From assembly GCF_900089775.1 (NCBI RefSeq), contig NZ_FLOB01000004.1, positions 1-64,000 of the forward strand: DNA of 64,000 nt. Reading direction: 5' to 3'. Made by a program: the position numbers and the translations under genes. Below the pieces are notes generated by a model. The model made no database searches and had not been told where the DNA came from. It saw only the letters and a program-made list of their open reading frames with translations. How positions within the stretch are numbered: position 1 is the first letter of the stretch; every line of letters begins with the position of its first letter. Below are positions 1 through 64,000 of the stretch, piece after piece. Source of the stretch: Marinomonas spartinae. GTDB taxonomy: Bacteria > Pseudomonadota > Gammaproteobacteria > Pseudomonadales > Marinomonadaceae.

Positions 1-41
1 TGCTCGTTTTTCCATTTTCAGTTTCTGTGAGTAATTTCGTA

Positions 42-128
42 AAGTAACTTTGATTCAGTTACTTACGGCGTTCATTAGAACTTTTTGGAATTGTCTAAAC
101 GCGCATGCGCACTATTAAAATGTTATGA
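42..128 (+). repeat. Probable attC of the cassette that begins left of the window
   Basis: A YAAC-like box (AAGTAAC, 42-48) is followed by short inverted segments, including a GCGCATGCGC palindrome, and by GTTATGA at 122-128. The fit to attC is weaker than for the later sites and the left end is uncertain. Confidence 0.4.
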
Positions 129-138
129 GTAATTGAGC

Positions 139-369
139 ATGGAAGAATTAATTAGAAACTCTGAATTTTTTAAAGAAATCTCTGATAGTAGGCTTGATGT
201 TGAAATCTGGGATGATGAATACATCGAAGATGGTTGGGCGTATTGGAATGTTGTCTCTAGAAATTCTGGCGTAGTAAAAAAACTGGCCTACCTCAGAATT
301 AAAGAGAGCACCATTCAAAAAAGATCTTATGACGAACAGGGTGATGATCTATGGAGCGTCGTACAGTGA
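139..369 (+). CDS. Hypothetical cassette protein (76 aa)
   Basis: A small acidic protein fills the first complete cassette. I do not recognise the family. It is rich in Asp, Glu and Trp (IWDDEYIEDGWAYW near residues 22-35) and has no signal peptide or membrane segment. The ATG at 139 is preferred over an in-frame TTG at 133, although neither has a good Shine-Dalgarno sequence. The stop lies 3 bases before the attC starting at 373, which is normal cassette packing. Function unknown. Confidence 0.6.
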   Translation: MEELIRNSEFFKEISDSRLDVEIWDDEYIEDGWAYWNVVSRNSGVVKKLAYLRIKESTIQKRSYDEQGDDLWSVVQ

Positions 370-372
370 AAC

Positions 373-484
373 TCATAACAAGTTTAGGCATCCTCGCACT
401 TCGTGCTGGACCTTCTCAAGCTGTCATCTTTTTTGTTCCAAAAAAGTCGCCAGCTTGCTTCGGCCGGTGCTAAAGGCGTTATGT
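373..484 (+). repeat. attC site, cassette 1
   Basis: TCATAAC at 373-379 and GTTATGT at 478-484 bound a 112-bp imperfect palindrome with CACTTCGTG-like and GCTTGCTTCGGCCGG segments. The next gene starts 15 bases later. Confidence 0.75.
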
Positions 485-499
485 TTCTTAGGAGATTAG

Positions 500-1153
500 A
501 TGGAACTTCCCGCTACAATATTCATTGCTATGGGCGCTGTACTGGCAGCTTTCATTTCTGGCATATTTGCCTTCGTCAATCTAGTCACTTCAAAGGATCA
601 AAAGACTTCCGAGTTTAGGCAGATCTGGATCGATAGTTTGCGAGAAGATTTATCAAGATTTATTTCGCTAGTAGACCATATGGCTTCATTGCTAATTTAC
701 TATCAGGAAACTTGTCAAAATCATGATGAAATGATGAAAAGGTACGACAAATCGTTACACGACAACCATAACTTGGTGGCTGAAATAAGGGAACTTCATA
801 CAAGAATCTTGCTTAGGATTAACCCCAAAGACGATCTTGCTTTAGTCGAAAGCTTAGAAGAGGTTCACAAACTGTTTGACAGTAATGTCATACCTGAATC
901 CAGCATGGAAATAGAAGAAAAAATTAACAAGCTTGTTTATTCCTCACAATTTTTATTAAAAAACGAGTGGCGGAGAGTAAAGCGCGGTGAGCCTGCATAC
1001 TGGGTTTCCAAATATTTTGCTCTATTAACAATAGTTATTTTTATTGGAGTTTCATTCTGGGTTGTAAATCATTACCAAGAACTGCCAATGAATGTTTTAG
1101 ATGATAAACATAACAAAACAATGCAGCCGACCGCTAACGCGGCAGCTGATTGA
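500..1153 (+). CDS. Membrane-anchored cassette protein with attC-encoded C-terminus (217 aa)
   Basis: One transmembrane helix sits near residues 7-28 and a second near 171-190. Between them is a mostly helical, charged segment of about 140 residues that starts with a conserved-looking EFRQIWIDSLREDL stretch. I cannot assign a function. The ATG at 500 has GGAG five bases upstream. The last residues (NKTMQPTANAAAD) are encoded by the attC site itself, because the stop codon at 1151-1153 lies inside the 56-bp attC at 1108-1163. Such QPTANA-type tails are a known product of reading into short attC sites. Two helices around a cytoplasmic helical domain could suit a membrane-associated effector, but that is speculation. 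Confidence 0.75.
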   Translation: MELPATIFIAMGAVLAAFISGIFAFVNLVTSKDQKTSEFRQIWIDSLREDLSRFISLVDHMASLLIYYQETCQNHDEMMKRYDKSLHDNHNLVAEIRELHTRILLRINPKDDLALVESLEEVHKLFDSNVIPESSMEIEEKINKLVYSSQFLLKNEWRRVKRGEPAYWVSKYFALLTIVIFIGVSFWVVNHYQELPMNVLDDKHNKTMQPTANAAAD

Positions 1154-1163
1154 GGCGTTAGAT
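1108..1163 (+). repeat. Short attC site, cassette 2 (overlaps the CDS end)
   Basis: ACATAAC (1108-1114) and GTTAGAT (1157-1163) flank a 56-bp hairpin with a GCCGACCGCTAACGCGGCAGC core. This is the classic short attC class. It encodes the last residues and the stop of the upstream gene. Confidence 0.85.
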
Positions 1164-1199
1164 TTCAGTCGTGAGCAATATTGAGTATTTGGAAGTTAA

Positions 1200-1748
1200 A
1201 TGGAAATAATATTAATTAGGCATGGAAAACCAACTGGTGCAATTAATCCTAAATTGTCAGCAGCAGGTTTTGAAAATTGGGTTAGCAATTACAATTTATC
1301 TAAAATTGAAGAGGGTAGCCTTCCACCCAAAGAACTTGGTGGATCACTGAGCTCGCATTTTATTGTTGGAAGTAATTTGCCACGTTCGATTGATTCCGCA
1401 TGTTTATGTGTAAATAAAGAGCCTGATTTAAAATTTAAAGAGTTACGAGAAATGGAAATTCCAAGTCATAAATTTCCGTTTGAATTTAAAGCTTATACTT
1501 GGCTTATCATTAATCGTATTCTTTGGTTGCTAGGTTTCAGTGGGAAAGTAGAATCTTTTAAAGCCGCAAAGGTTCGAGCTAAAAGTTCAGCTGAAAAGTT
1601 GCATGAGTTAGCAGTGCAACATGGAAATATTGCTGTTTTTGGGCATGGATTGATGAATAAATATACGGCTAAAGAATTGAGTAAATTAGGTTGGAGTATC
1701 ACATCAAAAGGTAAAAAATACTGGGGTGCTACCAAATTAAAAATCTAA
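1200..1748 (+). CDS. Histidine phosphatase superfamily protein (phosphoglycerate-mutase-like)
   Basis: The N-terminus ILIRHGKP (residues 4-11) is the RHG motif whose His becomes phosphorylated in this superfamily. A second His in FGHGLM (near residue 148) fits the second catalytic His. LPRSID at about residue 60 is in the usual place of the phosphate-binding Arg. At 182 aa it is a compact single-domain member. The substrate cannot be told: the superfamily includes phosphoglycerate mutases, SixA and sugar or nucleotide phosphatases. It is the sole gene of cassette 3, and the stop abuts the attC. GGAAG lies just upstream of the ATG. Confidence 0.85.
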   Translation: MEIILIRHGKPTGAINPKLSAAGFENWVSNYNLSKIEEGSLPPKELGGSLSSHFIVGSNLPRSIDSACLCVNKEPDLKFKELREMEIPSHKFPFEFKAYTWLIINRILWLLGFSGKVESFKAAKVRAKSSAEKLHELAVQHGNIAVFGHGLMNKYTAKELSKLGWSITSKGKKYWGATKLKI

Positions 1749-1848
1749 CAAGTTAATCAACTGGACGTATTACGCTTGTCATCGTTTTTGCAAAAAAAAA
1801 ACCGTAAAAACAATACCAATCTACACGCCAGTTATTAAGGCGTTAGCC
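1743..1848 (+). repeat. attC site, cassette 3
   Basis: ATCTAAC (1743-1749) and GTTAGCC (1842-1848) bound a 106-bp element with AACTGG near the left end and CCAGTT near the right end as pairing arms. The loop is AT-rich and contains a run of ten A. Confidence 0.8.
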
Positions 1849-1866
1849 ATCAAAGGAATCGTAGAA

Positions 1867-2415
1867 TTGAACCAGCAATTGAAAAATGAATTGCAGTCGA
1901 TGCAACAGGAAGATCAACGAGTTTTGCAGGAATTAATTGATAGTGGGGAATTGAGAGCCAATGATTACCACCCTAGAATGAAAGCAGTTCATGAAAAGAA
2001 CAATGCACGCATCAAAGAAATTATCAACCAATATGGTTGGCCGGGTTTTAGTCTAGTCGGCAAAGAAGGTTCAAGTGCTGCCTGGTTAGTAATTCAGCAT
2101 GCGGTTCTGGATACAGATTTCATGGATAAATGCTTACCCCTATTACAAGATGCAATAAATCGGGGTGAGTCAGAGGGATGGTGCTTGGCATACCTTCAAG
2201 ATAGGGTTCTTACAATGTCTGGCAAGCCTCAAATATATGGCACCCAGCATGATATTGACGAAAATGGAATTGCCTATCCATTGCCAATTGAAGAGCCTGC
2301 AAATGTTGAAACGCTACGCAAGGAAGTAGGGCTTGAGTCACTTTCTGATGCTACGAGACGCATTCAAGAAAGACATAACACAACCGTGGCCAATCGTCGT
2401 AAAAATAATGGCTAA
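1867..2415 (+). CDS. DUF6624 family cassette protein (182 aa)
   Basis: The central block (YGWPGFSLVGKEGSSAAW, then VIQHA, CLPLLQ, LAYLQDRVL, GKPQIYGTQ) matches the pattern I know from DUF6624 proteins, an uncharacterised soluble family. The start is a TTG at 1867 with AAAGGA about nine bases upstream; no better ATG is available. The N-terminal 50 residues are a charged helix and the C-terminus ends in a basic tail. No signal peptide or membrane segment is present. It occupies cassette 4 alone. Function unknown; the fixed YGTQ and GxEGSxAAW motifs suggest an enzyme or binding site, which is inference. Confidence 0.7.
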   Translation: MNQQLKNELQSMQQEDQRVLQELIDSGELRANDYHPRMKAVHEKNNARIKEIINQYGWPGFSLVGKEGSSAAWLVIQHAVLDTDFMDKCLPLLQDAINRGESEGWCLAYLQDRVLTMSGKPQIYGTQHDIDENGIAYPLPIEEPANVETLRKEVGLESLSDATRRIQERHNTTVANRRKNNG

Positions 2416-2490
2416 CAAAGCAAATTCACTCGGACAGCAAAAGAGCCGCTTCGCATTGCTTTTTGATTCCGGTGATTTGCGGCATTAAGT
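2410..2490 (+). repeat. attC site with altered crossover box, cassette 4
   Basis: GGCTAAC (2410-2416) and ATTAAGT (2484-2490) bound an 81-bp imperfect palindrome whose arms include CACTCGGA and TCCGGTGA. The right box has A where integron integrases normally cut after G (GTTRRRY). Confidence 0.65.
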
Positions 2491-2496
2491 ACTTTT

Positions 2497-2988
2497 ATGG
2501 AAAGTCAATTTTTATCGTATCGGCAAATTTCAGTTGAGGCACTTCCTCATCTAATCGGGATTATGAATAATTCTGAACATATGAGGTATAGCGTGAACCT
2601 TGATTCATATGATAAGTGCGCTTTATATATAAAGAGATTTGCTGAGCAATGGAAAACGTTGGGTTATAGTTGTTGGACGATTACTGAAAAGAAAACCGGC
2701 CAGGTAATTGGGTGGGGTGGTATTGTCATCGATGAAGATGACCCACATTGGGGTCCTGAGCTGATTTACTATATCGCCCCAGAGAAAAGTGGATTAGGTT
2801 ATGCCAGTGAGTTAGCGAATTTTGCTACGAGCTATGCTACGAATGTAATTGGGCTCAGCAAAATCGTTGCTTTTGCACACCCTGAAAACGTAGCATCAAA
2901 CAAAATTTTAGAACGAGTTGGTTTCAAGTTAGTTCGATATCTTGATGATATGTCTAGGAACCTCTACGAGTTCAATGCTGGTACTTAA
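2497..2988 (+). CDS. GNAT family N-acetyltransferase (RimJ/RimL-like)
   Basis: At 163 aa the protein has the GNAT order: an early strand-helix region, a GQVIGWGGI strand (about residues 69-77), then the acetyl-CoA loop in YIAPEKSGLGYASEL (about 91-105), and a late NVASNKILERVGF segment (about 136-148) typical of the RimJ/RimL branch. The substrate is unknown; this branch acetylates protein N-termini, small amines and some antibiotics. It is the only gene of cassette 5. The ATG at 2497 follows the preceding attC by six bases and has no strong ribosome site. Confidence 0.85.
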   Translation: MESQFLSYRQISVEALPHLIGIMNNSEHMRYSVNLDSYDKCALYIKRFAEQWKTLGYSCWTITEKKTGQVIGWGGIVIDEDDPHWGPELIYYIAPEKSGLGYASELANFATSYATNVIGLSKIVAFAHPENVASNKILERVGFKLVRYLDDMSRNLYEFNAGT

Positions 2989-3039
2989 TAAACCGTTGCA
3001 CGGGACTCGTAGGCAAGCCCGTGAGCAGGAATGTTAGCC
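2987..3039 (+). repeat. Short attC site, cassette 5
   Basis: AATAAAC (2987-2993) and GTTAGCC (3033-3039) flank a 53-bp hairpin with GCACGGG and CCCGTG arms. The stop codon of the upstream gene overlaps the left box. Confidence 0.75.
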
Positions 3040-3056
3040 GTACGGAGTCAGTTAAT

Positions 3057-3524
3057 ATGAATTTGGATACTTCAGAAAAGCAAAAGCTATTAGAACCATG
3101 GTTGTCGGTTATCGGCTTGCTTACAGTCATGTGGACTCCAATAGAACGGAAAATTGATGAATGTGTATTTCTTCTTTCATCTTCAACAGGAAATGGTAAA
3201 AAGCGACTTAGCCTAAATCGAAAACTTGATTACATTAAACAGTGCTTGCCTCAGGCAATGGTCTGTAACCTTGATATAGATGAAATTATTCAACTCACAA
3301 AGGGAACCGCTCAGGTACGAGATGTGTGTGTTCATGGTGTAATAGACAGTTATGGCGATAACAAAATGGTTATCGGGAAAGTACAAGGTATATCGGACGA
3401 CTTTCACATAGAAATGTTTACATATGACCAAGCAAGACTTTTCTCTGCTGGTAATAATCTGAATGTTTTGTATGAAATATGGGAAAAGGTTTATACGGAC
3501 TTGAGTGCAAGCGTTGGTTCTTGA
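3057..3524 (+). CDS. Hypothetical cassette protein with RX4H motif, possible HEPN domain (155 aa)
   Basis: The ATG at 3057 has CGGAG about ten bases upstream. A GTG at 3021 would start inside the preceding attC and is unlikely. The N-terminal helix (WLSVIGLLTVMWTPIERKID) is followed by a KLDYIKQ helix and then VRDVCVHGVID (about residues 94-104). R-DVCV-H fits the Rx4-6H signature of HEPN proteins, many of which are ribonucleases or toxins, and the WxxIE...RxxxxHG pattern is common in small helical HEPN-like proteins. This is motif reading only. It lies immediately before the toxin-antitoxin cassette. Confidence 0.6.
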   Translation: MNLDTSEKQKLLEPWLSVIGLLTVMWTPIERKIDECVFLLSSSTGNGKKRLSLNRKLDYIKQCLPQAMVCNLDIDEIIQLTKGTAQVRDVCVHGVIDSYGDNKMVIGKVQGISDDFHIEMFTYDQARLFSAGNNLNVLYEIWEKVYTDLSASVGS

Positions 3525-3531
3525 CAGCACT

Positions 3532-3569
3532 TGTTAACTGGTGCTATTAATGGCACCAAATCGTTGGCT
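3532..3569 (+). repeat. Minimal attC-like hairpin, cassette 6
   Basis: TGTTAAC (3532-3538) and GTTGGCT (3563-3569) flank the inverted arms TGGTGC and GGCACCA around an AT-rich loop. At 38 bp it is shorter than usual attC sites, but it sits exactly where one is expected. Confidence 0.55.
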
Positions 3570-3580
3570 AGGTGATCACT

Positions 3581-3850
3581 ATGCAAGTGAAATTTTCCGA
3601 GGATGTCATTCCTCTCTCAGACCTGAAGATCAATCCCGGAAAGGTGGTTGGTCGAGCTCAGGATACGCATCGCCCAATCCTGCTTACCAGTCGTGGTCGC
3701 GGTGTAGCTGTTGTTCTGGGGCTTGAGGATTATGAGAAAACCGCAGAGGAATTGCGGTTTGTAAAGGCGGTGGCGCAGGGACTTATGGATGTTCGCGAGG
3801 GCAATACGGTATCGCTGGAGGACGCCAAGAAAACGTTGGGCATTAAGTAG
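3581..3850 (+). CDS. Phd/YefM family antitoxin
   Basis: This 89-aa protein shows the Phd/YefM pattern: an N-terminal strand-helix DNA-binding part (SEDVIPLSDLKINPGKVV), TSRGRGVAVVLGLEDYEK at about residues 36-53, and an acidic, less ordered C-terminal tail that in this family wraps the toxin. The ATG at 3581 is preferred over a GTG at 3572 by fit to the family. The toxin gene begins at the very next base after the stop codon (TAGATG), so the two are co-translated. Antitoxins of this type repress their own promoter. Such pairs are common in large cassette arrays and may stabilise them. Confidence 0.88.
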   Translation: MQVKFSEDVIPLSDLKINPGKVVGRAQDTHRPILLTSRGRGVAVVLGLEDYEKTAEELRFVKAVAQGLMDVREGNTVSLEDAKKTLGIK

Positions 3851-4150
3851 ATGGAATTACGCATCGCACAGTCCGCTCTTGAGGACTTACAGGCAATTCA
3901 GGAGTATTACAGAGAGCAGGATGTGCCACATATCGGTGATGATTTCGTGGCTGCTATCTTGGAGCATTGTGGAATGCTTCAAATCTACCCTGATGCTGGT
4001 CGAGTTGTTCCGGAGTTCAACCTGGATCATATTCGCGAATTGGTTCACGCGCCATTTCGGGTTGTCTACCTCAGGCAGATTAAAGAGCTTGTGCTCATAC
4101 GAGTCTGGCGAAGTGAGAGACAGCTCGAATTGCCAGAAAACGAAACATAA
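3851..4150 (+). CDS. RelE/ParE family toxin
   Basis: At 99 aa it has the RelE/ParE fold pattern: ELRIAQSALEDLQAIQEYY (strand then two helices), a PDAGRVVPEF turn, IRELVHAPFRVVYL and a final ELVLIRVWRSERQLEL strand with basic residues. RelE members cleave mRNA on the ribosome and ParE members poison gyrase; sequence alone does not decide which this is. The IRELVHAPFRVVY and VWRSERQ segments favour the ParE/RelE 'plasmid stabilisation' branch. It directly follows its antitoxin with no gap, and the attC at 4145 overlaps its last codons. Confidence 0.88.
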   Translation: MELRIAQSALEDLQAIQEYYREQDVPHIGDDFVAAILEHCGMLQIYPDAGRVVPEFNLDHIRELVHAPFRVVYLRQIKELVLIRVWRSERQLELPENET

Positions 4151-4222
4151 CTAGGCCATGCACCGGATGCCAAAACCTCCGCTTCGCTGCGGCTTTGTCA
4201 CTGGTGATGGCGAGCGTTATGT
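4145..4222 (+). repeat. attC site, cassette 7 (toxin-antitoxin)
   Basis: ACATAAC (4145-4151) and GTTATGT (4216-4222) are exact complements at the two ends of a 78-bp palindrome. The arms include CACCGGATG and CACTGGTGATGG, and the centre holds CCGCTTCGCTGCGG. Confidence 0.88.
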
Positions 4223-4240
4223 AACAATGAAAAATCGAGC

Positions 4241-4759
4241 ATGGAAATATTTACGGATAGACTGAAAATGACTCAAATTGCGGACAACGATTGGGAATTA
4301 TTTGAGTCTTTATATCGTGATCCTGCTGTTATTAGCTTATGTTTCGATGAACCATCGGCTTTTGAAATAAAAGAAAAATTTGAATCAAGGCTTCCTATGT
4401 GGTCTAAAACTTCAGAAAATTGGCTATGCCTTACAATGACTGTACGGGAAACTGGTGAAAAAATTGGAATCACCGGCTTTCAACTTATCGATGGCGTTGC
4501 AAACGTTGGGTATTTAATTCTCCCTCAATACCATGGTCTTGGGTTTGGTACAGAATCATTGAAGGCATTAATCAACTGGGCTTCCAATGAACAAGCTATT
4601 ACGGAATTTAGTGCAGTAGTCACAGAGGGCAATGTTGGTTCAGAGAAAGTACTTGTCAAATGTGGTTTTTTTCTCAAAACCGTAGTACCGAATGCCTACG
4701 AAATTGGTGGGAAACTGTATGCTGATCATATTTATTGCATCGAAAATATTGTTACATAA
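4241..4759 (+). CDS. GNAT family N-acetyltransferase (RimJ/RimL-like)
   Basis: This is a 172-aa RimJ/RimL-type acetyltransferase. TDRLKMTQI opens the fold, EKIGITGFQLI is the central strand, YLILPQYHGLGFGTESLKALINWA (about residues 90-113) carries the acetyl-CoA loop, and EGNVGSEKVLVKCGF is the late family segment. The substrate is unknown. It is the gene of cassette 8 and is not closely similar to the GNAT of cassette 5, so the two were probably acquired separately. An ATG at 4227 in another frame closes after 12 codons and is not the start. Confidence 0.87.
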   Translation: MEIFTDRLKMTQIADNDWELFESLYRDPAVISLCFDEPSAFEIKEKFESRLPMWSKTSENWLCLTMTVRETGEKIGITGFQLIDGVANVGYLILPQYHGLGFGTESLKALINWASNEQAITEFSAVVTEGNVGSEKVLVKCGFFLKTVVPNAYEIGGKLYADHIYCIENIVT

Positions 4760-4879
4760 CAAACGCATCAAGACGGATTTGCAACGTATGGCTGTTTTGG
4801 TTTGATTTTGCTTTTGTGTTTACGGTGCAATAATTTAGTGTCGAGGTAGCGTTGCTCACCACCTAAGCGGGCGTTATAT
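4754..4879 (+). repeat. Long attC site, cassette 8
   Basis: ACATAAC (4754-4760) and GTTATAT (4873-4879) bound a 126-bp element, the longest in this array. CGCATCAAG near the left and CACCTAAGCGGGCG near the right form the terminal arms. Confidence 0.75.
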
Positions 4880-4902
4880 TTTCATTGCAGTAGGGAGAAT
4901 CT

Positions 4903-5817
4903 GTGGAAATTAAGATATCTGAGTTGATTGCACTATTTAGTCTTATTGTCGCTTTTCTAGCTTATAGACATGCGGTTAAATCTTCCCTTTCAACAGCTAA
5001 GCAGATGCAAAGAATATCTGAAGATCATTTGCAACTCACTTCCAATGTTGCACTAACGGAATCCAGCCAAAAATACGTTAGGCTGTTGAGTAAAGTGAAT
5101 GGTGAATTCGAAAAAATTGTTAAGTCGCTATCTTATCCTGCGTTAAAGGCCAGTACAGAAATAGGTGAGACTCTAGACAGATATGATAATTCAAGCATTG
5201 GACACCCATACCTTCGGCATTGTTTCCACAATGCAATAACGGTAGTAAGGGAGGCTTATGATCATGAACTAACTTATCAAACCGGACTTAATCTCACTAG
5301 TAGGGTTAGATCTCTCAAGTTTATAAAAGACGATGTATCTCATTACGAAAACACTCAACCTGAAAAATCTATTTTCTCTTTTCTGAAGAAGGAGAGAGCC
5401 CCTAGTACACCTGAAGAGTATATAAACTTATCAACAGTATTCTGGGATAGTGTTAAAGAGATTTATACAAGAATACCTAGTAATAAAGAGGCTGAGGTTT
5501 TTAAAGATACATTAAGTGTATTGAAAGAATATATACAGTTACATGAAAGCAAGCGCGAGATATTGGAAAATCTTGAAAGTGAACTGGAGCAGGCAATCAA
5601 AGAAAACTCTCTTGAAATGTTTGAAATTCGTGACATTCCCAACCTTGGGCAGAAGTTCTATCGAGTAAAAGGGGATATTGGTCGTTTTCGAGAGCTTTAT
5701 TCCCCCGATTTTCATGGTATAGAATCGGCGCCAGTGACTGATGGGATATCATATTCAATCTATGCGGGAAGTATCGCGTTTATAGCATCTCAACACTTTA
5801 TGTGGGGAAAAATATAA
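4903..5817 (+). CDS. Membrane-anchored hypothetical cassette protein (304 aa)
   Basis: The start is GTG at 4903 with GTAGGGAG upstream. One N-terminal transmembrane helix (about residues 6-22, LIALFSLIVAFLAYRHAV) precedes a long cytoplasmic, predominantly helical region containing a KESIF-type charged linker and heptad-like stretches around residues 200-240. No catalytic motif is recognised. It occupies the last cassette of the array. At 304 codons it is large for a cassette gene. It resembles the cassette 2 protein only in general build (N-terminal anchor and helical body). Function unknown. Confidence 0.7.
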   Translation: MEIKISELIALFSLIVAFLAYRHAVKSSLSTAKQMQRISEDHLQLTSNVALTESSQKYVRLLSKVNGEFEKIVKSLSYPALKASTEIGETLDRYDNSSIGHPYLRHCFHNAITVVREAYDHELTYQTGLNLTSRVRSLKFIKDDVSHYENTQPEKSIFSFLKKERAPSTPEEYINLSTVFWDSVKEIYTRIPSNKEAEVFKDTLSVLKEYIQLHESKREILENLESELEQAIKENSLEMFEIRDIPNLGQKFYRVKGDIGRFRELYSPDFHGIESAPVTDGISYSIYAGSIAFIASQHFMWGKI

Positions 5818-5884
5818 CAATCGCGTCAATTGGGACTGGTTCTCCGATGGCGCTACAAACCATCCCATTACGCGGGCGTTAGAA
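5812..5884 (+). repeat. Terminal attC site, cassette 9
   Basis: ATATAAC (5812-5818) and GTTAGAA (5878-5884) bound a 73-bp palindrome with TCAATTGGGA and CCCATTACGCGGG arms. No further attC is convincing downstream, so this marks the end of the array. Confidence 0.82.
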
Positions 5885-6083
5885 ATGCCAACATCACCTT
5901 AAACGCAGAAAAATCATTATGCTAAGGCTCTACGCAATCAAGTCATTACCATAGATTAGGAAGATGAAGTTACACGAATACGTTTTTTAAAAAAAAGTTA
6001 ACGCATTAAGGTTTTGGTTAGGTTGATAACAGTCAGTTAGAAAGGATAATGTCTGGCTCTTTCATCCGTTAACGTTGCCTGCT

Positions 6084-6788
6084 ATGCGCCTTGATAAATT
6101 TGTTTGTAAAAGTACCGAGCTAACCCGAAAGGAAGCGATTCAATGTATTCACTCTGGTGAGTTGAGTGTTAACGGCGAAGTGACGATGAATGAAGCGGTT
6201 CAGGTCCATGAAAACAATACCGTACTGTTGCATGGCGCTAGGCTGAAAGCACGGGACTTTCGTTATATCTTGATGCATAAACCAGCGGGTACGGTGTGTT
6301 CCAATATCGATGAAGTTTACCCGTCTTTGTTCAATTATTTAGAGATTGATAAGGTCTCAGAACTTCATATAGCAGGGCGCTTGGATGCGGATACGACGGG
6401 CTTGGTTCTGATCACGGATGATGGGCGTTGGTCTTTTCATATTACTCTACCGAGCAGTGATTGCCGCAAAGTCTATCGAGTTCAATTGTCCCAAGCCATT
6501 CCTGCAGAACGGAGTAGCGACCTTGTCACTCAGTTTAAACAAGGCTTACAACTGCAAGGTGAGCTGGGGTTAACTCGTCCTTCCAAATTAGACATTATTA
6601 CTCCAAAAGAAGTACTGTTAACCATCACCGAAGGCAAGTTTCATCAGGTAAAACGTATGTTCGCTGCCGTAGGGAATCGTGTGGTTGGCTTGCATCGTGA
6701 ACAAATCGGCGAAGTTTGCCTTGACCTAGATGTTGGGCAATGGCGTTATTTATCTAAGAATGAAGTAGAGTCTTTCAACAATAATTAG
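6084..6788 (+). CDS. rsuA: 16S rRNA pseudouridine(516) synthase RsuA
   Basis: An S4 RNA-binding domain comes first (MRLDKFV, TRKEAIQCIHSGELSVNGE, about residues 1-50). The pseudouridine synthase domain follows, with AGRLDADTTGLVLITDDG (about residues 95-112) holding the catalytic Asp, then KVYRVQL and EGKFHQVKRMFAAVGNRV. RsuA modifies U516 of 16S rRNA. At 234 aa it has the family length. The ATG at 6084 is chosen because RsuA proteins begin MRLDKF; an in-frame TTG nine bases upstream is less likely. It is the first backbone gene after the integron and lies 19 bases before the next gene. Confidence 0.9.
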   Translation: MRLDKFVCKSTELTRKEAIQCIHSGELSVNGEVTMNEAVQVHENNTVLLHGARLKARDFRYILMHKPAGTVCSNIDEVYPSLFNYLEIDKVSELHIAGRLDADTTGLVLITDDGRWSFHITLPSSDCRKVYRVQLSQAIPAERSSDLVTQFKQGLQLQGELGLTRPSKLDIITPKEVLLTITEGKFHQVKRMFAAVGNRVVGLHREQIGEVCLDLDVGQWRYLSKNEVESFNNN

Positions 6789-6807
6789 AATTCATGGAGG
6801 TTAGCTT

Positions 6808-7716
6808 ATGACTACAAAGCGCATATTATTTACTGGTGGATCGGGAAAAGCAGGAAAGCATGTTATCCCCTACCTTCTCGAACAGGGCCATCGAGTGCTG
6901 AATGTAGACTTGGTGCCTTTGGATCATCCAGGAGTGGATAATTTGATTGCTGATATTACGGACTCTGGGCAAATGTTCAATGCATTGAGCGCTTATGCGG
7001 GATTTGATGAGCTGGACCCCGGTCTCGGTGTGCCAAAATTTGATGCCGTCGTGCATTTCGCCGCTATCCCACGTATTTTAATTCACCCTGATAATGAAAC
7101 TTTTCGGGTTAACACCATGGGGACTTATAACGTCATCGAAGCCGCCGTGAAGTTGGGTATTAAAAAAGTGGTGATTGCTTCGTCAGAAACAACCTATGGT
7201 CTTTGCTTTTCGGATGGTCAAACCGACCCGCATTATTTGCCGTTAGAGGAGGATTATGATGTTGATCCTATGGACAGTTATGGGTTGTCTAAGGTGGTGA
7301 ATGAGAAAACGGCTCGTAGCTTCCAGAGCCGTTCAGGTTTTGATATTTACGCACTGCGCATTGGTAATGTGATTGAGCCCCATGAATACGCGGAACTGTT
7401 TCCGCATTATTTTAAACACCCTGAAGTGCGCCGCCGAAACGCGTTTTGCTATATAGATGCTCGCGACCTCGGGCAAATTGTGGATTTGTGTTTGCAAAAA
7501 GACGGCTTAGGTTTTCAGGTGTTTAATGCGGGTAATGATCATAATGGGGCGATTATCCCAACAAAAGAGTTAGCCGAACGATTTTTTCCTGGCGTGCCAT
7601 TCACTCGAGAAATGGGAGAGCACGAAGCCTTGTTTTCGAATCGTAAAATTCGCGATGTGCTGGGGTTTAAAGAACAGCATAATTGGCGTCAATACGTGAG
7701 TGTGCCCGAAGAGTAG
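6808..7716 (+). CDS. NAD(P)-dependent epimerase/dehydratase (extended SDR)
   Basis: This 302-aa extended short-chain dehydrogenase has the N-terminal TGGSGKAGKHV glycine-rich nucleotide loop, DIT for adenine contact, VHFAAIP, IASSETTYG and the catalytic YGLSK (Tyr-x3-Lys, near residues 158-162). The family acts on sugar nucleotides or uronic acids; the substrate is not evident here. GGAGG lies seven bases before the ATG. It is probably co-transcribed with rsuA. Confidence 0.85.
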   Translation: MTTKRILFTGGSGKAGKHVIPYLLEQGHRVLNVDLVPLDHPGVDNLIADITDSGQMFNALSAYAGFDELDPGLGVPKFDAVVHFAAIPRILIHPDNETFRVNTMGTYNVIEAAVKLGIKKVVIASSETTYGLCFSDGQTDPHYLPLEEDYDVDPMDSYGLSKVVNEKTARSFQSRSGFDIYALRIGNVIEPHEYAELFPHYFKHPEVRRRNAFCYIDARDLGQIVDLCLQKDGLGFQVFNAGNDHNGAIIPTKELAERFFPGVPFTREMGEHEALFSNRKIRDVLGFKEQHNWRQYVSVPEE

Positions 7717-7788
7717 AACGGGTAGGACAAAGCATGGCGTCTATTGCTAGACACCGTGCCTTGAAGAAGGTCAGCCTGAATAATAAGG

Positions 7789-8160
7789 TTAGGCAAAGCG
7801 CTTTTCTAAATAGCGAATAATCTCAGAGGATTCGTACATCCATTCTACCGTTCCCTCTTTTTCAATACGTAAGCATGGCACTTTCACTTTACCGCCTCCT
7901 TCAAGTAATTCTTGACGGTGCTTTGAGCCTTCTGGGGCATTGCGCTTTTCGATAGGGAGGTTCAACTTGTACATCGCTCTGCGGGTTTTAGTACAAAATG
8001 GGCAGGCCGCGAACTGATAGAGCGCAAAGTGTTTTAATTCATCACTCACTTCTTGTTGCTGTTCGGGCGGACGTTTTTTCTTAGCGCCTCGGGTAACAAG
8101 GTCAAGGGCAATAATGATGTAGCCCAATAGATTACGGATTAAGTTGATAACTATTTTCAT
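7789..8160 (-). CDS. Membrane-anchored glutaredoxin-like / GST N-terminal domain protein
   Basis: A hydrophobic N-terminal helix (about residues 4-22) is followed by a basic linker and a thioredoxin-fold domain with the redox motif CPFC at residues 53-56. KVPCLRIE (cis-Pro position) and ESSEIIRYLEKRF are typical of glutaredoxins and the N-terminal domain of glutathione transferases. At 123 aa it lacks the helical GST C-terminal domain. It probably performs glutathione-dependent disulfide exchange at the inner face of the membrane. It is convergent with the preceding epimerase. Confidence 0.82.
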   Translation of the reverse strand: MKIVINLIRNLLGYIIIALDLVTRGAKKKRPPEQQQEVSDELKHFALYQFAACPFCTKTRRAMYKLNLPIEKRNAPEGSKHRQELLEGGGKVKVPCLRIEKEGTVEWMYESSEIIRYLEKRFA

Positions 8161-8331
8161 GGAGATGACTCGCTTGTTGTCTGATCAATATGGAAGGCTA
8201 AATTTTGGCCATTCTAGCGGTAAAGTGGTGATTATTTAAGTGCTAGAAGCAAATGTTTTTAAGTCTTCACATTATTTGTGTCATGATGGCTAGGTCTCAC
8301 ACTGAGGCTTTAAATTTATTGGAGTACATAC

Positions 8332-8523
8332 ATGAATAATAAAATTATTGGACTGATTTTGATTGTTGCTGGTGCTGCTTTAGCGGTATGGGGGTATAAC
8401 ATTTATGATGCTGCCACCTCTCAAGTGGCTCGTGCATTAAGTGGTGATACGCCGATGAAGGCGTGGGCAGGTATGGTTGGTGGCGCCATCTGTATTTTAT
8501 TTGGTCTGTCTAGAATGCGTTGA
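8332..8523 (+). CDS. DUF3185 family small membrane protein
   Basis: At 63 aa it has two transmembrane helices: residues 4-24 (IIGLILIVAGAALAVWGYNIY) and about 46-61 (WAGMVGGAICILFGLSRM). The linker, with ATSQVARALSGDTPMKAW, matches my memory of DUF3185 proteins, widespread in marine gammaproteobacteria and of unknown function. GGAG lies nine bases before the ATG. Confidence 0.82.
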   Translation: MNNKIIGLILIVAGAALAVWGYNIYDAATSQVARALSGDTPMKAWAGMVGGAICILFGLSRMR

Positions 8524-8622
8524 AAAAGCATTCGATAATGCGAGGGTAGGATTAGAATAGAAATGTAACCCTTAATATCCGCTTGATGTGTGTTTGTCTA
8601 TAAAATATAGCAGGGGGAATGT

Positions 8623-9018
8623 GTGAAATTTATTTTTATTTTGCTGGTATGTTTTGTCAGTTGGTTGCCAGCACTTTCGTTAGCAGATGATAGTCGTGTA
8701 CAGCAGGCCTTTGAGTCTCATCAGAGTGACCTTCAAGTGGAGGGGACGGGGCGAGTGGTGCGTATACTGAAAGACGATACCAAAGGGATAAAACACCAAC
8801 GCTTCATTCTGAAACTTCCCAGTGGTCAGACTCTGTTAGTAGCACATAACATTGATTTAGCCCCCAAAATTATGGATTTGAAAAAGGGCGATACGGTTGA
8901 GTTCTATGGTGAATATGAATGGAATCGCAAAGGTGGCGTACTGCATTGGACCCATCGCGACCCTCATCATCGTCATGTGAATGGTTGGCTTAAGCACAAT
9001 GGCCGTACTTATCAGTAG
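8623..9018 (+). CDS. DUF3465 family secreted protein
   Basis: The start is GTG at 8623 with CAGGGGGA upstream. A signal peptide covers residues 1-21 (cleavage after LSLA). The mature part is an OB-like strand-rich domain (EGTGRVVRILKDD, FILKLPSGQTLLVAHNIDLAP, GDTVEFYGEYEWN) ending in HWTHRDPHHRHVNGW, the His-rich end typical of DUF3465. It probably acts in the periplasm. The role is unknown; the His cluster could bind metal, which is inference. Confidence 0.82.
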   Translation: MKFIFILLVCFVSWLPALSLADDSRVQQAFESHQSDLQVEGTGRVVRILKDDTKGIKHQRFILKLPSGQTLLVAHNIDLAPKIMDLKKGDTVEFYGEYEWNRKGGVLHWTHRDPHHRHVNGWLKHNGRTYQ

Positions 9019-9236
9019 TGAATTGATTAGGGTTTATAGACGTTCCCTTATTATCTCCTTATTTTATAAGTTTTAGGTGGTTTCAGACGGCTCTTTTTTT
9101 CTGTAACAATATAGAGGAATACTTGGAGTGAAGCTGATAATGGTCAGTGAATTTTGTATTGGTTCGCTGTATGTTTGTAAGGCTCACCGCTGATTGATCG
9201 CTTGGTTGATCAGTATTCTAAAGAGGAGGTAATAAC

Positions 9237-9707
9237 ATGACAGACATTGATATTGGTATTAATAGAGAAAATAGATCCGAAATTTCAGAAGGACTAAAGT
9301 GCCTATTAGCGGATTCTTATACTTTGTACCTTCAAACCCATAATTTTCACTGGAATGTTACTGGCCCTCAGTTCCGTGAACTGCACCTAATGTTTGAAGA
9401 GCAATATCAAGAGCTAGCGTTAGCGGTGGATGATATTGCGGAACGGATTCGTACCCTGGATGTTGTTGCTCCAGGCACATACAAAGCCTTCGCTGAATTA
9501 AGTTCTGTGAAAGAAGTTGATGGCATACCGAGCTCATCGGATATGGTGAAATTGTTAACTAAGGGTCATGAGCAGGTGGTGAAAACTGCGCGTAAGGTCT
9601 TAAAAGTCGCACAAGAAGCGGATGATGAATCCTCTGCATCATTGGTGTCCGATCGTATGCGATCGCACGAAAAAACAGCGTGGATGCTAAGAGCGACCCA
9701 AGCTTAA
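9237..9707 (+). CDS. dps: Dps family DNA-binding ferritin-like protein
   Basis: At 156 aa with a four-helix bundle. [27 protein letters not shown] (residues 31-57) and [11 protein letters not shown] (64-74) carry the His, Asp and Glu residues that form the inter-subunit ferroxidase centre of Dps. Dps dodecamers oxidise and store iron with hydrogen peroxide and protect DNA in stationary phase. A strong ribosome site (GAGGAGGT) precedes the ATG, and an intrinsic terminator follows, so it is probably monocistronic. The N-terminal tail has few lysines, so DNA binding may be weak. Confidence 0.92.
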
Positions 9708-9735
9708 TCTCTATAGCACTTCTAAATTTACACTC

Positions 9736-9770
9736 AAAGCCAGCGACTTGTTTTTCGCTGGCTTTTTTGT
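9736..9770 (+). terminator. Intrinsic terminator after dps
   Basis: An 11-bp perfect stem (AAAGCCAGCGA with TCGCTGGCTTT) is followed by a T run. Confidence 0.9.
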
Positions 9771-9788
9771 GTGAATAGAATGGGTTAA

Positions 9789-9961
9789 GTGACAAATATC
9801 GAAGTATTGTCTGAAAAGCACGCCGAGAAAGTGCTTGCCTATTATCAAGAGAGTTAAGCGCCTTTGTCCCCTGGAGCTAATTCTAGGAGATGGTTATTTT
9901 ACTTTGCCAAATTAGCTTGAAGTTACACGGGCTAGCGAAGAGGCGTTTGTATTAGGGCGAG
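9789..9961 (+). pseudogene. Possible relic of a GNAT acetyltransferase
   Basis: From GTG 9789 a frame reads VTNIEVLSEKHAEKVLAYYQES and stops. A short distance on, frames interrupted by stops read AFVPWS and GYFTL. N-terminal YYQES followed by a PW motif and YFTL resembles the start of RimJ-type acetyltransferases. No intact gene is present here. The match is short and by eye only. Confidence 0.3.
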
Positions 9962-9987
9962 AATATAAAATGGTGGATAAAGGAAAT

Positions 9988-10446
9988 ATGGAGTTAAGAA
10001 GCGCTAAGTTATCCGATGTCGATCTCTTATTACCTCTGTTTCACGACTACAGACAACTTTCTGTCAGCTTGGATAGTACGGCGGGCCTTGAGGAATCTAA
10101 AAAGTGGATAACAGATTGTTTGACTAATAATGATGCGACGTTTTTACTGGCAATAAAGGAGGGTCAGCTATTCGGCTTTGCGACCTTGTATAAAGGGTTT
10201 AGCTCGGTGTCTTTGCAAAAATATTGGATCTTGAATGATTTGTATGTGACAAGCGATGCCCGTGGTTTAGGGGTAGGTACTTTGTTGATGGCTAAAGTGG
10301 ACGACTATGCGGTGCAGACGCATTCCAAAGGCGTTGAGCTAGAAACATCGCTTGATAATCGTGTCGCTCAATCGTTATACGAAAAATTGGGGTATCTCGA
10401 AAACACTCAGTACAAGCGCTATTTTAAAAAAGTGAGAAAGGATTAG
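9988..10446 (+). CDS. GNAT family N-acetyltransferase
   Basis: At 152 aa: MELRSAKLSDVDLLLPLFHDYRQ is a typical GNAT opening. FLLAIKEGQLFGFATLY forms the first strands, ILNDLYVTSDARGLGVGTLLMAK (about residues 81-103) carries the Arg/Gly-rich acetyl-CoA loop, and NRVAQSLYEKLGYLENTQYKRYFKK is the C-terminal helix and strand. The ATG at 9988 is chosen because AAAGGA is just upstream; an ATG at 9970 lacks one. The substrate is unknown. Confidence 0.87.
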   Translation: MELRSAKLSDVDLLLPLFHDYRQLSVSLDSTAGLEESKKWITDCLTNNDATFLLAIKEGQLFGFATLYKGFSSVSLQKYWILNDLYVTSDARGLGVGTLLMAKVDDYAVQTHSKGVELETSLDNRVAQSLYEKLGYLENTQYKRYFKKVRKD

Positions 10447-10476
10447 TTTCTCACTTTTTCTATAGAGAGGTTAGGA

Positions 10477-11538
10477 TTATTGCTGAACAGTGGTTTTAAA
10501 CACTTTTCCTTCCACATTAATAAATTGTAAATAGGCTGGTTGCGTTGCACTGACTTCGATGCCTTTTGGCAGAGCCAATGACCAAGTGGCTTTTGAGCCT
10601 AGTTGGCAGCGTACTGCGAAAGCCATGGCTTTACAGCTAGACCAAGGAGCAAATGGGTTTTTAATGGTCACGATGTTTGGGTCTTTTAATTGAGTTGCTT
10701 GATAAGAGGTTAGTATCGTGCCATTTTGGACTAAATTTACTTGTGTAATATAAGCACCTTGTGTATCTGGCCCCGTATTAATGTAGGTGTTCACATCCAG
10801 ATGACTGTCTTTGAGTGTTGCTTGGAATAGGGTTATTGTATGGTGGGCACTGTCAATGCGTTTACCCAGTGGGGTAACAATAGCACCATAATTATAACCG
10901 TAGAAGCCGACAGTAAACAGAATAGATAAACTCCCCATCACAATTGAGAACTTTTTCAATTGGTCGATAGACAATGGCAAAGGGCCACTGGTTAACCAGC
11001 AAGCCCAGCTTCTATTCTCGATATGCTTCTGAAAGAGCTGATCAACCGCGTATTTACCACCACCAGTAATGAGAGTAACGGATGCGGTGGCAAAGCCAAG
11101 AGCAGCCATTGTCCATTCATCTAGACATGTGGTGCCCATCCAGCCAAAAATGATCATTAGAGTACAAGCTAAGCCAATGCTAATGAATGACATGAGTCGT
11201 GTTGCAAAACCAATAATTAATCCGATACCAACGACAAGCTCGACCAGTGTGAAGAAGATGATTGCGGTATGAAGTAGAGTGCCATGGGCCAGTAACCAAT
11301 GCATCACCCCCGTCAGGTCAAAGGCTACACCAGGAGCGGCATGAACCAGTTTATTCGCTAAATAAGCATGGGATGTTGGGTCTAATTTTACTGGGTCATA
11401 AATCAAACGGCGGCTGGCACCGCCCCAATATATCCAACCGGAGACGAGTCGAATAGCAAGTGCCATGACACCTGCTATTTGCCAAAATATGGGAGATAGC
11501 AACATATTGCTATCATTTTTTTCTTGATTAACTTGCAT
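10477..11538 (-). CDS. TQO small subunit-like DoxD/DoxA fusion, membrane quinone oxidoreductase
   Basis: The N-terminal half is a DoxX/DoxD-type membrane domain with about four helices (LALIRLVSGWIYWGG, AIIFFTLVELVVGIGLIIGF, SFISIGLACTLMIIFGWMGTTC and others). After a further helix near residue 200, the C-terminal half is a DoxA-like soluble domain. Thiosulfate:quinone oxidoreductase of archaea is built from separate DoxD and DoxA subunits, and bacterial fusions are known. The function here could be thiosulfate or other thiol oxidation into the quinone pool, but this is not proven. The ATG at 11538 is preferred because GGAG lies eight bases upstream; an ATG at 11568 lacks a ribosome site. Confidence 0.75.
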   Translation of the reverse strand: MQVNQEKNDSNMLLSPIFWQIAGVMALAIRLVSGWIYWGGASRRLIYDPVKLDPTSHAYLANKLVHAAPGVAFDLTGVMHWLLAHGTLLHTAIIFFTLVELVVGIGLIIGFATRLMSFISIGLACTLMIIFGWMGTTCLDEWTMAALGFATASVTLITGGGKYAVDQLFQKHIENRSWACWLTSGPLPLSIDQLKKFSIVMGSLSILFTVGFYGYNYGAIVTPLGKRIDSAHHTITLFQATLKDSHLDVNTYINTGPDTQGAYITQVNLVQNGTILTSYQATQLKDPNIVTIKNPFAPWSSCKAMAFAVRCQLGSKATWSLALPKGIEVSATQPAYLQFINVEGKVFKTTVQQ

Positions 11539-11613
11539 TAAAAGACTCCATTTATAAGAAGTTATCATTTGATCGAATAGGATAAAGGCTGTTGAACTGT
11601 ATTTTTTAATAGT

Positions 11614-11628
11614 TCTTAATAATTAAGA
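11614..11628. promoter_or_regulatory. Palindrome in the divergent DoxD / FMN reductase promoter region
   Basis: TCTTAAT-A-ATTAAGA is a perfect 7+1+7 inverted repeat between the two divergent genes. It may be an operator, but no regulator gene is adjacent and AT-rich palindromes also arise by chance. Confidence 0.35.
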
Positions 11629-11765
11629 TCAAAATAAGCACTATAAAAACAGTGATATTGTTTGTGGTTTACTGCTTTTACGAGTGGTTCGGCTTAGTTA
11701 TCTAAATATATAGCTAATTGATATTAAGTTATTCTAAAATATTCTTTAATCAGGGTGAGGTCAAT

Positions 11766-12425
11766 ATGAAGTTTTTAATTTTTCTTGGCTCGGTAAGGGA
11801 CAGTACACCTCCACGACCTGCTCGCTTGGGTGAGCGTGTGGCGAAATCGTGTATTGCTTGTTTTAAAACACATTTTCCTGAGCATGAAATCGAGTTAGTT
11901 GATGCGCTGGATTATGCGTTAGAGCCTGTTTTTAAACCGCATTTTTCTTATTCAAAGAGCAAAGTCCCGAAGCAGTTAGAAGAATTGGCTCAGAAGATAG
12001 AATGGGCGGATGGCTATGTCATGGTGAGCCCAGAATATAACCATTCAATGAGCCCGGCACTTGCCAACTTACTTAATCATTTTGGTAGTTCTTTGTTCTC
12101 TTATAAGCCCAGTGCCATTGTGACTTATTCAGCGGGTCAGTGGGGCGGTATGCGTGCGGCCATTGGTATGCGAACTTTTCTTTCTGAACTGGGCTGTTTG
12201 CCGGTTTCTTCAATGATCCATGTACCACAAGCACAGGAGGTTTTTGAGGAAGATGGTGAGACAAAGGACGCTGTTAATCGATCAGCGTGGTTTGGCTACT
12301 TTGCTCGTACGTTTCAACAATTAGTATGGTGGGCACAAGCAACGGCGGATCATCGAGCACAAGTCGATCCTCATAAGATGATTGAGAGCTTTTTGGCTGA
12401 TCCCTCACAACGGAATGCGCCTTAA
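11766..12425 (+). CDS. NAD(P)H-dependent FMN reductase family protein
   Basis: This 219-aa flavodoxin-like protein has the FMN phosphate loop LGSVRDSTPP (residues 5-14) and MVSPEYNHSMSPALANLLNHF (about 79-99), the diagnostic SPEYN(H/R)S motif of NADPH-dependent FMN or quinone reductases. AGQWGGMRA is the third family segment. It reduces flavin, quinones or azo compounds with NAD(P)H. The ATG at 11766 has AGGGTGAGG upstream. It is followed after 26 bases by an SDR gene. Confidence 0.88.
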   Translation: MKFLIFLGSVRDSTPPRPARLGERVAKSCIACFKTHFPEHEIELVDALDYALEPVFKPHFSYSKSKVPKQLEELAQKIEWADGYVMVSPEYNHSMSPALANLLNHFGSSLFSYKPSAIVTYSAGQWGGMRAAIGMRTFLSELGCLPVSSMIHVPQAQEVFEEDGETKDAVNRSAWFGYFARTFQQLVWWAQATADHRAQVDPHKMIESFLADPSQRNAP

Positions 12426-12451
12426 TGGCTTTATAGCGAGAGGTGTTTTAA

Positions 12452-13168
12452 ATGAAAAAGTTGGCTTTTTTGGTAACGGGTGCATCAAAAGGAATTGGCT
12501 TTGCTATAGCCAAGAGATTAGCTGATGACGGCCATCATGTTATTGGTTTGGCTCGGCACATTAAAGACATAGACTTTCCGGGAACACTATTGGCCTGTGA
12601 TTTAACAGACGTTACGCAGGTAGAACATGTTTTGTACAAGATAGATCAAGAATTTCAGATCATCGGTATTGTGAATAATGTGGGCATTGCCATACCACAG
12701 TCTTTAGAGTCGGTGGACCTATCAGCGTTAGAAAAGGTCTTTGATTTGAATGTTAGAAGCGCCGTTCAGGTAACTCAGTTTTTTATAGAGCAAATGAAGT
12801 GGGGAAAATTTGGTCGCATTGTGAATGTTTGCAGCCGAGCAATCTATGGTTCTCGAAATAGAACTGCGTATTCAGCAGCAAAAAGTGCCTTGGTTGGTTG
12901 CACTCAAACATGGGCGCTAGAGTTCGCAGAGTATGGTATCACAGTGAATGCTGTCGCACCTGGTCCGACTGAGACTGAGCTATTTCGTCAGGCACATTCT
13001 GTCGGTAGTGCCTCTGAAATGGCGGCGATTTCCAGTATTCCAATGCGTCGGCTTGGCCAGCCGAAAGAAGTGGCTTCTGTCGTTTGCTTTCTTTTATCAG
13101 AAGAGGCGAGTTTTATTACGGGACAAGTTCTTGCGGTGGACGGTGGAGGAAGTCTAGGTGGCAGATGA
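12452..13168 (+). CDS. SDR family oxidoreductase (FabG-like)
   Basis: A classical 238-aa short-chain dehydrogenase. TGASKGIG (residues 9-16) binds the nucleotide, NNVG stabilises the core, and YSAAK (about residues 138-142), with a Ser in VNVCSRA eleven residues before the Tyr, forms the active site. NAVAPGPTETELF and the C-terminal ITGQVLAVDGGGSLGG are FabG-like. The substrate is not indicated. It is probably in an operon with the FMN reductase. Confidence 0.88.
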   Translation: MKKLAFLVTGASKGIGFAIAKRLADDGHHVIGLARHIKDIDFPGTLLACDLTDVTQVEHVLYKIDQEFQIIGIVNNVGIAIPQSLESVDLSALEKVFDLNVRSAVQVTQFFIEQMKWGKFGRIVNVCSRAIYGSRNRTAYSAAKSALVGCTQTWALEFAEYGITVNAVAPGPTETELFRQAHSVGSASEMAAISSIPMRRLGQPKEVASVVCFLLSEEASFITGQVLAVDGGGSLGGR

Positions 13169-13282
13169 AATGTGCTTATTCTGAGGAAGCCCCGTCTCTT
13201 TATAGCTGAGGGTAATGGCTTGGGTGTAATCTTCTTTACATTACTCTTTGTATTTTAACGTTTTATTAGAAGGAAATAGATT

Positions 13283-14284
13283 ATGTCATCTTCAACATCT
13301 GCTGGTCCTTTACGTCGCTTGCGTCGCCTTCGGGGGACACAAGCCATGCGTGACTTGGTTAAAGAGCATGATTTTTCTCTCAATGATCTGATTTATCCTC
13401 TTTTTATCGAAGAGAGCATTGATAAAGCCATTCCACTTACTAAGTTGCCAGGCATAGAACGTTTGCCAGAAAGCGCTTTGGCTCAAGAAACAAAAGACTT
13501 GTTTGCTTTAGGCATCCGCTATGTGATGCCGTTTGGTATTAGTCATAAAAAAGATGCGATAGGCAGTGATACTTGGGATGATGGCGGCTTACTGGCGCGG
13601 ATGATTTTGACCATAAAAGAAGCGTGTCCTGAGATGATTGTGATTCCAGATATTTGCTTTTGCGAATACACAGATCACGGTCATTGTGGTGTGGTGCATC
13701 ATGGTGATGTGGATAACGATGAAAGCGTCAAAAACTTAGTGAAGCAATGCATTACGGCAGCTAGGGCAGGAGCTGATATGTTAGCGCCTTCGGCTATGAT
13801 GGACGGTCAAGTGTTGGCCATTCGCCAAGGTCTGGACGACGCTGGCTTTAAGCAAGTGGGCATTTTGGCCCATTCCGCGAAATTTGCATCGTCTTTTTAC
13901 GGACCGTTTCGTGAAGCGGTTGAAAGTGAATTGAATGGTGATAGAAAGTCATACCAATTGGATTGCGCTAATGGTCGTCAGGCGTTGCAAGAAGCCTTAC
14001 TGGATGAGCAAGAAGGCGCGGACGTTCTGATGGTGAAACCAGGAACCCCTTATTTGGATGTTTTAGCCAATTTACGCCGAGAAACACATCTTCCATTGGC
14101 CGCTTATCAAGTGGGTGGTGAATACGCGGGTATTAAGTTTGCTGCGTTAGCGGGTGCGCTGGATGAGCAGCAAACGGTATTTGAAACCCTAGTGGGCTTT
14201 AAGCGAGCCGGGGCGGAGTTTATTGTTAGCTACTATGCTAAACAGGTTGCACAATGGCTGGCAACGGATCGACTTGTAAAATAG
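13283..14284 (+). CDS. hemB: Delta-aminolevulinic acid dehydratase (porphobilinogen synthase)
   Basis: This 333-aa enzyme joins two 5-aminolevulinates into porphobilinogen in heme synthesis. Two Schiff-base lysines are visible in HSAKFASSFYGPFR (about residues 200-213) and LMVKPGTPYLDVL (about 252-264). DICFCEYTDHGHCG holds the three cysteines that bind the catalytic zinc in E. coli-type enzymes. Metal-site Arg/Asp variants of magnesium enzymes are absent. AAGGA precedes the ATG. The nitrilase-family gene starts 9 bases after the stop. Confidence 0.95.
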   Translation: MSSSTSAGPLRRLRRLRGTQAMRDLVKEHDFSLNDLIYPLFIEESIDKAIPLTKLPGIERLPESALAQETKDLFALGIRYVMPFGISHKKDAIGSDTWDDGGLLARMILTIKEACPEMIVIPDICFCEYTDHGHCGVVHHGDVDNDESVKNLVKQCITAARAGADMLAPSAMMDGQVLAIRQGLDDAGFKQVGILAHSAKFASSFYGPFREAVESELNGDRKSYQLDCANGRQALQEALLDEQEGADVLMVKPGTPYLDVLANLRRETHLPLAAYQVGGEYAGIKFAALAGALDEQQTVFETLVGFKRAGAEFIVSYYAKQVAQWLATDRLVK

Positions 14285-14293
14285 AGGAAAGCG

Positions 14294-15043
14294 ATGAGTT
14301 CCCAGTCTATAACCGTCAGTTTGGCACAAATTCCTGTTGTTAAAGGCGCGGTTGATGAAAACCTTACAACACACCTTTTCGCTATCGCTAGGTCTGCGGC
14401 GATCGGTGCAGATTTGGTGGTGTTTCCTGAATTATCACTGACAGGATATGAGCTAGAGTTGGCTGCTGGTCTTGCTTTCCATGCTCATGCACCGGAGTTT
14501 GCTGTGTTATCTAAAGCGTCTATCGAGAACAATATTATTGTGATCGCAGGCTGCCCTTGCGCGGTGGAAAAGGATAAGCCAGCCATCGGTGCTGTGATTT
14601 GTTTTCCTGATGGTCGGATTGAGCATTACGCTAAGCAGTATTTGCACGATGGAGAAGATCAATATTGTTCTATTGGCACTAAGGATTATGTGTTCTTAGT
14701 TGGGAATTATCGAGTGGCCTTAGGGATTTGTGCGGATTTTTCGGATGCTCGTCACCCTGCGAGGGCGGCTGAAAAATTGGCGGATCTGTATGTCGCTAGT
14801 GCATTGATTTCAGAATCAGGCTATGAAGCGGATGCTAAGATTTTGTCTCACATTGCGGCTCAGTATCAGATGCCTGTTATGCTCTCAAATCATATTTCTC
14901 AAACGGGTGGTTGGCAGACATTTGGTCACAATGCCGCTTGGGATTCGTCTGGTCAGCTGGCTGTTTCATCTCATAGTAAAGAAGCTTGTTTGCTTTTGTG
15001 TACGCTTAATACGAGTGAGATAACAGGCTATGTTATCGCCTAA
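14294..15043 (+). CDS. Carbon-nitrogen hydrolase (nitrilase superfamily)
   Basis: At 249 aa it shows the Glu-Lys-Cys triad of the superfamily: FPELSLTGYEL (Glu near residue 43), HYAKQYLHDGE (Lys near 115) and LGICADFSDARHP (Cys near 147). Members hydrolyse nitriles, amides or ureido compounds. The LTGYE motif and small size place it with the simple amidases, substrate unknown. GAGGAA lies just before the ATG, 9 bases after hemB, so the pair is one transcript. Confidence 0.87.
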   Translation: MSSQSITVSLAQIPVVKGAVDENLTTHLFAIARSAAIGADLVVFPELSLTGYELELAAGLAFHAHAPEFAVLSKASIENNIIVIAGCPCAVEKDKPAIGAVICFPDGRIEHYAKQYLHDGEDQYCSIGTKDYVFLVGNYRVALGICADFSDARHPARAAEKLADLYVASALISESGYEADAKILSHIAAQYQMPVMLSNHISQTGGWQTFGHNAAWDSSGQLAVSSHSKEACLLLCTLNTSEITGYVIA

Positions 15044-15141
15044 TAAAGAAAGTGTACAAAATACAAAAGATGTTTTGTTTCTAATCCTGACTCTATTTGA
15101 GTATGGATTGTTAAGTGAATTTTTCTGTTAGAGGTTGAGTC

Positions 15142-15183
15142 AAGCCAAGAACAAACGCTCAATCAATGATCTGTTCTTGGCTT
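15142..15183. terminator. Inverted repeat between convergent genes, probable terminator
   Basis: A 12-bp perfect stem (AAGCCAAGAACA with TGTTCTTGGCTT) has an 18-base loop, between the nitrilase-family gene and the minus-strand 2H gene. The adjoining T tracts are poor, so efficiency is uncertain. Confidence 0.55.
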
Positions 15184-15192
15184 AGCTGTCTG

Positions 15193-15888
15193 CTATTTTT
15201 TAAAATAGTAGCGAGCGATGATTTCTTTTTGTTGACCCCATTCATCGGCAATACCGATACCAATACCCACAATTTCCCCTTGGGCTTCTGGCGGATGTTT
15301 CTTCATTTTTATATTGAAACTGGCCAGTTTTGGGCTTTTTTCGTTCGCTAGTAGAGTTAAATGGGGCTGGAAGTTTTGGAAAACGTTCGGGCTGCCATAG
15401 CGTTGGAACGCAGCAAGCTTGTTAGGGTAGTTTTTTACCCAGCCTGGTAGAGGCGCATGCTTATCTCGCAATGGTTCAATAGCGAGGGTCACTTCGTCTG
15501 CAAGACGTTGAAGTTTGCTTGAGTCATCTAGATTGATAAAGGCCCAGTTGCCTTTCGTGACCGTCAGTCCATTCGCTTTAATCGGAAAAGGGCGATACTG
15601 TGTGGCTATCTGCTTAACGGCTTTTTCGATAGCGGATTTCGCATCTTTTGGAAAATTGGTCAGGTAGAGTGTGGCATGTACAGGCATGCCTTTTTCGTAA
15701 AAGGTGGTGATGCCTCCTTTTTTCAAGGTGTCACTGGTGTGCTTGACTAGTTCTGTAATGGGTTTAGAGGGGATTGCAAAGACATCCATACTGATGCTGT
15801 CTGCGAAAGCGCTGGTGGATAAGCTGACGGCCCCGATCAGAGCGATGTGTCCCAGTGCTCGTTTCATAATGTGCTTGTTTTTAAACAT
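15193..15888 (-). CDS. Exported 2H phosphoesterase (2'-5' RNA ligase-like)
   Basis: A signal peptide (KRALGHIALIGAVSLSTSAFA) opens the protein. Two HxTx motifs follow at H71-A-T73-L (VHATLYL) and H176-L-T178-L (PHLTLLA), the paired active-site motifs of 2H phosphoesterases, including LigT/ThpR and cyclic phosphodiesterases. They are spaced about 105 residues apart, as in the family. Most bacterial members are cytoplasmic, so export is unusual and suggests an extracellular cyclic or 2'-5' phosphoester substrate. The ATG at 15888 is chosen because AAGGA lies seven bases upstream. Length 231 aa. Confidence 0.8.
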   Translation of the reverse strand: MFKNKHIMKRALGHIALIGAVSLSTSAFADSISMDVFAIPSKPITELVKHTSDTLKKGGITTFYEKGMPVHATLYLTNFPKDAKSAIEKAVKQIATQYRPFPIKANGLTVTKGNWAFINLDDSSKLQRLADEVTLAIEPLRDKHAPLPGWVKNYPNKLAAFQRYGSPNVFQNFQPHLTLLANEKSPKLASFNIKMKKHPPEAQGEIVGIGIGIADEWGQQKEIIARYYFKK

Positions 15889-15961
15889 GTCGATTCCTTG
15901 TAGTGAATAGATAGGCGCCAATCTTGGGACGGTGCAAATAAGCTGTCTAAGCTCCTATACT

Positions 15962-15979
15962 ACCTACATGGATGTAGGT
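15962..15979. promoter_or_regulatory. 18-bp palindrome upstream of the 2H phosphoesterase gene
   Basis: ACCTACAT-GG-ATGTAGGT is perfectly symmetric and lies about 75 bases before the 2H start codon. It is a candidate operator; nothing identifies the regulator. Confidence 0.45.
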
Positions 15980-16127
15980 CATTGAGGTAGTGCCGGAGCA
16001 ACTGCCGAGGCAAGAGGGCTTGTTCGTACCTTCCCTTCATGGAATGAAGAACGCTTTTTATTAGTAAACACTATTATGATGAAGACTGGATGACGTTAGC
16101 AAACAGTAATGCCATTATTCTTAAAGA

Positions 16128-16162
16128 CAACCCTCTTTTGATAAGTCATCAAAAGAGGGTTG
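16128..16162 (-). terminator. Terminator of the TRAP transporter operon
   Basis: A 15-bp perfect stem (CAACCCTCTTTTGAT with its complement) has a 5-base loop and stands 25 bases beyond the permease stop codon. Confidence 0.8.
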
Positions 16163-16187
16163 CGTAGAGAGGGAAGTTTAAATCACG

Positions 16188-18335
16188 TTAGGCGGGCGCA
16201 TTGTTTTTGGCGTAGGTCTTATTCCCCATGACAAACAAGGCCAGAAAAATAACGAGACCAATGAGTTGTAACCAAAGTGAGAAATGCGGCCAAAGCATTA
16301 GAATAGAGGCAATAAGTGCTAATACTCTAGTGGGAATCGACAGCCTGTCTTCCAAATAGCCTTCCATCGCAGCAACGAGAGCGTACATGCCGAAGATAGC
16401 AAAGATCGTTAGCCTGATGAGTGTTTCTGTATCGCCGCCAATTAATGGAGTATAGGCCATCAAAAGCGGCACGATATACAAACCTTTCGCTAGTTTCCAA
16501 GCGGTTATCCCCGTCCGCATAGGCGGTGTTTTGGCAATGGCTGCGGCGGCAAAGGCGGTCAAACAGACAGGTGGCGTGACATTACTGTCTTGTGATAACC
16601 AGAAAATGATCATGTGAGCCGTTAACAGCGTCATTGCGACGGTATTGGCACCGAGTGCTTGATCCATCAGCATGCCCTTAAAGTCTGCAGGGACTTGCGC
16701 TAATAACGCAGAGGCTTGATCCATCGGCATGCCTTCAGTCAGTTTGCTGATCGATGTCGGATCCACCAGCATAAAGACCGCATGGGCGGCTTGCGGTAAG
16801 GTGCCGTTGCTCATCATTTCTAATAGCTGGCTTTGGGCGATCAAGTTAAAGATAGCGGGCGCAGACAGTGTGCCCAGTACAATATAGGATGCGGTAACGG
16901 GTAAGCCCATCCCTAGTACTAAAGACGCGATGGCGACTAATATGATGGTTAATAACAAGCTACCACCAGCCCAGTCTGAGATGAGGAGAGAGAAGGTATT
17001 ACCGACACCTGTGGTGCTAATGACGTTGACCACCAAGCCAATGCCTATTAGTAATACGGCCGTTGTAGACATGTTTTTGGCACCTTGTGCCATGGCATCA
17101 AGAATACGTATTGGCCCCATGCGGTGTGTTTTGGATAACCAAGAGGCGGCAATCACCGCAAGAATGCCCAACCCTGCAGCGTAGGTCGGTGTATAGCCTT
17201 TTATTAACAGGGCGACTAATACGCCAAGGGGAACGATATGATGCCAGCCTTCTTTAAACACTTGGGATACAGGTATACCAACGTCTGAGGTGCTGGTTAC
17301 TTTGCTACGTTTAGCTTCAACTCGCACGAAAAAGCCCACTGATAAAAAGTAGAGTAGGGCAGGAATGGCAGCAACACCAATAATGGTGACATAGGGCACT
17401 TGAGTGTAAGAGGCCATAATAAAGGCACCTGCTCCCATCACTGGAGGCATCAGCTGTCCACCTGTCGAGGCGGCGGCTTCGATGCCCGCAGCAAAGCGTG
17501 CAGGAAAGCCCGCCTTTCGCATCAAAGGAATGGTGATGACGCCAGTGGAGACAGTATTGGCAACAGAGGAGCCCGATACCGAGCCCATTAGACCAGAGCC
17601 TAATACCGCCACAAAGCCAGGGCCGCCAATCATTTTACTAGCCAAAGAGCGAGATAGATCGATAATGAAGTCTCCAGCCCCTGATTTGACAAGAAAGGCA
17701 CCGAACAGGATAAACATAAAGACGAAGCTCCATGATATCCGCGAGATTGGGCCAAACATGCCATCGGCACTAAAGAAACTGCGATATAATAGCGTTTCAA
17801 CGCTGAGTCCTGGAAACGAAAAAGGGCCTCCCAGCCATTTACCCCACCAAACGACATAGGTGAGAGCGACCAGAATTAATAAAGGAATAAACCAGCCGCT
17901 GGTACGTCGAATGAGCTCTAATACCATCAATATTGAAATACTAGAAACGATCCAGTCGCCCGTATCGAAGGTAACTCCTCGGGCGTAAAGGGCATCTTCA
18001 AAAAACACGATATAGAGCACCATGCCAATCAAGGCCAGTACCATCAAGGTGTCGAAAAAAAGAGCCAGCTTGCTATCTCGCCATTTGGGGCGAGCGGGCA
18101 CTAATAAGGCACACAAGGCACCAAAACCAGCAAAATGAAAGGAAGATACCCAGAGTTCAGGTAGGGTACCTATGGTGTTGATGTACACGTGCGCTACGGC
18201 GAGAAAAATGCTTAACGTAAAAACAACACGATTAAGCCAATGGCCTGAACGGTGTTGGGTTTCAAAATCGTCTAAATTGATTTCATTGTCAGGTGATGAG
18301 GGGGTTGGTGAGCTGGCGTTAGAGGAAACAGACAT
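16188..18335 (-). CDS. TRAP transporter fused permease (TAXI type, DctQ-DctM fusion)
   Basis: A 715-aa integral membrane protein with about 16-18 helices. The N-terminal third holds several helices that correspond to the small DctQ subunit. The rest is the large DctM-like transporter domain with GSGLMGSVSGSSVANTVSTGVITIPLM and AGIEAAASTGGQLMPPVMGAGAFI, typical of this family, then VLGMGLPVTASYIVLG and SNVTPPVCLTAFAAAAIA. Such fused permeases pair with TAXI-type binding proteins, and one is encoded directly upstream. Transport is driven by an ion gradient. The substrate is unknown. AAAGGT precedes the ATG. Confidence 0.92.
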   Translation of the reverse strand: MSVSSNASSPTPSSPDNEINLDDFETQHRSGHWLNRVVFTLSIFLAVAHVYINTIGTLPELWVSSFHFAGFGALCALLVPARPKWRDSKLALFFDTLMVLALIGMVLYIVFFEDALYARGVTFDTGDWIVSSISILMVLELIRRTSGWFIPLLILVALTYVVWWGKWLGGPFSFPGLSVETLLYRSFFSADGMFGPISRISWSFVFMFILFGAFLVKSGAGDFIIDLSRSLASKMIGGPGFVAVLGSGLMGSVSGSSVANTVSTGVITIPLMRKAGFPARFAAGIEAAASTGGQLMPPVMGAGAFIMASYTQVPYVTIIGVAAIPALLYFLSVGFFVRVEAKRSKVTSTSDVGIPVSQVFKEGWHHIVPLGVLVALLIKGYTPTYAAGLGILAVIAASWLSKTHRMGPIRILDAMAQGAKNMSTTAVLLIGIGLVVNVISTTGVGNTFSLLISDWAGGSLLLTIILVAIASLVLGMGLPVTASYIVLGTLSAPAIFNLIAQSQLLEMMSNGTLPQAAHAVFMLVDPTSISKLTEGMPMDQASALLAQVPADFKGMLMDQALGANTVAMTLLTAHMIIFWLSQDSNVTPPVCLTAFAAAAIAKTPPMRTGITAWKLAKGLYIVPLLMAYTPLIGGDTETLIRLTIFAIFGMYALVAAMEGYLEDRLSIPTRVLALIASILMLWPHFSLWLQLIGLVIFLALFVMGNKTYAKNNAPA

Positions 18336-18425
18336 AAAACAGTTACCTTTGTTGCAAACAGAATCTGGTCTTTGTTTAGCATTCTTCCATTTATGCTTAT
18401 AAAAGATTGTAGGGGGCTCTCTGGT

Positions 18426-18460
18426 AAATACACACTGCCTAACTTAGACAGTGTGTATTT
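18426..18460 (-). terminator. Intercistronic hairpin between TRAP binding protein and permease
   Basis: A 12-bp perfect stem (AAATACACACTG with CAGTGTGTATTT) encloses an 11-base loop, 36 bases after the binding-protein stop and before the permease gene. It probably attenuates transcription or protects the binding-protein mRNA 3' end. Confidence 0.75.
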
Positions 18461-18495
18461 GTCATTTTGCTCTGGCTCTAGCGCCAAGGCGCTTA

Positions 18496-19521
18496 CTAAT
18501 CCGCAATGAGTTCAGCCGGGATCTTAATGCCTTGCTCACGATAGTAGCGAGCAGCTCCTGGATGTAATGGAACTGGTAAGCCTGCAATGGCTTTCTCTAT
18601 CGCCATGACCTTGGTCGCTTTATGGATGGCGCTAAGATAAGCTAAATTTTCATACAAGGCTTTGGTTAGATTGTAGATATCCTCTTCCGATACATCCGCT
18701 CGTGTTGCCAAAAAGTTAGGTTGAGCAATGGTCTTGATCGGTTTGCTTTGGCTTGGGTAGGTGTTTGCTGGAATGATGTAGCGCGTCCATAAGTTATAGT
18801 GCCCATTGGCTTCTTTCATCTGTTTGTCAGTGAAATCAAGCACGGTCACTTTATCACCCACAGAGGCAAATAGACGGGTGACGGCGCTTACTGGCACACC
18901 CGCCGGGGTGTTCATGCCATCAATGTTGCCATTTTGGATGGCATCCGCACTGGAGCCATAGCCCATATATGCCAGACTGAATTTATCTGGATCGATACCA
19001 AGCCCTTTTAAAAGTTGACGGCCAGACCCTTCTGTACCGGAGTTTTTGCTACCAATCGAAAACTTATGATTGGTATTTTCAAGGCTTTTTAAATCGCTAA
19101 CCGTACCTGTTTTGGTTAGGTTGCTTCTTAGAACAAAATGCTCAACGTTCTGCCACAGCATCGTGACTGAGCGAAGTTCTTTTTGTTTGCCGATTTTTTT
19201 GTATGGACCTTCACCGTTCCATGCCCAAGCACCATATAAGCCTTGTAAAATACCAAACTGAGCTTGGTTTTCTCCCATCAGCTTGATGTTTTCACCTGAG
19301 CCAGCGGAACTGATAGCGGACAAGGAAAAGTGAAATTTGGGTTCGAGTTTCACTTTACTCAACGTGGCAATTGCCACGCCGACAGGGTAATAAGTTCCGC
19401 CCGTTGATGCTGTGGCAAGTATGTAGTCTTTGTTGGCCGCAGCGGCGTTCATGGCACCGAAGGTGAGCGTAGCGAGAGCGGACGCTGTTAATAGGGCTTT
19501 TGATGCGAAGGCTAATTTCAT
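18496..19521 (-). CDS. TAXI family TRAP transporter solute-binding protein
   Basis: A Sec signal peptide (residues 1-29, ending AAAANKD) is followed by YILATASTGGTYYPVGVAIATL, the opening that defines TAXI binding proteins. Later segments such as GSGENIKLMGENQAQFGILQG and FSIGSKNSGTEGSGRQLLKGLG also fit. It binds the ligand in the periplasm and delivers it to the fused permease. Known TAXI ligands are few (glutamate or other carboxylates), so the substrate is open. The ATG at 19521 has GGAG nine bases upstream; the in-frame TTG at 19536 overlaps that ribosome site. Confidence 0.92.
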   Translation of the reverse strand: MKLAFASKALLTASALATLTFGAMNAAAANKDYILATASTGGTYYPVGVAIATLSKVKLEPKFHFSLSAISSAGSGENIKLMGENQAQFGILQGLYGAWAWNGEGPYKKIGKQKELRSVTMLWQNVEHFVLRSNLTKTGTVSDLKSLENTNHKFSIGSKNSGTEGSGRQLLKGLGIDPDKFSLAYMGYGSSADAIQNGNIDGMNTPAGVPVSAVTRLFASVGDKVTVLDFTDKQMKEANGHYNLWTRYIIPANTYPSQSKPIKTIAQPNFLATRADVSEEDIYNLTKALYENLAYLSAIHKATKVMAIEKAIAGLPVPLHPGAARYYREQGIKIPAELIAD

Positions 19522-19561
19522 CTTATTATTCTCCAATTAAAGCGTTGAATCGATTAATCTA

Positions 19562-19595
19562 TTACTAATTTTATGGAAGGTAGCCAAATTAGTAA
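19562..19595. promoter_or_regulatory. Inverted repeat in the divergent TRAP / HAD promoter region
   Basis: TTACTAATTT and AAATTAGTAA form a perfect 10-bp inverted repeat with a 14-base spacer, midway between the divergent binding-protein and phosphatase genes. The spacing would suit a dimeric regulator. Confidence 0.45.
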
Positions 19596-19657
19596 CCTGT
19601 TTTATTTGTTGGTTTTTTTGCGTATTGTTTTCGATTTCTTTAAAGAGGGTATGACGT

Positions 19658-20284
19658 TTGTTGGTTAAAAATCAAGATATAAATGTAGTGATGTTTGATT
19701 TGGGGAATGTTCTTGTGGATCTTGGTAGTATCGAGCAGATGTATACTATGCTGAATACTCAAGGGGACATAACAGAGGTGTGGTTAAAATGGCTGAAATC
19801 TCCAGCCGTTGCGGCGTTTGATTCTGGTGAAATTTCTTTCGATGAGTTTGCCGAGCGGCTCCCTACAGAAGTCGGTACGGAAATGGATAAAGAGGCTTTT
19901 AAGGCGTGTTTTAAAGCGTGGCCTAAGCAATTGTTCGATGGGGCACTTGCTCTGGTTGATTCGGTTAAGCCACATTATCACAGGGCAATTTTATCGAATA
20001 CGAATGCAGCCCATTGGCCAAGGCTGATGAATGAGATGGGGTTAGCTGGGCATTTTCATAGCTATTTTGCTTCTCACTTGATTGGCAAAGTGAAGCCTGA
20101 GCCTAGTCTTTATCAGCATGTTTTAAATGCGTTACAAGTCCCGCCTGAAAGCATAATATTTGTGGATGATAATCAGATAAACGTTGATGCCGCGAATGCT
20201 TTAGGTATACAAGCACATTTAGCTCGAGGCGTTGAAGAGGCGAAATCGATTTTGAGTTTCTATAATGTATTATTGAAGCAATAA
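19658..20284 (+). CDS. HAD family phosphatase (YihX-like)
   Basis: HAD motif I reads MFDLGNVLVDL; the second Asp of the usual DxD is Gly, as in YihX-type glucose-1-phosphatases. AILSNTN is motif II, KVKPEPSLYQ motif III and IIFVDDNQINVDAANALG motif IV. An EFA...FK helical cap lies between motifs I and II, so it is a subclass IA enzyme of 208 aa. YihX releases glucose from glucose-1-phosphate, which would connect to the glycogen operon in this window, but the substrate here is not proven. The start is TTG at 19658, with AGAGGG about nine bases upstream. Confidence 0.85.
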   Translation: MLVKNQDINVVMFDLGNVLVDLGSIEQMYTMLNTQGDITEVWLKWLKSPAVAAFDSGEISFDEFAERLPTEVGTEMDKEAFKACFKAWPKQLFDGALALVDSVKPHYHRAILSNTNAAHWPRLMNEMGLAGHFHSYFASHLIGKVKPEPSLYQHVLNALQVPPESIIFVDDNQINVDAANALGIQAHLARGVEEAKSILSFYNVLLKQ

Positions 20285-20382
20285 ATATTATGCTATTGAC
20301 AGTCTAAGCACATCTCTTCCCTTTATTTCTGGAGCAAGTCGTCTGGTGTAGGGTAAAATAATAACTTTAATTGGGTGTTTTT

Positions 20383-21123
20383 ATGCGAACTTTTGATGGA
20401 CGATCTTCTGGTATTTATTCTCGTTCTCGACCGACGTACCCTGCGGAATTGTACTATTGGTTATCTCAACAGGTTAAGGCTACAGATGTAGTCTGGGATT
20501 CGGCCTGCGGCACTGGGCAAGCCGCTATTGATCTTGCTGCGTATTTTAATCGTGTGGAGGCCTCGGATATCAGTGAGTCGCAAATTGCTGAGGCCACCCC
20601 TCATCGTAAAGTCAATTATCAGGTATTTCCTTCTGAAAAAACCCATTATCCGGATAACTATTTTGATGCGATTTGTGTTGGTCATGCTCTGCATTGGTTT
20701 CATCTTGAGGCATTCTGGCAAGAAGTGAAGAGGGTAATGAAACCCGGTGGATTATTCGTTTGTTGGGGATATAACTGGCTCCGAGTCGGAGAGCAGGAAG
20801 ATGAAGTGATTGCTCAGCATGTGCTGCCTCATCTTACTTCTTATTGGCCACAAGAAAGTCGTTTACTTTGGGATCAGTATAAAGACATTCGTTTCCCCTA
20901 TGAGCCCATCGAAACCCCTTCGTTTGATTTACAGTGTAATTGGACCATGTCTCAAACCATGGATTTTATGCGCACTTGGACGGCATCACAATTACGTATT
21001 CAAGACAAAGGCGATGATTTCTTGGTGGAGGCTAACCAGATTCTATCCACCGTCTGGCAAAACCCAACCCAAAAGAAACGTATCACCTTGCCTTTCTTTG
21101 TTAAAGCGGGAAAAATTAAATAA
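20383..21123 (+). CDS. Class I SAM-dependent methyltransferase
   Basis: A 246-aa protein. VVWDSACGTGQAAIDLA (about residues 36-52) is the SAM-binding motif I, VEASDISESQIAEA motif II, FDAICVGHALHWFHLEAFWQEVKRVMKPGG the motif IV to VI region with the HALHWF segment typical of the Methyltransf_11 / trans-aconitate methyltransferase-like group. The substrate is unknown. The ATG at 20383 is chosen over an upstream TTG. Confidence 0.87.
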   Translation: MRTFDGRSSGIYSRSRPTYPAELYYWLSQQVKATDVVWDSACGTGQAAIDLAAYFNRVEASDISESQIAEATPHRKVNYQVFPSEKTHYPDNYFDAICVGHALHWFHLEAFWQEVKRVMKPGGLFVCWGYNWLRVGEQEDEVIAQHVLPHLTSYWPQESRLLWDQYKDIRFPYEPIETPSFDLQCNWTMSQTMDFMRTWTASQLRIQDKGDDFLVEANQILSTVWQNPTQKKRITLPFFVKAGKIK

Positions 21124-21200
21124 CGGGCAAATCTATATAACCTAATTGAGACAGCCTTTAAGTTTTTGAACATATTGTTGGTTAAGTGGGACATCGTCGT

Positions 21201-21255
21201 AAAAGCACTTTGAACTCTGGTTCGTTATGAGTTCTGGCTAGCTATGAGTGCTTTT
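21201..21255 (-). terminator. Possible terminator at the end of the ABC/phosphatase operon
   Basis: AAAAGCACT and AGTGCTTTT pair across a nested GAACTC/GAGTTC hairpin. The structure overlaps the last codons of the LacI gene. Confidence 0.4.
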
Positions 21256-22260
21256 TCGATGACGGATACTATTACGCCACGTTAAGGGAGCATCGAAGGC
21301 GCGGGTTTCCGCTTTGCGATGGTTGTCTAACGCACTTTCTAATAATTCGCTAATGGCGTCGGCTATTTCACTAAGTGGCTGTGAAAAGGTGGTTAATTGG
21401 TAACCGTACCAGCCAGCTTGTTCGATGTTATCGAAGCCCAGTATGCACAAGTCCTCAGGGATCCGCAGTCCGAATTCGTGACGGGCAACGTCCATAAACC
21501 CACAGGCGATCAAATCCGTGACACAAAATACAGCGTCTATTGGGGTCTCCCTAGACAACAATTGTCTGGCAGACTTAGCTCCCGTTTCATAACTGGTGGG
21601 GCCATCACGTCGTAATTCGCAAGCTTGTCCTGAGTCTTTTGTCGCTTGAATAAAGACGTTCTCTCGTTTAACCAAACTGGGCGATTGTATTGTCGATGAG
21701 ACGACGGCAAAGTTTTGACAGCCTGCCTCAGACATTAATTGATGGGCTTTGATAATGCTAGATTGAACATTAACCGTAATATGATCTGGGCCTTCGAATT
21801 GCCCCTCACGATTGACCAATATAACGTGCTGTCCTGCCTGTAGGCAGGTTTCGATTAATGAGGCAGGTGGGGTGCCTGATAGAACAATGGTCGCGGAGGC
21901 TCGATAATTTAGGGTTTGTCGAATGGCGGCCTCGGAGCTTTCTTGGTCACCGAAACTGTTAATCACCATGACCGCCCGACCCACCTCTTGTAGGCGTTTT
22001 GTTATCGCATTCAATAAGCTAGCCTGATAGGGCGCTTTTAAGTCCGCTCCTAAAATACAGACAGGACGGCTGCGTTCATGGGATAGGCCCCTGGCTAAAT
22101 GATTGACATGATAGTTCAACTCTTTCGCTGCTTTTAACACCCGCTCCCGAGTTGCCGCAGACACGCTGGCCCCCGGAGTGAAGGTGCGAGAGACCGCAGA
22201 GCGGGATACGCCCGCTAACTTGGCGACTTGTGTCGCATTGGCAATATTCTTCACAGACAT
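21238..22260 (-). CDS. LacI family transcriptional regulator
   Basis: A 340-aa protein with the N-terminal helix-turn-helix TQVAKLAGVSRSAVSRTFTPG (residues 10-30), the hinge helix NYHVNHLARGL and a periplasmic-binding-protein-like effector domain. It has RRDGPTSYETGAKSARQLL and VTDLIACGFMDVARHEFGLRIPEDLCILGFDN, typical of the family. It is the last gene of the minus-strand operon and likely controls it in response to the imported compound. ASVSAATRERV is standard for the third DNA-binding helix. Confidence 0.93.
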   Translation of the reverse strand: MSVKNIANATQVAKLAGVSRSAVSRTFTPGASVSAATRERVLKAAKELNYHVNHLARGLSHERSRPVCILGADLKAPYQASLLNAITKRLQEVGRAVMVINSFGDQESSEAAIRQTLNYRASATIVLSGTPPASLIETCLQAGQHVILVNREGQFEGPDHITVNVQSSIIKAHQLMSEAGCQNFAVVSSTIQSPSLVKRENVFIQATKDSGQACELRRDGPTSYETGAKSARQLLSRETPIDAVFCVTDLIACGFMDVARHEFGLRIPEDLCILGFDNIEQAGWYGYQLTTFSQPLSEIADAISELLESALDNHRKAETRAFDAPLTWRNSIRHRKSTHS

Positions 22261-22299
22261 ACAAGTTAACCGTTATTATGTTTGATTATACTGTTTAGG

Positions 22300-22956
22300 T
22301 TATTCGCCATCGGCATCAAAATCGACCTCTCTGAGTAACTTTTCCATCTTGACAGCACGCTCAGCTAAGTGAATGAGTTCTGGTTTAGGTGTCTCATACC
22401 ACTCATCTGGGTGGAGTTCTCGCTTATCACGGATGTGTTCGATAGCCGCCTCTAGGGTTGGGTAGCGTTCCGGCATTTCTAAATGCAAAAACAAGGCGAC
22501 AACTGTGACGGAGCGACTCCGGCCGCCACGACAGTTAACCAAAATATTGCCTTTTTCTCGGACCTTGTAGGAGGGTTTAACCGGCAGTTCTTGTTGTAAA
22601 GACGAGCGCATTAAGTAATACGCCGCTAACATCAGGGTGTCTGGATTACCCGGTCCATCAATTAAGCCGACTTTATAGTAACGCACCTGACTGGAGCCAT
22701 ATTGATGCAAATGCGCTGGAATGTTGTCTTCTGTATAGTGCACCATGTTGATGTCTAGATTGACGGCACAGTTAAGCACGACTTTAATATTATGTTTTTC
22801 GAGTAATAGGGGATCAGCTACCCCCGTTGAACCACCAATATAGACATCAATCCCCCAGCCTGGGATATTGCTTTCAATTAAGCTAATCGGTGGGCGTGGG
22901 TAGCGAGGTGCTTGAGGCTTTTGTTTTCTATCTGATGTATTGTCTGGTGTTGTCAT
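22300..22956 (-). CDS. Dual-specificity-phosphatase-like Cys phosphatase
   Basis: A 218-aa protein with the P-loop VNCRGGRSRSVT: C142, R148 and a following Ser fit the CX5R signature of Cys-based phosphatases, although Asn replaces the usual His before the Cys. VGLIDGP at about residues 96-102 lies where the general-acid Asp of dual-specificity enzymes is expected. Its place between an inositol-monophosphatase-type gene and a LacI regulator in a transport operon suggests a small-molecule phosphate ester as substrate rather than a protein. This is inference. Confidence 0.8.
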   Translation of the reverse strand: MTTPDNTSDRKQKPQAPRYPRPPISLIESNIPGWGIDVYIGGSTGVADPLLLEKHNIKVVLNCAVNLDINMVHYTEDNIPAHLHQYGSSQVRYYKVGLIDGPGNPDTLMLAAYYLMRSSLQQELPVKPSYKVREKGNILVNCRGGRSRSVTVVALFLHLEMPERYPTLEAAIEHIRDKRELHPDEWYETPKPELIHLAERAVKMEKLLREVDFDADGE

Positions 22957-22998
22957 ACTTAATCTCTAGCTGTTTTTTTGAGTCGCTCTAACGGTAAC

Positions 22999-23805
22999 TT
23001 AAAGCGCTGCTGTATTGTTTAGTTCGATATGGCTCGCTTTGGCAATATCGTTGGCCAGTGCACCGGTAACCGCAATAATGGGGCCACCCTTAGCAATCTC
23101 TTCATGGTTTTCTGGGAATTTGCCAATTCGTCCACCTGCTTCTTCCACCATGAGCAGTCCCGCCAAGCAGTCCCAAGCTGCCATATGTTGTTCTACGTAT
23201 CCGTCCGTTCGACCTTCGGCAACCCAAGCAAGGGCGAGGGCGCCAGAAGCACCACGGCGAATATTGACCCCCGCTTGAAGTAGGGAATTGGTTATTTCGA
23301 GAAACGTTTGTGTTGAAATACGATTAGACCAGCCTAGTTCGATGGTAGCGCTTGTCATACTTTGCATGCTTGAGACTCGCAAAGGTTGATCATTTTTGGT
23401 GACATAGCGACCGCGCCGAGCGAGATAAAGTTCATTGCTGGCGGGGTTATAGATGGCACCTAGGTGGGTAACACCTCGATGAACGAATGCAATAGATACG
23501 CAAAAGTGCTCAATACCTCGGGCAAAATTGGCGGTGCCGTCAATGGGGTCGACGACCCATAATGATGGCGTATCAATAGAGCCTCCCGTTTCTTCTCCCA
23601 ACAGTCCGTCGTGTGGGAATTGGCAGAACAGGGCATCACGAATGTACTCTTCTACTAAGGCGTCCGCTTCCGTTAAAAAGTCTTGTTGGCCTTTTAGGGT
23701 GAAATCTCCTTGTCGGCGGCTTCTAAAGTGTTGTAGAGCCAAATTACCTGCTTTTTGGATGATGCTTTTTAACGCGGATTCCCGTGTTGTTATATCGTCT
23801 ACCAT
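22999..23805 (-). CDS. Inositol monophosphatase family protein
   Basis: At 268 aa it has all metal-binding motifs of the IMPase family: LLGEETGG (Glu of motif 1), WVVDPIDGTANFARGIEHFCVSIA (motif DPIDGT near residues 86-91) and YVEQHMAAWDCLAGLLMVEEAGG (WD motif). Such enzymes are Mg2+-dependent and dephosphorylate inositol-1-phosphate, glycerol-2-phosphate, histidinol phosphate or related esters. It lies 71 bases after the binding protein gene in the ABC operon, so it likely dephosphorylates the imported substrate. Confidence 0.9.
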   Translation of the reverse strand: MVDDITTRESALKSIIQKAGNLALQHFRSRRQGDFTLKGQQDFLTEADALVEEYIRDALFCQFPHDGLLGEETGGSIDTPSLWVVDPIDGTANFARGIEHFCVSIAFVHRGVTHLGAIYNPASNELYLARRGRYVTKNDQPLRVSSMQSMTSATIELGWSNRISTQTFLEITNSLLQAGVNIRRGASGALALAWVAEGRTDGYVEQHMAAWDCLAGLLMVEEAGGRIGKFPENHEEIAKGGPIIAVTGALANDIAKASHIELNNTAAL

Positions 23806-23838
23806 TTAGTTTTCGTCCTTAATTACGTCTAGAATCAA

Positions 23839-23867
23839 GAGAGTGAGGAGGGAGGTTCCCCACTCTC
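23839..23867 (-). terminator. Intercistronic hairpin after the ABC binding-protein gene
   Basis: GAGAGTG and CACTCTC form a 7-bp stem 10 bases beyond the binding-protein stop codon, ahead of the phosphatase genes. It is weaker than the other two binding-protein hairpins in this window but in the same place. Confidence 0.5.
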
Positions 23868-23876
23868 ATCAAATGG

Positions 23877-24995
23877 TTATTTGCGGTAGTTCAAACTCCA
23901 AAGGTCTTGCCAATCCTGGCGACTTTGCCAGTCCGAATTGGCACTAGAAGCCTCATACCCCATGATTTGATTACGTACCTTACCAACGCCGGATGGTTCG
24001 TTTTTGGGTAAGCGAACGGTTTGGTTGGTCGACATTTTGCCATCGATACTTTGTGGTGCGATGCCTTGCGCTGTCATTACATAATGGATAAACAGCTTGG
24101 CGGCATTTGGGCTATGAGACCCTTTGACAATCAGTCCTAAGGTTGGATAACTCCAGCCACTAAAAGGAACCATGTTTTTACATAAGCCAAGTTTCATTCC
24201 ATCTTTGTTTTTACGAAACTTAGCGGTACTGATTAAGCCCACAAAACTGTTGGTGACATCTGGTGCACCAATGGCCGCAGCGGCAGCGGTGTCGGAGCTG
24301 GTTAATAGGGGGCCATTTTCTGCTAGCGCTTTAACAAACGCGGCTGTCGCACTGCTCTCGTCGGTTTTTAATGGCTTACCAAATTCTGCCTGGTAGGCAG
24401 CAGCTACGGCCTTGTCATGATGGGTCGCCATTTGGTTAAACCAGTCGGTATAAGCGGGTTTGCCTAATGGATCTTGCATAGCGACTTTACCGTGCCACTT
24501 AGGTTCGGTTAATTGCCATATGTTAGTGATTGGGCAGGTTTTATACAGTTTAGTATTGTACGCCCAGACGTTGGGAGCAAGAACCACGGTTAGAGGATGT
24601 TGATAGTTAGCAGGAATGTGCTTTGCCAGATCGGGTGGTACCCAGCTTTCTACATAGCCTTTAGAGAGTAGCTGTTCGATGCCCGCCGGTGCATCCTCTA
24701 ATAATATGACGCCAGTTTTGACGTTATGAGCTCTGGCTTCACGGGAGACGATTTCCAAAATCTGTGGCGCCTTCGCTTTGACCCCAGTGGCATGAAGACC
24801 ATACTTTTTGTCAAACGCTTTGGCTTGTTTAACAATCTTCCCTGTTGAGGCATACACGATTAGAGGGGGCTCTTGTTTGGCTGCTTTGACCAAGGCTTGT
24901 AAGTCAAATGAATCAGCAGCAAATGCGGATAAAGAAGATACTGATAATAGGCAGCCAGCTACGGCAGTTATTGCGTTTTTTGTTGATAATTTCAT
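23877..24995 (-). CDS. ABC transporter substrate-binding protein (iron/hexose-phosphate type cluster)
   Basis: A 372-aa protein with a signal peptide (ending LSAFAADS). The core PLIVYASTGKIVKQAKAFDKKYGL, TGVILLEDAPAGIEQLL and AYNTKLYKTCPITNIWQLTEPKWHGKVAMQDPLGK fits the FbpA/AfuA class of binding proteins. The C-terminal tyrosine pair used for iron in FbpA is not evident, and two phosphatase genes follow, so a phosphorylated organic ligand is more likely than iron. The ATG at 24995 has GGAG six bases upstream; an ATG six bases earlier sits too close to it. Confidence 0.85.
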   Translation of the reverse strand: MKLSTKNAITAVAGCLLSVSSLSAFAADSFDLQALVKAAKQEPPLIVYASTGKIVKQAKAFDKKYGLHATGVKAKAPQILEIVSREARAHNVKTGVILLEDAPAGIEQLLSKGYVESWVPPDLAKHIPANYQHPLTVVLAPNVWAYNTKLYKTCPITNIWQLTEPKWHGKVAMQDPLGKPAYTDWFNQMATHHDKAVAAAYQAEFGKPLKTDESSATAAFVKALAENGPLLTSSDTAAAAAIGAPDVTNSFVGLISTAKFRKNKDGMKLGLCKNMVPFSGWSYPTLGLIVKGSHSPNAAKLFIHYVMTAQGIAPQSIDGKMSTNQTVRLPKNEPSGVGKVRNQIMGYEASSANSDWQSRQDWQDLWSLNYRK

Positions 24996-25024
24996 GGTCA
25001 TCTCCTAGGTCTAAGGTTGAAGGT

Positions 25025-26215
25025 CTATACCCTGTGATTCACTGGCTGAGTAAGTGGATGATTGGGTTCAAACGTATGGTTTGATCCGAATTGATTAGGC
25101 TGCTTTAGCCGTTTTAGCGATTCGTCTTGGGGCGTGTCTATTATCAGTCGTTGATGGTGTTGATCAAAAAAGTGTAGGGCTTGAGCCGGCAAAAAAGCGT
25201 TGACTTGTTCCTGCACGCGCCAGTATGGGCGCTGCTGTGTTGAGTGGAACAGACGACTGCTCCCGTAACTTAGCTCAATCACCCAGCTACCACCTGTTGG
25301 CATAATATTTTCTATGGTCATTGGCAGAGTGTGGCTATGTGGTACGTCACTTAAGACTATCTCTTCTGGGCGAATGCAGCAGGTGTCTGCATGTGCGCAC
25401 TCAGGTAGGCGTGCTAGGATATGATCCGCCACTTTGTCGAGGGAATTGGTTGCTTTGCTAAGCTCGATCATATTGATTTTTGGGTTTCCGATAAATTCGG
25501 CAACAAAGCGATTTTGCGGTGTTGCATAGATTTCATCGGGTGTACCAATTTGCTGTAGTGTGCCTTTGTTCATCACGGCGATGGTATTGGCTAAGGTCAT
25601 GGCTTCCCATTGGTCGTGACTGACGAACACAATGGTGGTACCAAATGTCTCATGAATACGGCGCAATTCGGCTCGCATTTCTAAACGCAGCGTGGCGTCT
25701 AAATTAGAAAGAGGCTCATCTAATAGCAAGATACCTGGGTTCACCGCTAACATACGTGCTAATGCGACGCGTTGTTGTTGGCCCCCAGAAAGCTGTGACG
25801 GGTAACGATTTGCATATTCCGCGATACGCAGTTTTTCCATAACATCTTGGCAGCGAGCATGGCGTTCTTCTGCTGGTATCTTCTGTATACGCAGGCCAAA
25901 GTCCACATTACGTTCTACGGTCATATGAGGCCAAAGTGCATAGTTTTGGAACACTAAGCCAATCTGGCGCTGCTCAGGGGGAGTAAAGTGCGACTTGTTG
26001 ACGGAGTCAACGACTGAGCCTCCTAGTACGATTTCCCCTGAGCTGGCATGCTCAATGCCTGCGATCATGCGTAAAATTGTGGTTTTACCGCAACCAGAAG
26101 GGCCAAGTAAGCACATAAACTCGCCGTCAGCGATGGTGATAGTGACGTCATTAACCGCTGGTGTTGTATTTTTTCCATAGGTTTTTGTTAGGTTTTTCAG
26201 TTCTATAGTCGGCAT
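25025..26215 (-). CDS. ABC transporter ATP-binding protein (FbpC/AfuC/PotA-like)
   Basis: At 396 aa: Walker A GPSGCGKTT (about residues 38-46), Q-loop VFQNYALWP, signature LSGGQQQRVALARML, Walker B ILLLDEPLSNLDA and switch His in FVSHDQWEA. A C-terminal TOBE-like regulatory domain (about residues 240-350) contains CCIRPEEIVL. The first codon overlaps the region immediately after the permease stop (gap one base), so the genes are translationally coupled. The C-terminal 40 residues are Pro/Gln/Asn-rich and look like an unstructured tail. Confidence 0.92.
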   Translation of the reverse strand: MPTIELKNLTKTYGKNTTPAVNDVTITIADGEFMCLLGPSGCGKTTILRMIAGIEHASSGEIVLGGSVVDSVNKSHFTPPEQRQIGLVFQNYALWPHMTVERNVDFGLRIQKIPAEERHARCQDVMEKLRIAEYANRYPSQLSGGQQQRVALARMLAVNPGILLLDEPLSNLDATLRLEMRAELRRIHETFGTTIVFVSHDQWEAMTLANTIAVMNKGTLQQIGTPDEIYATPQNRFVAEFIGNPKINMIELSKATNSLDKVADHILARLPECAHADTCCIRPEEIVLSDVPHSHTLPMTIENIMPTGGSWVIELSYGSSRLFHSTQQRPYWRVQEQVNAFLPAQALHFFDQHHQRLIIDTPQDESLKRLKQPNQFGSNHTFEPNHPLTQPVNHRV

Positions 26216-26216
26216 A

Positions 26217-28046
26217 TTAGCTCTCCAGACCTTGGGCCAAGTGGGTACCAGAGATCCGTTGGATCAATAGGGTGCCAAACCAAGCAATCAAGGCGATCAT
26301 AAAGACGACGGCGTTGGCTGCTTGGTCATAGTTGTAATCGAGTAAACGAAGGGAATAGGTGGTAAGAACATCGGTCGAGGGAACCGCTAGAATAATAAAC
26401 AGACTGACGCCTTTAATACCGGATATGAAAGGCAAAAGAATACCGGTTGCTAACGGCCCTGCTTGAATGGGAACGATGATTTTACGCATGCGAGTGAACC
26501 AGCTCGCTCCGGCGATACGAGCGGCTTCTTCAGGCTCTTTACCGAGTTGTGTCATTGCCGCGATTCCAGAGCGACTGGCAAAGGGCATTTTTTCTGCAAT
26601 AAGTGCGATGATAAGTAATATAGGGGTGCCGTAAAGGGCAGGAATAGGGCCGCGAGCGACAGCAAACAGTGACAGAAAGGCGGCCGCAAAAGCAATCCCC
26701 GGAACCAAATAGGGCATAAAGGTAATATGGCGTAAAAAACCGCTGACGCCACGGAATGAACAGCGTGTTACCGCATAACCCACCAGCAAGCCTAAAATGC
26801 CAGAACATAGAGAAGCAATACCTACAATGAAGATGGTATTCCAAGTGGCTTGCCAAAATTCTGGGGTGAACAAAATACCATTGCGCAGGGCGACGGTCGT
26901 TAAATGGTGTCCTATCCAATAATCAAAGGTGAAATTGCTTAGGGTGAAGCGGCCAGGCAGAGTCATGATGGTTGATAAAAATAAGGTGATCAGTGGGATC
27001 ACCATGGCAATGAGCATAAACGCCATGGGAATACTGGCCGCAATTACGCGGAATTTGCCAAGGGAGGTTTGGCGATCCATATTGCCTTTACCGCCCACGG
27101 TCACAAAACGGCGTGCCTCACGCATCATGTGCATGTCGATGAGCAAGGTGATAACACCAATGATCATAATGACGGCGGCTAGAACCGCCGCAACGCCGTT
27201 TTGTCGAGAGTCAAGGGAGCGATACAAGCCCGTTGACAGCGTGTCGTAATTGACGGGTAATCCTAGGATGTATGGCACAGCAAATTCGCCAATGCAGTCG
27301 GCAAAAATCAGCAAAGCGGCGGACATAAGGGCTGGACGTACTAAGGGTAAAATGATGGAGAAGGCAATAGTGCGACGAGGGGCACCTAAAATACGGGCAC
27401 AGTCTTCCATTTGTACATCTAAACGAGTTAGCGCATTGCCAACAATTAAAATGACCAGAGGGGTATAGTGTAAAATTAAAATAACGACAATTGGGAAAAA
27501 GCCATAAGCGAGCCAGTTTGGGGTATGAAATCCCAATGCTTCGAGCCATCCAGGCTGCCCGCCGATCGTGCGGTTTTTAAAGATGGTTGTCCAAGCCATG
27601 GCAAATGTCCAAGACGGGAGCATGAAAGGGACAATCAAGGCGCTGGCAAACCACCTACGGCCTGCCATATTGGTTCGATTGATCAACCAAGCCAGTGTCA
27701 CTCCCAAGGTTAAAGAACATGCTACAGTACCAAGAGCGATCGCGAGGGTGTTGTACAGAGGAGTCCAAAGAATAATTTGCGACATACGTGACATAAAAGC
27801 ACGAGTCAGATAGTAGAGAGTGAACGCACCTTCGTCTTGATGAGTTCGTCCCGCATCGCCTGAGTGAACAAAAATGGCATCAAGTAATATGGAGATAACA
27901 GGCGCTAGAATCAAATAGGCAAAGCAAACCGCTAATATAAAAGCGATGACGTTAGCTGGCTCATGCCTGCTGACTGCGATGGAGTGACGTACTCTTAGCC
28001 ACCAATCTGGCTTTAAATGGTGAGGTGTTTCAACCGACAACGGCAT
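26217..28046 (-). CDS. Fused ABC transporter permease (two BPD domains, AfuB/FbpB-like)
   Basis: A 609-aa integral membrane protein holding two permease domains in tandem. Each has the EAA-type loop that contacts the ATPase: about MEDCARILGAPRRTIAFSIILPLVRPAL (residues 212-239) and EPEEAARIAGASWFTRMRKIIVPIQ (about 501-525). About 12 helices are visible. Fused permeases are found in FbpB, AfuB and thiamine or phosphonate relatives. It is the first gene of the operon; AAGGA precedes the ATG. The order permease-ATPase-binding protein is the reverse of the usual arrangement. Confidence 0.92.
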   Translation of the reverse strand: MPLSVETPHHLKPDWWLRVRHSIAVSRHEPANVIAFILAVCFAYLILAPVISILLDAIFVHSGDAGRTHQDEGAFTLYYLTRAFMSRMSQIILWTPLYNTLAIALGTVACSLTLGVTLAWLINRTNMAGRRWFASALIVPFMLPSWTFAMAWTTIFKNRTIGGQPGWLEALGFHTPNWLAYGFFPIVVILILHYTPLVILIVGNALTRLDVQMEDCARILGAPRRTIAFSIILPLVRPALMSAALLIFADCIGEFAVPYILGLPVNYDTLSTGLYRSLDSRQNGVAAVLAAVIMIIGVITLLIDMHMMREARRFVTVGGKGNMDRQTSLGKFRVIAASIPMAFMLIAMVIPLITLFLSTIMTLPGRFTLSNFTFDYWIGHHLTTVALRNGILFTPEFWQATWNTIFIVGIASLCSGILGLLVGYAVTRCSFRGVSGFLRHITFMPYLVPGIAFAAAFLSLFAVARGPIPALYGTPILLIIALIAEKMPFASRSGIAAMTQLGKEPEEAARIAGASWFTRMRKIIVPIQAGPLATGILLPFISGIKGVSLFIILAVPSTDVLTTYSLRLLDYNYDQAANAVVFMIALIAWFGTLLIQRISGTHLAQGLES

Positions 28047-28148
28047 GGTGTTTTTCCTTATTGCTTATCCACGGCAATCACCATAGAGAGGTTATGTTAC
28101 AAAGTGGTGACGTTTTTGCGCCTATGTGCAAAATGTTGAAACTGACAC

Positions 28149-28162
28149 GTCATATATATGAC
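28149..28162. promoter_or_regulatory. Palindrome in the ABC operon / small phosphatase intergenic region
   Basis: GTCATATATATGAC is a perfect 14-bp palindrome about 100 bases upstream of both divergent genes. It is a candidate binding site for the LacI-family protein encoded at the end of the operon. Confidence 0.45.
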
Positions 28163-28280
28163 TTTATGGAGGATAAAGTATTAAAAATCATAAGGTTAAA
28201 GAGAGTTTTTGTCTTTTGTGAACTTTTTGTTATATTTTTTGAGTGCTGATGAGCGTGATTCTGATAAAGGGAAAGGATAG

Positions 28281-28733
28281 ATGGAGAAAATTAGAAATTT
28301 TGTTCAATTGACACCGCTTATTGCGACAGGAGGACAGCCAAAGGCCGAACAATTTTTGAGTATCGCAGAAAATGGCTATGACTATGTTATTAACCTTGGG
28401 ATGCTTGATCATCCAGACGCGGTCTTAGAAGAGGATCAGTTAGTCAGCGAATTAGGGATGAGTTATATCCATGTTCCCGTAAAATTTGATGCGCCCTCTA
28501 AAAAACAAGTGGCACTTTTTTGCCGATTACTTTCTTTGTTAAAGACTCAAAAGGTGTTTGTTCATTGCATTATGAACTATCGTGTTTCGGCGTTTATGTA
28601 CCACTATTTTTCTAAGGTTGAAAAATGCTCCGAACACGCTTCTAAATCCATTATGTTTGAGCGTTGGGATATTAATCCGGTGTGGCAAGAGATGTTGAAA
28701 TGGTCAGCCGAGGACCTAGGATTGGGGGACTAA
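28281..28733 (+). CDS. Protein tyrosine phosphatase-family protein with CX4R loop (DUF442-like)
   Basis: A 150-aa protein. TGGQPKAEQFLSIAENGYDYVINLGM (residues 16-41) is the N-terminal pattern of the DUF442/beta-lactamase-hydrolase-like phosphatase group. VHCIMNYRVSAFM (94-106) is the presumed P-loop, with H95, C96 and R101. Only four residues separate Cys and Arg instead of the canonical five, so catalysis is uncertain; I believe relatives with HCAANxRVSA loops exist. It is divergent from the ABC/phosphatase operon, sharing a 234-bp promoter region with it. Confidence 0.8.
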   Translation: MEKIRNFVQLTPLIATGGQPKAEQFLSIAENGYDYVINLGMLDHPDAVLEEDQLVSELGMSYIHVPVKFDAPSKKQVALFCRLLSLLKTQKVFVHCIMNYRVSAFMYHYFSKVEKCSEHASKSIMFERWDINPVWQEMLKWSAEDLGLGD

Positions 28734-28745
28734 AAAGGTGTTATA

Positions 28746-28788
28746 AAGGCCTCTTCTATCTCTAACATCATAATAAAGAAGAGGTCTT
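28746..28788 (+). terminator. Terminator after the small phosphatase gene
   Basis: A 12-bp stem with one G-T pair (AAGGCCTCTTCT with AGAAGAGGTCTT) has a 19-base loop and is followed by a T-rich run. Confidence 0.7.
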
Positions 28789-29191
28789 ATATTATCGTTT
28801 TTTTGGTCTACTATTAAATGGAAGGTAGAGCTAAAAAGTGTTTGCGCTAAAACGTAAGTAACTTTGGCTCAGCTGGATGCTCGTGCTATAGAGTTGACAT
28901 GAGAGTCGATGTTTACCGCTAATAGTATACTACCTCATTCACTTCGGCCAAGAGAGGTTAGAAGAGCCGTCCATCGTTCTACGGTGCTTTTTTAAGAGGT
29001 GTTTATTGAATTCAAAACGCAGGCAGAAACAAAAAACTAGAGTGTGATATTGATGGTATGGGGTTGGGGGCTCTATTGTTAGAAACTTGATGGATATGAT
29101 GGGCAAAATTAGTATTGAGAGTGCTGCGGATGTAGGAAGTCGATTTTGAATATATTTACTATTAAAAGTTCGGATTGCCGAAGACATTGCG
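28789..29191. other. Non-coding region upstream of the REC-REC-HPt gene
   Basis: About 400 bp without a convincing gene. A TTGACA hexamer stands at 28894, but the nearest -10-like sequence is too far (about 23 bases), so I do not call a promoter. A minus-strand reading of 82 codons here has no family features and looks spurious. Confidence 0.4.
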
Positions 29192-30751
29192 ATGCAAGAT
29201 AATCCACGTCAATCTATCTTTGTATTGATTGTCGAAGGTGATCCATTAGAGGCTGAGCATCTTCAGAAAATGACTCGTGCATTGGGGTGGCAATCAAGCC
29301 TTGTCAATGATGGCTCAGAACTCGTTCAAGAGTGTATTAAACATCATGATAATAGCTCGTGCTCACCGGATGCCTTGCTGGTTAGCAGCCATATGCCTTC
29401 TATGGATGGCCTAAGTGTGATTCGTTCGTTGGCTCGTCATATTGGTCGAGAACATCTGCCAGCAGTGCTGATGATTTCTGCTTACGATAGTGACACTATA
29501 ATCGAACAAGACACAGAGCGTTTGGTGGACCGTGTTTTGCGTAGGCCATTAAATGCATACGTGTTATTTAACGCGGTTAACGATGTTGTGACAAATCGGA
29601 CGGGGGATTTCAATCGAGTATTACAAGCTACCTCAACCGAAGTCATCAAGGCCAAATGGTTACCCAATACCCATCTACTTGTTGTCGATGATAGCGCGAC
29701 GAATCTAGCGGTGGTCAGCTATATCTTGAAGCATAACGGTGCGAAGCTACAGACGGCGAATGGTGGTGAGGAAGCGTTAACTATTCTGGAAGACCCAAAC
29801 AATGATTTTGATGCCGTTTTAATGGATGTGCAAATGCCAGGGATTGATGGCTTGGAGGCAACGCGCCTTATTCGTAAGCGCTTGCACTTAACGACTTTGC
29901 CTATTATTGCCCTGACTGCAGGGACGTTGGGAGAAGAAAAAGATCAGGCATTAGAAGCCGGGATGAGTGACTTTTTGACAAAACCCATTGATCCATCAAC
30001 GCTTATTACTCTATTACGATTGTATATTAAGGTCTATCGAGGCAAGGATATTCCGATAGAATCGCTACATTTGTCTATTTCTGAACCGCCTAGTCCAGAC
30101 GCCCAACAGACAACTTCGGAGCAGGATCGTTGGCCAGCTATTGTAGAGCTCAATATAGATAAAGCGAAAAATATGTTGCTTGGAGACAAGTCATTATTTT
30201 TGGAGACTTTAGAGAATCTGTTAATTGAATATACTAATTTAAGTATGCCTCCTCAAATCGATATTGATGATGCAGGACACGCAGACTTGCGCCTTCAAAT
30301 AGCCTCTCAAGTGCATAAGTTAAGAAGTGTTTCTGGTATGGTTGGGGCGGAGAGGGTGCAGCAATTAGCATCCGAAGCTGAGGAAATAGTACGTACTGAA
30401 AGTCAGTCAGCAAAAAAAGTGTTGATGAATCTTTCTCTAGCATTACAAGCCTTGCAGAATGCTAGCAAAGAGGCATTAGATTTATGGAAAGAAGAAAAGC
30501 ATGTCGCCTCAACATCCGCTGTCGACGTGATGGCTCCATCGCTTAAATTGGAAACGGTAGAATCTATTTTGATACTGTTAGCAGAACAAGACTTAAGTGC
30601 TTTGGATGAAGTGGATGAGCACAGTGCGTCACTTCGTGAGGCTTTAGGGAATGAGAGGTTCCAACAATTTCAACGAAGTTTAGCTAGGCTTGACTATAAA
30701 CAGGCCATAGCTTTTCTGGAGCCACTCATAAAAAGGCTTGGGGATACGTAG
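29192..30751 (+). CDS. Two-receiver HPt phosphorelay protein (first receiver degenerate)
   Basis: A 519-aa protein with domain order REC1 (about 8-130), REC2 (160-283), a linker, then an HPt domain (about 320-430). REC2 is complete: VVDDS at 164-168, phospho-acceptor D212 in LMDVQMPGIDG and K264 in LTKPID. REC1 lacks the phospho-acceptor: S65 replaces the Asp in LLVSSHMPSMDG, and RRP replaces the conserved Lys motif. HPt carries H375 in QVHKLRSVSGMVGA. No kinase domain is present, so it must receive phosphate from an external kinase. A REC-GGDEF gene starts 4 bases after its stop. Confidence 0.9.
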   Translation: MQDNPRQSIFVLIVEGDPLEAEHLQKMTRALGWQSSLVNDGSELVQECIKHHDNSSCSPDALLVSSHMPSMDGLSVIRSLARHIGREHLPAVLMISAYDSDTIIEQDTERLVDRVLRRPLNAYVLFNAVNDVVTNRTGDFNRVLQATSTEVIKAKWLPNTHLLVVDDSATNLAVVSYILKHNGAKLQTANGGEEALTILEDPNNDFDAVLMDVQMPGIDGLEATRLIRKRLHLTTLPIIALTAGTLGEEKDQALEAGMSDFLTKPIDPSTLITLLRLYIKVYRGKDIPIESLHLSISEPPSPDAQQTTSEQDRWPAIVELNIDKAKNMLLGDKSLFLETLENLLIEYTNLSMPPQIDIDDAGHADLRLQIASQVHKLRSVSGMVGAERVQQLASEAEEIVRTESQSAKKVLMNLSLALQALQNASKEALDLWKEEKHVASTSAVDVMAPSLKLETVESILILLAEQDLSALDEVDEHSASLREALGNERFQQFQRSLARLDYKQAIAFLEPLIKRLGDT

Positions 30752-30755
30752 CAAT

Positions 30756-31703
30756 ATGAAGAAATTAGTAGAGAGCCAACGTTCTGATATTCTGATTATT
30801 GATGATGATAGGACGGTAGTCATAGCGTTAAACAAAGCGCTAAAAGATCTTGGGCGAGTTCGTTTTGCATTGAACTCTAAGCAAGCATTTGTAATGATAG
30901 AAGAGCGACTTCCCGATTTGATTTTATTGGACGTAGAGTTACCCGATATGCGAGGTTTAGAAGTATGCTCGACTCTAAAAAATAGACCGGATACCAAAAG
31001 CATCCCCGTGCTTTTTATTACCAGTAATACCGAAGTGGGTTTTGAAGAGAAAGTGTTCGATGTTGGGGGCGCGGATTATATAGCGAAGCCACTTAATCCT
31101 CGTGTTGTTGCCGCACGAGCCAAAACGCATGTTGCCTATCATCGAGCGATTGAGTTGCTAGAAAAGCTGGCCCATACCGATGCCATGACAGGTCTTGCGA
31201 ATAGACGTACGTTTGACGAGCAATTAGCTATAGAATTTAAGCGATGCTATCGTGAGCAAGAGCCGCTTACGGTGGCAATCATTGATATTGATGAATTCAA
31301 AAAATACAACGATCATTTTGGTCATATCGCGGGTGATGAGTGTATCAAAAGTATCGCTTCAGCTTTAATTCGCAGTGCTAGACGGCCAGTCGATCTTGTG
31401 GCTAGGTATGGTGGCGAGGAGTTTGCGCTTCTTTTCCCAAACACACATGCTGAAGGCGTAGGGATGCATCTTGATAATCTACTCCACACGATAGAGCAGT
31501 TGAATTTAACGCATGCTCCCAGCGCTACCCATGATGTTGTTACCATATCGATTGGCTACAGCACTCTCACTTGTAAGCAAGCTGCTAGACTGGACGACTG
31601 GGATGTTGTTCAAGCGGCAGACAAAGCTCTTTATGAATCAAAGGAAAAGGGTCGAAATCGCGTTAGTTTTGCGAAAGTCGATGCGCCGTCTAGCCTTACT
31701 TGA
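30756..31703 (+). CDS. REC-GGDEF response regulator diguanylate cyclase
   Basis: At 315 aa it has REC with IIDDD (14-18), D59 in LLDVELPDMRG, and K111 in AKPLNP, then a GGDEF domain starting at LAHTDAMTGLANRRTF. The active site is GGEEF (219-223) and the product-inhibition site RxxD is R210-P-V-D213. It should make cyclic-di-GMP when phosphorylated. The ATG at 30756 is chosen over an in-frame TTG at 30738 inside the upstream gene. Directly behind the REC-REC-HPt gene, it is the likely output of that relay (a WspR/PleD-like arrangement). Confidence 0.92.
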   Translation: MKKLVESQRSDILIIDDDRTVVIALNKALKDLGRVRFALNSKQAFVMIEERLPDLILLDVELPDMRGLEVCSTLKNRPDTKSIPVLFITSNTEVGFEEKVFDVGGADYIAKPLNPRVVAARAKTHVAYHRAIELLEKLAHTDAMTGLANRRTFDEQLAIEFKRCYREQEPLTVAIIDIDEFKKYNDHFGHIAGDECIKSIASALIRSARRPVDLVARYGGEEFALLFPNTHAEGVGMHLDNLLHTIEQLNLTHAPSATHDVVTISIGYSTLTCKQAARLDDWDVVQAADKALYESKEKGRNRVSFAKVDAPSSLT

Positions 31704-31728
31704 TTTTGTGTTTTTATTTAGCTTTATC

Positions 31729-33753
31729 TTAAAGTTTCGCGATCATGACCCCACGGTAATGGCAGTGGATTTGCGTTTTATCAACCTCTATTCCTGGTGT
31801 TTTATAAAGTACGTCTAGTTGGGTGGTGTTTTTTGGTAATGGCACGCTTAGAGGGTGGTCTTCACGATAAAAGACAAGCCAAAGGTGTGTCGATAAATCC
31901 GCTGGGGTAAGGATGGCCGATAAAAAATCTCGCTCTTTCTGAGCCCAGTCGTCGTTAGTCATGGGTTGGCTGTGCTCATTCAGCCACTCTATTTGGTCTG
32001 AGGGTTGGTGTTGGTATAGGGGGTCATCTTCTAAATAAATTTCTGCCAGAATAGGGTAGGCTTTTCGTATCGCCATTAAGCTTGTAATGGCTTCCTGTAA
32101 TGCGGTTCTAGGGGCACTTTCTTCCCACTTAAGCCATGTTATGTCGTTGTCTTGACAATAGGCGTTGTTGTTTCCTTGTTGCGTGTGAGATAGCTCATCA
32201 CCACCCAGAATATGGGGGGTTCCCTGACTAAGAAGCAAGGTTGCGATAAAGCAAAGTTGTTGATTTAAGCGACGTTGCAAGATCTCGGCGTTGTCTGTTT
32301 CACCTTCGACACCAAAGTTTTGGCTAATATTGTCGCCGTGGCCATCTCGGTTGTTTTCCATGTTTGCCATATTATGGCGGCGATGGTAAGAGACCAAATC
32401 ATGCAGTGTGTAGCCATCATGGTAGGTGATGTAGTTGACAGAATGCAACGCACTTTTTTGACCCTTATGGAAAATGTCTCTTGACCCCATCAAGCGTGTG
32501 GCCAATTGAGAAGTTAAACCTTCATCACCACGCCAAAAACGTCGTATCGCATCACGGTATTGGTCGTTACACTCTAAGAAACCTCTAGGAAATTGCCCTA
32601 GTTGATAACCGTTTGGACCAATATCCCAAGGCTCCATAACTAAACAGGCTTCACTTAGTACTGGGTCTTGTAAGATGGCTTGTAATAACGGCGCTTTAGC
32701 TGAAAAATCATCGTCTGTTCTACCCAAATCCACACCTAAATCAAAGCGGAATCCATCGATACCCATGACCGTTATCCAATAGCGCATGCTGTCGCAAATA
32801 AGACGAATACTGCTTGGGTTATAGGTATCCAGGCAGTTTCCACAGCCAGTATAATTAAGATATTGACCTTCTTTGTGGCGATAATATTGGGCATTATCCA
32901 AGCCGCGGAAGCAGACGCTTGCTTGATCCATCTCGCTTTCGGCTGTGTGGTTGTACACCACGTCGAGAATAACCTCAAAACCAGCTTCACGAAGCCCATC
33001 TATCATGGTTTGAAACTCGCTGATGGCATCTTTTTGAGCATAAGAGGGTTCTGGGACAAAAAAGCTGATGGGGTTATAGCCCCAGTAGTTGCTGAGTCTG
33101 AGGTGTTGTAAGTGTCTTTCTGTGGCAAAGCTGAAGCAAGGCATTAACTGAATGGTGGTAATGCCAAGGGACTTTAAGTGTTTAATACCAGGTTTGGAAA
33201 TGACTCCAAGATAGGTACCTTTAAGCGTCTCATCAATGGGTAAGTTCTGACTGAACCCTTTGACATGCAGCTCGTATAAGGCGCGTTGGGCATGTGGCAC
33301 ATGGACTCGTTTAGGGCGAATCGATGAGGCGCTAACACGTCTAACAATGGATTTGGGCACACAATAGGCGGAGTCTACAAGATGTTGTTCCCCGTCTTTT
33401 GTGATAGCGGCTTGATCCTCATGCCATTCGAGTTTACCGGATAATGCTTTCGCATAAGGGTCGATAAGCAGCTTGTTTTCGTTAAATAGTCGCTGTGAAC
33501 TGGGGTTAAAAGGACCTTGTGCACGAAATCCATAGTGTTGGCCTTCTGTTAAGCCAAACACTTCCATATGCCATATACCACGACGCTTAGCAATAAAAGG
33601 CAAGCGTTCTAGTTCGTTCCCTTTGTCGTCAAAGAGGCACAAAAAAATGGTGCTGGCCTCTTCAGAGGCGACGGCGAAATTAACACCATTTTCGGTGATT
33701 TGAGCCCCGAGGGGAAAAGGATGGCCAAGATTAACCGTGTAAGTATCGCTCAT
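31729..33753 (-). CDS. glgX: Glycogen debranching enzyme GlgX
   Basis: A 674-aa GH13 enzyme with an N-terminal carbohydrate-binding module (LGHPFPLGAQITENGVNFAVAS) and the TIM barrel. Catalytic segments: DVVYNHTAE, DGFRFDLGVDLGR (nucleophile Asp), LVMEPWDIG (acid Glu) and YHDGYTLHDL (transition-state Asp nearby). It hydrolyses alpha-1,6 branches of phosphorylase-limit glycogen. The ATG at 33753 has AAGGA seven bases upstream; a GTG at 33774 would overlap the glgB end. It is the last gene of the glycogen operon and convergent with the GGDEF gene. Confidence 0.93.
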   Translation of the reverse strand: MSDTYTVNLGHPFPLGAQITENGVNFAVASEEASTIFLCLFDDKGNELERLPFIAKRRGIWHMEVFGLTEGQHYGFRAQGPFNPSSQRLFNENKLLIDPYAKALSGKLEWHEDQAAITKDGEQHLVDSAYCVPKSIVRRVSASSIRPKRVHVPHAQRALYELHVKGFSQNLPIDETLKGTYLGVISKPGIKHLKSLGITTIQLMPCFSFATERHLQHLRLSNYWGYNPISFFVPEPSYAQKDAISEFQTMIDGLREAGFEVILDVVYNHTAESEMDQASVCFRGLDNAQYYRHKEGQYLNYTGCGNCLDTYNPSSIRLICDSMRYWITVMGIDGFRFDLGVDLGRTDDDFSAKAPLLQAILQDPVLSEACLVMEPWDIGPNGYQLGQFPRGFLECNDQYRDAIRRFWRGDEGLTSQLATRLMGSRDIFHKGQKSALHSVNYITYHDGYTLHDLVSYHRRHNMANMENNRDGHGDNISQNFGVEGETDNAEILQRRLNQQLCFIATLLLSQGTPHILGGDELSHTQQGNNNAYCQDNDITWLKWEESAPRTALQEAITSLMAIRKAYPILAEIYLEDDPLYQHQPSDQIEWLNEHSQPMTNDDWAQKERDFLSAILTPADLSTHLWLVFYREDHPLSVPLPKNTTQLDVLYKTPGIEVDKTQIHCHYRGVMIAKL

Positions 33754-33766
33754 GAAAGGTTCCTTT

Positions 33767-35974
33767 TTATTCACCTAGCCACTTTAAAAAGACACCGCTG
33801 AGAGGCGGCACTTTGATTTCAATGCTATTGGCTTTGTCGTGGCTGGCGATAGCCTCAGTTTGATAGATGTGATTTTTTTGGCAGCCTTGGCTTAATAGGT
33901 AATCACTTCCCGAGTAGCGTCCATCATCGGAGTTGAAGATCACTTGATAGCGGCCCGGCTCTGGTACACCGATACGATAGTTTGCTTGAGGCACAGGTGT
34001 AAAGTTGGTGATAGCGATACCATGGGCGGTATACTCTTTGGCTTTTCGAACAAAGACTAAGATACTGTTAGCACTATCATCATAACTGATCCATTCAAAA
34101 CCATGGCCTGAGTGATCTAGATGCAGGGCTTGTTCATTTTTATATAAATGGTTTAAATCTTGCGTTAAACGGTGTTGCCCTTGGTGGTAATCAATGTCCA
34201 GCAAATGCCAATCAAGAGAACGTTGGTGACTCCATTCCTGACCTTGAGCAAATTCGTTGCCCATAAAGTTGAGTTTTTTGCCTGGGTGAAAATACATGTA
34301 AGCGGAAAAAACGCGTAAGTTCGCGAATTTTTGCCATGGATCACCGGGCATTTTTTCGATCATGGACCCTTTGCCGTGGACAACTTCATCGTGTGATATA
34401 GGCAAGACAAACTGTTCGTCGAACGCATAGACCATGCTAAAGGTGAGTTCACCTTGATGGTATTTGCGATGTACAGGGTCTTTTTTAATGTACTCTAATG
34501 AGTCGTTCATCCAGCCCATGTTCCATTTAAAGCCAAAACCCAGGCCATCCATATAGGTGGGTTTCGACACACCAGGGAAGGCGGTTGACTCCTCTGCCAC
34601 GGTAAAACAACGAGGATGATTTAAATAGACGGTTTCGTTCAGTCGACGTAAAAAAGCAATGGCTTCGTAATTGTGGTTGCCGCCATCCTGATTAGGAATC
34701 CATTCTCCCTCTTCCCGTGAATAATCAAGATAAAGCATCGAGGCGACGGCATCCACACGTAGGCCATCTATATGGAACTCTTCAAGCCAAAAAACCGCGT
34801 TACTGATGAGGTAGTTGACGACATGATCCTTGCCAAAGTCGTAAATCAATGAGTTCCATTCCGGATGCCAGCCCTTTTTTGGGTCGGGGTATTCATATTG
34901 TTTGCTACCATCAAAGTTGGCCAAACCATGGCTGTCTGCTGGGAAGTGAGCGGGTACCCAATCCATGATGACACCAATGTTTGCCTGATGGAGTGCATCG
35001 ACTAGCTCTTTGAACTCTTCTGGTGTGCCATAGCGGGAGGTTACAGCGTATAAACCAACGGGTTGATAGCCCCAAGAGCCGTCAAATGGGTATTCACTGA
35101 TAGGCAGTAATTCCACGTGGGTATAGCCCATTTCTTGTAGGTAAGGAACTAATTCGGTTTTCAATTCCAAGTAGGTGAGTGGCTGGTTATCTTCTTTGCG
35201 ACGCCATGAGCCAAGGTGAAGTTCATAAATGCTCATGGGGGTTTCGTAAATATCGACAAGTGGACGCTGGGTCCATTGCTCATCTTGCCATTGATGTTTT
35301 TCATCAAAGCAGACTACGCTTGCAAAAGACGGGTATTGTTCAATACGCTGAGCAAAAGGGTCGCTGCGGTGTGGCAGGATATCGCCATTGTTCGCACGAA
35401 TTTCAAATTTATAGCGGGCGCCATGATTGACGTCTGGAATGAACAGTCGCCAGATGCCATCACCATTGCTTGACATAGGATGAAGGCGTCCGTCCCAAGC
35501 ATTAAAGTCACCAACCACTGAAACCGAACGCGCAGCTGGAGCATACACAGCAAACCGTGTGCCATTAATGGTTAATTGCTTGTTAATGTATGCACCGCGA
35601 TGTATCGCCCCCTGACTTTTGTAGAGGTTAGCTTGATGATGCTCAGGGTCGTGAAAGGTGGCGTCGGAAAATTGGTAAGGGTCGACAATGGTATAGGTAT
35701 TGTCGCCATAAGTGACGTTAATACGGTAGTAAAAAGGGGCTTTTGCTTTAGGAAAAGATAACTCAAATAACCCATCTTTATGAAGACAGTCCATTTTTCC
35801 TAAAACGGTATCATCCGTCAGTGATATCACCGTGATAGCGGTTGCAGTAGGACGCCATACAGTCAGAGTAAAACCACTGGAAGTCTTTGATTTTTGTAAG
35901 CCTAAACAGCCAAATGGGTCGGCACAACGTGCGTTCAATATATCGTTAATTAGAACATTTTTAAGCGGATCCAT
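33767..35974 (-). CDS. glgB: 1,4-alpha-glucan branching enzyme GlgB
   Basis: A 735-aa protein. An N-terminal CBM48-like region includes VSVVGDFNAWDGRLHPM. The GH13 barrel has DWVPAHFP, DGLRVDAVASMLYLDYSRE (nucleophile Asp), VAEESTAFPGVSKP (acid Glu) and ISHDEVVHGKGSM. It makes alpha-1,6 branches in glycogen. GGAG stands seven bases before the ATG. The glgX start follows its stop by about 13 bases, and the large GH15-like gene ends 41 bases upstream, so all three form one transcript. Confidence 0.95.
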   Translation of the reverse strand: MDPLKNVLINDILNARCADPFGCLGLQKSKTSSGFTLTVWRPTATAITVISLTDDTVLGKMDCLHKDGLFELSFPKAKAPFYYRINVTYGDNTYTIVDPYQFSDATFHDPEHHQANLYKSQGAIHRGAYINKQLTINGTRFAVYAPAARSVSVVGDFNAWDGRLHPMSSNGDGIWRLFIPDVNHGARYKFEIRANNGDILPHRSDPFAQRIEQYPSFASVVCFDEKHQWQDEQWTQRPLVDIYETPMSIYELHLGSWRRKEDNQPLTYLELKTELVPYLQEMGYTHVELLPISEYPFDGSWGYQPVGLYAVTSRYGTPEEFKELVDALHQANIGVIMDWVPAHFPADSHGLANFDGSKQYEYPDPKKGWHPEWNSLIYDFGKDHVVNYLISNAVFWLEEFHIDGLRVDAVASMLYLDYSREEGEWIPNQDGGNHNYEAIAFLRRLNETVYLNHPRCFTVAEESTAFPGVSKPTYMDGLGFGFKWNMGWMNDSLEYIKKDPVHRKYHQGELTFSMVYAFDEQFVLPISHDEVVHGKGSMIEKMPGDPWQKFANLRVFSAYMYFHPGKKLNFMGNEFAQGQEWSHQRSLDWHLLDIDYHQGQHRLTQDLNHLYKNEQALHLDHSGHGFEWISYDDSANSILVFVRKAKEYTAHGIAITNFTPVPQANYRIGVPEPGRYQVIFNSDDGRYSGSDYLLSQGCQKNHIYQTEAIASHDKANSIEIKVPPLSGVFLKWLGE

Positions 35975-36015
35975 TCACTTCTCCAAAGAAGGGTTAGTGT
36001 ATTTATAATATTAAT

Positions 36016-39000
36016 TTAGTGTTTCTTTTCCGTTACTTGTTGGCGTTGTCGACTGTGTAATTTGCTGACCGCCCAACGCAGATATTGGTTCACTTTATTT
36101 GGTGTTAACTGGGCAAATTCATCTAAGGCGGCTTCAGTCAAATTTTCTTCAGGGTGATCTACTTGGTGTTGTTTCACATGATCTACCGCTGCACGGGAAA
36201 CCAAAACGGGCAGATTAATCTCTTGATCGAAATGGCAGTTTTTATGTTGCTGACAAAATTGAATAAAAGCGTATAAGCCTTCAAAAATTAGGCTTTTATA
36301 CCAAACGGGATGAATGTCAGAGGTAAGACTTTCTATCAAAATTGCAAAGGTATCTTCCCCCGGTGTCATGGAGCTTAATGTTTGTTTGCAGTGTAAGGTG
36401 GTGTTACTTTGCATATCACCAAACACAATGGCATCCACATGGCTTAGGCTTTCCCATAGCTGTTTGAGCATGGATTCCGGTAGTTTTGTGATGATACCTT
36501 GTTCTATACGCCAGTCGAACCAGTCCATATCTTTCATTTTACTGTTGTCGCTGTCTACTTTGTGATGATAGCGAACATGGTTCACCACGTGGTTAAAATC
36601 CTCATGTTTTTGTTGTAACACTTGTTTGAAGGTGTCGTAAAGCAAACTAGGTGAAAGTTTTGATAAGGTTTCGAATACGGGGGCGTTTTCATCAGGGTTT
36701 ATATGCCTAGCACAGAGTAAGGCCAAACTATGAATACGAATGGTTCGTACTCCAGAAAAAAACTCAGGATGAACTTTTATCAAAGTGCCTGCAATGGCTA
36801 TCAACTCATGACAAATGACTAAAGATAGGGACGATGATGAGGTTGATTTTAACAGCTCCATAATTTCATCTTGGTGTAATGGTAAGGTGATGTCAGTTTC
36901 GTTTTCCAGCGCATCCCCGACGACTAATAGGCGCTGACGAACCGTAATGTCGGCGATATATGTAGCAAGATCTGTTGTGGGCTTCAGCATCAAAGAGAAC
37001 AGTTGTCTAGAAGCTTGCCAGTTTTCTGTGAGAAGTGCTTGAGTGTAGACGGAGTCCAATACTTTATAGGCGGTGACGGCGGGTGTTGACCCAGGGATAG
37101 TATTCATTAGCGCTCGTCGTGTGCCTAGTTCTATTAAGGAGTCAATGGCTTCCGATAAGCTTGGTTTTTGGTGTAAGCGAGCCAGTAATGTGTCTGTGTC
37201 GATCTCATGAATTTTTTGCGTATCGTAATGTGTATTGCTCTTCGCTAATGGCCAAGGTTTTTCGTGCAATGGTAACGTTGCACCCAGTACCTGGGATTCT
37301 GGTGATACAATCGTGATGGTTCGACGGTTCCCTGATTTAAAAGCATTCTTGGCAGATTGAGCAATCACTCGAAATTCTTCCGTTTTACGTTCTTGCAGTT
37401 GACGGATAAACTCAAATAAATCATCGCAGCCAGGCATTTCGCTTAAGGCTTCATCGATCAAAATAGTAAACACGGCATTGGCAGGATAATACCAATGATC
37501 TTTAATAATATTTAATTCATTACTAATATGCGCTTTAAACAGTATGGGGTCGACTTTGCGATAGTCTTTGTCTTCATTCTGAATCCAAGATAAACACAAG
37601 TAGCTTTCATCGTTAATACTAAAAGGTTGGGACGTGGCTAAGCTGTTTAATGCTCTATTAGGGCGCCCACTGAGCCCTAATGCCGGAGAGGCGCCTAAGT
37701 GACGATAGGTTTCGACAAGCTGGACAGCACTAATGGCCTTAAAAGGAGCAATTTCATCGATGGTTTGACAGAGGCAGCCCGCCTTTAACAGCTTTTCTTT
37801 TACTGCATTGTTTTGCGCGAGAATCACCATGGAGGTGGTGACCACGTTAGGTCGATGCTGAATACGATGCAATCCTAGAGGGTCGAGATCATCCGTTCGA
37901 ATCAGCTCATCATCGAGCATTTTACCCACTAAATATAAGCTTTGTGCCCAGACGAGAGGCAGGTTGTCATTCGCAAGGCGCTTTTGCGAACCGGGTTTTT
38001 CTTTTTCTGCCAAGATGCTCTCTTTCGGGACATAGTAGAGTTCGGGGAGTAGCATCTCACCGTCTTTTTCTATCATCAGTGTTTCGAGTTTATGGCGATA
38101 GAAATTTGCGCTTTCCCAGTCGCGGGCAAAAAGTCGGTCAATGTACAAATAAGTGAAAAAGAGTGGCCATTCAGATTCAATATGTTCAAAGTTAATCAAC
38201 TCATTGTATTCGTAGTAGATTCGGCTTTGATCTTCTAGAACCGATTGATGTCCATCTAATAAGAAGCGTTTACATCCATATTCACCACCTAGCTTGCTAA
38301 GGATTTCATCACGAGTTTTTTGGGTAAGTTTTTCGTCATTCACTGCAAAGGCAGGAAAACTGATGATGCTTAACAGCGCGCTGTCCACCTCTTTTGAGCG
38401 TGACTCTTTTGGCAGGAGAGATTGTAACACGGAACCTGCTCTGGCCACGGCGTCTGCAAAGGAATGGATGACTGCCCATTCAGGCCCGTCATTACCAAAT
38501 AAATTTAAGCCATCTAAGGCCTCCATTGCGGCTTTGGCCATGCCGACGGAACTGGCGTTGATTTCCGCTTTGCCGTTATTTACTTTATTACCTCGCTCCC
38601 AAATACCGTAATCAGGGGTGCGATAGGTGCGAGAAATATAATAGACGAGGTTCTGAATGAAATTGGCTTCATCGTGGGTGAAGATGAGTTTGCTACCCGC
38701 TTTGGTCATTTGAGCCAATGTCAATAAGTAGAAGCTGGTGGCATCAATTTGCAAGTGGCCCCAAGCATCGTCTGCGACCGCTTCGAGCCCTGTTTTGGTG
38801 TCGTATTTTGCATGCAGTGCATCTTTGGGGTCGAGGCTGTGTTTAAAGGCTTCAACTTTATGGGATTGGCGCATCATGGCATACAGCAAGCCACGCATCA
38901 TTTTGATGCAGGAATACTCTAACTCATGAGCACGTTTATCTGGATTAGATGCACGTTTGTAGGCGAGGTGAAGAGCCCAGACAGCTTGAATGCTATAAAC

Positions 39001-39153
39001 GTTATCTCGCACCCAGGCATCGGTGTAGTTGCCGTGGTTATTAATGCTGGTGCTAGCGGGAAAAAGTCCAGTAACAGGGTGTTGCCGAGAGAGGATCACA
39101 GCCTGGATGTGTTTGTATAGAGAGTTTAGCTTTTTTTGGGTATCAAACGCCAT
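36016..39153 (-). CDS. GH15 / phosphorylase-kinase-alpha-like protein (1045 aa)
   Basis: The N-terminal part (to about residue 450) is an (alpha/alpha)6 barrel of the GH15 glucoamylase / phosphorylase kinase alpha-beta class: VTGLFPASTSINNHGNYTDAWVRDNVYSIQAVW, DDAWGHLQIDATSFYLL, YGIWERGNKVNNG and INASSVGMAKAAMEAL. The remaining 600 residues are helical and resemble the extended regulatory half of eukaryotic phosphorylase kinase subunits rather than a simple glucoamylase. Role in the cell is unknown; position as first gene before glgB and glgX places it in glycogen turnover. No signal peptide, so it is cytoplasmic. AAGGA precedes the ATG. Confidence 0.8.
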   Translation of the reverse strand: MAFDTQKKLNSLYKHIQAVILSRQHPVTGLFPASTSINNHGNYTDAWVRDNVYSIQAVWALHLAYKRASNPDKRAHELEYSCIKMMRGLLYAMMRQSHKVEAFKHSLDPKDALHAKYDTKTGLEAVADDAWGHLQIDATSFYLLTLAQMTKAGSKLIFTHDEANFIQNLVYYISRTYRTPDYGIWERGNKVNNGKAEINASSVGMAKAAMEALDGLNLFGNDGPEWAVIHSFADAVARAGSVLQSLLPKESRSKEVDSALLSIISFPAFAVNDEKLTQKTRDEILSKLGGEYGCKRFLLDGHQSVLEDQSRIYYEYNELINFEHIESEWPLFFTYLYIDRLFARDWESANFYRHKLETLMIEKDGEMLLPELYYVPKESILAEKEKPGSQKRLANDNLPLVWAQSLYLVGKMLDDELIRTDDLDPLGLHRIQHRPNVVTTSMVILAQNNAVKEKLLKAGCLCQTIDEIAPFKAISAVQLVETYRHLGASPALGLSGRPNRALNSLATSQPFSINDESYLCLSWIQNEDKDYRKVDPILFKAHISNELNIIKDHWYYPANAVFTILIDEALSEMPGCDDLFEFIRQLQERKTEEFRVIAQSAKNAFKSGNRRTITIVSPESQVLGATLPLHEKPWPLAKSNTHYDTQKIHEIDTDTLLARLHQKPSLSEAIDSLIELGTRRALMNTIPGSTPAVTAYKVLDSVYTQALLTENWQASRQLFSLMLKPTTDLATYIADITVRQRLLVVGDALENETDITLPLHQDEIMELLKSTSSSSLSLVICHELIAIAGTLIKVHPEFFSGVRTIRIHSLALLCARHINPDENAPVFETLSKLSPSLLYDTFKQVLQQKHEDFNHVVNHVRYHHKVDSDNSKMKDMDWFDWRIEQGIITKLPESMLKQLWESLSHVDAIVFGDMQSNTTLHCKQTLSSMTPGEDTFAILIESLTSDIHPVWYKSLIFEGLYAFIQFCQQHKNCHFDQEINLPVLVSRAAVDHVKQHQVDHPEENLTEAALDEFAQLTPNKVNQYLRWAVSKLHSRQRQQVTEKKH

Positions 39154-39561
39154 ATTCCTTCCCTCAGAACGTAAAACATGAAATCAGTTGTCTGGATGCT
39201 GGATTCGTTTACTTATATATAAATGTACTACCGTAAGCATATGGTGAGTTGCTACTAAGATAAAGCAGTAAAGCGAACTTCTTATCGATTCAAGTTAGTG
39301 AAGCTATCATCATAGGCGCTTTTTTTGGTAGTGCATAACGGCTTAGAGTATAGATAAAAAATAATCAGCAAAAAGGATGCCGTCGTGAGCTCATTAGCAG
39401 AGCAGAAGCCAAAATACACGAACGCAAGCAGGGCAATAGAAGGGAACCTGATAGTAAACAGGTATAGATTTAGGTAGCGCCCGCTTTTTATAAAAACGGG
39501 CGGTCTGATGAGTAAGTAGGATAAATTAAAGACGGTGAAATTGGCGTCTCTTCAGCCTTCT
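39154..39561. other. Intergenic region upstream of the glycogen operon
   Basis: 408 bp without a gene. It holds the presumed promoter of the glycogen operon and, at 39478-39502, a hairpin that may end the chemoreceptor transcript. I see no tRNA, riboswitch or clear operator. Confidence 0.5.
39478..39502 (-). terminator. Hairpin downstream of the Cache chemoreceptor gene
   Basis: CGCCCG and CGGGCG pair around an AT-rich segment with its own TTTTTATAAAAA symmetry. It lies 60 bases past the chemoreceptor stop; there is no separate T tract, so it is a tentative terminator. Confidence 0.45.
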
Positions 39562-41160
39562 TTATGTGCTGAATTGGTTCACAAGAATGCGTAATTGAGA
39601 GGCGCACTGGGTTAATTGCTCAACTGACTCATGGATCTCATTAGAATTGACTGTGGTGGTACCACATACATTAGCAATATTGTCCAAGGCTTCGCTGACA
39701 GTTTGCGACGAGGCATGTTGTCGACTGGTCGCTTGGGTAATTTGCGTGTTGAGTTTAGAAATGGATAAGACGCTACTGGCGATTTCCTTAAAGGTTTTTC
39801 CTGCTTCAGAAGTTTGTTCAGCTCCTTGGTTTGCCGTGTTTTGTGCATTTTCCATGACTTCCACGGTAGTAAGGGTTTGTTGAGTTAGTTCATTGATCAA
39901 ACCGCCAATATCCGTAGCCGCCATTTGTGAGCGTTGAGCTAACTGGCGAACTTCATCTGCAACTACGGCAAAGCCTCGGCCTTGTTCACCTGCACGGGCT
40001 GCTTCAATGGCCGCATTCAGCGCTAACAAATTGGTTTGATCGGCAACTTCGGAAATAATACCGAGTCGCTCATTGATATTGGTAACATCTTCTCGGAGCT
40101 GGTGGATTTTTTTCGTTGCATCGCCTACTTCACGAGAAAGACGCTGAATGTCTTGATTCGCATTGTTCATGACACTTAAGCCTTGCTGCGAATGCTGCCC
40201 TAACTCTGTGGCGGTTCGGCTCGCGCGCTCGGCAATGTCTTGTGTTTCATCGACTGACGCTATCATGTCCTGCATAAGTTGTGTGGCTTGTTCTGTGTCT
40301 CTTAGCTGCATGGACACACCGTTAACGGTTTTTTCGGTAGATTGGTTTGTATGGCCAACAATGTTGTCTAAAGTTTCGCTGGAGTGACTGACATTACGGA
40401 CGATCGACTGGAAATCACTCATCATACTGTTGAAAGCGTCTGCCATTTCTCCCATTTCATCCGAACCATCAAACTCAACACGGCGAGTCAAATTGCCGGA
40501 CTTTTTCACCGATGTCATAGTATTGCATAAGGTGCTGATGCGGGTTGTGACTATGTGAATAATGAACAAAGCAGAACCGCCAATGACGATGGTTAACACC
40601 CCCACCAGAATGGCATAGTTAATTAAAGTGTCTAAAAATAGGTTAATTACCTCGTCCATAGAAGAGGTAGTGACCAAGGTTAATTGCCAAGGTGAAAATG
40701 TTGTGCTGCTGGCTATCATGCTGTGCTGTTGGCCATTTTTATCTTGATATTGAAAACGCCAAGCTTGATTTTCAGTATGGGTATTTATTCCGGTAAGGAG
40801 TGAGTCTGGCGGTGTTTGGCCACCTGAATTCAGGCTTGGGGCGTTTAGTAACTCTTGGTCATTACCCAATAACCATATTTTTTGATCGCTGCCGTAGTGA
40901 ATAAGTGAAAGGGCTTGAATCGCCTGTTGTTTGGCTTGAACAGCCGTCAGTTGACCCTGTTTTTGTTTTTCGTAAAGAGGAGCAATGATAGAGTGAGCAA
41001 TACTAAGTACATCTCGAGTTTGATTTTCTCGGTCTTTCACTTCGCTGTGAAACAGTGTAGTCAATGACACTAGGATTAATGCCGCAGTCCCTAATGACAT
41101 TAAGCCAATAATTGCCCAGAGTTTATAGCGTATTTTTATGTTATTAATTTTTTTCAGCAT
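39562..41160 (-). CDS. Methyl-accepting chemotaxis protein with single-Cache sensor
   Basis: A 532-aa protein with TM1 near residues 14-35 and a periplasmic sCache-like domain (about 40-185, with [22 protein letters not shown] and [13 protein letters not shown]). TM2 is about 186-207, followed by HAMP (to about 260) and the cytoplasmic signalling domain, whose tip is [39 protein letters not shown]. No C-terminal NWETF-type CheR tether is present. Ligand unknown; sCache receptors commonly sense organic acids. GGGAG precedes the ATG. Confidence 0.92.
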
Positions 41161-41299
41161 GCATTACTCCCGATGTAATCCCTGGCGCATTCTACTGTGC
41201 TAATGATAAGAACTCGAACTTACACTTTGATGTATATCATAATATTCACAAATAAAGTATGTGTGGTGCAGTCTTTATAGCGGCTTTTAGGAATAAAAA

Positions 41300-41731
41300 T
41301 TGAGCTATTTAATTGTTTTTGGTACAGCATTTTTGTCCGCTACTATTTTGCCCTTGGGTTCAGAAGCTTTTTTGCTTTACTATGCTAATGAAGCTGTATC
41401 GTCCGTTGTATGGCTATGGTTTTTCGCTAGTGTAGGTAATACCCTAGGAGCGTTGACTAATTGGTATCTCGGTCGTTTTATCTCTCGTTTTGAGACAAAA
41501 AAATGGTTTCCAGTGAGTGCAACATCACGCCAGCGTGCTGAGCGTGTGTTTAATAAATATGGCTACTGGAGTTTATTATTTACTTGGCTTCCTGTCATTG
41601 GTGATGGAATTTCATTAATTGCAGGTGTATTTCATACGCAAATAAGGTATTTTTTACCTTTCGTTTTTGTTGGGAAGGCGGCAAGATATGGGTTCATACT
41701 GTGGGGGCAGAGCTGGTTCTTAAACGGTTAG
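41300..41731 (+). CDS. yqaA: YqaA family membrane protein (DedA/VTT-like)
   Basis: A 143-aa protein of three to four transmembrane helices. It carries TAFLSATILPLGSEAFLLYY, FASVGNTLGALTNWYLGRF and LFTWLPVIGDGISLIAGVF, the VTT/DedA-like signature with NxxG and GDxxxxxAG elements characteristic of YqaA. Function is unproven; the wider family has scramblase-like lipid activity. The start is TTG at 41300 with TAGGA upstream. Confidence 0.85.
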   Translation: MSYLIVFGTAFLSATILPLGSEAFLLYYANEAVSSVVWLWFFASVGNTLGALTNWYLGRFISRFETKKWFPVSATSRQRAERVFNKYGYWSLLFTWLPVIGDGISLIAGVFHTQIRYFLPFVFVGKAARYGFILWGQSWFLNG

Positions 41732-41804
41732 AGAGCAATAATGTTCTTGATTATGCTTTCTCATGGTTAGTTTTGCCTTATTTGGTGTACATGGAGGAAT
41801 TTTA

Positions 41805-42572
41805 ATGGGTGTCACACAAAAACTGCTGGTTGTTGCAGCGGCGTTATCATTAAGTGCTTGTTCAATGTTTGAAGGTAAAAATACCTTTATGACGTATCAG
41901 GACTTGCAGACAAAAGTAAGAGAACACGATGCCGAGATAAAAGCGGTACAAGATCAGCTTGCGCAACTTAAACAGACTGACAGTGCGAATAAACCAATGG
42001 CTGCCAATAGTGCATCACAGTCTAATAATGCAACCTCTCAATCTAATAGTGATGGTTTAGGATTGTCTGAGAGTGAAACGCAAGCGGCGCCCAGTGTCGC
42101 GCCTCAGGTAACCCCTGTTGCGAACAACCAAAATCAGCAAATGGCACCTGCTCAGTCTTCTCCTGCACAAAGCTCTGCACAAACCGCTTCCTCCCAGTCG
42201 TCTTCAATGCAAGCCGCGCCCATGTCGTCTTCTGAGCCTAAAGCCTTAACGCCGAATTACAATAATACGCCTTCTGTTGCCAAAACTACGAGCAAAGCAT
42301 CGAGCGGCCATAATCAATATGGTGTTCAGCTCGCGGCTTATACAAGTCGTCAAGAAGCGGTGAATGGATGGAAGAGATTGAGTAAAAATAATTCAGATGT
42401 CTTTGTGAACCTTACTCCACATATTAATCAAGCTGTTGTTAATGGACGCACCATGTACCAGTTAAAAGTCGGTCCGTTTTTAGATCGTGCTTACAGTGTT
42501 GGTTTCTGTAATATGCTCAAACAAAAAGGCAAGGATTGCATCGTCAAAAAATTTGATGGTGAGCCATTGTAA
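41805..42572 (+). CDS. SPOR domain lipoprotein
   Basis: GGAGG precedes the ATG at 41805. A lipoprotein signal with lipobox LSAC places the lipidated Cys at residue 19. A coiled-coil (residues 32-55) and a long Ser/Gln/Ala-rich low-complexity linker lead to a C-terminal SPOR domain of about 80 residues (YGVQLAAYTSRQEAVNGWKRL to CNMLKQKGKDCIVKKF). SPOR domains bind denuded septal peptidoglycan, so this is probably an outer-membrane-anchored cell-division or envelope protein. 255 aa. Confidence 0.88.
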   Translation: MGVTQKLLVVAAALSLSACSMFEGKNTFMTYQDLQTKVREHDAEIKAVQDQLAQLKQTDSANKPMAANSASQSNNATSQSNSDGLGLSESETQAAPSVAPQVTPVANNQNQQMAPAQSSPAQSSAQTASSQSSSMQAAPMSSSEPKALTPNYNNTPSVAKTTSKASSGHNQYGVQLAAYTSRQEAVNGWKRLSKNNSDVFVNLTPHINQAVVNGRTMYQLKVGPFLDRAYSVGFCNMLKQKGKDCIVKKFDGEPL

Positions 42573-43048
42573 TTCTATGGTGTGACTTGCTTCTTGATAT
42601 AATGATGCTAGGTTCATCTATTTAAGCGCCTCTTGCCTCTTATAAAGGTAAGAGGCGTTTTTATTGGGTAAGATCGACTTTAATTGGCGTGGTGTAGAAT
42701 GTCGATTTTGGGCGTAAAGAGTATTTTTTTGCTGCTGATACCGTTGTTTGATGAATAGTCGGTATAAGCATAGCTAATGATTCATACACAAATATTGTGA
42801 ATTTCAACTATATGTTTTTGCTAGAATCCCCGTCACACAACAAACACAGAGCCATGCCAGTTCTTCAGGCAGGGTACTTGGTTTGATGGAGCGATATACA
42901 AGAGACCTTTTTTCATAATTATCCTTGCGCTTTCTTTAGCTTCAAAACTAACCAATCAGTTAAATTCTGATGAAGCCTCTATATTAGGTAGGTATAATGC
43001 CCTGCCATCGCACCATGTAAACTGACGATAGATTTTAGGAGTAGATTG
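42573..43048. other. Leader region of the oxaloacetate decarboxylase-type gene
   Basis: 476 bp without a gene. It starts with the terminator at 42627 and contains a TGCC...GGCA hairpin near 42855 and a TATAAT at 42993-42998. The -35 partner for that TATAAT is poor. I recognise no riboswitch. Confidence 0.4.
42627..42662 (+). terminator. Intrinsic terminator after the SPOR lipoprotein gene
   Basis: CGCCTCTTGCC pairs with GGTAAGAGGCG (one G-T pair) and is followed by TTTTTATT. Confidence 0.88.
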
Positions 43049-43912
43049 ATGGCAACACCTTCCCAACATGATTTGCGAAATGACTTTCGTGCATTATTAG
43101 CAACAAAAAAATGTTACTACACTGCTTCGACCTTTGATCCTATGTCAGCGCGTATTGCAGCAGACCTTGGTTTTGAAGTCGGTATATTGGGTGGTTCCGT
43201 TGCGTCTCTTCAAGTGCTTGCTGCTCCCGATTTTGCATTGATTACATTAAGTGAGTTTACAGAGCAAGCGACACGCATTGGCCGTGTTGCCCGCCTGCCG
43301 ATTATTGCGGATGCGGACCATGGCTATGGTAATGCCTTGAATGTGATGCGTACCATTACTGAACTTGAGCGTGCTGGTGTTGCCGCTTTGACAATCGAAG
43401 ACACTTTGCTACCAGCCAAATATGGACGTAAGTCGACGGATTTAATCCCTCAGGAAGAAGCGGTTGGTAAGATTCGTGCGGCGCTCGATGCCCGTATTGA
43501 TCCTGCAATGTGCATTATTGCGCGCACCAATGCGGGGCAATTGACCGATGAGCAAACCATTGAGCGTGTGAAAGCTTATGAAGCAGAGGGCGTTGATGGC
43601 ATTTGTATGGTGGGGATTCGTGACTTCGATCATTTAGAGAAAATCAGTCAGCATGTTTCTATTCCATTAATGTTAATTGCTTATGGCAACCCTGAATTAG
43701 AAGATCGTGAGCGTTTGGCAGAGCTGGGTGTTCGTATTGTGGTAAATGGGCATGCTGCCTATTTTGCCGCTATTAAAGCAACATATGATTGTCTGCGTGA
43801 ACAGCGTGGTATAGCGGAAGGTAAGTTAAATGCCTCTGAATTGTCTACTCGTTATTCGACACTAGAAGAAAACCGAGTTTGGGCAAGCAAGTATATGGAT
43901 GTTCAAGAATAA
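43049..43912 (+). CDS. Oxaloacetate decarboxylase (PEP mutase/isocitrate lyase superfamily)
   Basis: A 287-aa barrel enzyme. [36 protein letters not shown] (Asp cluster binding Mg2+) and [19 protein letters not shown] mark the phosphoenolpyruvate mutase/isocitrate lyase superfamily. The [14 protein letters not shown] segment, instead of the Cys-bearing loop of lyases, fits the oxaloacetate decarboxylase PA4872 type. It would turn oxaloacetate into pyruvate. AGGAG precedes the ATG at 43049; a TTG three bases earlier is not needed. Confidence 0.87.
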
Positions 43913-43979
43913 TACCGCCAGTGTGCCACTTTTGTAGATGGGCTATCCGTATTGTTCATTGAATAACAATGAATTTGAA

Positions 43980-44005
43980 TAAAAAGCGCCCTTGAGCGCT
44001 TTTTA
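43980..44005. terminator. Bidirectional terminator between decarboxylase and chemoreceptor genes
   Basis: AAAAAGCGC and GCGCTTTTT form a symmetric stem between two convergent genes, with A and T runs on both sides. Confidence 0.85.
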
Positions 44006-44034
44006 TTCTCTATCTAGCCTTATTCTCCCTCTCC

Positions 44035-46065
44035 TTAAATCTTAAAGCTTCCGACCTGTTCCTCCAACCCATTGTAGAGACTTGAAATTCGTGTTGATTG
44101 GCTGCTAATGAGCTGAGAGATCTCTTGAATGCTGTCGGTTTGTTCTTGGAGTGATGCTAAGTTTTGGTTAATTTCGTTGGCAACGGTGGATTGTTCTTGG
44201 GTAGCTTGAGCGGTTTGTGATGCCATATCCTGAACTTTGTTGAACGATTCCGTTAAGGCGTTGAAAACTTTGGTGACCTCATTAAAGTTGTCGGCGGTAT
44301 GATTTGCATTGGACTGACTGTTTTGAATAGACAGAGACGATTTTTGTACGTTTTCACGAAGTTGAGTGATCATGGCTTCGATTTCGTTAGTACTGTCTTG
44401 TGTTCGGGTCGCAAGTGTTCGAACCTCATCAGCAACGACAGCAAACCCTCGTCCTTGCTCACCGGCGCGAGCGGCTTCGATAGCTGCGTTTAAGGCCAAT
44501 AAGTTGGTTTGCTCTGCAATGCTGCGGATGACTTCCAAAACCGAAGCAATGGCTTCCGAGCTTTTTTCAAGTTCGTTGGAACGGGATAAGTCTTCGGCAA
44601 TGTCTTTTACTAAATTGGACATGGCATTTTGAGAATCATTGACCGCTTTGAGGCCATTTTTCGTTAATTGGTTTGAGGTTTTCGCCTCTGCTGCTGTATT
44701 ACTTGCGATCTCCTCCATCGATTGGTTAGACATATTCATTTCGTGACCTGCGCTGACAATGGACTCTGACGCCGCGACCAATGCATCGGTAATCCTCCCG
44801 GTTTTATCGGAGACGGTATTAAGTTCACTGGTCGTGTCCCCCAAGGCAAAGGATTCTTTTTGGATATGACTGATGATGGTGCGTAATTTCTCTAAGAAAT
44901 TATCGAACTCATTAGACAGATCCCCCAGTTCATCTTTAGAAGATGAGTTGATACGCTGAGTTAAGTCGCCATCACCTTCTGAAATCTCTTTAATCCGCTG
45001 GGTGATGCTTTCAACGCTTTTTGTCAGCTTTAATGGAATGATGTAACCGACAACGAGAGCAATCGCGAAGGAGATCAGTAGAATGATCTTCGCAATGTTT
45101 TGGTATTCTTGAACTTTCTGCTCTACATCGACTTGTAGGTCGTGGGAGCGTTCTCTTACGGATTCGCCTGCTTTGTCTAACAAATCACGAATGGCAGAAA
45201 ATTTTTCTTCCATTTGCTTGAATCCTTTTGGCTCTTTGTTGCTGCCTGCCGAGTAAGTATTGATTAAGTCTGTACTGTCAGCCAGCCACTGACTAAATTG
45301 CACATCAAAATTACCGAAAGGCTTTGTGAGATTTGGCTCGTTTTTAAGATAGGTGCGATAGGTGTTAAAGCGTTGAATGACCTGTTTTGCATTGTTTTGA
45401 AACTCAGCTTTATTTTCTTGAAATTCGCCAATGTGATTGATGATTTTTTGTTGGGCCAAGCGGGCCTGATAAAGATCTCGGTCAGCACTCAATACTTCTG
45501 TGATAGCTTCTAGGTAGCGTTCTAAGCTCTGAGCACTAAGGCTTTGCATATTTTCTGTGCTACTGGCGAAGTCATGAAGGCTTTCACCTGCTTTATCGAG
45601 CGTATTACGTAGCTTAAAAAACTGCTTATCTATCTCTACCACGGGGGATGGTGTGGCCGCTTGGCTGGTGCTAAGAAGTGATTGGCTTACATTTAGCCAC
45701 TCTTTATAGAGGCGATCAAAATCTGCAAAAGGCTCTAGGACTGCTTTCGGTTCATCAGCTAAGTATTCCCGATATTTTTGAAATCGATCGAATACTTGCT
45801 GGGCATTTTCTGTAAAGGTGTCACGATTTTTTTGAGGGTTGCCCTGATTAAAAAAAAGTTGCTCTTGCGCTAAGCGTGCTTGGTAAATGTCTCGATCGGC
45901 ATTTAACACCACCGACATGGCTTCAAAATAGTGACTGGTTTGCTTTTTTAAAATGCTGCTTTGATAACTGCTTATGATTGCGTTAAATGCAAATAAACCG
46001 GCGAGAATCAAAGATAGGGCAATAATGGGGAGCATCATTTTGATTCGAATTGATTGTGTTCGCAT
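44035..46065 (-). CDS. Methyl-accepting chemotaxis protein with duplicated helical sensor (HBM-like)
   Basis: A 676-aa protein: TM1 near 10-30, a large periplasmic all-helical region (about 31-320), TM2 near 326-346, HAMP, then the signalling domain with tip [36 protein letters not shown]. The periplasmic region contains two copies of the same module: [16 protein letters not shown] and [16 protein letters not shown], each followed by FQKYREYL / [20 protein letters not shown] / [12 protein letters not shown] and [10 protein letters not shown] / [10 protein letters not shown]. It resembles helical bimodular (HBM) sensors that bind organic acids. It is divergent from the Pho-box operon. Confidence 0.9.
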
Positions 46066-46455
46066 AACTTAATAATCCTTTATACAGCCAATTTTATCAT
46101 TAACCATAGACTAAATATGGGAAACGGCCATAGAAAGACGGTAAGTTATCATCAGAAATTGTGTTGTGTTTGTTGCGAAAAGCTAAGGTTTAAGCACTGT
46201 GTATATGATAAGAAAAAGCTGTTTTTTTGCTGTGTCAGAATAGGGGGGTGAAAAAAAACTGATTATTTTTTGTTCTCTTTTGTGTGGCTTTTTGCTATGA
46301 AATAAATGCGTTTCTGTCGTTAAAATTCAAAAAATAATGATATCTTGCGGCTAAAATCTTTTAACTTCTGGTTAGCTGTCTTTTTTTGTCATGAATTTGT
46401 CATGGTGGGTTCTTATACTGCGCTGCATCTAGTGGGGTAAAGAAGGCTCATTCCT
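46066..46455. other. Intergenic region between the HBM chemoreceptor and the Pho-box operon
   Basis: 390 bp without a gene. It holds the divergent promoters; the only strong element I find is the Pho box and -10 at 46386-46419. I did not find a convincing LacI-type operator. Confidence 0.5.
46386..46419 (+). promoter_or_regulatory. Pho box and -10, PhoB-activated promoter
   Basis: TTGTCAT (46386-46392), GAAT, TTGTCAT (46397-46403) is two 7-base repeats at 11-bp spacing, matching the PhoB consensus CTGTCAT-N4-CTGTCAT with one difference in each half. TATACT at 46414-46419 stands 10 bases after the box, the spacing of E. coli Pho promoters, where the box replaces the -35. Downstream is a LacI regulator and a phosphodiester-related ABC operon. 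Confidence 0.8.
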
Positions 46456-47478
46456 ATGAATATCAAAGATGTGGCGGCGTTAGCAGGGGTGTCTCCTGCA
46501 AGTGTATCGCGATGTTTGAATAATACAGGTCCGATGAGCAAGGCGACTCGCGACCGTATTGAGAAAGTGGTCGCATTGACAGGATATGATACGGGCCGAA
46601 CATCGAATCAGGTTGAGTGGAATCAAAACCCGACCATTGGTGTCATGATTCCTAGTTTGCTAAACCCCGTTTTTTCTGAAATTGTTGCGGGCATTCAAAA
46701 GCGAGCACGACATTTTGGTTATTCTGTTATCGTCGTGGATACGCAATATGAGCGTTGTCTTGAAAAACAAGCCATTATCGACCTCATTCGCCAACGCGTC
46801 GCTGGCGTGATTTTGACGACGACATCGGTGGATGATAATGACGCCTTATCTTTACTAAGGGAGTTTCGTTTCCCTTTTTGTCTTGTTCATAATCAATCAG
46901 TAAACGAGCCTTGTGTCTTTGTGGATAATTATCAAGCAGGCAGAGAGGTTGCAGCGCATTTTTTGTCTCTTGGTCATACAAAAGTCGGCATGGTGGCTGG
47001 CCGTTTTCTGTCTTCTGATCGAGCTAAGCAACGTTATGTAGGATTTACCGATTTTCTGCAAGAGCATTCTTCTGAGATCTCCAGTCAATTGATTGAAGTG
47101 GATCAATATGCCCTGACACCTTTTGATCAAACCCAATCGTCTTTTTTTGATTCCCCAAGTGCGCCGACAGCTTGGTTTTGCAGTAACGATTTGTTGGCGT
47201 TAAAGCTGGTGAATCATCTCAAGTCAAAAGGTGTGGCTGTGCCAGAAGCGGTATCAGTAGTGGGGTTTGACGGCATGGCTTTGGGGCAGATTCTTTACCC
47301 TCCATTAGCAACAATTCAAGTACCACACCACGATATGGGATTGTGTGCAGTGGATTTGCTGTTTAACGCCAAGCACAAAACGGCGTTTCCTTTAGCAAGA
47401 CAATTAGATTACCAAACCCACTTTGTGGGAACCGTGGCTGAACGTCATCAGCCATCCAACATGCGAAGCGTTCAATAA
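46456..47478 (+). CDS. LacI family transcriptional regulator
   Basis: A 340-aa protein with DNA-binding helices at the N-terminus: IKDVAALAGVSPASVSRCLNNTG (residues 3-25) and the hinge. The ligand domain includes GVMIPSLLNPVFSEIVAGIQKRA, TTTSVDDNDALSL and WFCSNDLLALKLVNHLKSKGVAVPEAVSVVGFDG. It is the first gene after the Pho box and is followed after 31 bases by the binding-protein gene, so it is both phosphate-controlled and likely an operon-specific regulator sensing the imported compound. Confidence 0.92.
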   Translation: MNIKDVAALAGVSPASVSRCLNNTGPMSKATRDRIEKVVALTGYDTGRTSNQVEWNQNPTIGVMIPSLLNPVFSEIVAGIQKRARHFGYSVIVVDTQYERCLEKQAIIDLIRQRVAGVILTTTSVDDNDALSLLREFRFPFCLVHNQSVNEPCVFVDNYQAGREVAAHFLSLGHTKVGMVAGRFLSSDRAKQRYVGFTDFLQEHSSEISSQLIEVDQYALTPFDQTQSSFFDSPSAPTAWFCSNDLLALKLVNHLKSKGVAVPEAVSVVGFDGMALGQILYPPLATIQVPHHDMGLCAVDLLFNAKHKTAFPLARQLDYQTHFVGTVAERHQPSNMRSVQ

Positions 47479-47509
47479 GAAACGTTCTTTTAAAGAGAAG
47501 GAGAAAGTT

Positions 47510-48517
47510 GTGAGTATCTTAAAGCAGTTTACTAAACTGGCGGTCCTATCTTTAGGGTTGACCGCAGGAGCGTCTTACGCAGCGGATGCGATTTGTTATA
47601 ACTGTCCACCTGAGTGGGCTAATTGGGGGGGGCAGCTGCAGCTGATCAAAAAAGACCTAGGTATTTCTATCCCAATGGATAATAAAAACTCAGGTCAGGC
47701 GTTATCGCAATTGGTGGCTGAAAAAAACAGTCCTGTTGCTGATGTGGTTTATTACGGTGTGTCGTTTGGTATCAAAGCCGCTGAAAAGGGGGTTGTTGCA
47801 TCATATAAACCCAAAAATTGGGATAAAATTCCCAAAGGATTGAAAGACCCTAAAGGGCGCTGGTTCGCCATCCATTCTGGAACCATTGGTTTTTTTGTTA
47901 ACAAAGATGCTCTAGATGGTCGTCCTGTTCCACAGTCTTGGAAAGACCTTTTGAAGCCAGAATATAAAGGTATGATTGGTTATCTTGATCCGACCAGTGC
48001 CTTTGTGGGTTATGCCAGTGCCGTGGCGATTAATCAGTCGTTTGGTGGCAATATGAGCAATTTTACCCCCGCCATCAATTACTTTAAAAAATTAGCCAAG
48101 AACGATCCGATTGTCCCCAAACAAACGGCTTACGCCCGCGTGATTTCTGGTGAGATTCCGATTCTGCTGGATTATGACTTCAATGCCTACCGTGCGAAAT
48201 ACAAAGACGGGGCGAATGTGCAGTTTGTGATTCCTAAAGAGGGCTCCATTGTGGTGCCTTACGTGATGAGCGAAGTCAAGAATGCACCACATCCTAAATT
48301 GGCTCATAAAATTTTAGACTTTGTCTTGTCTGATAAAGGGCAGCGTCTATGGGCTGAGGCCTATCTCCGTCCTGTCATTGCCTCTGCTATGACTCCAGAA
48401 ATCGAGAAAAAATTCTTACCTGAGTCAGATTATAAACGAGCTAAACCCGTCAACTTCGCGAAAATGGCAGCCGCCCAGAATGGGTTTGCTCAGCGTTATT
48501 TAAACGAAGTTCATTAA
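47510..48517 (+). CDS. ABC transporter substrate-binding protein (spermidine/phosphodiester type)
   Basis: The start is GTG at 47510 with AAGGAG seven bases upstream; longer readings start inside the regulator gene. A signal peptide (ends ASYAADA) is followed by CYNCPPEWANWGGQL, an unusual opening with two close cysteines. SQLVAEKNSPVADVVYYGVSFG and VPQSWKDLLKPEYKGMIGYLDPTSA are typical of group-1 extracellular binding proteins. The ligand is unknown; the phosphodiesterase at the end of the operon suggests a phosphodiester. 335 aa. Upstream context contains a Pho box. Confidence 0.9.
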   Translation: MSILKQFTKLAVLSLGLTAGASYAADAICYNCPPEWANWGGQLQLIKKDLGISIPMDNKNSGQALSQLVAEKNSPVADVVYYGVSFGIKAAEKGVVASYKPKNWDKIPKGLKDPKGRWFAIHSGTIGFFVNKDALDGRPVPQSWKDLLKPEYKGMIGYLDPTSAFVGYASAVAINQSFGGNMSNFTPAINYFKKLAKNDPIVPKQTAYARVISGEIPILLDYDFNAYRAKYKDGANVQFVIPKEGSIVVPYVMSEVKNAPHPKLAHKILDFVLSDKGQRLWAEAYLRPVIASAMTPEIEKKFLPESDYKRAKPVNFAKMAAAQNGFAQRYLNEVH

Positions 48518-48527
48518 GACCATCACG

Positions 48528-48557
48528 AAAAGAGCGGAGTGCGCATGCCGCTCTTTT
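48528..48557 (+). terminator. Intercistronic hairpin after the binding-protein gene
   Basis: A 10-bp perfect stem (AAAAGAGCGG with CCGCTCTTTT) has a 10-base loop and is followed by TA-rich sequence, 11 bases past the stop. As it lies inside the operon, it probably acts as partial attenuator or 3'-end protection. Confidence 0.8.
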
Positions 48558-48597
48558 TATTTCATTTTCTTGAACTATCTCGCAACGAAGCGTTTTT

Positions 48598-49410
48598 ATG
48601 AAGAAAAATAGGCAATATATTTTATTGATGATTCCTGCGCTGGTTGTCAGCTTAGCGTTTTTTTTGCTGCCAATGGCGAAGCTGGTATGGCTATCTTTTG
48701 CGAAACAGCATGGCATCAGTTATTGGTACATTTTGACTAAACCAATGTATTTAAGCAGTTTGTGGTCAACCTTTTGGCTGTCTACCGTGGTTACCCTAGC
48801 CAGTTTGATCATTGCCACCATTGTTGGTTTGTTTTTGACTCGCCATGACTTCAAAGGCAAATCTATATTGGTTGCTATGTTGAGCTTTCCTTTGGTGTTC
48901 CCTGGGGTCGTCATTGGCTTTTTTGTCATTATGTTGGCAGGGCGACAAGGTTTGCTCGCTGAGTTGAGTCTTGCATTAACAGACGAACGGTGGACGCTCG
49001 CTTATTCTATTTCGGGCCTTTTTATTGGTTATTTGTATTTCTCTATTCCTCGCGTGGTACTGACGGTAATGGGCGCGGCGGAGAAGTTGGATGATAATTT
49101 GATTGAAGCGGGACGTTCCCTAGGAGCAAATCGTTGGCAGTTACTCCGGGATGTGACATTACCCGCACTGACTCCAGGTTTAATTTCGTCTGGCTCTATT
49201 TGCTTTGCTACCTCCATGGGGGCGTTTGGGACCGCTTTTACCTTGGCAACCAATCTCAATGTCTTGCCGATGACGATCTATACCGAATTTACCTTAAATG
49301 CGAATTTCGCTATGGCGGCCGCATTGAGTTTAATTCTTGGCTTTATTACTTGGGTATGTTTGACCATTGCGCGGCGTCAAGGTGGTTCGTCGTTAGGGAT
49401 GGGAGGTTAA
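48598..49410 (+). CDS. ABC transporter permease (first subunit)
   Basis: A 270-aa membrane protein with about six helices. The ATPase-contact loop is LDDNLIEAGRSLGANRWQLLRDVTLPALTPGL (about residues 162-193), the EAA motif of the PotB-like family. It follows the hairpin after the binding-protein gene and precedes the second permease by one base, so the pair is a heterodimer. Ribosome site is weak. Confidence 0.92.
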   Translation: MKKNRQYILLMIPALVVSLAFFLLPMAKLVWLSFAKQHGISYWYILTKPMYLSSLWSTFWLSTVVTLASLIIATIVGLFLTRHDFKGKSILVAMLSFPLVFPGVVIGFFVIMLAGRQGLLAELSLALTDERWTLAYSISGLFIGYLYFSIPRVVLTVMGAAEKLDDNLIEAGRSLGANRWQLLRDVTLPALTPGLISSGSICFATSMGAFGTAFTLATNLNVLPMTIYTEFTLNANFAMAAALSLILGFITWVCLTIARRQGGSSLGMGG

Positions 49411-49411
49411 T

Positions 49412-50200
49412 ATGAAAAAGGGCGTGTTTTTTTATTTGCAATTGGCCTTCACTTTATTGATTTGTGCTTTCTTAATCGTGCCCGTTTTTATGTCAATCAC
49501 GGCAGGCCTGACCAATAACTATTTTGTTGGTATTAAAAGTGGCTTGACCTTTCGTTGGGTCGAGCAGGTATGGGATATGTATTCCAATACCATTTGGCTA
49601 ACCATGAAAATTGCCTTGGTAACAACCTTGGTCAATCTTTGTGTGGGTGTGCCTTGTGCCTACTATTTGGCGCGCACTCGAAGCAAATTATCGGCCTTTT
49701 TAGATGAGTGTTTAACCTTACCCATTGCCATCCCAGGTATGGCGATTGCGCTGGGGCTGATCTCTGTATACGGCGGTATCACTGAGTTTCGCATGAGCTG
49801 GTCGTTTATTTTAGTGGGTCATGTGATTTTTACTTTGCCCTTTATGGTGAAGTCCGTCTTAGCGGTTTTGCAAAGCATTAATTTCCGCGTATTGGAAGAA
49901 GGGGCCGCCAGTCTAGGGGCGAGTTTTTGGCAGCGTTTTTTTCATGTCATCGTGCCCAATTGCAAAACAGGTATCGTGAGCGGCATCTTGATGACCCTGA
50001 CCTTGTCAGCAGGGGAGTTTAATTTAACCTGGATGTTGCATACGCCATTGACGAAAACCTTGCCCGTTGGCTTGGCGGATTCTTATGCTTCTATGCGGTT
50101 GGAAGTCAGCTCCGCTTACACCTTGATTTTCCTTGGTATGATTTTGCCTTTATTGATTGCCGCGCAATTTCTGAACCGTCGACCCAAGCGTAGCGCGTAG
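49412..50200 (+). CDS. ABC transporter permease (second subunit)
   Basis: A 262-aa PotC-like permease with about six helices. The EAA loop is FRVLEEGAASLGASFWQRFFHVIVPNCKTGI (about residues 152-182). A strong GGGAGG precedes the ATG, which lies one base after the first permease's stop. LDECLTLPIAIPGMAIALGLI is typical of this subunit. Confidence 0.92.
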   Translation: MKKGVFFYLQLAFTLLICAFLIVPVFMSITAGLTNNYFVGIKSGLTFRWVEQVWDMYSNTIWLTMKIALVTTLVNLCVGVPCAYYLARTRSKLSAFLDECLTLPIAIPGMAIALGLISVYGGITEFRMSWSFILVGHVIFTLPFMVKSVLAVLQSINFRVLEEGAASLGASFWQRFFHVIVPNCKTGIVSGILMTLTLSAGEFNLTWMLHTPLTKTLPVGLADSYASMRLEVSSAYTLIFLGMILPLLIAAQFLNRRPKRSA

Positions 50201-50223
50201 TTCGCATTAAACAGCCTTTATGA

Positions 50224-51327
50224 ATGAATAAGATGAGTAACACAATGAAAAATGCATCAACGAGTGTGGCGATTACATTAAAGCAGGTTCAGAAAACCTT
50301 TTCTGATGGCACACTGGCCTTGAAGCCTTTAGACCTTCATATTGAACAGGGTGAAATTTTAGTTTTATTAGGGCCATCAGGTTGTGGCAAAACCACCACT
50401 TTGCGTCTTATTGCTGGCTTAGAATTTTGTGATCAGGGTGGTCAAATTCTGTTTGGTGAGCGGGATGTCACTCAGATAGCCATCGAACAGCGTCGTGTTG
50501 GTATGGTCTTTCAATCCTATGCACTGTTTCCCAATATGGATGTGAGTGAAAATATTGCTTATGGCTTGCGAGTGCGTGGTGAAAATAAAGCCACCCAACA
50601 GAAAAAAGTAAACGAAATGCTAGAGTTGTTTGACTTACAACCCTATGCCCAACGTGCGATCGATCAGCTATCTGGAGGTCAGCGTCAGCGAGTGGCTTTG
50701 GCTCGTGCCATCATTACCGAGCCAGAAGTGCTTTTACTCGACGAGCCATTATCCGCTTTGGATGCTTTGTTGAAAAAACGCTTACGGACCGATATTAACG
50801 CTTTGTTAAAACGTTTGGGCATTACGGCGGTGTACGTGACGCATGACCAAGAAGAAGCCATGGCGATGGGAGATCGTATTGCTATTTTGGATCATGGCGA
50901 AATCGCCCAAATAGGGACCGCTGAAGAGATTTATTTGTCACCTAACAGCGAGTTTGTGGCTAACTTTATTGGTCAAATGAACCATTTTGATGGTTTGTTA
51001 CAAGGCCAAGCTTTGTCTTTTGGGAAGCAGTTTTTACCACTGTCTCCATCGCTGTATCAATCCTGCTCCGGAGGTAAGCGTCTTCGCTGTATGGCTCGTC
51101 CTGAAGATGTGTGTTTAATGGCGTTTGACGAGGCCACCGTTAAAGGGGCTGTGTCTCACAGTGTATTTTTAGGGGACAGAACACGAGTTTTAGTCGAAGT
51201 TGAAGGGCTGCAAGAGCCTGTGCATGTAGATTGTTTTGAGCGTAAGCGCTATACGATAGGGGATCGGGTGGGCTTAATGATTCCGCCATCACGTCTTGTG
51301 TTGTTACCCAATAGTGGTATGGAGTAA
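50224..51327 (+). CDS. ABC transporter ATP-binding protein (PotA-like)
   Basis: At 367 aa: Walker A GPSGCGKTT (about residues 50-58), Q-loop FQSYALFP, signature LSGGQRQRVALARAI, Walker B LLLDEPLSALDA, H-loop VTHDQEEA. The C-terminal TOBE domain (about 250-360) includes MARPEDVCLMAF. The start could also be a later ATG at 50233 or 50245, as the ribosome site is weak. It energises the two preceding permeases. Confidence 0.93.
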   Translation: MNKMSNTMKNASTSVAITLKQVQKTFSDGTLALKPLDLHIEQGEILVLLGPSGCGKTTTLRLIAGLEFCDQGGQILFGERDVTQIAIEQRRVGMVFQSYALFPNMDVSENIAYGLRVRGENKATQQKKVNEMLELFDLQPYAQRAIDQLSGGQRQRVALARAIITEPEVLLLDEPLSALDALLKKRLRTDINALLKRLGITAVYVTHDQEEAMAMGDRIAILDHGEIAQIGTAEEIYLSPNSEFVANFIGQMNHFDGLLQGQALSFGKQFLPLSPSLYQSCSGGKRLRCMARPEDVCLMAFDEATVKGAVSHSVFLGDRTRVLVEVEGLQEPVHVDCFERKRYTIGDRVGLMIPPSRLVLLPNSGME

Positions 51328-51332
51328 GTGCT

Positions 51333-52157
51333 ATGCTGATTGCCCAACTAACGGACCTTCATATAAAAAAACAAGGTAAAATCGCCTATCAAAAAGTGGA
51401 TACATTACAGTGTCTCAAACAGGCGGTGACGCACATTAATGGTCTCTCTCCCCAGCCAGATTGGGTGGTGGTAACAGGCGACTTAGGCGATTTTGGTGTC
51501 CCTGAAGAGTACGATGTGTTGGTACCAGAGCTAAAAAAATTGCATGCTCCCGTTAAAGTGATACCAGGGAATCACGACCATAGAGCATACCTTCGTGCTG
51601 CCTTTGAGGGTTTTTCAAGTTTTGATCATGCAGATTACTGCCACTTTTCCCATGTTGTGGATGGCTACCATTTGATAGGGCTGGACTCTTCTGTATTAGG
51701 TAAGCCATACGGACAGTTAACCCCAGACTCATTAGAGTGGTTAGCGACTCAGCTGGCCGACAAGTGTGACTTGCCAACCTTGATTTTTCTTCATCATCCG
51801 CCAATGAAGGTGGGGATTGACCATATGGATGTGCAAAAACTCCTCAATGATGATGAGTTATGGCAAGTACTTGAGCCTTATAAACAGGTAAAAGGACTAA
51901 TAGCAGGGCACTTACATCGTGCTATATACGCCACATGGAATGGTTTACCTGTGTGGGTTGGACCCTCCCATAGTCATGCGGTGACGCTGGATTTAACCCC
52001 CAATGCGCCATCAAGGTTCTCCCTCGAACCGCCTGCTATCCAGTTGTTCAAGCTGGCGCCTGATAGTATTGTGAGTCATATTAGTTACATTGAGGTCGGT
52101 GAAAAATCAGCTGGGCCGTTTCCTTTTTTTGATGAGAATAACAAGCTGATTGACTAG
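51333..52157 (+). CDS. GpdQ-like metallophosphodiesterase (class III)
   Basis: A 274-aa calcineurin-like phosphoesterase. Metal motifs: LTDLHIKK (D8, H10), VVTGDLGD (Asp), IPGNHDHR (Asn/His), FLHHPP and IAGHLHRAIY. The overall layout and the C-terminal AGPFPFFDENN match glycerophosphodiesterase GpdQ and 3',5'-cyclic-nucleotide phosphodiesterase CpdA relatives. It cleaves phosphodiesters in the cytoplasm. The ATG lies five bases after the ATPase stop, within GGAG reach. Combined with the Pho box, it likely processes an imported phosphodiester to release phosphate. Confidence 0.9.
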   Translation: MLIAQLTDLHIKKQGKIAYQKVDTLQCLKQAVTHINGLSPQPDWVVVTGDLGDFGVPEEYDVLVPELKKLHAPVKVIPGNHDHRAYLRAAFEGFSSFDHADYCHFSHVVDGYHLIGLDSSVLGKPYGQLTPDSLEWLATQLADKCDLPTLIFLHHPPMKVGIDHMDVQKLLNDDELWQVLEPYKQVKGLIAGHLHRAIYATWNGLPVWVGPSHSHAVTLDLTPNAPSRFSLEPPAIQLFKLAPDSIVSHISYIEVGEKSAGPFPFFDENNKLID

Positions 52158-52168
52158 AATAGGATAAG

Positions 52169-52206
52169 AAGCAGAAAGCACTTTAAGTCTTTCTGCTTTT
52201 TTTATT
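52169..52206 (+). terminator. Intrinsic terminator of the Pho-box operon
   Basis: A 10-bp perfect stem (AAGCAGAAAG with CTTTCTGCTT) and 10-base loop, followed by TTTTTT, lies right after the phosphodiesterase stop. Confidence 0.93.
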
Positions 52207-52238
52207 GACCTTGTTTTCAACTCACCTTTTTAACAATA

Positions 52239-52580
52239 TTGCCACGCCTTCTTTTGCCTTGGTTGTTACTGATGACTGGCTTGCCTTGTTTCTGTGTTCG
52301 ACTGACACTTGTTCACCGTACCGTAGAGTTGTTCTATGGCAATCTTAGGCAATACGAGTGTTTTGAGTATAGAGAATCGGACTGGAGCTTCGAGAGCGTC
52401 AAAGAGTTAGAGTTTGTCATTTATAACCTTGCTTGCACAACATTCACGGAGCGTCCGCAAGTGTTATGCAGTGAAGAGATATTCTTTGCTTTGATGGATG
52501 ATAAGGCTATTTGGTCGACATTCTATAGCGAGGAAATGTCAGTCTTTGAAAGAATTGGGCGTCAAATACTCCTCCAATAA
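52239..52580 (+). CDS. Hypothetical small protein or gene remnant (low confidence)
   Basis: A 113-codon reading from TTG at 52239 lacks a ribosome site. The first 30 residues are hydrophobic. From about residue 30 (VELFYGNLRQYECF...) to the C-terminus the composition is that of a soluble acidic protein. I recognise no family. It follows an intrinsic terminator and precedes a gene-free stretch, so it may be a remnant of a longer gene. An internal ATG at 52272 is an alternative start. Confidence 0.35.
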   Translation: MPRLLLPWLLLMTGLPCFCVRLTLVHRTVELFYGNLRQYECFEYRESDWSFESVKELEFVIYNLACTTFTERPQVLCSEEIFFALMDDKAIWSTFYSEEMSVFERIGRQILLQ

Positions 52581-52826
52581 ATGATTCTCTATATATCTTT
52601 ACTATAGTTAATAGAAGAGCAAGTTTTGTTGTCTTTTTATATACAAATAGACGTTCTATGTCAGCTTTTTTATAAATGAAAAAACTATAAGGATGAAGCC
52701 GTTTCCTCCTAGAATATTAAAACAAAAGGAACTATAAATTATCTTAGAAGCTTTTTTAAAAGAAGCTAAAGATATTTATATATGACTTATTATAAATAAG
52801 TTGTTTTATGTATTCGAGGGATGATT
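52581..52826. other. AT-rich intergenic stretch before the racemase-family gene
   Basis: About 245 bp, very AT-rich, with several short inverted repeats such as AAGCTTTTTTAAAAGAAGCT near 52748. I see no gene. Confidence 0.5.
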
Positions 52827-53546
52827 ATGACTACGATAACAGAAACATTCGCACTTAATATGAAAACGGTAAATACTGCCGTTGAAAGTAGGGTAGCCAC
52901 TAAAAAATATGATATTGGCTTTTTGCACACCTCTGCTTTATCTGTTAAACACTTTGATGCCATTATGGCTGAGCTTGCGCCGGAGTTATCCGTTAAACAT
53001 GAAGTGAGGCCCCACTTTTTGAGTCGAGCTCACGCCAATGGCATAGATAGAGTATTAGAAGGTGATGTGACGGCAGCCATAGAAGCGCTAAGCCAAAAAT
53101 CGAAAGTGGTGGTCGTCACCTGTTCGTATATTGGGCAAGTAGCAGAAAATATCGGTATGCTTAATGATAGCCATATTGAAAGCATTGATAGAGCGATGGC
53201 GGACTTTGCGGTAGAGAGAGCAAATAATATATTGGTCTTATCAGCGTTACAGAGTACGTTAAAGCCAACTCGCGAGCTATTGAAATCTTCTATGAATCAT
53301 TTTGGAGTAAAACCCTTAGTGACTCTTCAGTACGTTGATGATGCTTGGGAGCATTTTTTATCAGGCAATGAAAAAGGCTATTATGAGGACATAGCCAAAG
53401 TCTTAAGGGAAAAAGAACAAGACTATGACTTGATTCTGCTCGCTCAGTCCTCTATGGCGGGAGTGACTGATGATGTTGAACTTTCAATCCCAGTGATTAG
53501 TAGCCCTAGAATAGGTGTTGAGCGGGCTATTCAATTTTTGGCCTAA
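52827..53546 (+). CDS. Aspartate/glutamate racemase superfamily protein (single catalytic Cys)
   Basis: A 239-aa protein. VVVTCSYIGQVAE (C99) fits the first catalytic Cys of the Asp/Glu racemase fold. The position of the second Cys reads LLAQSSMAGV, so it is Ser here. Arylmalonate-decarboxylase-like and related branches use only one Cys, so this may not be a racemase. The ATG at 52827 is chosen because CGAGGG lies seven bases upstream; an ATG at 52821 is too close. It is followed by a terminator and, after a long gap, an amino-acid-type permease. Confidence 0.72.
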   Translation: MTTITETFALNMKTVNTAVESRVATKKYDIGFLHTSALSVKHFDAIMAELAPELSVKHEVRPHFLSRAHANGIDRVLEGDVTAAIEALSQKSKVVVVTCSYIGQVAENIGMLNDSHIESIDRAMADFAVERANNILVLSALQSTLKPTRELLKSSMNHFGVKPLVTLQYVDDAWEHFLSGNEKGYYEDIAKVLREKEQDYDLILLAQSSMAGVTDDVELSIPVISSPRIGVERAIQFLA

Positions 53547-54672
53547 CTTAACTGGATCATTTTTTCTGTTTAAAGCGAGTTTATATCATCCTAAAAAAGG
53601 GCGCCTTGGCGTCCTTTTTTGAATGTGTTTTTTATGATTCTTAAAAACTAACGCGAAACGGTTTTGAGGGTATTTAAGGAAGGCACCTTATAAAGAATGC
53701 ATGCCTTTAAATCTTGTTCAATATGTCTTTCAGAAAGGCACCACTCTTTTTACGTACACCTAGATTCCTTCAGTATCACGTCTTAATGCTGCCTTAGTGC
53801 TCTGTAACGAGGAAAGCTTAATTTTAGGGTTAAAGGAAAATTAGCCTGCATAGCCAAAAAGAATGTTGAGTCTTCCAACTAAAACTAAGTGTTTCTTGAA
53901 GTGCTAGCGAAAAAATAGTTTCCAATTTCATGGAATGAATTTGGATGGGGGCAGGGTGTCTAGCCTAGATAATATTTCATGAATCTACTTAGTCAAAGTG
54001 GCCATAGAGTATCAAATACATCAGGTAAAAAAGCAGGATGATTAAATAATTATATAGTCAAACTGTTATTTCATGTAACATTTTTGAAGTATACTCGAGG
54101 TCTTATCGAATAATGGGGTATAACTCAGAGAAAATCTATTTATCAATGGTAAGAAACGTCCTTTGGAAGGGGGTATAGATCTAATGTATAGGGTTGTTTC
54201 CAAGTGATTAATATTTATTCCACTTTTTTTACGAATTATTTTCCTCCTCCAAAAAATCATCTAAATTTCTATATAGCCTATTTGTTTGCATGTTAATTGT
54301 TTTTTATTTACGATTTTTTTAATATTTTTAGTCTTATTTATTGCGATTTTTTTGTTTTTTGTGTGCTTTATGTTTTCTATTTACTTAAAAAGTATAAACA
54401 TCATAAAAATAAAATCTTTATAAAACAGTGTCTTATAAAAAATCCTGTTAATTCTGATATTCATCGACATTTAATGGTTCAGCTTTTTGCTAATTTCCTT
54501 AGCGTGGCTTTGCTGCTTTAAGTCAATATAGTGATCCCTTTCAAATAGTTGACACATTTTAGAAAAATAGTGATAAATCAGTACTTATTATTTAAAGAAA
54601 GAAGTGTCTTCAAATAAAAAATAATAGTGTAGTTCACTTTTCCAACCTTTTTGCTTTCGTAGGGGAACGGCT
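53547..54672. other. 1.1-kb AT-rich gene-poor gap
   Basis: The only clear element is the terminator at 53593-53620. Short readings are hydrophobic, Phe/Ile/Lys-rich and have no ribosome site, so I reject them. The last 130 bases must hold the APC permease promoter. Composition is distinctly more AT-rich than flanking genes, which could reflect a decayed gene, an acquired segment or an untranslated RNA. Confidence 0.6.
53593..53620 (+). terminator. Intrinsic terminator after the racemase-family gene
   Basis: AAAAAAGGGCGC pairs with GCGTCCTTTTTT (one G-T pair), with the T run forming part of the stem. Confidence 0.82.
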
Positions 54673-56268
54673 ATGGCTGATGGTAAGCTTAAGAAAAAAT
54701 TAGGATTGTTAGACTTAACGCTGCTTGGAATCGGTTCTATGATCGGTTCTGGCTGGCTTTATGCCGCATTAAGAAGCTCCGGCTTTGCGGGAGCGTGGTC
54801 TGGTTATGCCTGGGCGTTGGGTGCCATTATGGTACTTTTTATTGGTCTGGTATTTGCTGAATTAGGGGCAAGTGTGCCACGTGCTGGAGGATTTGTTCGC
54901 TATCCAAATTTCACGCATGGTAATCTTGTTGGCTTTGTTATTGGTGTTAGTGCCTTATTGGCTTATACCAGTACGGCGGGGGTAGAAGTTGAGGCGGTTC
55001 GTCAATATGCCATGTATTGGTGGCCTGCATTAGGTCAGTCGGATGGCAGTCCGACGGATCTTGGCTTCTTTATGCAGATCCTTTTATTGGTATTTTTCTT
55101 CGCCTTAAATTATTGGAGTGTGAATGTTTTTGGTCGCATTAATACCATTGTTACTGCAATTAAATTCATTGTTCCTATCGTGGCAATCGTTATCTTTTTT
55201 GGCTACTTCAAAAGTGCGAATTTGCAAGTTCCTGCGACTCATCCAGGTGGGGTGCATGGAGTGTTTGCCTCACTAACTGGGGCAGGGATTGTTTTCGCTT
55301 ACCTTGGTTTTCGCCAAGCGGTGGACTTTGCTGGTGAGGCGAAGAACCCACAACGAAATATTCCGATTGCCATTATGTTGGCACTAGGAGCCAGTTTTGT
55401 TATCTATATTCTGTTGCAATTCTCTTTTATGGGAGCCGTGCCATCAGACTTATTGAAAGCACATGGCTGGCATGGTCTTGCGAATGTGTTCAATTCTCCT
55501 TATGCGGATTTGGCTCGTTCTCTAGGGCTTGCTTGGTTGGTTAACTTAATTCTTGTGGACGCGGTTATTTCCCCAGCGGGTACAGGCAATATTTATTTGG
55601 CAGGCGCAAGTCGTATTTTGTTTGCTTGGGCAAAGAATGGACATTTATTTAAGGCGTTGGGTAAGGTGGATGTGAAGTCTGGTGTGCCTCGTGGTGCTCT
55701 GTGGTTGTCTCTGATTCTTGCCATTGCTTGGACGTTGCCTTCTGAGTTTCAGGTCTGGGGTGGTCTGATTGCAGCGGTTACATCGGCTAACGTGCTAACG
55801 TATATGCCAGGTCCTGTTAGTGCGGCAGTTTTCCGTAAGCGTCTTCCAAATTTGAAGCGTCCGTTTGTGTTACCAGCTTTTGCGATTATTAGTCCTCTAG
55901 CCTTCATCGCAAGTACTTTACTGATTTATTGGAGTAGTTGGGGCGTAGATGAACTGCTCTTACCTGTGTTGATGCTGGCGTGGGTCGGATATGCTTTATT
56001 TGCTAAGAATGATCAAGGAAAAGGCGATGTTAAGCGTGCCGTTTGGTTGCTTGTTTATTATATCGCGCTTTTCATCTTGTCGTACGCTGGTAACTTCGGC
56101 GGTAAGGGCTATGTTAGTTCACCCGTAGATATCATCATTCTTGTGATAATTTCTTTGGTGACTTACTTCTGGGGAATCGCCTCTAGTTATGAAACGCCGG
56201 TTATTCCTGAAGAAGAGGATGAGCATCAGGTTGAATATCATGAAGGGACAGAAGCAAAAACGGCTTAA
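54673..56268 (+). CDS. APC family amino acid permease
   Basis: A 531-aa protein with about 12 helices. It opens KKKLGLLDLTLLGIGSMIGSGWLY (residues 6-29), the conserved APC helix 1 with its unwound GxG substrate-binding segment; FAYLGFRQAVDFAGEAKNPQRNIPIAI follows helix 6. The C-terminus ends in an acidic tail (EEEDEHQVEYHEGTEAKTA). It should import amino acids or amines by proton or sodium symport, or exchange. AGGGGA precedes the ATG. A 19-bp terminator follows. Confidence 0.92.
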   Translation: MADGKLKKKLGLLDLTLLGIGSMIGSGWLYAALRSSGFAGAWSGYAWALGAIMVLFIGLVFAELGASVPRAGGFVRYPNFTHGNLVGFVIGVSALLAYTSTAGVEVEAVRQYAMYWWPALGQSDGSPTDLGFFMQILLLVFFFALNYWSVNVFGRINTIVTAIKFIVPIVAIVIFFGYFKSANLQVPATHPGGVHGVFASLTGAGIVFAYLGFRQAVDFAGEAKNPQRNIPIAIMLALGASFVIYILLQFSFMGAVPSDLLKAHGWHGLANVFNSPYADLARSLGLAWLVNLILVDAVISPAGTGNIYLAGASRILFAWAKNGHLFKALGKVDVKSGVPRGALWLSLILAIAWTLPSEFQVWGGLIAAVTSANVLTYMPGPVSAAVFRKRLPNLKRPFVLPAFAIISPLAFIASTLLIYWSSWGVDELLLPVLMLAWVGYALFAKNDQGKGDVKRAVWLLVYYIALFILSYAGNFGGKGYVSSPVDIIILVIISLVTYFWGIASSYETPVIPEEEDEHQVEYHEGTEAKTA

Positions 56269-56303
56269 CATGGTAGTGTAATTATTCGCTATTATTAGCG
56301 TCT

Positions 56304-56346
56304 AAATCCCCCTCTGACACAGATGCTGTGTCAGAGGGGGATTTTT
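56304..56346. terminator. Strong terminator after the APC permease gene
   Basis: A 19-bp perfect stem (56304-56322 with 56326-56344) closes on a 3-base loop and is followed by T residues. It can also act on the minus strand. Confidence 0.95.
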
Positions 56347-56462
56347 ATTTAGTGATCGAAAAACCTTAAGATGCGTTGAATTAAGAAACCTTTATCTGGA
56401 CGCTGATAGCGGGGGGAGGCCGTAAAATATTTTCCTATAGCCTGAGTGTCTTTATGGCGCTC

Positions 56463-56508
56463 ATAAAAAAGCCAAGGCTTTGATTTATCAGTGGAGTCAC
56501 CTTGGCTT
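56463..56508 (-). terminator. Terminator of the ParA-like gene
   Basis: AAGCCAAGG and CCTTGGCTT form a 9-bp stem with a 22-base loop. Read on the minus strand it is followed by TTTTTT, 40 bases after the stop. Confidence 0.8.
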
Positions 56509-56546
56509 GATTGATATCACTTTATTCTGCTGTAACGGTAAAAAGG

Positions 56547-57230
56547 TTAGCCAAGCTGATGTAGCTGCTGATAAGTATTACGTAACCAGACTTTCATACG
56601 CTGGCGTTCGGCAATATTCATGATGCTACGGTCATTGGCGACAGCCCAGAAACTACTGTTATTAAAGTCGATCTTCTGCGTTAACTTCGTTTGCAATCTA
56701 GGCAGCTCAATGATCAATGCGTCGCGTTCTACCGCCTTTTTATAGGTGTCAGACTTTTGGAAACGAGAGAAGTCATTGCCTCGACCATAGTTTTGTACGA
56801 TGACAAAGTCCACCGACTCTTGTGGATAGCGCTCTAGGAGTTGATCAAGTAGAGTAATGGTATCGGCTCCATCGTCCATGACATGCCAAAGACAGACTTG
56901 GTAGCCCATTTCATCAAGTAGACCAAACACGTCAGTTTCTTCTATCCACTTTCCTAATGGTTTAGCTGTTTGTGCTGCTAAGTCGACAATTAAATCACGC
57001 TCTGGGTACTCTTCGACAGCGGCGAGCATACCATCTAAGCTGTCTTCTTCACCCACAATAATTGGGGAAGCGAAATCACTGTAAAAACGAGAAAAAGTAG
57101 CATGAGAGGCGTCACAGTCGAAGCCTAAAAAAGGTTTTTCATTATCGATATAAAATTGTGCTAATACCCGAGCCGTCATGGACTTACCCACACCGCCTTT
57201 TTCACCACCAACAAAATGTACCTTAGCCAT
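56547..57230 (-). CDS. ParA/MinD-family ATPase (orphan)
   Basis: A 227-aa P-loop ATPase. GGEKGGVGKSMTA (residues 8-20) is the deviant Walker A with its signature Lys, LGFDCDASHATFSRFY and DLIVDLAAQTAKPL are the switch regions. No ParB, partition site or flagellar/chemotaxis partner is adjacent; relatives are found as orphan 'nucleotide-binding' proteins on plasmids and in mobilisation loci. It may position a cargo or regulate another process. GGGAG precedes the ATG; a long inverted repeat lies 45 bases upstream. Confidence 0.85.
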   Translation of the reverse strand: MAKVHFVGGEKGGVGKSMTARVLAQFYIDNEKPFLGFDCDASHATFSRFYSDFASPIIVGEEDSLDGMLAAVEEYPERDLIVDLAAQTAKPLGKWIEETDVFGLLDEMGYQVCLWHVMDDGADTITLLDQLLERYPQESVDFVIVQNYGRGNDFSRFQKSDTYKKAVERDALIIELPRLQTKLTQKIDFNNSSFWAVANDRSIMNIAERQRMKVWLRNTYQQLHQLG

Positions 57231-57274
57231 TGATATCTCCCTATTACTGGAGGTTTAAGTGTTTAGAGTGAGTG

Positions 57275-57318
57275 TTTTTTTCTATTATTCTGCTAGCTGG
57301 CAGAATAATAGAAAAAAA
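57275..57318. repeat. 19-bp perfect inverted repeat upstream of the ParA-like gene
   Basis: Arms of 19 bases (TTTTTTTCTATTATTCTGC and complement) with a 6-base loop TAGCTG lie between dapA and the ATPase start. It resembles a terminator, but a separate hairpin closer to dapA (57378-57405) already serves that gene. Confidence 0.75.
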
Positions 57319-57377
57319 TTCAGAGCTTCTACTGTAGCAATAAAACATGACAAATAATTATTTTTATCGGAAAAAGG

Positions 57378-57405
57378 AAAGCCAATCGTTAAAACAATTG
57401 GCTTT
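57378..57405 (-). terminator. Terminator of dapA
   Basis: AAAGCCAAT and ATTGGCTTT form a 9-bp stem. Read on the minus strand it is followed by CCTTTTTC, 47 bases beyond the dapA stop. Confidence 0.8.
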
Positions 57406-57451
57406 GATTTCCATCAAGTTAGATGGGGAAGTGCTTAATAATAAATCCAAA

Positions 57452-58324
57452 TTATAGTAAGCCTAGTGACTCCATAGCCTGACGGATCGCCGCTTTACTA
57501 CTGTCCTGTAACGCGGTAATCGGCAGACGGCACTCTTCGGTACATAACCCCAGCAATGACATAGCGTACTTAGCGCCTGCTGGGTTGGGCTCTAGAAATA
57601 ATGCACTGTGAAGGGCAAACAACTTGTCTTGTAGATGCATGGCATCGGTGAATTTACCTTCCGCACACAGCTGTTGCAGTTCGACTATTTGTTTTGGCGC
57701 AACGTTGGACGAAACTGAAATACAGCCATTTCCTCCGCCAACGTTGTAGGCGACGCTGTTAACATCATCGCCACTTAAGAAGCAAAAGGGTTTATGGATG
57801 AGCGCGCGTTCACGAATAGGACGAGTGAGGTCCCCAGTGGAGTCTTTGACGCCGATGATGCGAGGCATCTCGGCTAACTGGGCAAGCGTATTGACCTCTA
57901 CGCCGACAATGCTTCTAGGTGGAATGTTATAGATGATGATCGGGAGTTGGGTGTTGTCATGGACATGTTTGTAGTGTTGATACAGGCCAACTTGATTTGG
58001 GCGATTATAGTAACCTGCGACATGTAAAGTGGCATCGGCACCCGCTCGATAAGCATATTCTGAGTAAGTAACCGCTTCCACCGGATTGTTCGAGCCTGCT
58101 CCTGCGAGAATAGGGACTGCTTTATTAGTTTCTTCCACCGTGATTTCAATAACACGTTTATGTTCCGCTTCGCTTAGAGTTGGGGATTCCCCTGTGGTAC
58201 CAACTGGAACCAGCCCGTTGATGCCTTGATCTATTTGCCAGCGAACAATATTACGCAATGCGACTTCATCAAGCTGTCCGTCACGAAATGGGGTGATTAA
58301 TGCAGTGATGGCACCATGAAACAT
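57452..58324 (-). CDS. dapA: 4-Hydroxy-tetrahydrodipicolinate synthase DapA
   Basis: A 290-aa Schiff-base aldolase that condenses pyruvate and aspartate semialdehyde in lysine and diaminopimelate synthesis. Motifs: VPVGTTGESPTL (catalytic Thr pair), YNIPPRS (Tyr near 133), GVKDSTGD (Schiff-base Lys near 161), and SGDD. Length is standard. GAGGT precedes the ATG. It is alone between two intergenic regions; no bamC/nlpB lies downstream, unlike in E. coli. Confidence 0.95.
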   Translation of the reverse strand: MFHGAITALITPFRDGQLDEVALRNIVRWQIDQGINGLVPVGTTGESPTLSEAEHKRVIEITVEETNKAVPILAGAGSNNPVEAVTYSEYAYRAGADATLHVAGYYNRPNQVGLYQHYKHVHDNTQLPIIIYNIPPRSIVGVEVNTLAQLAEMPRIIGVKDSTGDLTRPIRERALIHKPFCFLSGDDVNSVAYNVGGGNGCISVSSNVAPKQIVELQQLCAEGKFTDAMHLQDKLFALHSALFLEPNPAGAKYAMSLLGLCTEECRLPITALQDSSKAAIRQAMESLGLL

Positions 58325-58757
58325 ACTATTACCTCAATGGTTGTTATTTATATTTGGCTAAAGTAACCGGAGGCCTGCCGCTGAGGAGTGTATGTGCCCG
58401 TCAGCGATGAAGCTGCCGGGGAAATGTTTTCTTAAATCCACACGCCAGCTACACAAGGTGGTTTCACCTTACGTTTATCGCCGTTGCGTTTTTTTGCAGG
58501 AGTTAAGAACAAAAATATCATGTTATGAGTCTGTTTTTATTAATGCTGCCTTATGCTGACTGTTTTATTTATAAAGGTCAATAGTCAAAAAGCGCTGAAA
58601 CTTGTTAGTAATTACCCCAGCAATCGGTTAATATTCGTCCAAGCTATTAATTAGTATGGCCTTGTTAACATATTCCCAAATAAAAAAACTTCCGACTTCC
58701 ATGGAGCCAAATACCCAAAAGGTGTGTCTGGTCGGTGGTTAATTGTGTGAGAAAACT
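58325..58757. other. Divergent region between dapA and the PAS-GGDEF-EAL gene
   Basis: About 430 bp without a gene. It has a small AAGGTG-GTTT-CACCTT hairpin at 58455-58470. I looked for a lysine riboswitch on the dapA strand and did not recognise its conserved segments. Confidence 0.45.
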
Positions 58758-61382
58758 ATGCAGGATATGCTTCATACACTGATGGAACGACATTTGAAAG
58801 GGCGCACATTAGATTCTGATGTTGCTTCTTTCATTGAAGAGCTTTCTCAAGCAATGCAGCAACAGCAACAGCAAGTGCAGTTATTAGAGCGTTCTTTAGA
58901 GCTTGCTTCCAATGAGTTATATCAAGGTCGCGATTACCTTCATATGAGTCAAGAGCTGTTTGATGCTACTTTCCACGCGGCAAAAGATGCCATGCTCATC
59001 ATTGTGCAGAACGATGAGAGCTGTATTCGCTATAATCAATTATTTGCCAGTATGTGGCGTTTGCCTGCTTCTTATGGCTATGAAATTACCCCATCCAGCT
59101 TGCAGCAATTCATGCAGCCAGCGTTTGATGACCTCGATACTTTTTACAGCATTTTTAATGCCATTATTCGTAATGATCAAGACTCAGTTGGAGAAATTCG
59201 CCTAAAAGATGGCCGCTATATAGAGTATGAATGCCGTATTAGAGAACAGCCTGGTAATCATATTAGCCGCTTGTGGATGATGACAGATATTACTGAGCGT
59301 AAGCTTGATAAGAAAGCCTTAGAAGCCTCTGCTCATGATTTGAGGTTAGCCCACCGATTAGCCAAAATGGGGGCGTGGACATACGATATTGATCGTCAAG
59401 AGTTTCGTTTGTCCGCAGAATTATTGACCTTGCTTGACATATCATGTGATAAGACGCGAATTTCTGCTAATACGTTTTTCAGCTTAGTGCCTTCTCAAGA
59501 TAAAGTTAAGATCATGCAGCTATTTAGTGATGCAGCATCTAATAAGCAGTCTTTTAAAATCGAGACAACCTTTTATTTAGCGGATGAAGAAGAACGTCAT
59601 GTTGTGATTCGTGGTGGCTTTAAGCAGAGTGACTCTTGTACTTGTTTATTGGGAGTGTTACAGGACGTTTCCGATAGCTACCATACTTCTGAACAGATAA
59701 AGTTGTCATCACGCTTTTTTCAATCTTCTTTGCAAGGCAATATCCTATTGGATCGTCAGCGTAATATTATTGACTTTAATGATGTGGCTTGTGAAATTTT
59801 CCATTTAGAACGCAATGAGTTCGCATCTGGCATAATGTCACGTCTGAAGAGTGCTTGGACGGCCAATATGTCGATTTCAGGTATGTGGAGCTATGTAATA
59901 GAGCACGGTAGCTGGTCAGGAGAAGTGTACTTCTCAAGTTCAGATCTATCAGACAAAATATTATGGTTATCTCTTGAGGCATATAAAAATAGCCATGGCA
60001 AAATTGTCAATTTTATCGCGATTGTTAATGACATTACGGAATCGAAAAAGACACAAGAAAAGCTTCATCAAATTGCGTATTTTGATTCCCAAACTAGGCT
60101 ACCTAACCGTCTCCAGTTTGAGCGTTTTTTAAGCCAAAAATTGCGTGCAATGGCTTTTACGAAAGAGCCATTAGCGTTGATTTACTTAGATTTAGATCGT
60201 TTTAAATATGTGAATGATTCGCTAGGCCATCATGCTGGCGATGCCTTATTGACCTTGGTTGGTGAGCGGCTTCGGGAAAGTGTTCCTGATGCTTTGATGA
60301 TTGCTCGTCAGGGCGGCGATGAGTTTGTATTAATTCTGTCGGGTTATGTGAATTATGATGGGGTTGCTCAACGCTGCGAAAAAATAGTTAGTGCTTTGTC
60401 TAGTGTTTTTATGATTGACGATAACCCCGTCTATGTCGGTGCCAGTTTGGGTGTTGTCGAGTTACCCAAACATACTTCTGATATGGTGACCGCCATGCGT
60501 TACGCGGATATTTCTCTGTATAAGGCGAAAAGTGCTGGTAAAGGGTGTTATCGTTTCTGGCAAAGTGAATATCTCACAGACGTTACACCGGAAAGAATGC
60601 GTTTGGAATCTGAGCTTCGCGAAGGGATAGAGAATGGGGAGTTGGAGCTTCATTATCAGCCAAAAGTTGAGGCGGAGACAGGGCAACACTGTGGCCTAGA
60701 GGCTCTGGTGCGATGGCAGCACCCGAAACTGGGACTGCTTTACCCTGATCAATTTATTTCTATTGCCGAAGAAACTAATTTGATTATCGAGCTGGATCGG
60801 TGGGTGATTCGTGCGGTCGCACATCAACAGGCTGAATGGCGGTCAGCAGGCTTTGAGTTGTTACCCGTTTCGATCAATGTTTCTGCCACCCACGCTAGTC
60901 GTCATGAATTGGTTGTGCTGTTTGCCGAGATATTAGCAGCGTATCCGTACCTTGCGAATTATATTGAAATTGAGCTGACTGAAACCGCTATTATGGCGAA
61001 CCCAGATCAAGCCACCTTGTCTTTAAACAGTTTATTGGAAATGGGAGTGAAGTCATCAGTAGATGACTTTGGTTCTGGCTACACGTCCCTTGGGTATTTG
61101 AAGAAGTTGAATGCTAATACCTTAAAAATAGATCGTAGCTTTATCAATGGCATAACCACAGATTTTTATGATCGTGATGTTGCTAAAGCCATCATCGCTT
61201 TGGCCAATAGTATGTCGATGGAAGTGGTGGCGGAAGGTATTGAAACCAAGGCACAATGGGATTTATTGCGTGAGTTTGGCTGTCAGTATCTGCAAGGATT
61301 TTATTTCTCAAGACCATTAACTGTCGCGTGCATGACGCATATTTTGAAGCATCGTTTAGAAGAAGCTCCCATGTTATCATAG
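58758..61382 (+). CDS. PAS-GGDEF-EAL cyclic-di-GMP signalling protein
   Basis: An 874-aa protein. It has an N-terminal helical segment with a Gln run (residues 33-42) and three PAS-like regions (about 65-180, 195-310, 315-430) leading to a GGDEF domain. Its active site GGDEF (about 519-523) is intact, but the RxxD inhibition site five residues before is absent (PDAL). The EAL domain has the full catalytic set: EALVRW, INVSA, ELTETA, DDFGSGYTSLGYL, KIDRSF and EGIET. It can make and degrade cyclic-di-GMP; phosphodiesterase activity is likely. No membrane helix is obvious. ATG 58758 is preferred to a TTG at 58743. Confidence 0.92.
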   Translation: MQDMLHTLMERHLKGRTLDSDVASFIEELSQAMQQQQQQVQLLERSLELASNELYQGRDYLHMSQELFDATFHAAKDAMLIIVQNDESCIRYNQLFASMWRLPASYGYEITPSSLQQFMQPAFDDLDTFYSIFNAIIRNDQDSVGEIRLKDGRYIEYECRIREQPGNHISRLWMMTDITERKLDKKALEASAHDLRLAHRLAKMGAWTYDIDRQEFRLSAELLTLLDISCDKTRISANTFFSLVPSQDKVKIMQLFSDAASNKQSFKIETTFYLADEEERHVVIRGGFKQSDSCTCLLGVLQDVSDSYHTSEQIKLSSRFFQSSLQGNILLDRQRNIIDFNDVACEIFHLERNEFASGIMSRLKSAWTANMSISGMWSYVIEHGSWSGEVYFSSSDLSDKILWLSLEAYKNSHGKIVNFIAIVNDITESKKTQEKLHQIAYFDSQTRLPNRLQFERFLSQKLRAMAFTKEPLALIYLDLDRFKYVNDSLGHHAGDALLTLVGERLRESVPDALMIARQGGDEFVLILSGYVNYDGVAQRCEKIVSALSSVFMIDDNPVYVGASLGVVELPKHTSDMVTAMRYADISLYKAKSAGKGCYRFWQSEYLTDVTPERMRLESELREGIENGELELHYQPKVEAETGQHCGLEALVRWQHPKLGLLYPDQFISIAEETNLIIELDRWVIRAVAHQQAEWRSAGFELLPVSINVSATHASRHELVVLFAEILAAYPYLANYIEIELTETAIMANPDQATLSLNSLLEMGVKSSVDDFGSGYTSLGYLKKLNANTLKIDRSFINGITTDFYDRDVAKAIIALANSMSMEVVAEGIETKAQWDLLREFGCQYLQGFYFSRPLTVACMTHILKHRLEEAPMLS

Positions 61383-61435
61383 TGTTAAAATCCTTCTTAT
61401 GTTTTGCTTCCTGATACAGGATAAATAATAACAAT

Positions 61436-62047
61436 ATGGATACCTCTACTTTTTTTTCCCTTGCGACAATTTGTGTGATGGGAGCGATTTCACCTGGCCC
61501 GAGTTTGGCGGTTATTCTTAGGGTGACACTTTCCCAGTCTTCCTACCACGGTGCGGTTGCCGCACTTGCCCATGGTTTTGGCATTGGTTTGTGGGCGCTG
61601 TTTACCATGCAGGGTTTGGCCATTTTAATGCTTCATTACCCCTCTGCTTTTCATGTTATAGCAATGCTTGGTGGTTTATATCTTGCCTGGCTAGGAATTA
61701 AGGCTTTGCGCTTTGCGGGCCAGGGCAGCCAAGAGCAGCGCGTTGTTACAAGTGTATCCTATTGGCAATCGGCTCGTGATGGGTTGGCTATTGCTTTGAT
61801 GAACCCAAAAGCGGCATTATTTTTTCTTGCTTTGTTCAGCCAGTATATTAACAGCAATATGGGGGCGGTTTTAAAAATGCAACTTTGGGGCATGGTGTTT
61901 GCCATCGATACGGTTTGGTATTTATTAGTTGCCTTGTTGCTGGCAGGTGGCCCTCTATTACGTTGGTTAAAACGTAATAGAGTATGGGTAGATCGCATTA
62001 TGGGGTGTTTATTAATGGGTTTGGGGTTAAGTATCTTTTTACGTTAG
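61436..62047 (+). CDS. LysE/RhtB family exporter
   Basis: A 203-aa protein with about six helices. The opening ATICVMGAISPGPSLAVILRVTLSQSS has the conserved PGP motif of this family and FGIGLWALFTMQGLAIL and AMLGGLYLAWLGIKALR follow. ALMNPKAALFFLALFSQYI is the helix 4-5 pattern. Members export amino acids such as lysine, threonine or homoserine lactone; the substrate is unknown. It is followed by a bidirectional terminator. Confidence 0.92.
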   Translation: MDTSTFFSLATICVMGAISPGPSLAVILRVTLSQSSYHGAVAALAHGFGIGLWALFTMQGLAILMLHYPSAFHVIAMLGGLYLAWLGIKALRFAGQGSQEQRVVTSVSYWQSARDGLAIALMNPKAALFFLALFSQYINSNMGAVLKMQLWGMVFAIDTVWYLLVALLLAGGPLLRWLKRNRVWVDRIMGCLLMGLGLSIFLR

Positions 62048-62092
62048 TTATTTACTGCGCTTTTATAGCGAATCCGAGACTAAATATTTGAG

Positions 62093-62121
62093 AAATAAGT
62101 CCTCATCATGAGGACTTATTT
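62093..62121. terminator. Bidirectional terminator between the LysE and DHH genes
   Basis: A 13-bp perfect stem (AAATAAGTCCTCA and its complement) with a TCA loop lies between two convergent genes. Confidence 0.88.
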
Positions 62122-62131
62122 GCACCTTGCT

Positions 62132-63064
62132 TTAGCCATCTTGATTAATAGATTCAATTAACTCGTCCAGTACCCGTTCTGCTTGATCATTCGTTACCTG
62201 GCAGGTGCCTGCGTTTAAGTGACCGCCACCGCCATAACGTAAACATAATTCGCCAATATTTGTTTGCGAGGAGCGGTCGAGAATAGACTTGCCAACGGCA
62301 AACACTGTATTTTGCTTTTTAAGCCCCCACATTTTATGAATAGAAATGTTACATTCAGGAAACAGAGCGTAAATAATAAAGCGGTTTGTCGCGTATATTA
62401 AATCTTCACTCATAAGGTCTAATACCACAAGATTGTCGTGGACGGTTGCGCATCGCTTGATTTGTTTTTTAGCCAGTTCGTCATGTTCGTGGTAAATCGT
62501 GACTCGCTCTTGCACATCTTCTAAAGCGAGGATCTCATCAATTGAGTGATTACGGCAGTAGTCAATCAACTTCATCATGAGTTGATAGTTTGAAATGCGA
62601 AAGTTTCGAAAGCGCCCTAAGCCTGTTCGAGCATCCATAATGAAGTTTAACAAGACCCAGCGTTTAGGGGTGAGAATTTCTTCCTTGCTAAACTGGGCGG
62701 AGTCGCCTTTGTCGACAGCGTCCATCATTTCACTGGAGATATTGAGGAATTTACTGGCTCCACCGTAGTAATCATAGACAACACGAGCAGCAGAAGGGGC
62801 CTCAGGGTTAATGATATGATTTGTTATATTGCCCTTATTACGAACAGTTTCGCTCAAATGATGGTCAAAGGCGAGATGACAACCTGGGACATACGGAAGA
62901 TTAGTTGTTATGTCTTTGGGGCCGATATCAATTTTGCCATCTTGCATATCTTTGGGATGCACAAATACAATATCATCGATGATATCAAGGTATTTCAGTA
63001 AAACGGCGCAGACCAATCCATCGAAGTCACTTCTTGTTACTAGACGAAATTTATTGTCAGTCAT
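62132..63064 (-). CDS. DHH family phosphoesterase
   Basis: A 310-aa protein with LVTRSDFDGLVCAVLL (motif I with Asp pair), AFDHHLSE (the DHH motif, near residue 66), PSAARVVYDYY and C-terminal DHHA1 ending CLRYGGGGHLNAGTC. DHH/DHHA1 enzymes include exopolyphosphatases, pAp phosphatases and cyclic-di-AMP or pGpG (Orn/NrnA-like) nucleases. The exact substrate cannot be told; it could remove pGpG or oligonucleotides or degrade polyphosphate-like compounds. The IVFVHPKDMQDGKIDI segment is a family variant. Confidence 0.85.
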   Translation of the reverse strand: MTDNKFRLVTRSDFDGLVCAVLLKYLDIIDDIVFVHPKDMQDGKIDIGPKDITTNLPYVPGCHLAFDHHLSETVRNKGNITNHIINPEAPSAARVVYDYYGGASKFLNISSEMMDAVDKGDSAQFSKEEILTPKRWVLLNFIMDARTGLGRFRNFRISNYQLMMKLIDYCRNHSIDEILALEDVQERVTIYHEHDELAKKQIKRCATVHDNLVVLDLMSEDLIYATNRFIIYALFPECNISIHKMWGLKKQNTVFAVGKSILDRSSQTNIGELCLRYGGGGHLNAGTCQVTNDQAERVLDELIESINQDG

Positions 63065-63199
63065 GTTTCTCTACATCCATTCAAAATACATTACTTACGA
63101 CGAGTCACAAATTGTGAAATGTCTACCAATGTGTCACCCAGTAATGATAGAGAGATGACAATAACCTCCGTTCTCTATCATTATGGGCATTGAGCGCTA

Positions 63200-64000
63200 T
63201 TAAGGAAAAATAAACTCTTCTAACTCTAATAAGCTTTTTAACCAAATATCATAGCCTTTTTTGTTTAAGTGTAGTTTGTCTCCTTCAAAGAGGTTGTCCT
63301 TAATGGCATCATTTTTATCTATTAGACCTGAGAATAGATCAATATATTGTGTATTGGGGCGAGTTTTGGCTAAACGTTCAATTTGAAGATTAGCTGCTTC
63401 GATGGTTTTTCGCATACCTGATCGTGCTGGACTGCATTTTATGCTGATTAAGGTCACAGGAATGCCGGGTAAGTGCTGATCAATTTTTTGTAGAAGGTCG
63501 ATGTAGAGTTCAATGACTTTATTACTGTCTTTATGATTTCCAATGTCGTTGTCTCCGGCATAAACGACTAAAGAGCGCGGATTATATGGCAGTACAATAC
63601 GCTCAAAGTAATAAACACACGCTTCGAGGGTGGCGCCACCAAAGCCAAGATTGATCGCGTCTTTATGGGCTAATTTGTCATCAATGTCTTCCCATAAGCG
63701 CATAGTGGAAGAGCCATAAAAGGCAACTGGACGTTCTTTGCTGTGGCGGCTAGCAAGACGAAATTCTAGTTCTCGAACATCGGATTCGAATTCTACATCC
63801 AGCTGATTTAAGCTCATGACATTTGAGCGATAGCCGTTTCGGCCACTCAATATAGGGTACTGTCGAATTTCATGTGCTAGCTCAACCGCTTCGGCCACAT
63901 ACCCACGATATTCTTCTTGGTAGCTCGCTAAGAAAGCCTGTAAAGCACTAGGGTCGTCTGAATTAACTCGGTCGGATAGTTTAAAGGCTGGTTTGATAAC
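63200..64000 (-). CDS. SGNH/GDSL hydrolase, 5' end beyond the window
   Basis: The reading frame is open from 63200 to the window edge at 64000, so the N-terminus is missing. GSSTMRLWEDI is the GDSL block I, GFGGATLEACVYYFERI block II, VVYAGDNDIG block III (GxND with D in place) and GDKLHLNKKGYDIW block V with the Asp-x-x-His pair. It is an esterase/lipase-type SGNH hydrolase. Upstream residues read VIKPAFKLSDRVNSDDPSA, then a helical region, so the protein has an N-terminal extension of at least 95 residues before the SGNH domain. No signal peptide is visible in the part seen. Confidence 0.85.
   Translation of the reverse strand, partial: VIKPAFKLSDRVNSDDPSALQAFLASYQEEYRGYVAEAVELAHEIRQYPILSGRNGYRSNVMSLNQLDVEFESDVRELEFRLASRHSKERPVAFYGSSTMRLWEDIDDKLAHKDAINLGFGGATLEACVYYFERIVLPYNPRSLVVYAGDNDIGNHKDSNKVIELYIDLLQKIDQHLPGIPVTLISIKCSPARSGMRKTIEAANLQIERLAKTRPNTQYIDLFSGLIDKNDAIKDNLFEGDKLHLNKKGYDIWLKSLLELEEFIFP

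Follow-up and report, generated by a model that had tools for sequence, protein, structure and literature searches.

We examined a minus-strand gene in a 64,000-nucleotide stretch of Marinomonas spartinae DNA (the window, by which we mean that whole stretch) and found that it encodes a full-length homologue of the alpha and beta subunits of phosphorylase kinase (PhK), a conclusion on which a family profile, a predicted structure and an active-site comparison agree. The protein, a member of the PhK alpha/beta family, is probably a cytosolic GH15 glucoamylase, an exo-glucosidase that would free glucose from glycogen; this activity, its substrate and its direction are predicted from sequence and model. 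The gene, its parts and its two neighbours are as follows, all on the minus strand, with the domain boundaries of D1 and of D2-D5 approximate and our own.

36016-39153, minus strand: PhK alpha/beta-like GH15 protein, 1045 aa (open reading frame, Pfam, PDB sequence and profile searches, model superposition)
37879-39153, minus strand: D1, GH15 (alpha/alpha)6-barrel glucoamylase-like domain, residues 1-425 (Pfam GH15; superposition with 5z3a, 1lf6 and 1gai)
39001-39021, minus strand: DAWVRDN motif, residues 45-51 (alignment); W47, R49 and D50 are present in 86/86 bacterial proteins and human alpha, and the W and R are altered in human beta
38596-38598, minus strand: codon of E186, catalytic Glu in GIWERG, equivalent to human PhK alpha E185 (alignment; human residue from the excerpted text of PMC10978961)
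38041-38043, minus strand: codon of E371, catalytic Glu in LPELY, equivalent to human PhK alpha E371 and K in human beta (alignment; excerpted text of PMC10978961)
36019-37878, minus strand: PhK-type D2-D5 half, residues 426-1045 (collinear with human PhK alpha and beta by profile and model)
36040-36678, minus strand: KPBB_C domain, residues 826-1038 (Pfam PF19292)
33767-35974, minus strand: glgB, glycogen branching enzyme, 735 aa (NCBIfam NF003811 GlgB, 4.8e-284)
31729-33774, minus strand: glgX, glycogen debranching enzyme, 681 aa, GTG start as listed (NCBIfam TIGR02100 GlgX, 4e-233)

The gene and its relationship to phosphorylase kinase

The open reading frame begins with ATG and has no internal stops. 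Pfam matched the 1045-aa protein to Glyco_hydro_15 (1.3e-70, 238.9 bits) and to the C-terminal domain of phosphorylase b kinase, KPBB_C (2.7e-29, 102.4 bits), the respective cut-offs being 22 and 27 bits. With glgB and glgX adjoining, the intact frame and these two matches confirm the GH15-type gene of a glycogen operon that a preliminary description had read from the letters. No signal peptide was seen by eye at the N-terminus (MAFDTQKKLNSLYKHIQAV), and it is reasonable to regard the protein as cytoplasmic from its sequence. It ends in QVTEKKH and has no C-terminal CaaX box. Human PhK alpha is longer (1223 aa) and does carry one; the excerpted text of a 2024 structure paper describes a farnesylation CaaX box at the C-terminus of both human alpha and beta (PMC10978961).

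When the protein alone was searched against PDB sequences (E up to 1), the only two hits were human PhK alpha (5.1e-160) and human PhK beta (6.5e-138). The family profile, built from 37 members (the window protein and 36 of the 80 loci described below), matched human alpha at 2e-300 and beta at 6.6e-246 in collinear stretches running from D1 through the C-terminal domain. Beyond these two, the profile search of the PDB gave one row, at E 2.1, and it did not reach the classical GH15 enzymes at E up to 10.

The AlphaFold2 model has a mean pLDDT of 82.4 and a pTM of 0.82, with low confidence at residues 35-42, 184-193 and 294-328, which adjoin active-site residues. When the model was searched with Foldseek, the first eight rows were PhK chains (E 6e-61 to 3e-54, TM 0.80-0.88 by either length). 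Superposed on human alpha (8jfk_A), the check that the preliminary description had proposed, it matched 929 residues at 3.4 A with a Z of 53.3 and 32% identity. GH15-type structures also matched the model, within residues 2-489: the glycosidase 5z3a (Z 30.0), a bacterial glucoamylase (1lf6, Z 28.0) and that of Aspergillus (1gai, Z 23.8). These share the D1 fold, at only 13-18% identity, and their likeness is limited to the N-terminal half. An ordinary glucoamylase with no regulatory half would have counted against the preliminary description; the PhK-type helical half is present in the model. The resemblance to PhK alpha, which it had proposed from layout, is thus borne out by sequence, predicted structure and active site.

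Identity over D1 is 53.3% between the window protein and human alpha, 45.8% between it and human beta, and 47.8% between the two human subunits. A cyanobacterial relative (L105) reaches 64.8% against human alpha. The collinearity of D1-D5 is common to the window protein, human alpha (PHKA1) and human beta (PHKB, also in 8jfk), and with alpha the protein further shares the catalytic glutamate pair and the W-R-D motif. By homology it belongs to the PhK alpha/beta family, with collinear D1-D5 and a KPBB_C match over the cut-off, and it has the catalytic domain, fold and two catalytic glutamates of a GH15 glucoamylase. Two marks of a working PhK holoenzyme subunit, a CaaX box and a phosphorylase in every genome with the gene, are missing.

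Conservation of the active site

In human alpha the catalytic pair is Glu185 and Glu371, according to the excerpted text of the structure paper (PMC10978961). We compared sixteen D1 sites, all but the two glutamates of our own choosing, across 86 bacterial proteins (the 80 best-listed loci, the window and five more), many of which are close kin and not independent. Fifteen of the sixteen sites were identical in 86/86 proteins, including E186 and E371, and the other, N189, was N in 79/86. N189 is also the only site at which human alpha departs. Human beta differs at 6/16 sites (the equivalents of W47, R49, N189, N199, W329 and E371) and has lost one of the two catalytic glutamates, whereas the bacterial proteins are invariant at all of these except N189. 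By analogy with fungal glucoamylase, we take W47, R49 and D50 to lie at subsite -1.

Across 37 sequences, 138 of the 425 positions of D1 were invariant, as against 21 of 620 in D2-D5 (our domain boundaries). Constraint on D1 together with a kept active site would be expected if selection acts on the chemistry of an enzyme. An intact site is no proof of activity, however: human alpha has the same pair, yet hydrolysis of maltose, isomaltose and glycogen by PhK and by its alpha-gamma-delta subcomplex was undetectable, according to the excerpted text of PMC10978961.

The glycogen operon

The PhK-like gene heads a cluster of three. Downstream of it on the same strand, glgB follows after a gap of 41 bp, and glgB in turn overlaps the listed glgX frame by 8 bp. 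This order was kept in fourteen Marinomonas loci out of sixteen loci examined; the two loci from other genera among these sixteen had no match to glgB or glgX. Within the best 80 of 576 confirmed loci, glgB lay directly 3' of the PhK-like gene, on the same strand and 0 to 124 bp away, in 26/26 Marinomonas loci. Together with the NCBIfam matches, these counts uphold the proposed operon layout. From spacing and conservation we infer that the three genes are co-transcribed. A pattern scan found six promoter-like sites (mean 14.1 in shuffles) and sixteen terminator-like sites (mean 7.1 in shuffles), with no terminator-like site between the PhK-like gene and glgB. One such site, at 33811-33792 of the minus strand, falls within the last part of glgB, immediately ahead of glgX, and would argue weakly against transcription running on into glgX. 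No kinase gene is present in the window's three-gene cluster, and in this setting, as in its occurrence in genomes with no phosphorylase match, the bacterial protein differs from human PhK alpha.

Gene neighbourhoods in other genomes

Neighbourhoods were compared in the best 80 of the 576 confirmed loci (26 from Marinomonas and 54 from others), a set biased to near relatives and with some loci short. Neighbour clusters were named by similarity and position, with Pfam run on two loci (L053 and L072). The glgB cluster was found near the gene in 33/80 loci (26/26 in Marinomonas and 7/54 elsewhere) and the glgX cluster in 28/80 (25 Marinomonas and three others). Outside Marinomonas, glgB was directly downstream on the same strand in four loci (L052, L053, L055 and L062). 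Two of these, from Hahella (L053 and L055), contain the PhK-like gene, glgB, glgX, phosphoglucomutase, glgC and glgA. In three Cellvibrio loci, glgB is upstream on the opposite strand, with its start about 11 kb ahead of where the PhK-like gene ends, and glgC, a GH57 gene and MalQ are also upstream. A locus from another family of the same phylum (L132) has glgB, glgX, MalQ and then the PhK-like gene on one strand, as named by similarity. Most loci outside Marinomonas have neighbours with no visible link to glycogen.

Some neighbourhoods contain glucokinase and Entner-Doudoroff genes. Glucokinase, as a single cluster, occurs near the gene in five loci (L052, L093, L098, L100 and L101), and in the two of these from Methylococcaceae it follows directly downstream after 11 bp. 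A KDPG aldolase gene is located between glucokinase and the PhK-like gene in L093 and L100. Pfam confirmed the glucokinase in two of these five loci and the aldolase in one of its two, the rest being assigned by cluster membership. In a further locus (L014) the order is zwf, pgl, edd, glk, eda and the PhK-like gene, with names given by reading.

In two Lentisphaera genomes, a gene for a PknB-like kinase is situated about 190 bp upstream of the PhK-like gene on the same strand. We considered this kinase as a bacterial counterpart of PhK gamma and rejected it: among solved structures its nearest relatives are PknB, StkP and PknA, PhK gamma was absent from its 22 matches (E up to 1e-20), and the arrangement was seen in two genomes only, the listed neighbours of a third (L097) being unannotated.

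Co-occurrence with other glycogen genes

The named genome closest to that of the window is M. spartinae, at 96% protein identity, which places it in Marinomonas, and 48 genomes were taken as this genus. We searched these 48 Marinomonas genomes with Pfam profiles. The PhK-like gene (PF19292) was found in 46/48, being absent from G002 and from G043 (77% complete), and glycogen synthase GlgA (PF08323) was found in the same 46. GH15 (PF00723) occurred once in each of 46/48 genomes, in every case as the PhK-like gene itself. Glucokinase (PF02685) was present in 47/48 genomes and MalQ (PF02446) in 0/48. Glycogen phosphorylase (PF00343) was matched in only 17/48, all within the 46, with weak matches in G001 and G007. 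Phosphorylase was therefore unmatched in 29/46 Marinomonas genomes that have both the PhK-like gene and glycogen synthase (28/45 when the broken copy in G011 is excluded), and six of the 29 are single-contig genomes (G009, G010, G012, G017, G030 and G039). On a tree of 45 proteins of the genus (G011 omitted), phosphorylase underwent at least seven changes of state while the PhK-like gene was retained. In the 29 genomes with neither phosphorylase nor MalQ, the families surveyed, which did not extend to exo-glucosidases of GH13, GH31 or GH97, showed no further exo-acting enzyme for glycogen.

The genome of the window has a phosphorylase (G000:C15). Among 34 non-Marinomonas genomes with the gene, drawn from the 54 other loci and of unstated completeness, 28 had a phosphorylase match, partial only in seven cases (best E 1e-11 to 1e-28), and six had none. 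With phosphorylase in 28/34 of these genomes and in that of the window, the gene is not a simple substitute for phosphorylase. Where no phosphorylase is matched, as in 29/46 Marinomonas genomes, the PhK-like protein cannot regulate it, and these genomes speak against control of phosphorylase as a general role.

A probable glycogen glucoamylase and its alternatives

In the mechanism that we propose, GlgX would take off the branches of glycogen, and the D1 barrel would clip single glucose units from chain ends, both those of glycogen and those of the malto-oligosaccharides set free. Glucokinase would then pass the released glucose to glycolysis or to the Entner-Doudoroff route. The PhK-like protein would in this way stand in for glycogen phosphorylase and MalQ in most Marinomonas species. 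The D2-D5 half probably serves in oligomerisation and glycogen binding, and perhaps in control of D1. A precedent for GH15 in glycogen breakdown comes from Sulfolobus acidocaldarius, where a null mutant of a GH15 gene had the glycogen phenotype expected for loss of a catabolic enzyme, according to the excerpted text of a review (PMC11046441). This archaeal enzyme is likened to ours by its presumed catabolic role and not by sequence, and the precedent is weakened because the same review describes archaeal GH15 enzymes as secreted and serving starch use.

The preliminary description had left the choice between a glucoamylase and a regulatory scaffold of glycogen enzymes. The invariant active site, the concentration of conservation in D1, the 29 phosphorylase-less genomes with glycogen synthase and the glucokinase neighbours in some genera favour an active glucoamylase. 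As a glucan-sensing scaffold, D1 would bind chain ends uncut while D2-D5 brought together or controlled enzymes of glycogen metabolism, GlgB and GlgX among them. The human alpha and beta subunits have a regulatory role, with no hydrolysis by PhK detected in the excerpted account (PMC10978961); D2-D5 is kept in family and fold; and glgB adjoins the gene in every Marinomonas locus among the best 80 of 576. We nevertheless think this role unlikely. The whole active site has been kept in the 86 bacterial proteins while human beta is altered at six of sixteen sites, conservation is poor in D2-D5, only 7/54 loci of other genera in the same set of 80 have the glgB cluster nearby, and a scaffold would leave the 29 genomes with no other exo-acting enzyme for glycogen among the families surveyed.

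Alternatively, the protein might be a catalytically active GH15 member that does something else, for instance as a transglucosidase replacing MalQ, a trehalase or an isomaltase. MalQ is unmatched throughout the 48 Marinomonas genomes, and dextran dextrinase, a GH15-related transglucosidase according to the excerpted text of PMC12446779, has a structure (9ju0) among the matches of the model (Z 26.7). The protein also has a weak NCBIfam match to archaeal GH15 trehalase (5.2e-08), but its 32 bits are far under the cut-off of 820. Because the operon partners work on glycogen and both glutamates of the GH15 pair are kept, we regard such an action as quite improbable. A true bacterial PhK-type regulator, controlling a kinase whose target is glycogen phosphorylase, would fit the full-length homology to PhK alpha and beta and the kinase gene upstream in the two Lentisphaera genomes. 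It has almost no credence with us, and we set it aside as a general role: phosphorylase is unmatched in most Marinomonas genomes with the gene and in 6/34 others, the window's cluster has no kinase, and the Lentisphaera kinase did not recover PhK gamma in its 22 matches to E 1e-20.

Distribution and origin of the family

Matches to KPBB_C occurred in 8/398 Pseudomonadota genomes (including that of the window and two more Marinomonas), in 46/194 genomes of the phylum of Calothrix (45 of them exceeding the cut-off) and in 2/288 genomes of the phylum of Lentisphaera, counting the query Lentisphaera. Pfam KPBB_C also matches in Synechococcus elongatus. Bacterial members are already implicit in this Pfam entry, and the protein belongs to a known family. 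The preliminary description had held that only eukaryotic PhK subunits were well known for this layout. This is true of the solved structures that the sequence searches reached, but members of the family are widespread among bacteria. We recognised no paper on bacterial relatives of PhK alpha and beta among the best-ranked results of the open-licence literature searched, in which the role of the family in bacteria appears to be undescribed.

Trees were unrooted, with at most two human rows, both flagged as long branches; no outgroup was used because the family profile did not reach the classical GH15 enzymes. In the tree without beta, human alpha groups with cyanobacteria and the cyanobacteria-like L130 and L131 (support 99/93). 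With both human rows included, alpha and beta meet as flagged long branches. In the excerpted text of PMC6040629, phosphorylase b kinase is among 39 core animal-specific families, its subunit unspecified. Taken with the distribution and the tree, this makes it plausible, though unproved, that the regulatory subunits of PhK have a bacterial origin. A fuller scenario, which we offer tentatively and with somewhat more doubt than belief, is that these subunits descend from a bacterial cytosolic glycogen glucoamylase near the cyanobacterial branch and were gained by horizontal transfer on the animal stem. D2-D5 would then predate the partnership with the kinase, and bacteria would still degrade glycogen with the protein, in many Marinomonas in place of phosphorylase.

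Significance

PhK was the first protein kinase to be characterised. Its two largest subunits contain a glucoamylase fold that is unexplained, and in the words of the excerpted structure paper what these domains mean physiologically 'still requires further investigation' (PMC10978961). Bacterial relatives that have the full active site, lie beside glycogen genes and occur where no phosphorylase is matched offer a directly testable answer. If our reading is correct, the PhK fold would be that of a working glycogen glucoamylase, recruited later as a regulator, and bacteria would provide a system in which to study the domains of PhK alpha. For Marinomonas with neither phosphorylase nor MalQ, the protein would supply an exo-acting step of glycogen breakdown.

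Possible transfer and gene neighbors of the PhK-like gene

A cyanobacteria-like version of the phosphorylase kinase alpha/beta-like (PhK-like) gene occurs in two genomes from the same class as the window:

L130:5630-8827, PhK-like gene, cyanobacteria-like version
L131:5427-8624, PhK-like gene, cyanobacteria-like version

Their proteins share 53-54% identity over the full length with that of the cyanobacterial locus L103, and both group with cyanobacteria in an unrooted tree. This similarity and placement suggest that the gene moved between the window's phylum and the cyanobacterial phylum.

Two Lentisphaera genomes have a kinase gene on the same strand as the PhK-like gene and roughly 190 bp upstream of it:

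L094:8855-9799, same strand as the PhK-like gene, PknB-like Ser/Thr kinase gene
L129:10612-11556, same strand as the PhK-like gene, PknB-like Ser/Thr kinase gene, second genome

The two 314-aa kinases are 95.5% identical, and the pairing is possibly an independent kinase partnership. In a Cellvibrionales MAG (L052:5214-17502), a one-strand run of DXP synthase, glucokinase, and a GH13 enzyme leads directly into PhK-like, glgB, and glgX.

Glycogen genes in Marinomonas

Immediately outside the window's glycogen cluster and directed at glgX are two overlapping putative response-regulator/GGDEF-type genes (29192-31703, forward strand), named by reading only. By similarity, glgA and glgC form a divergent pair on a different contig of this genome (G000:C20; L135:5316-8090) from glgB and glgX. 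In another Marinomonas genome (G011), the frames of the PhK-like gene, glgA, and the glucokinase gene are all broken; this appears to reflect faulty sequencing or assembly and not loss of the genes.

Judging from gene content, the genus breaks down glycogen in an unusual way, since none of the 48 Marinomonas genomes had a match to MalQ, thirty-one of the forty-eight had none to glycogen phosphorylase, and phosphorylase presence or absence requires at least seven state changes along the PhK-like protein tree (45 genomes).
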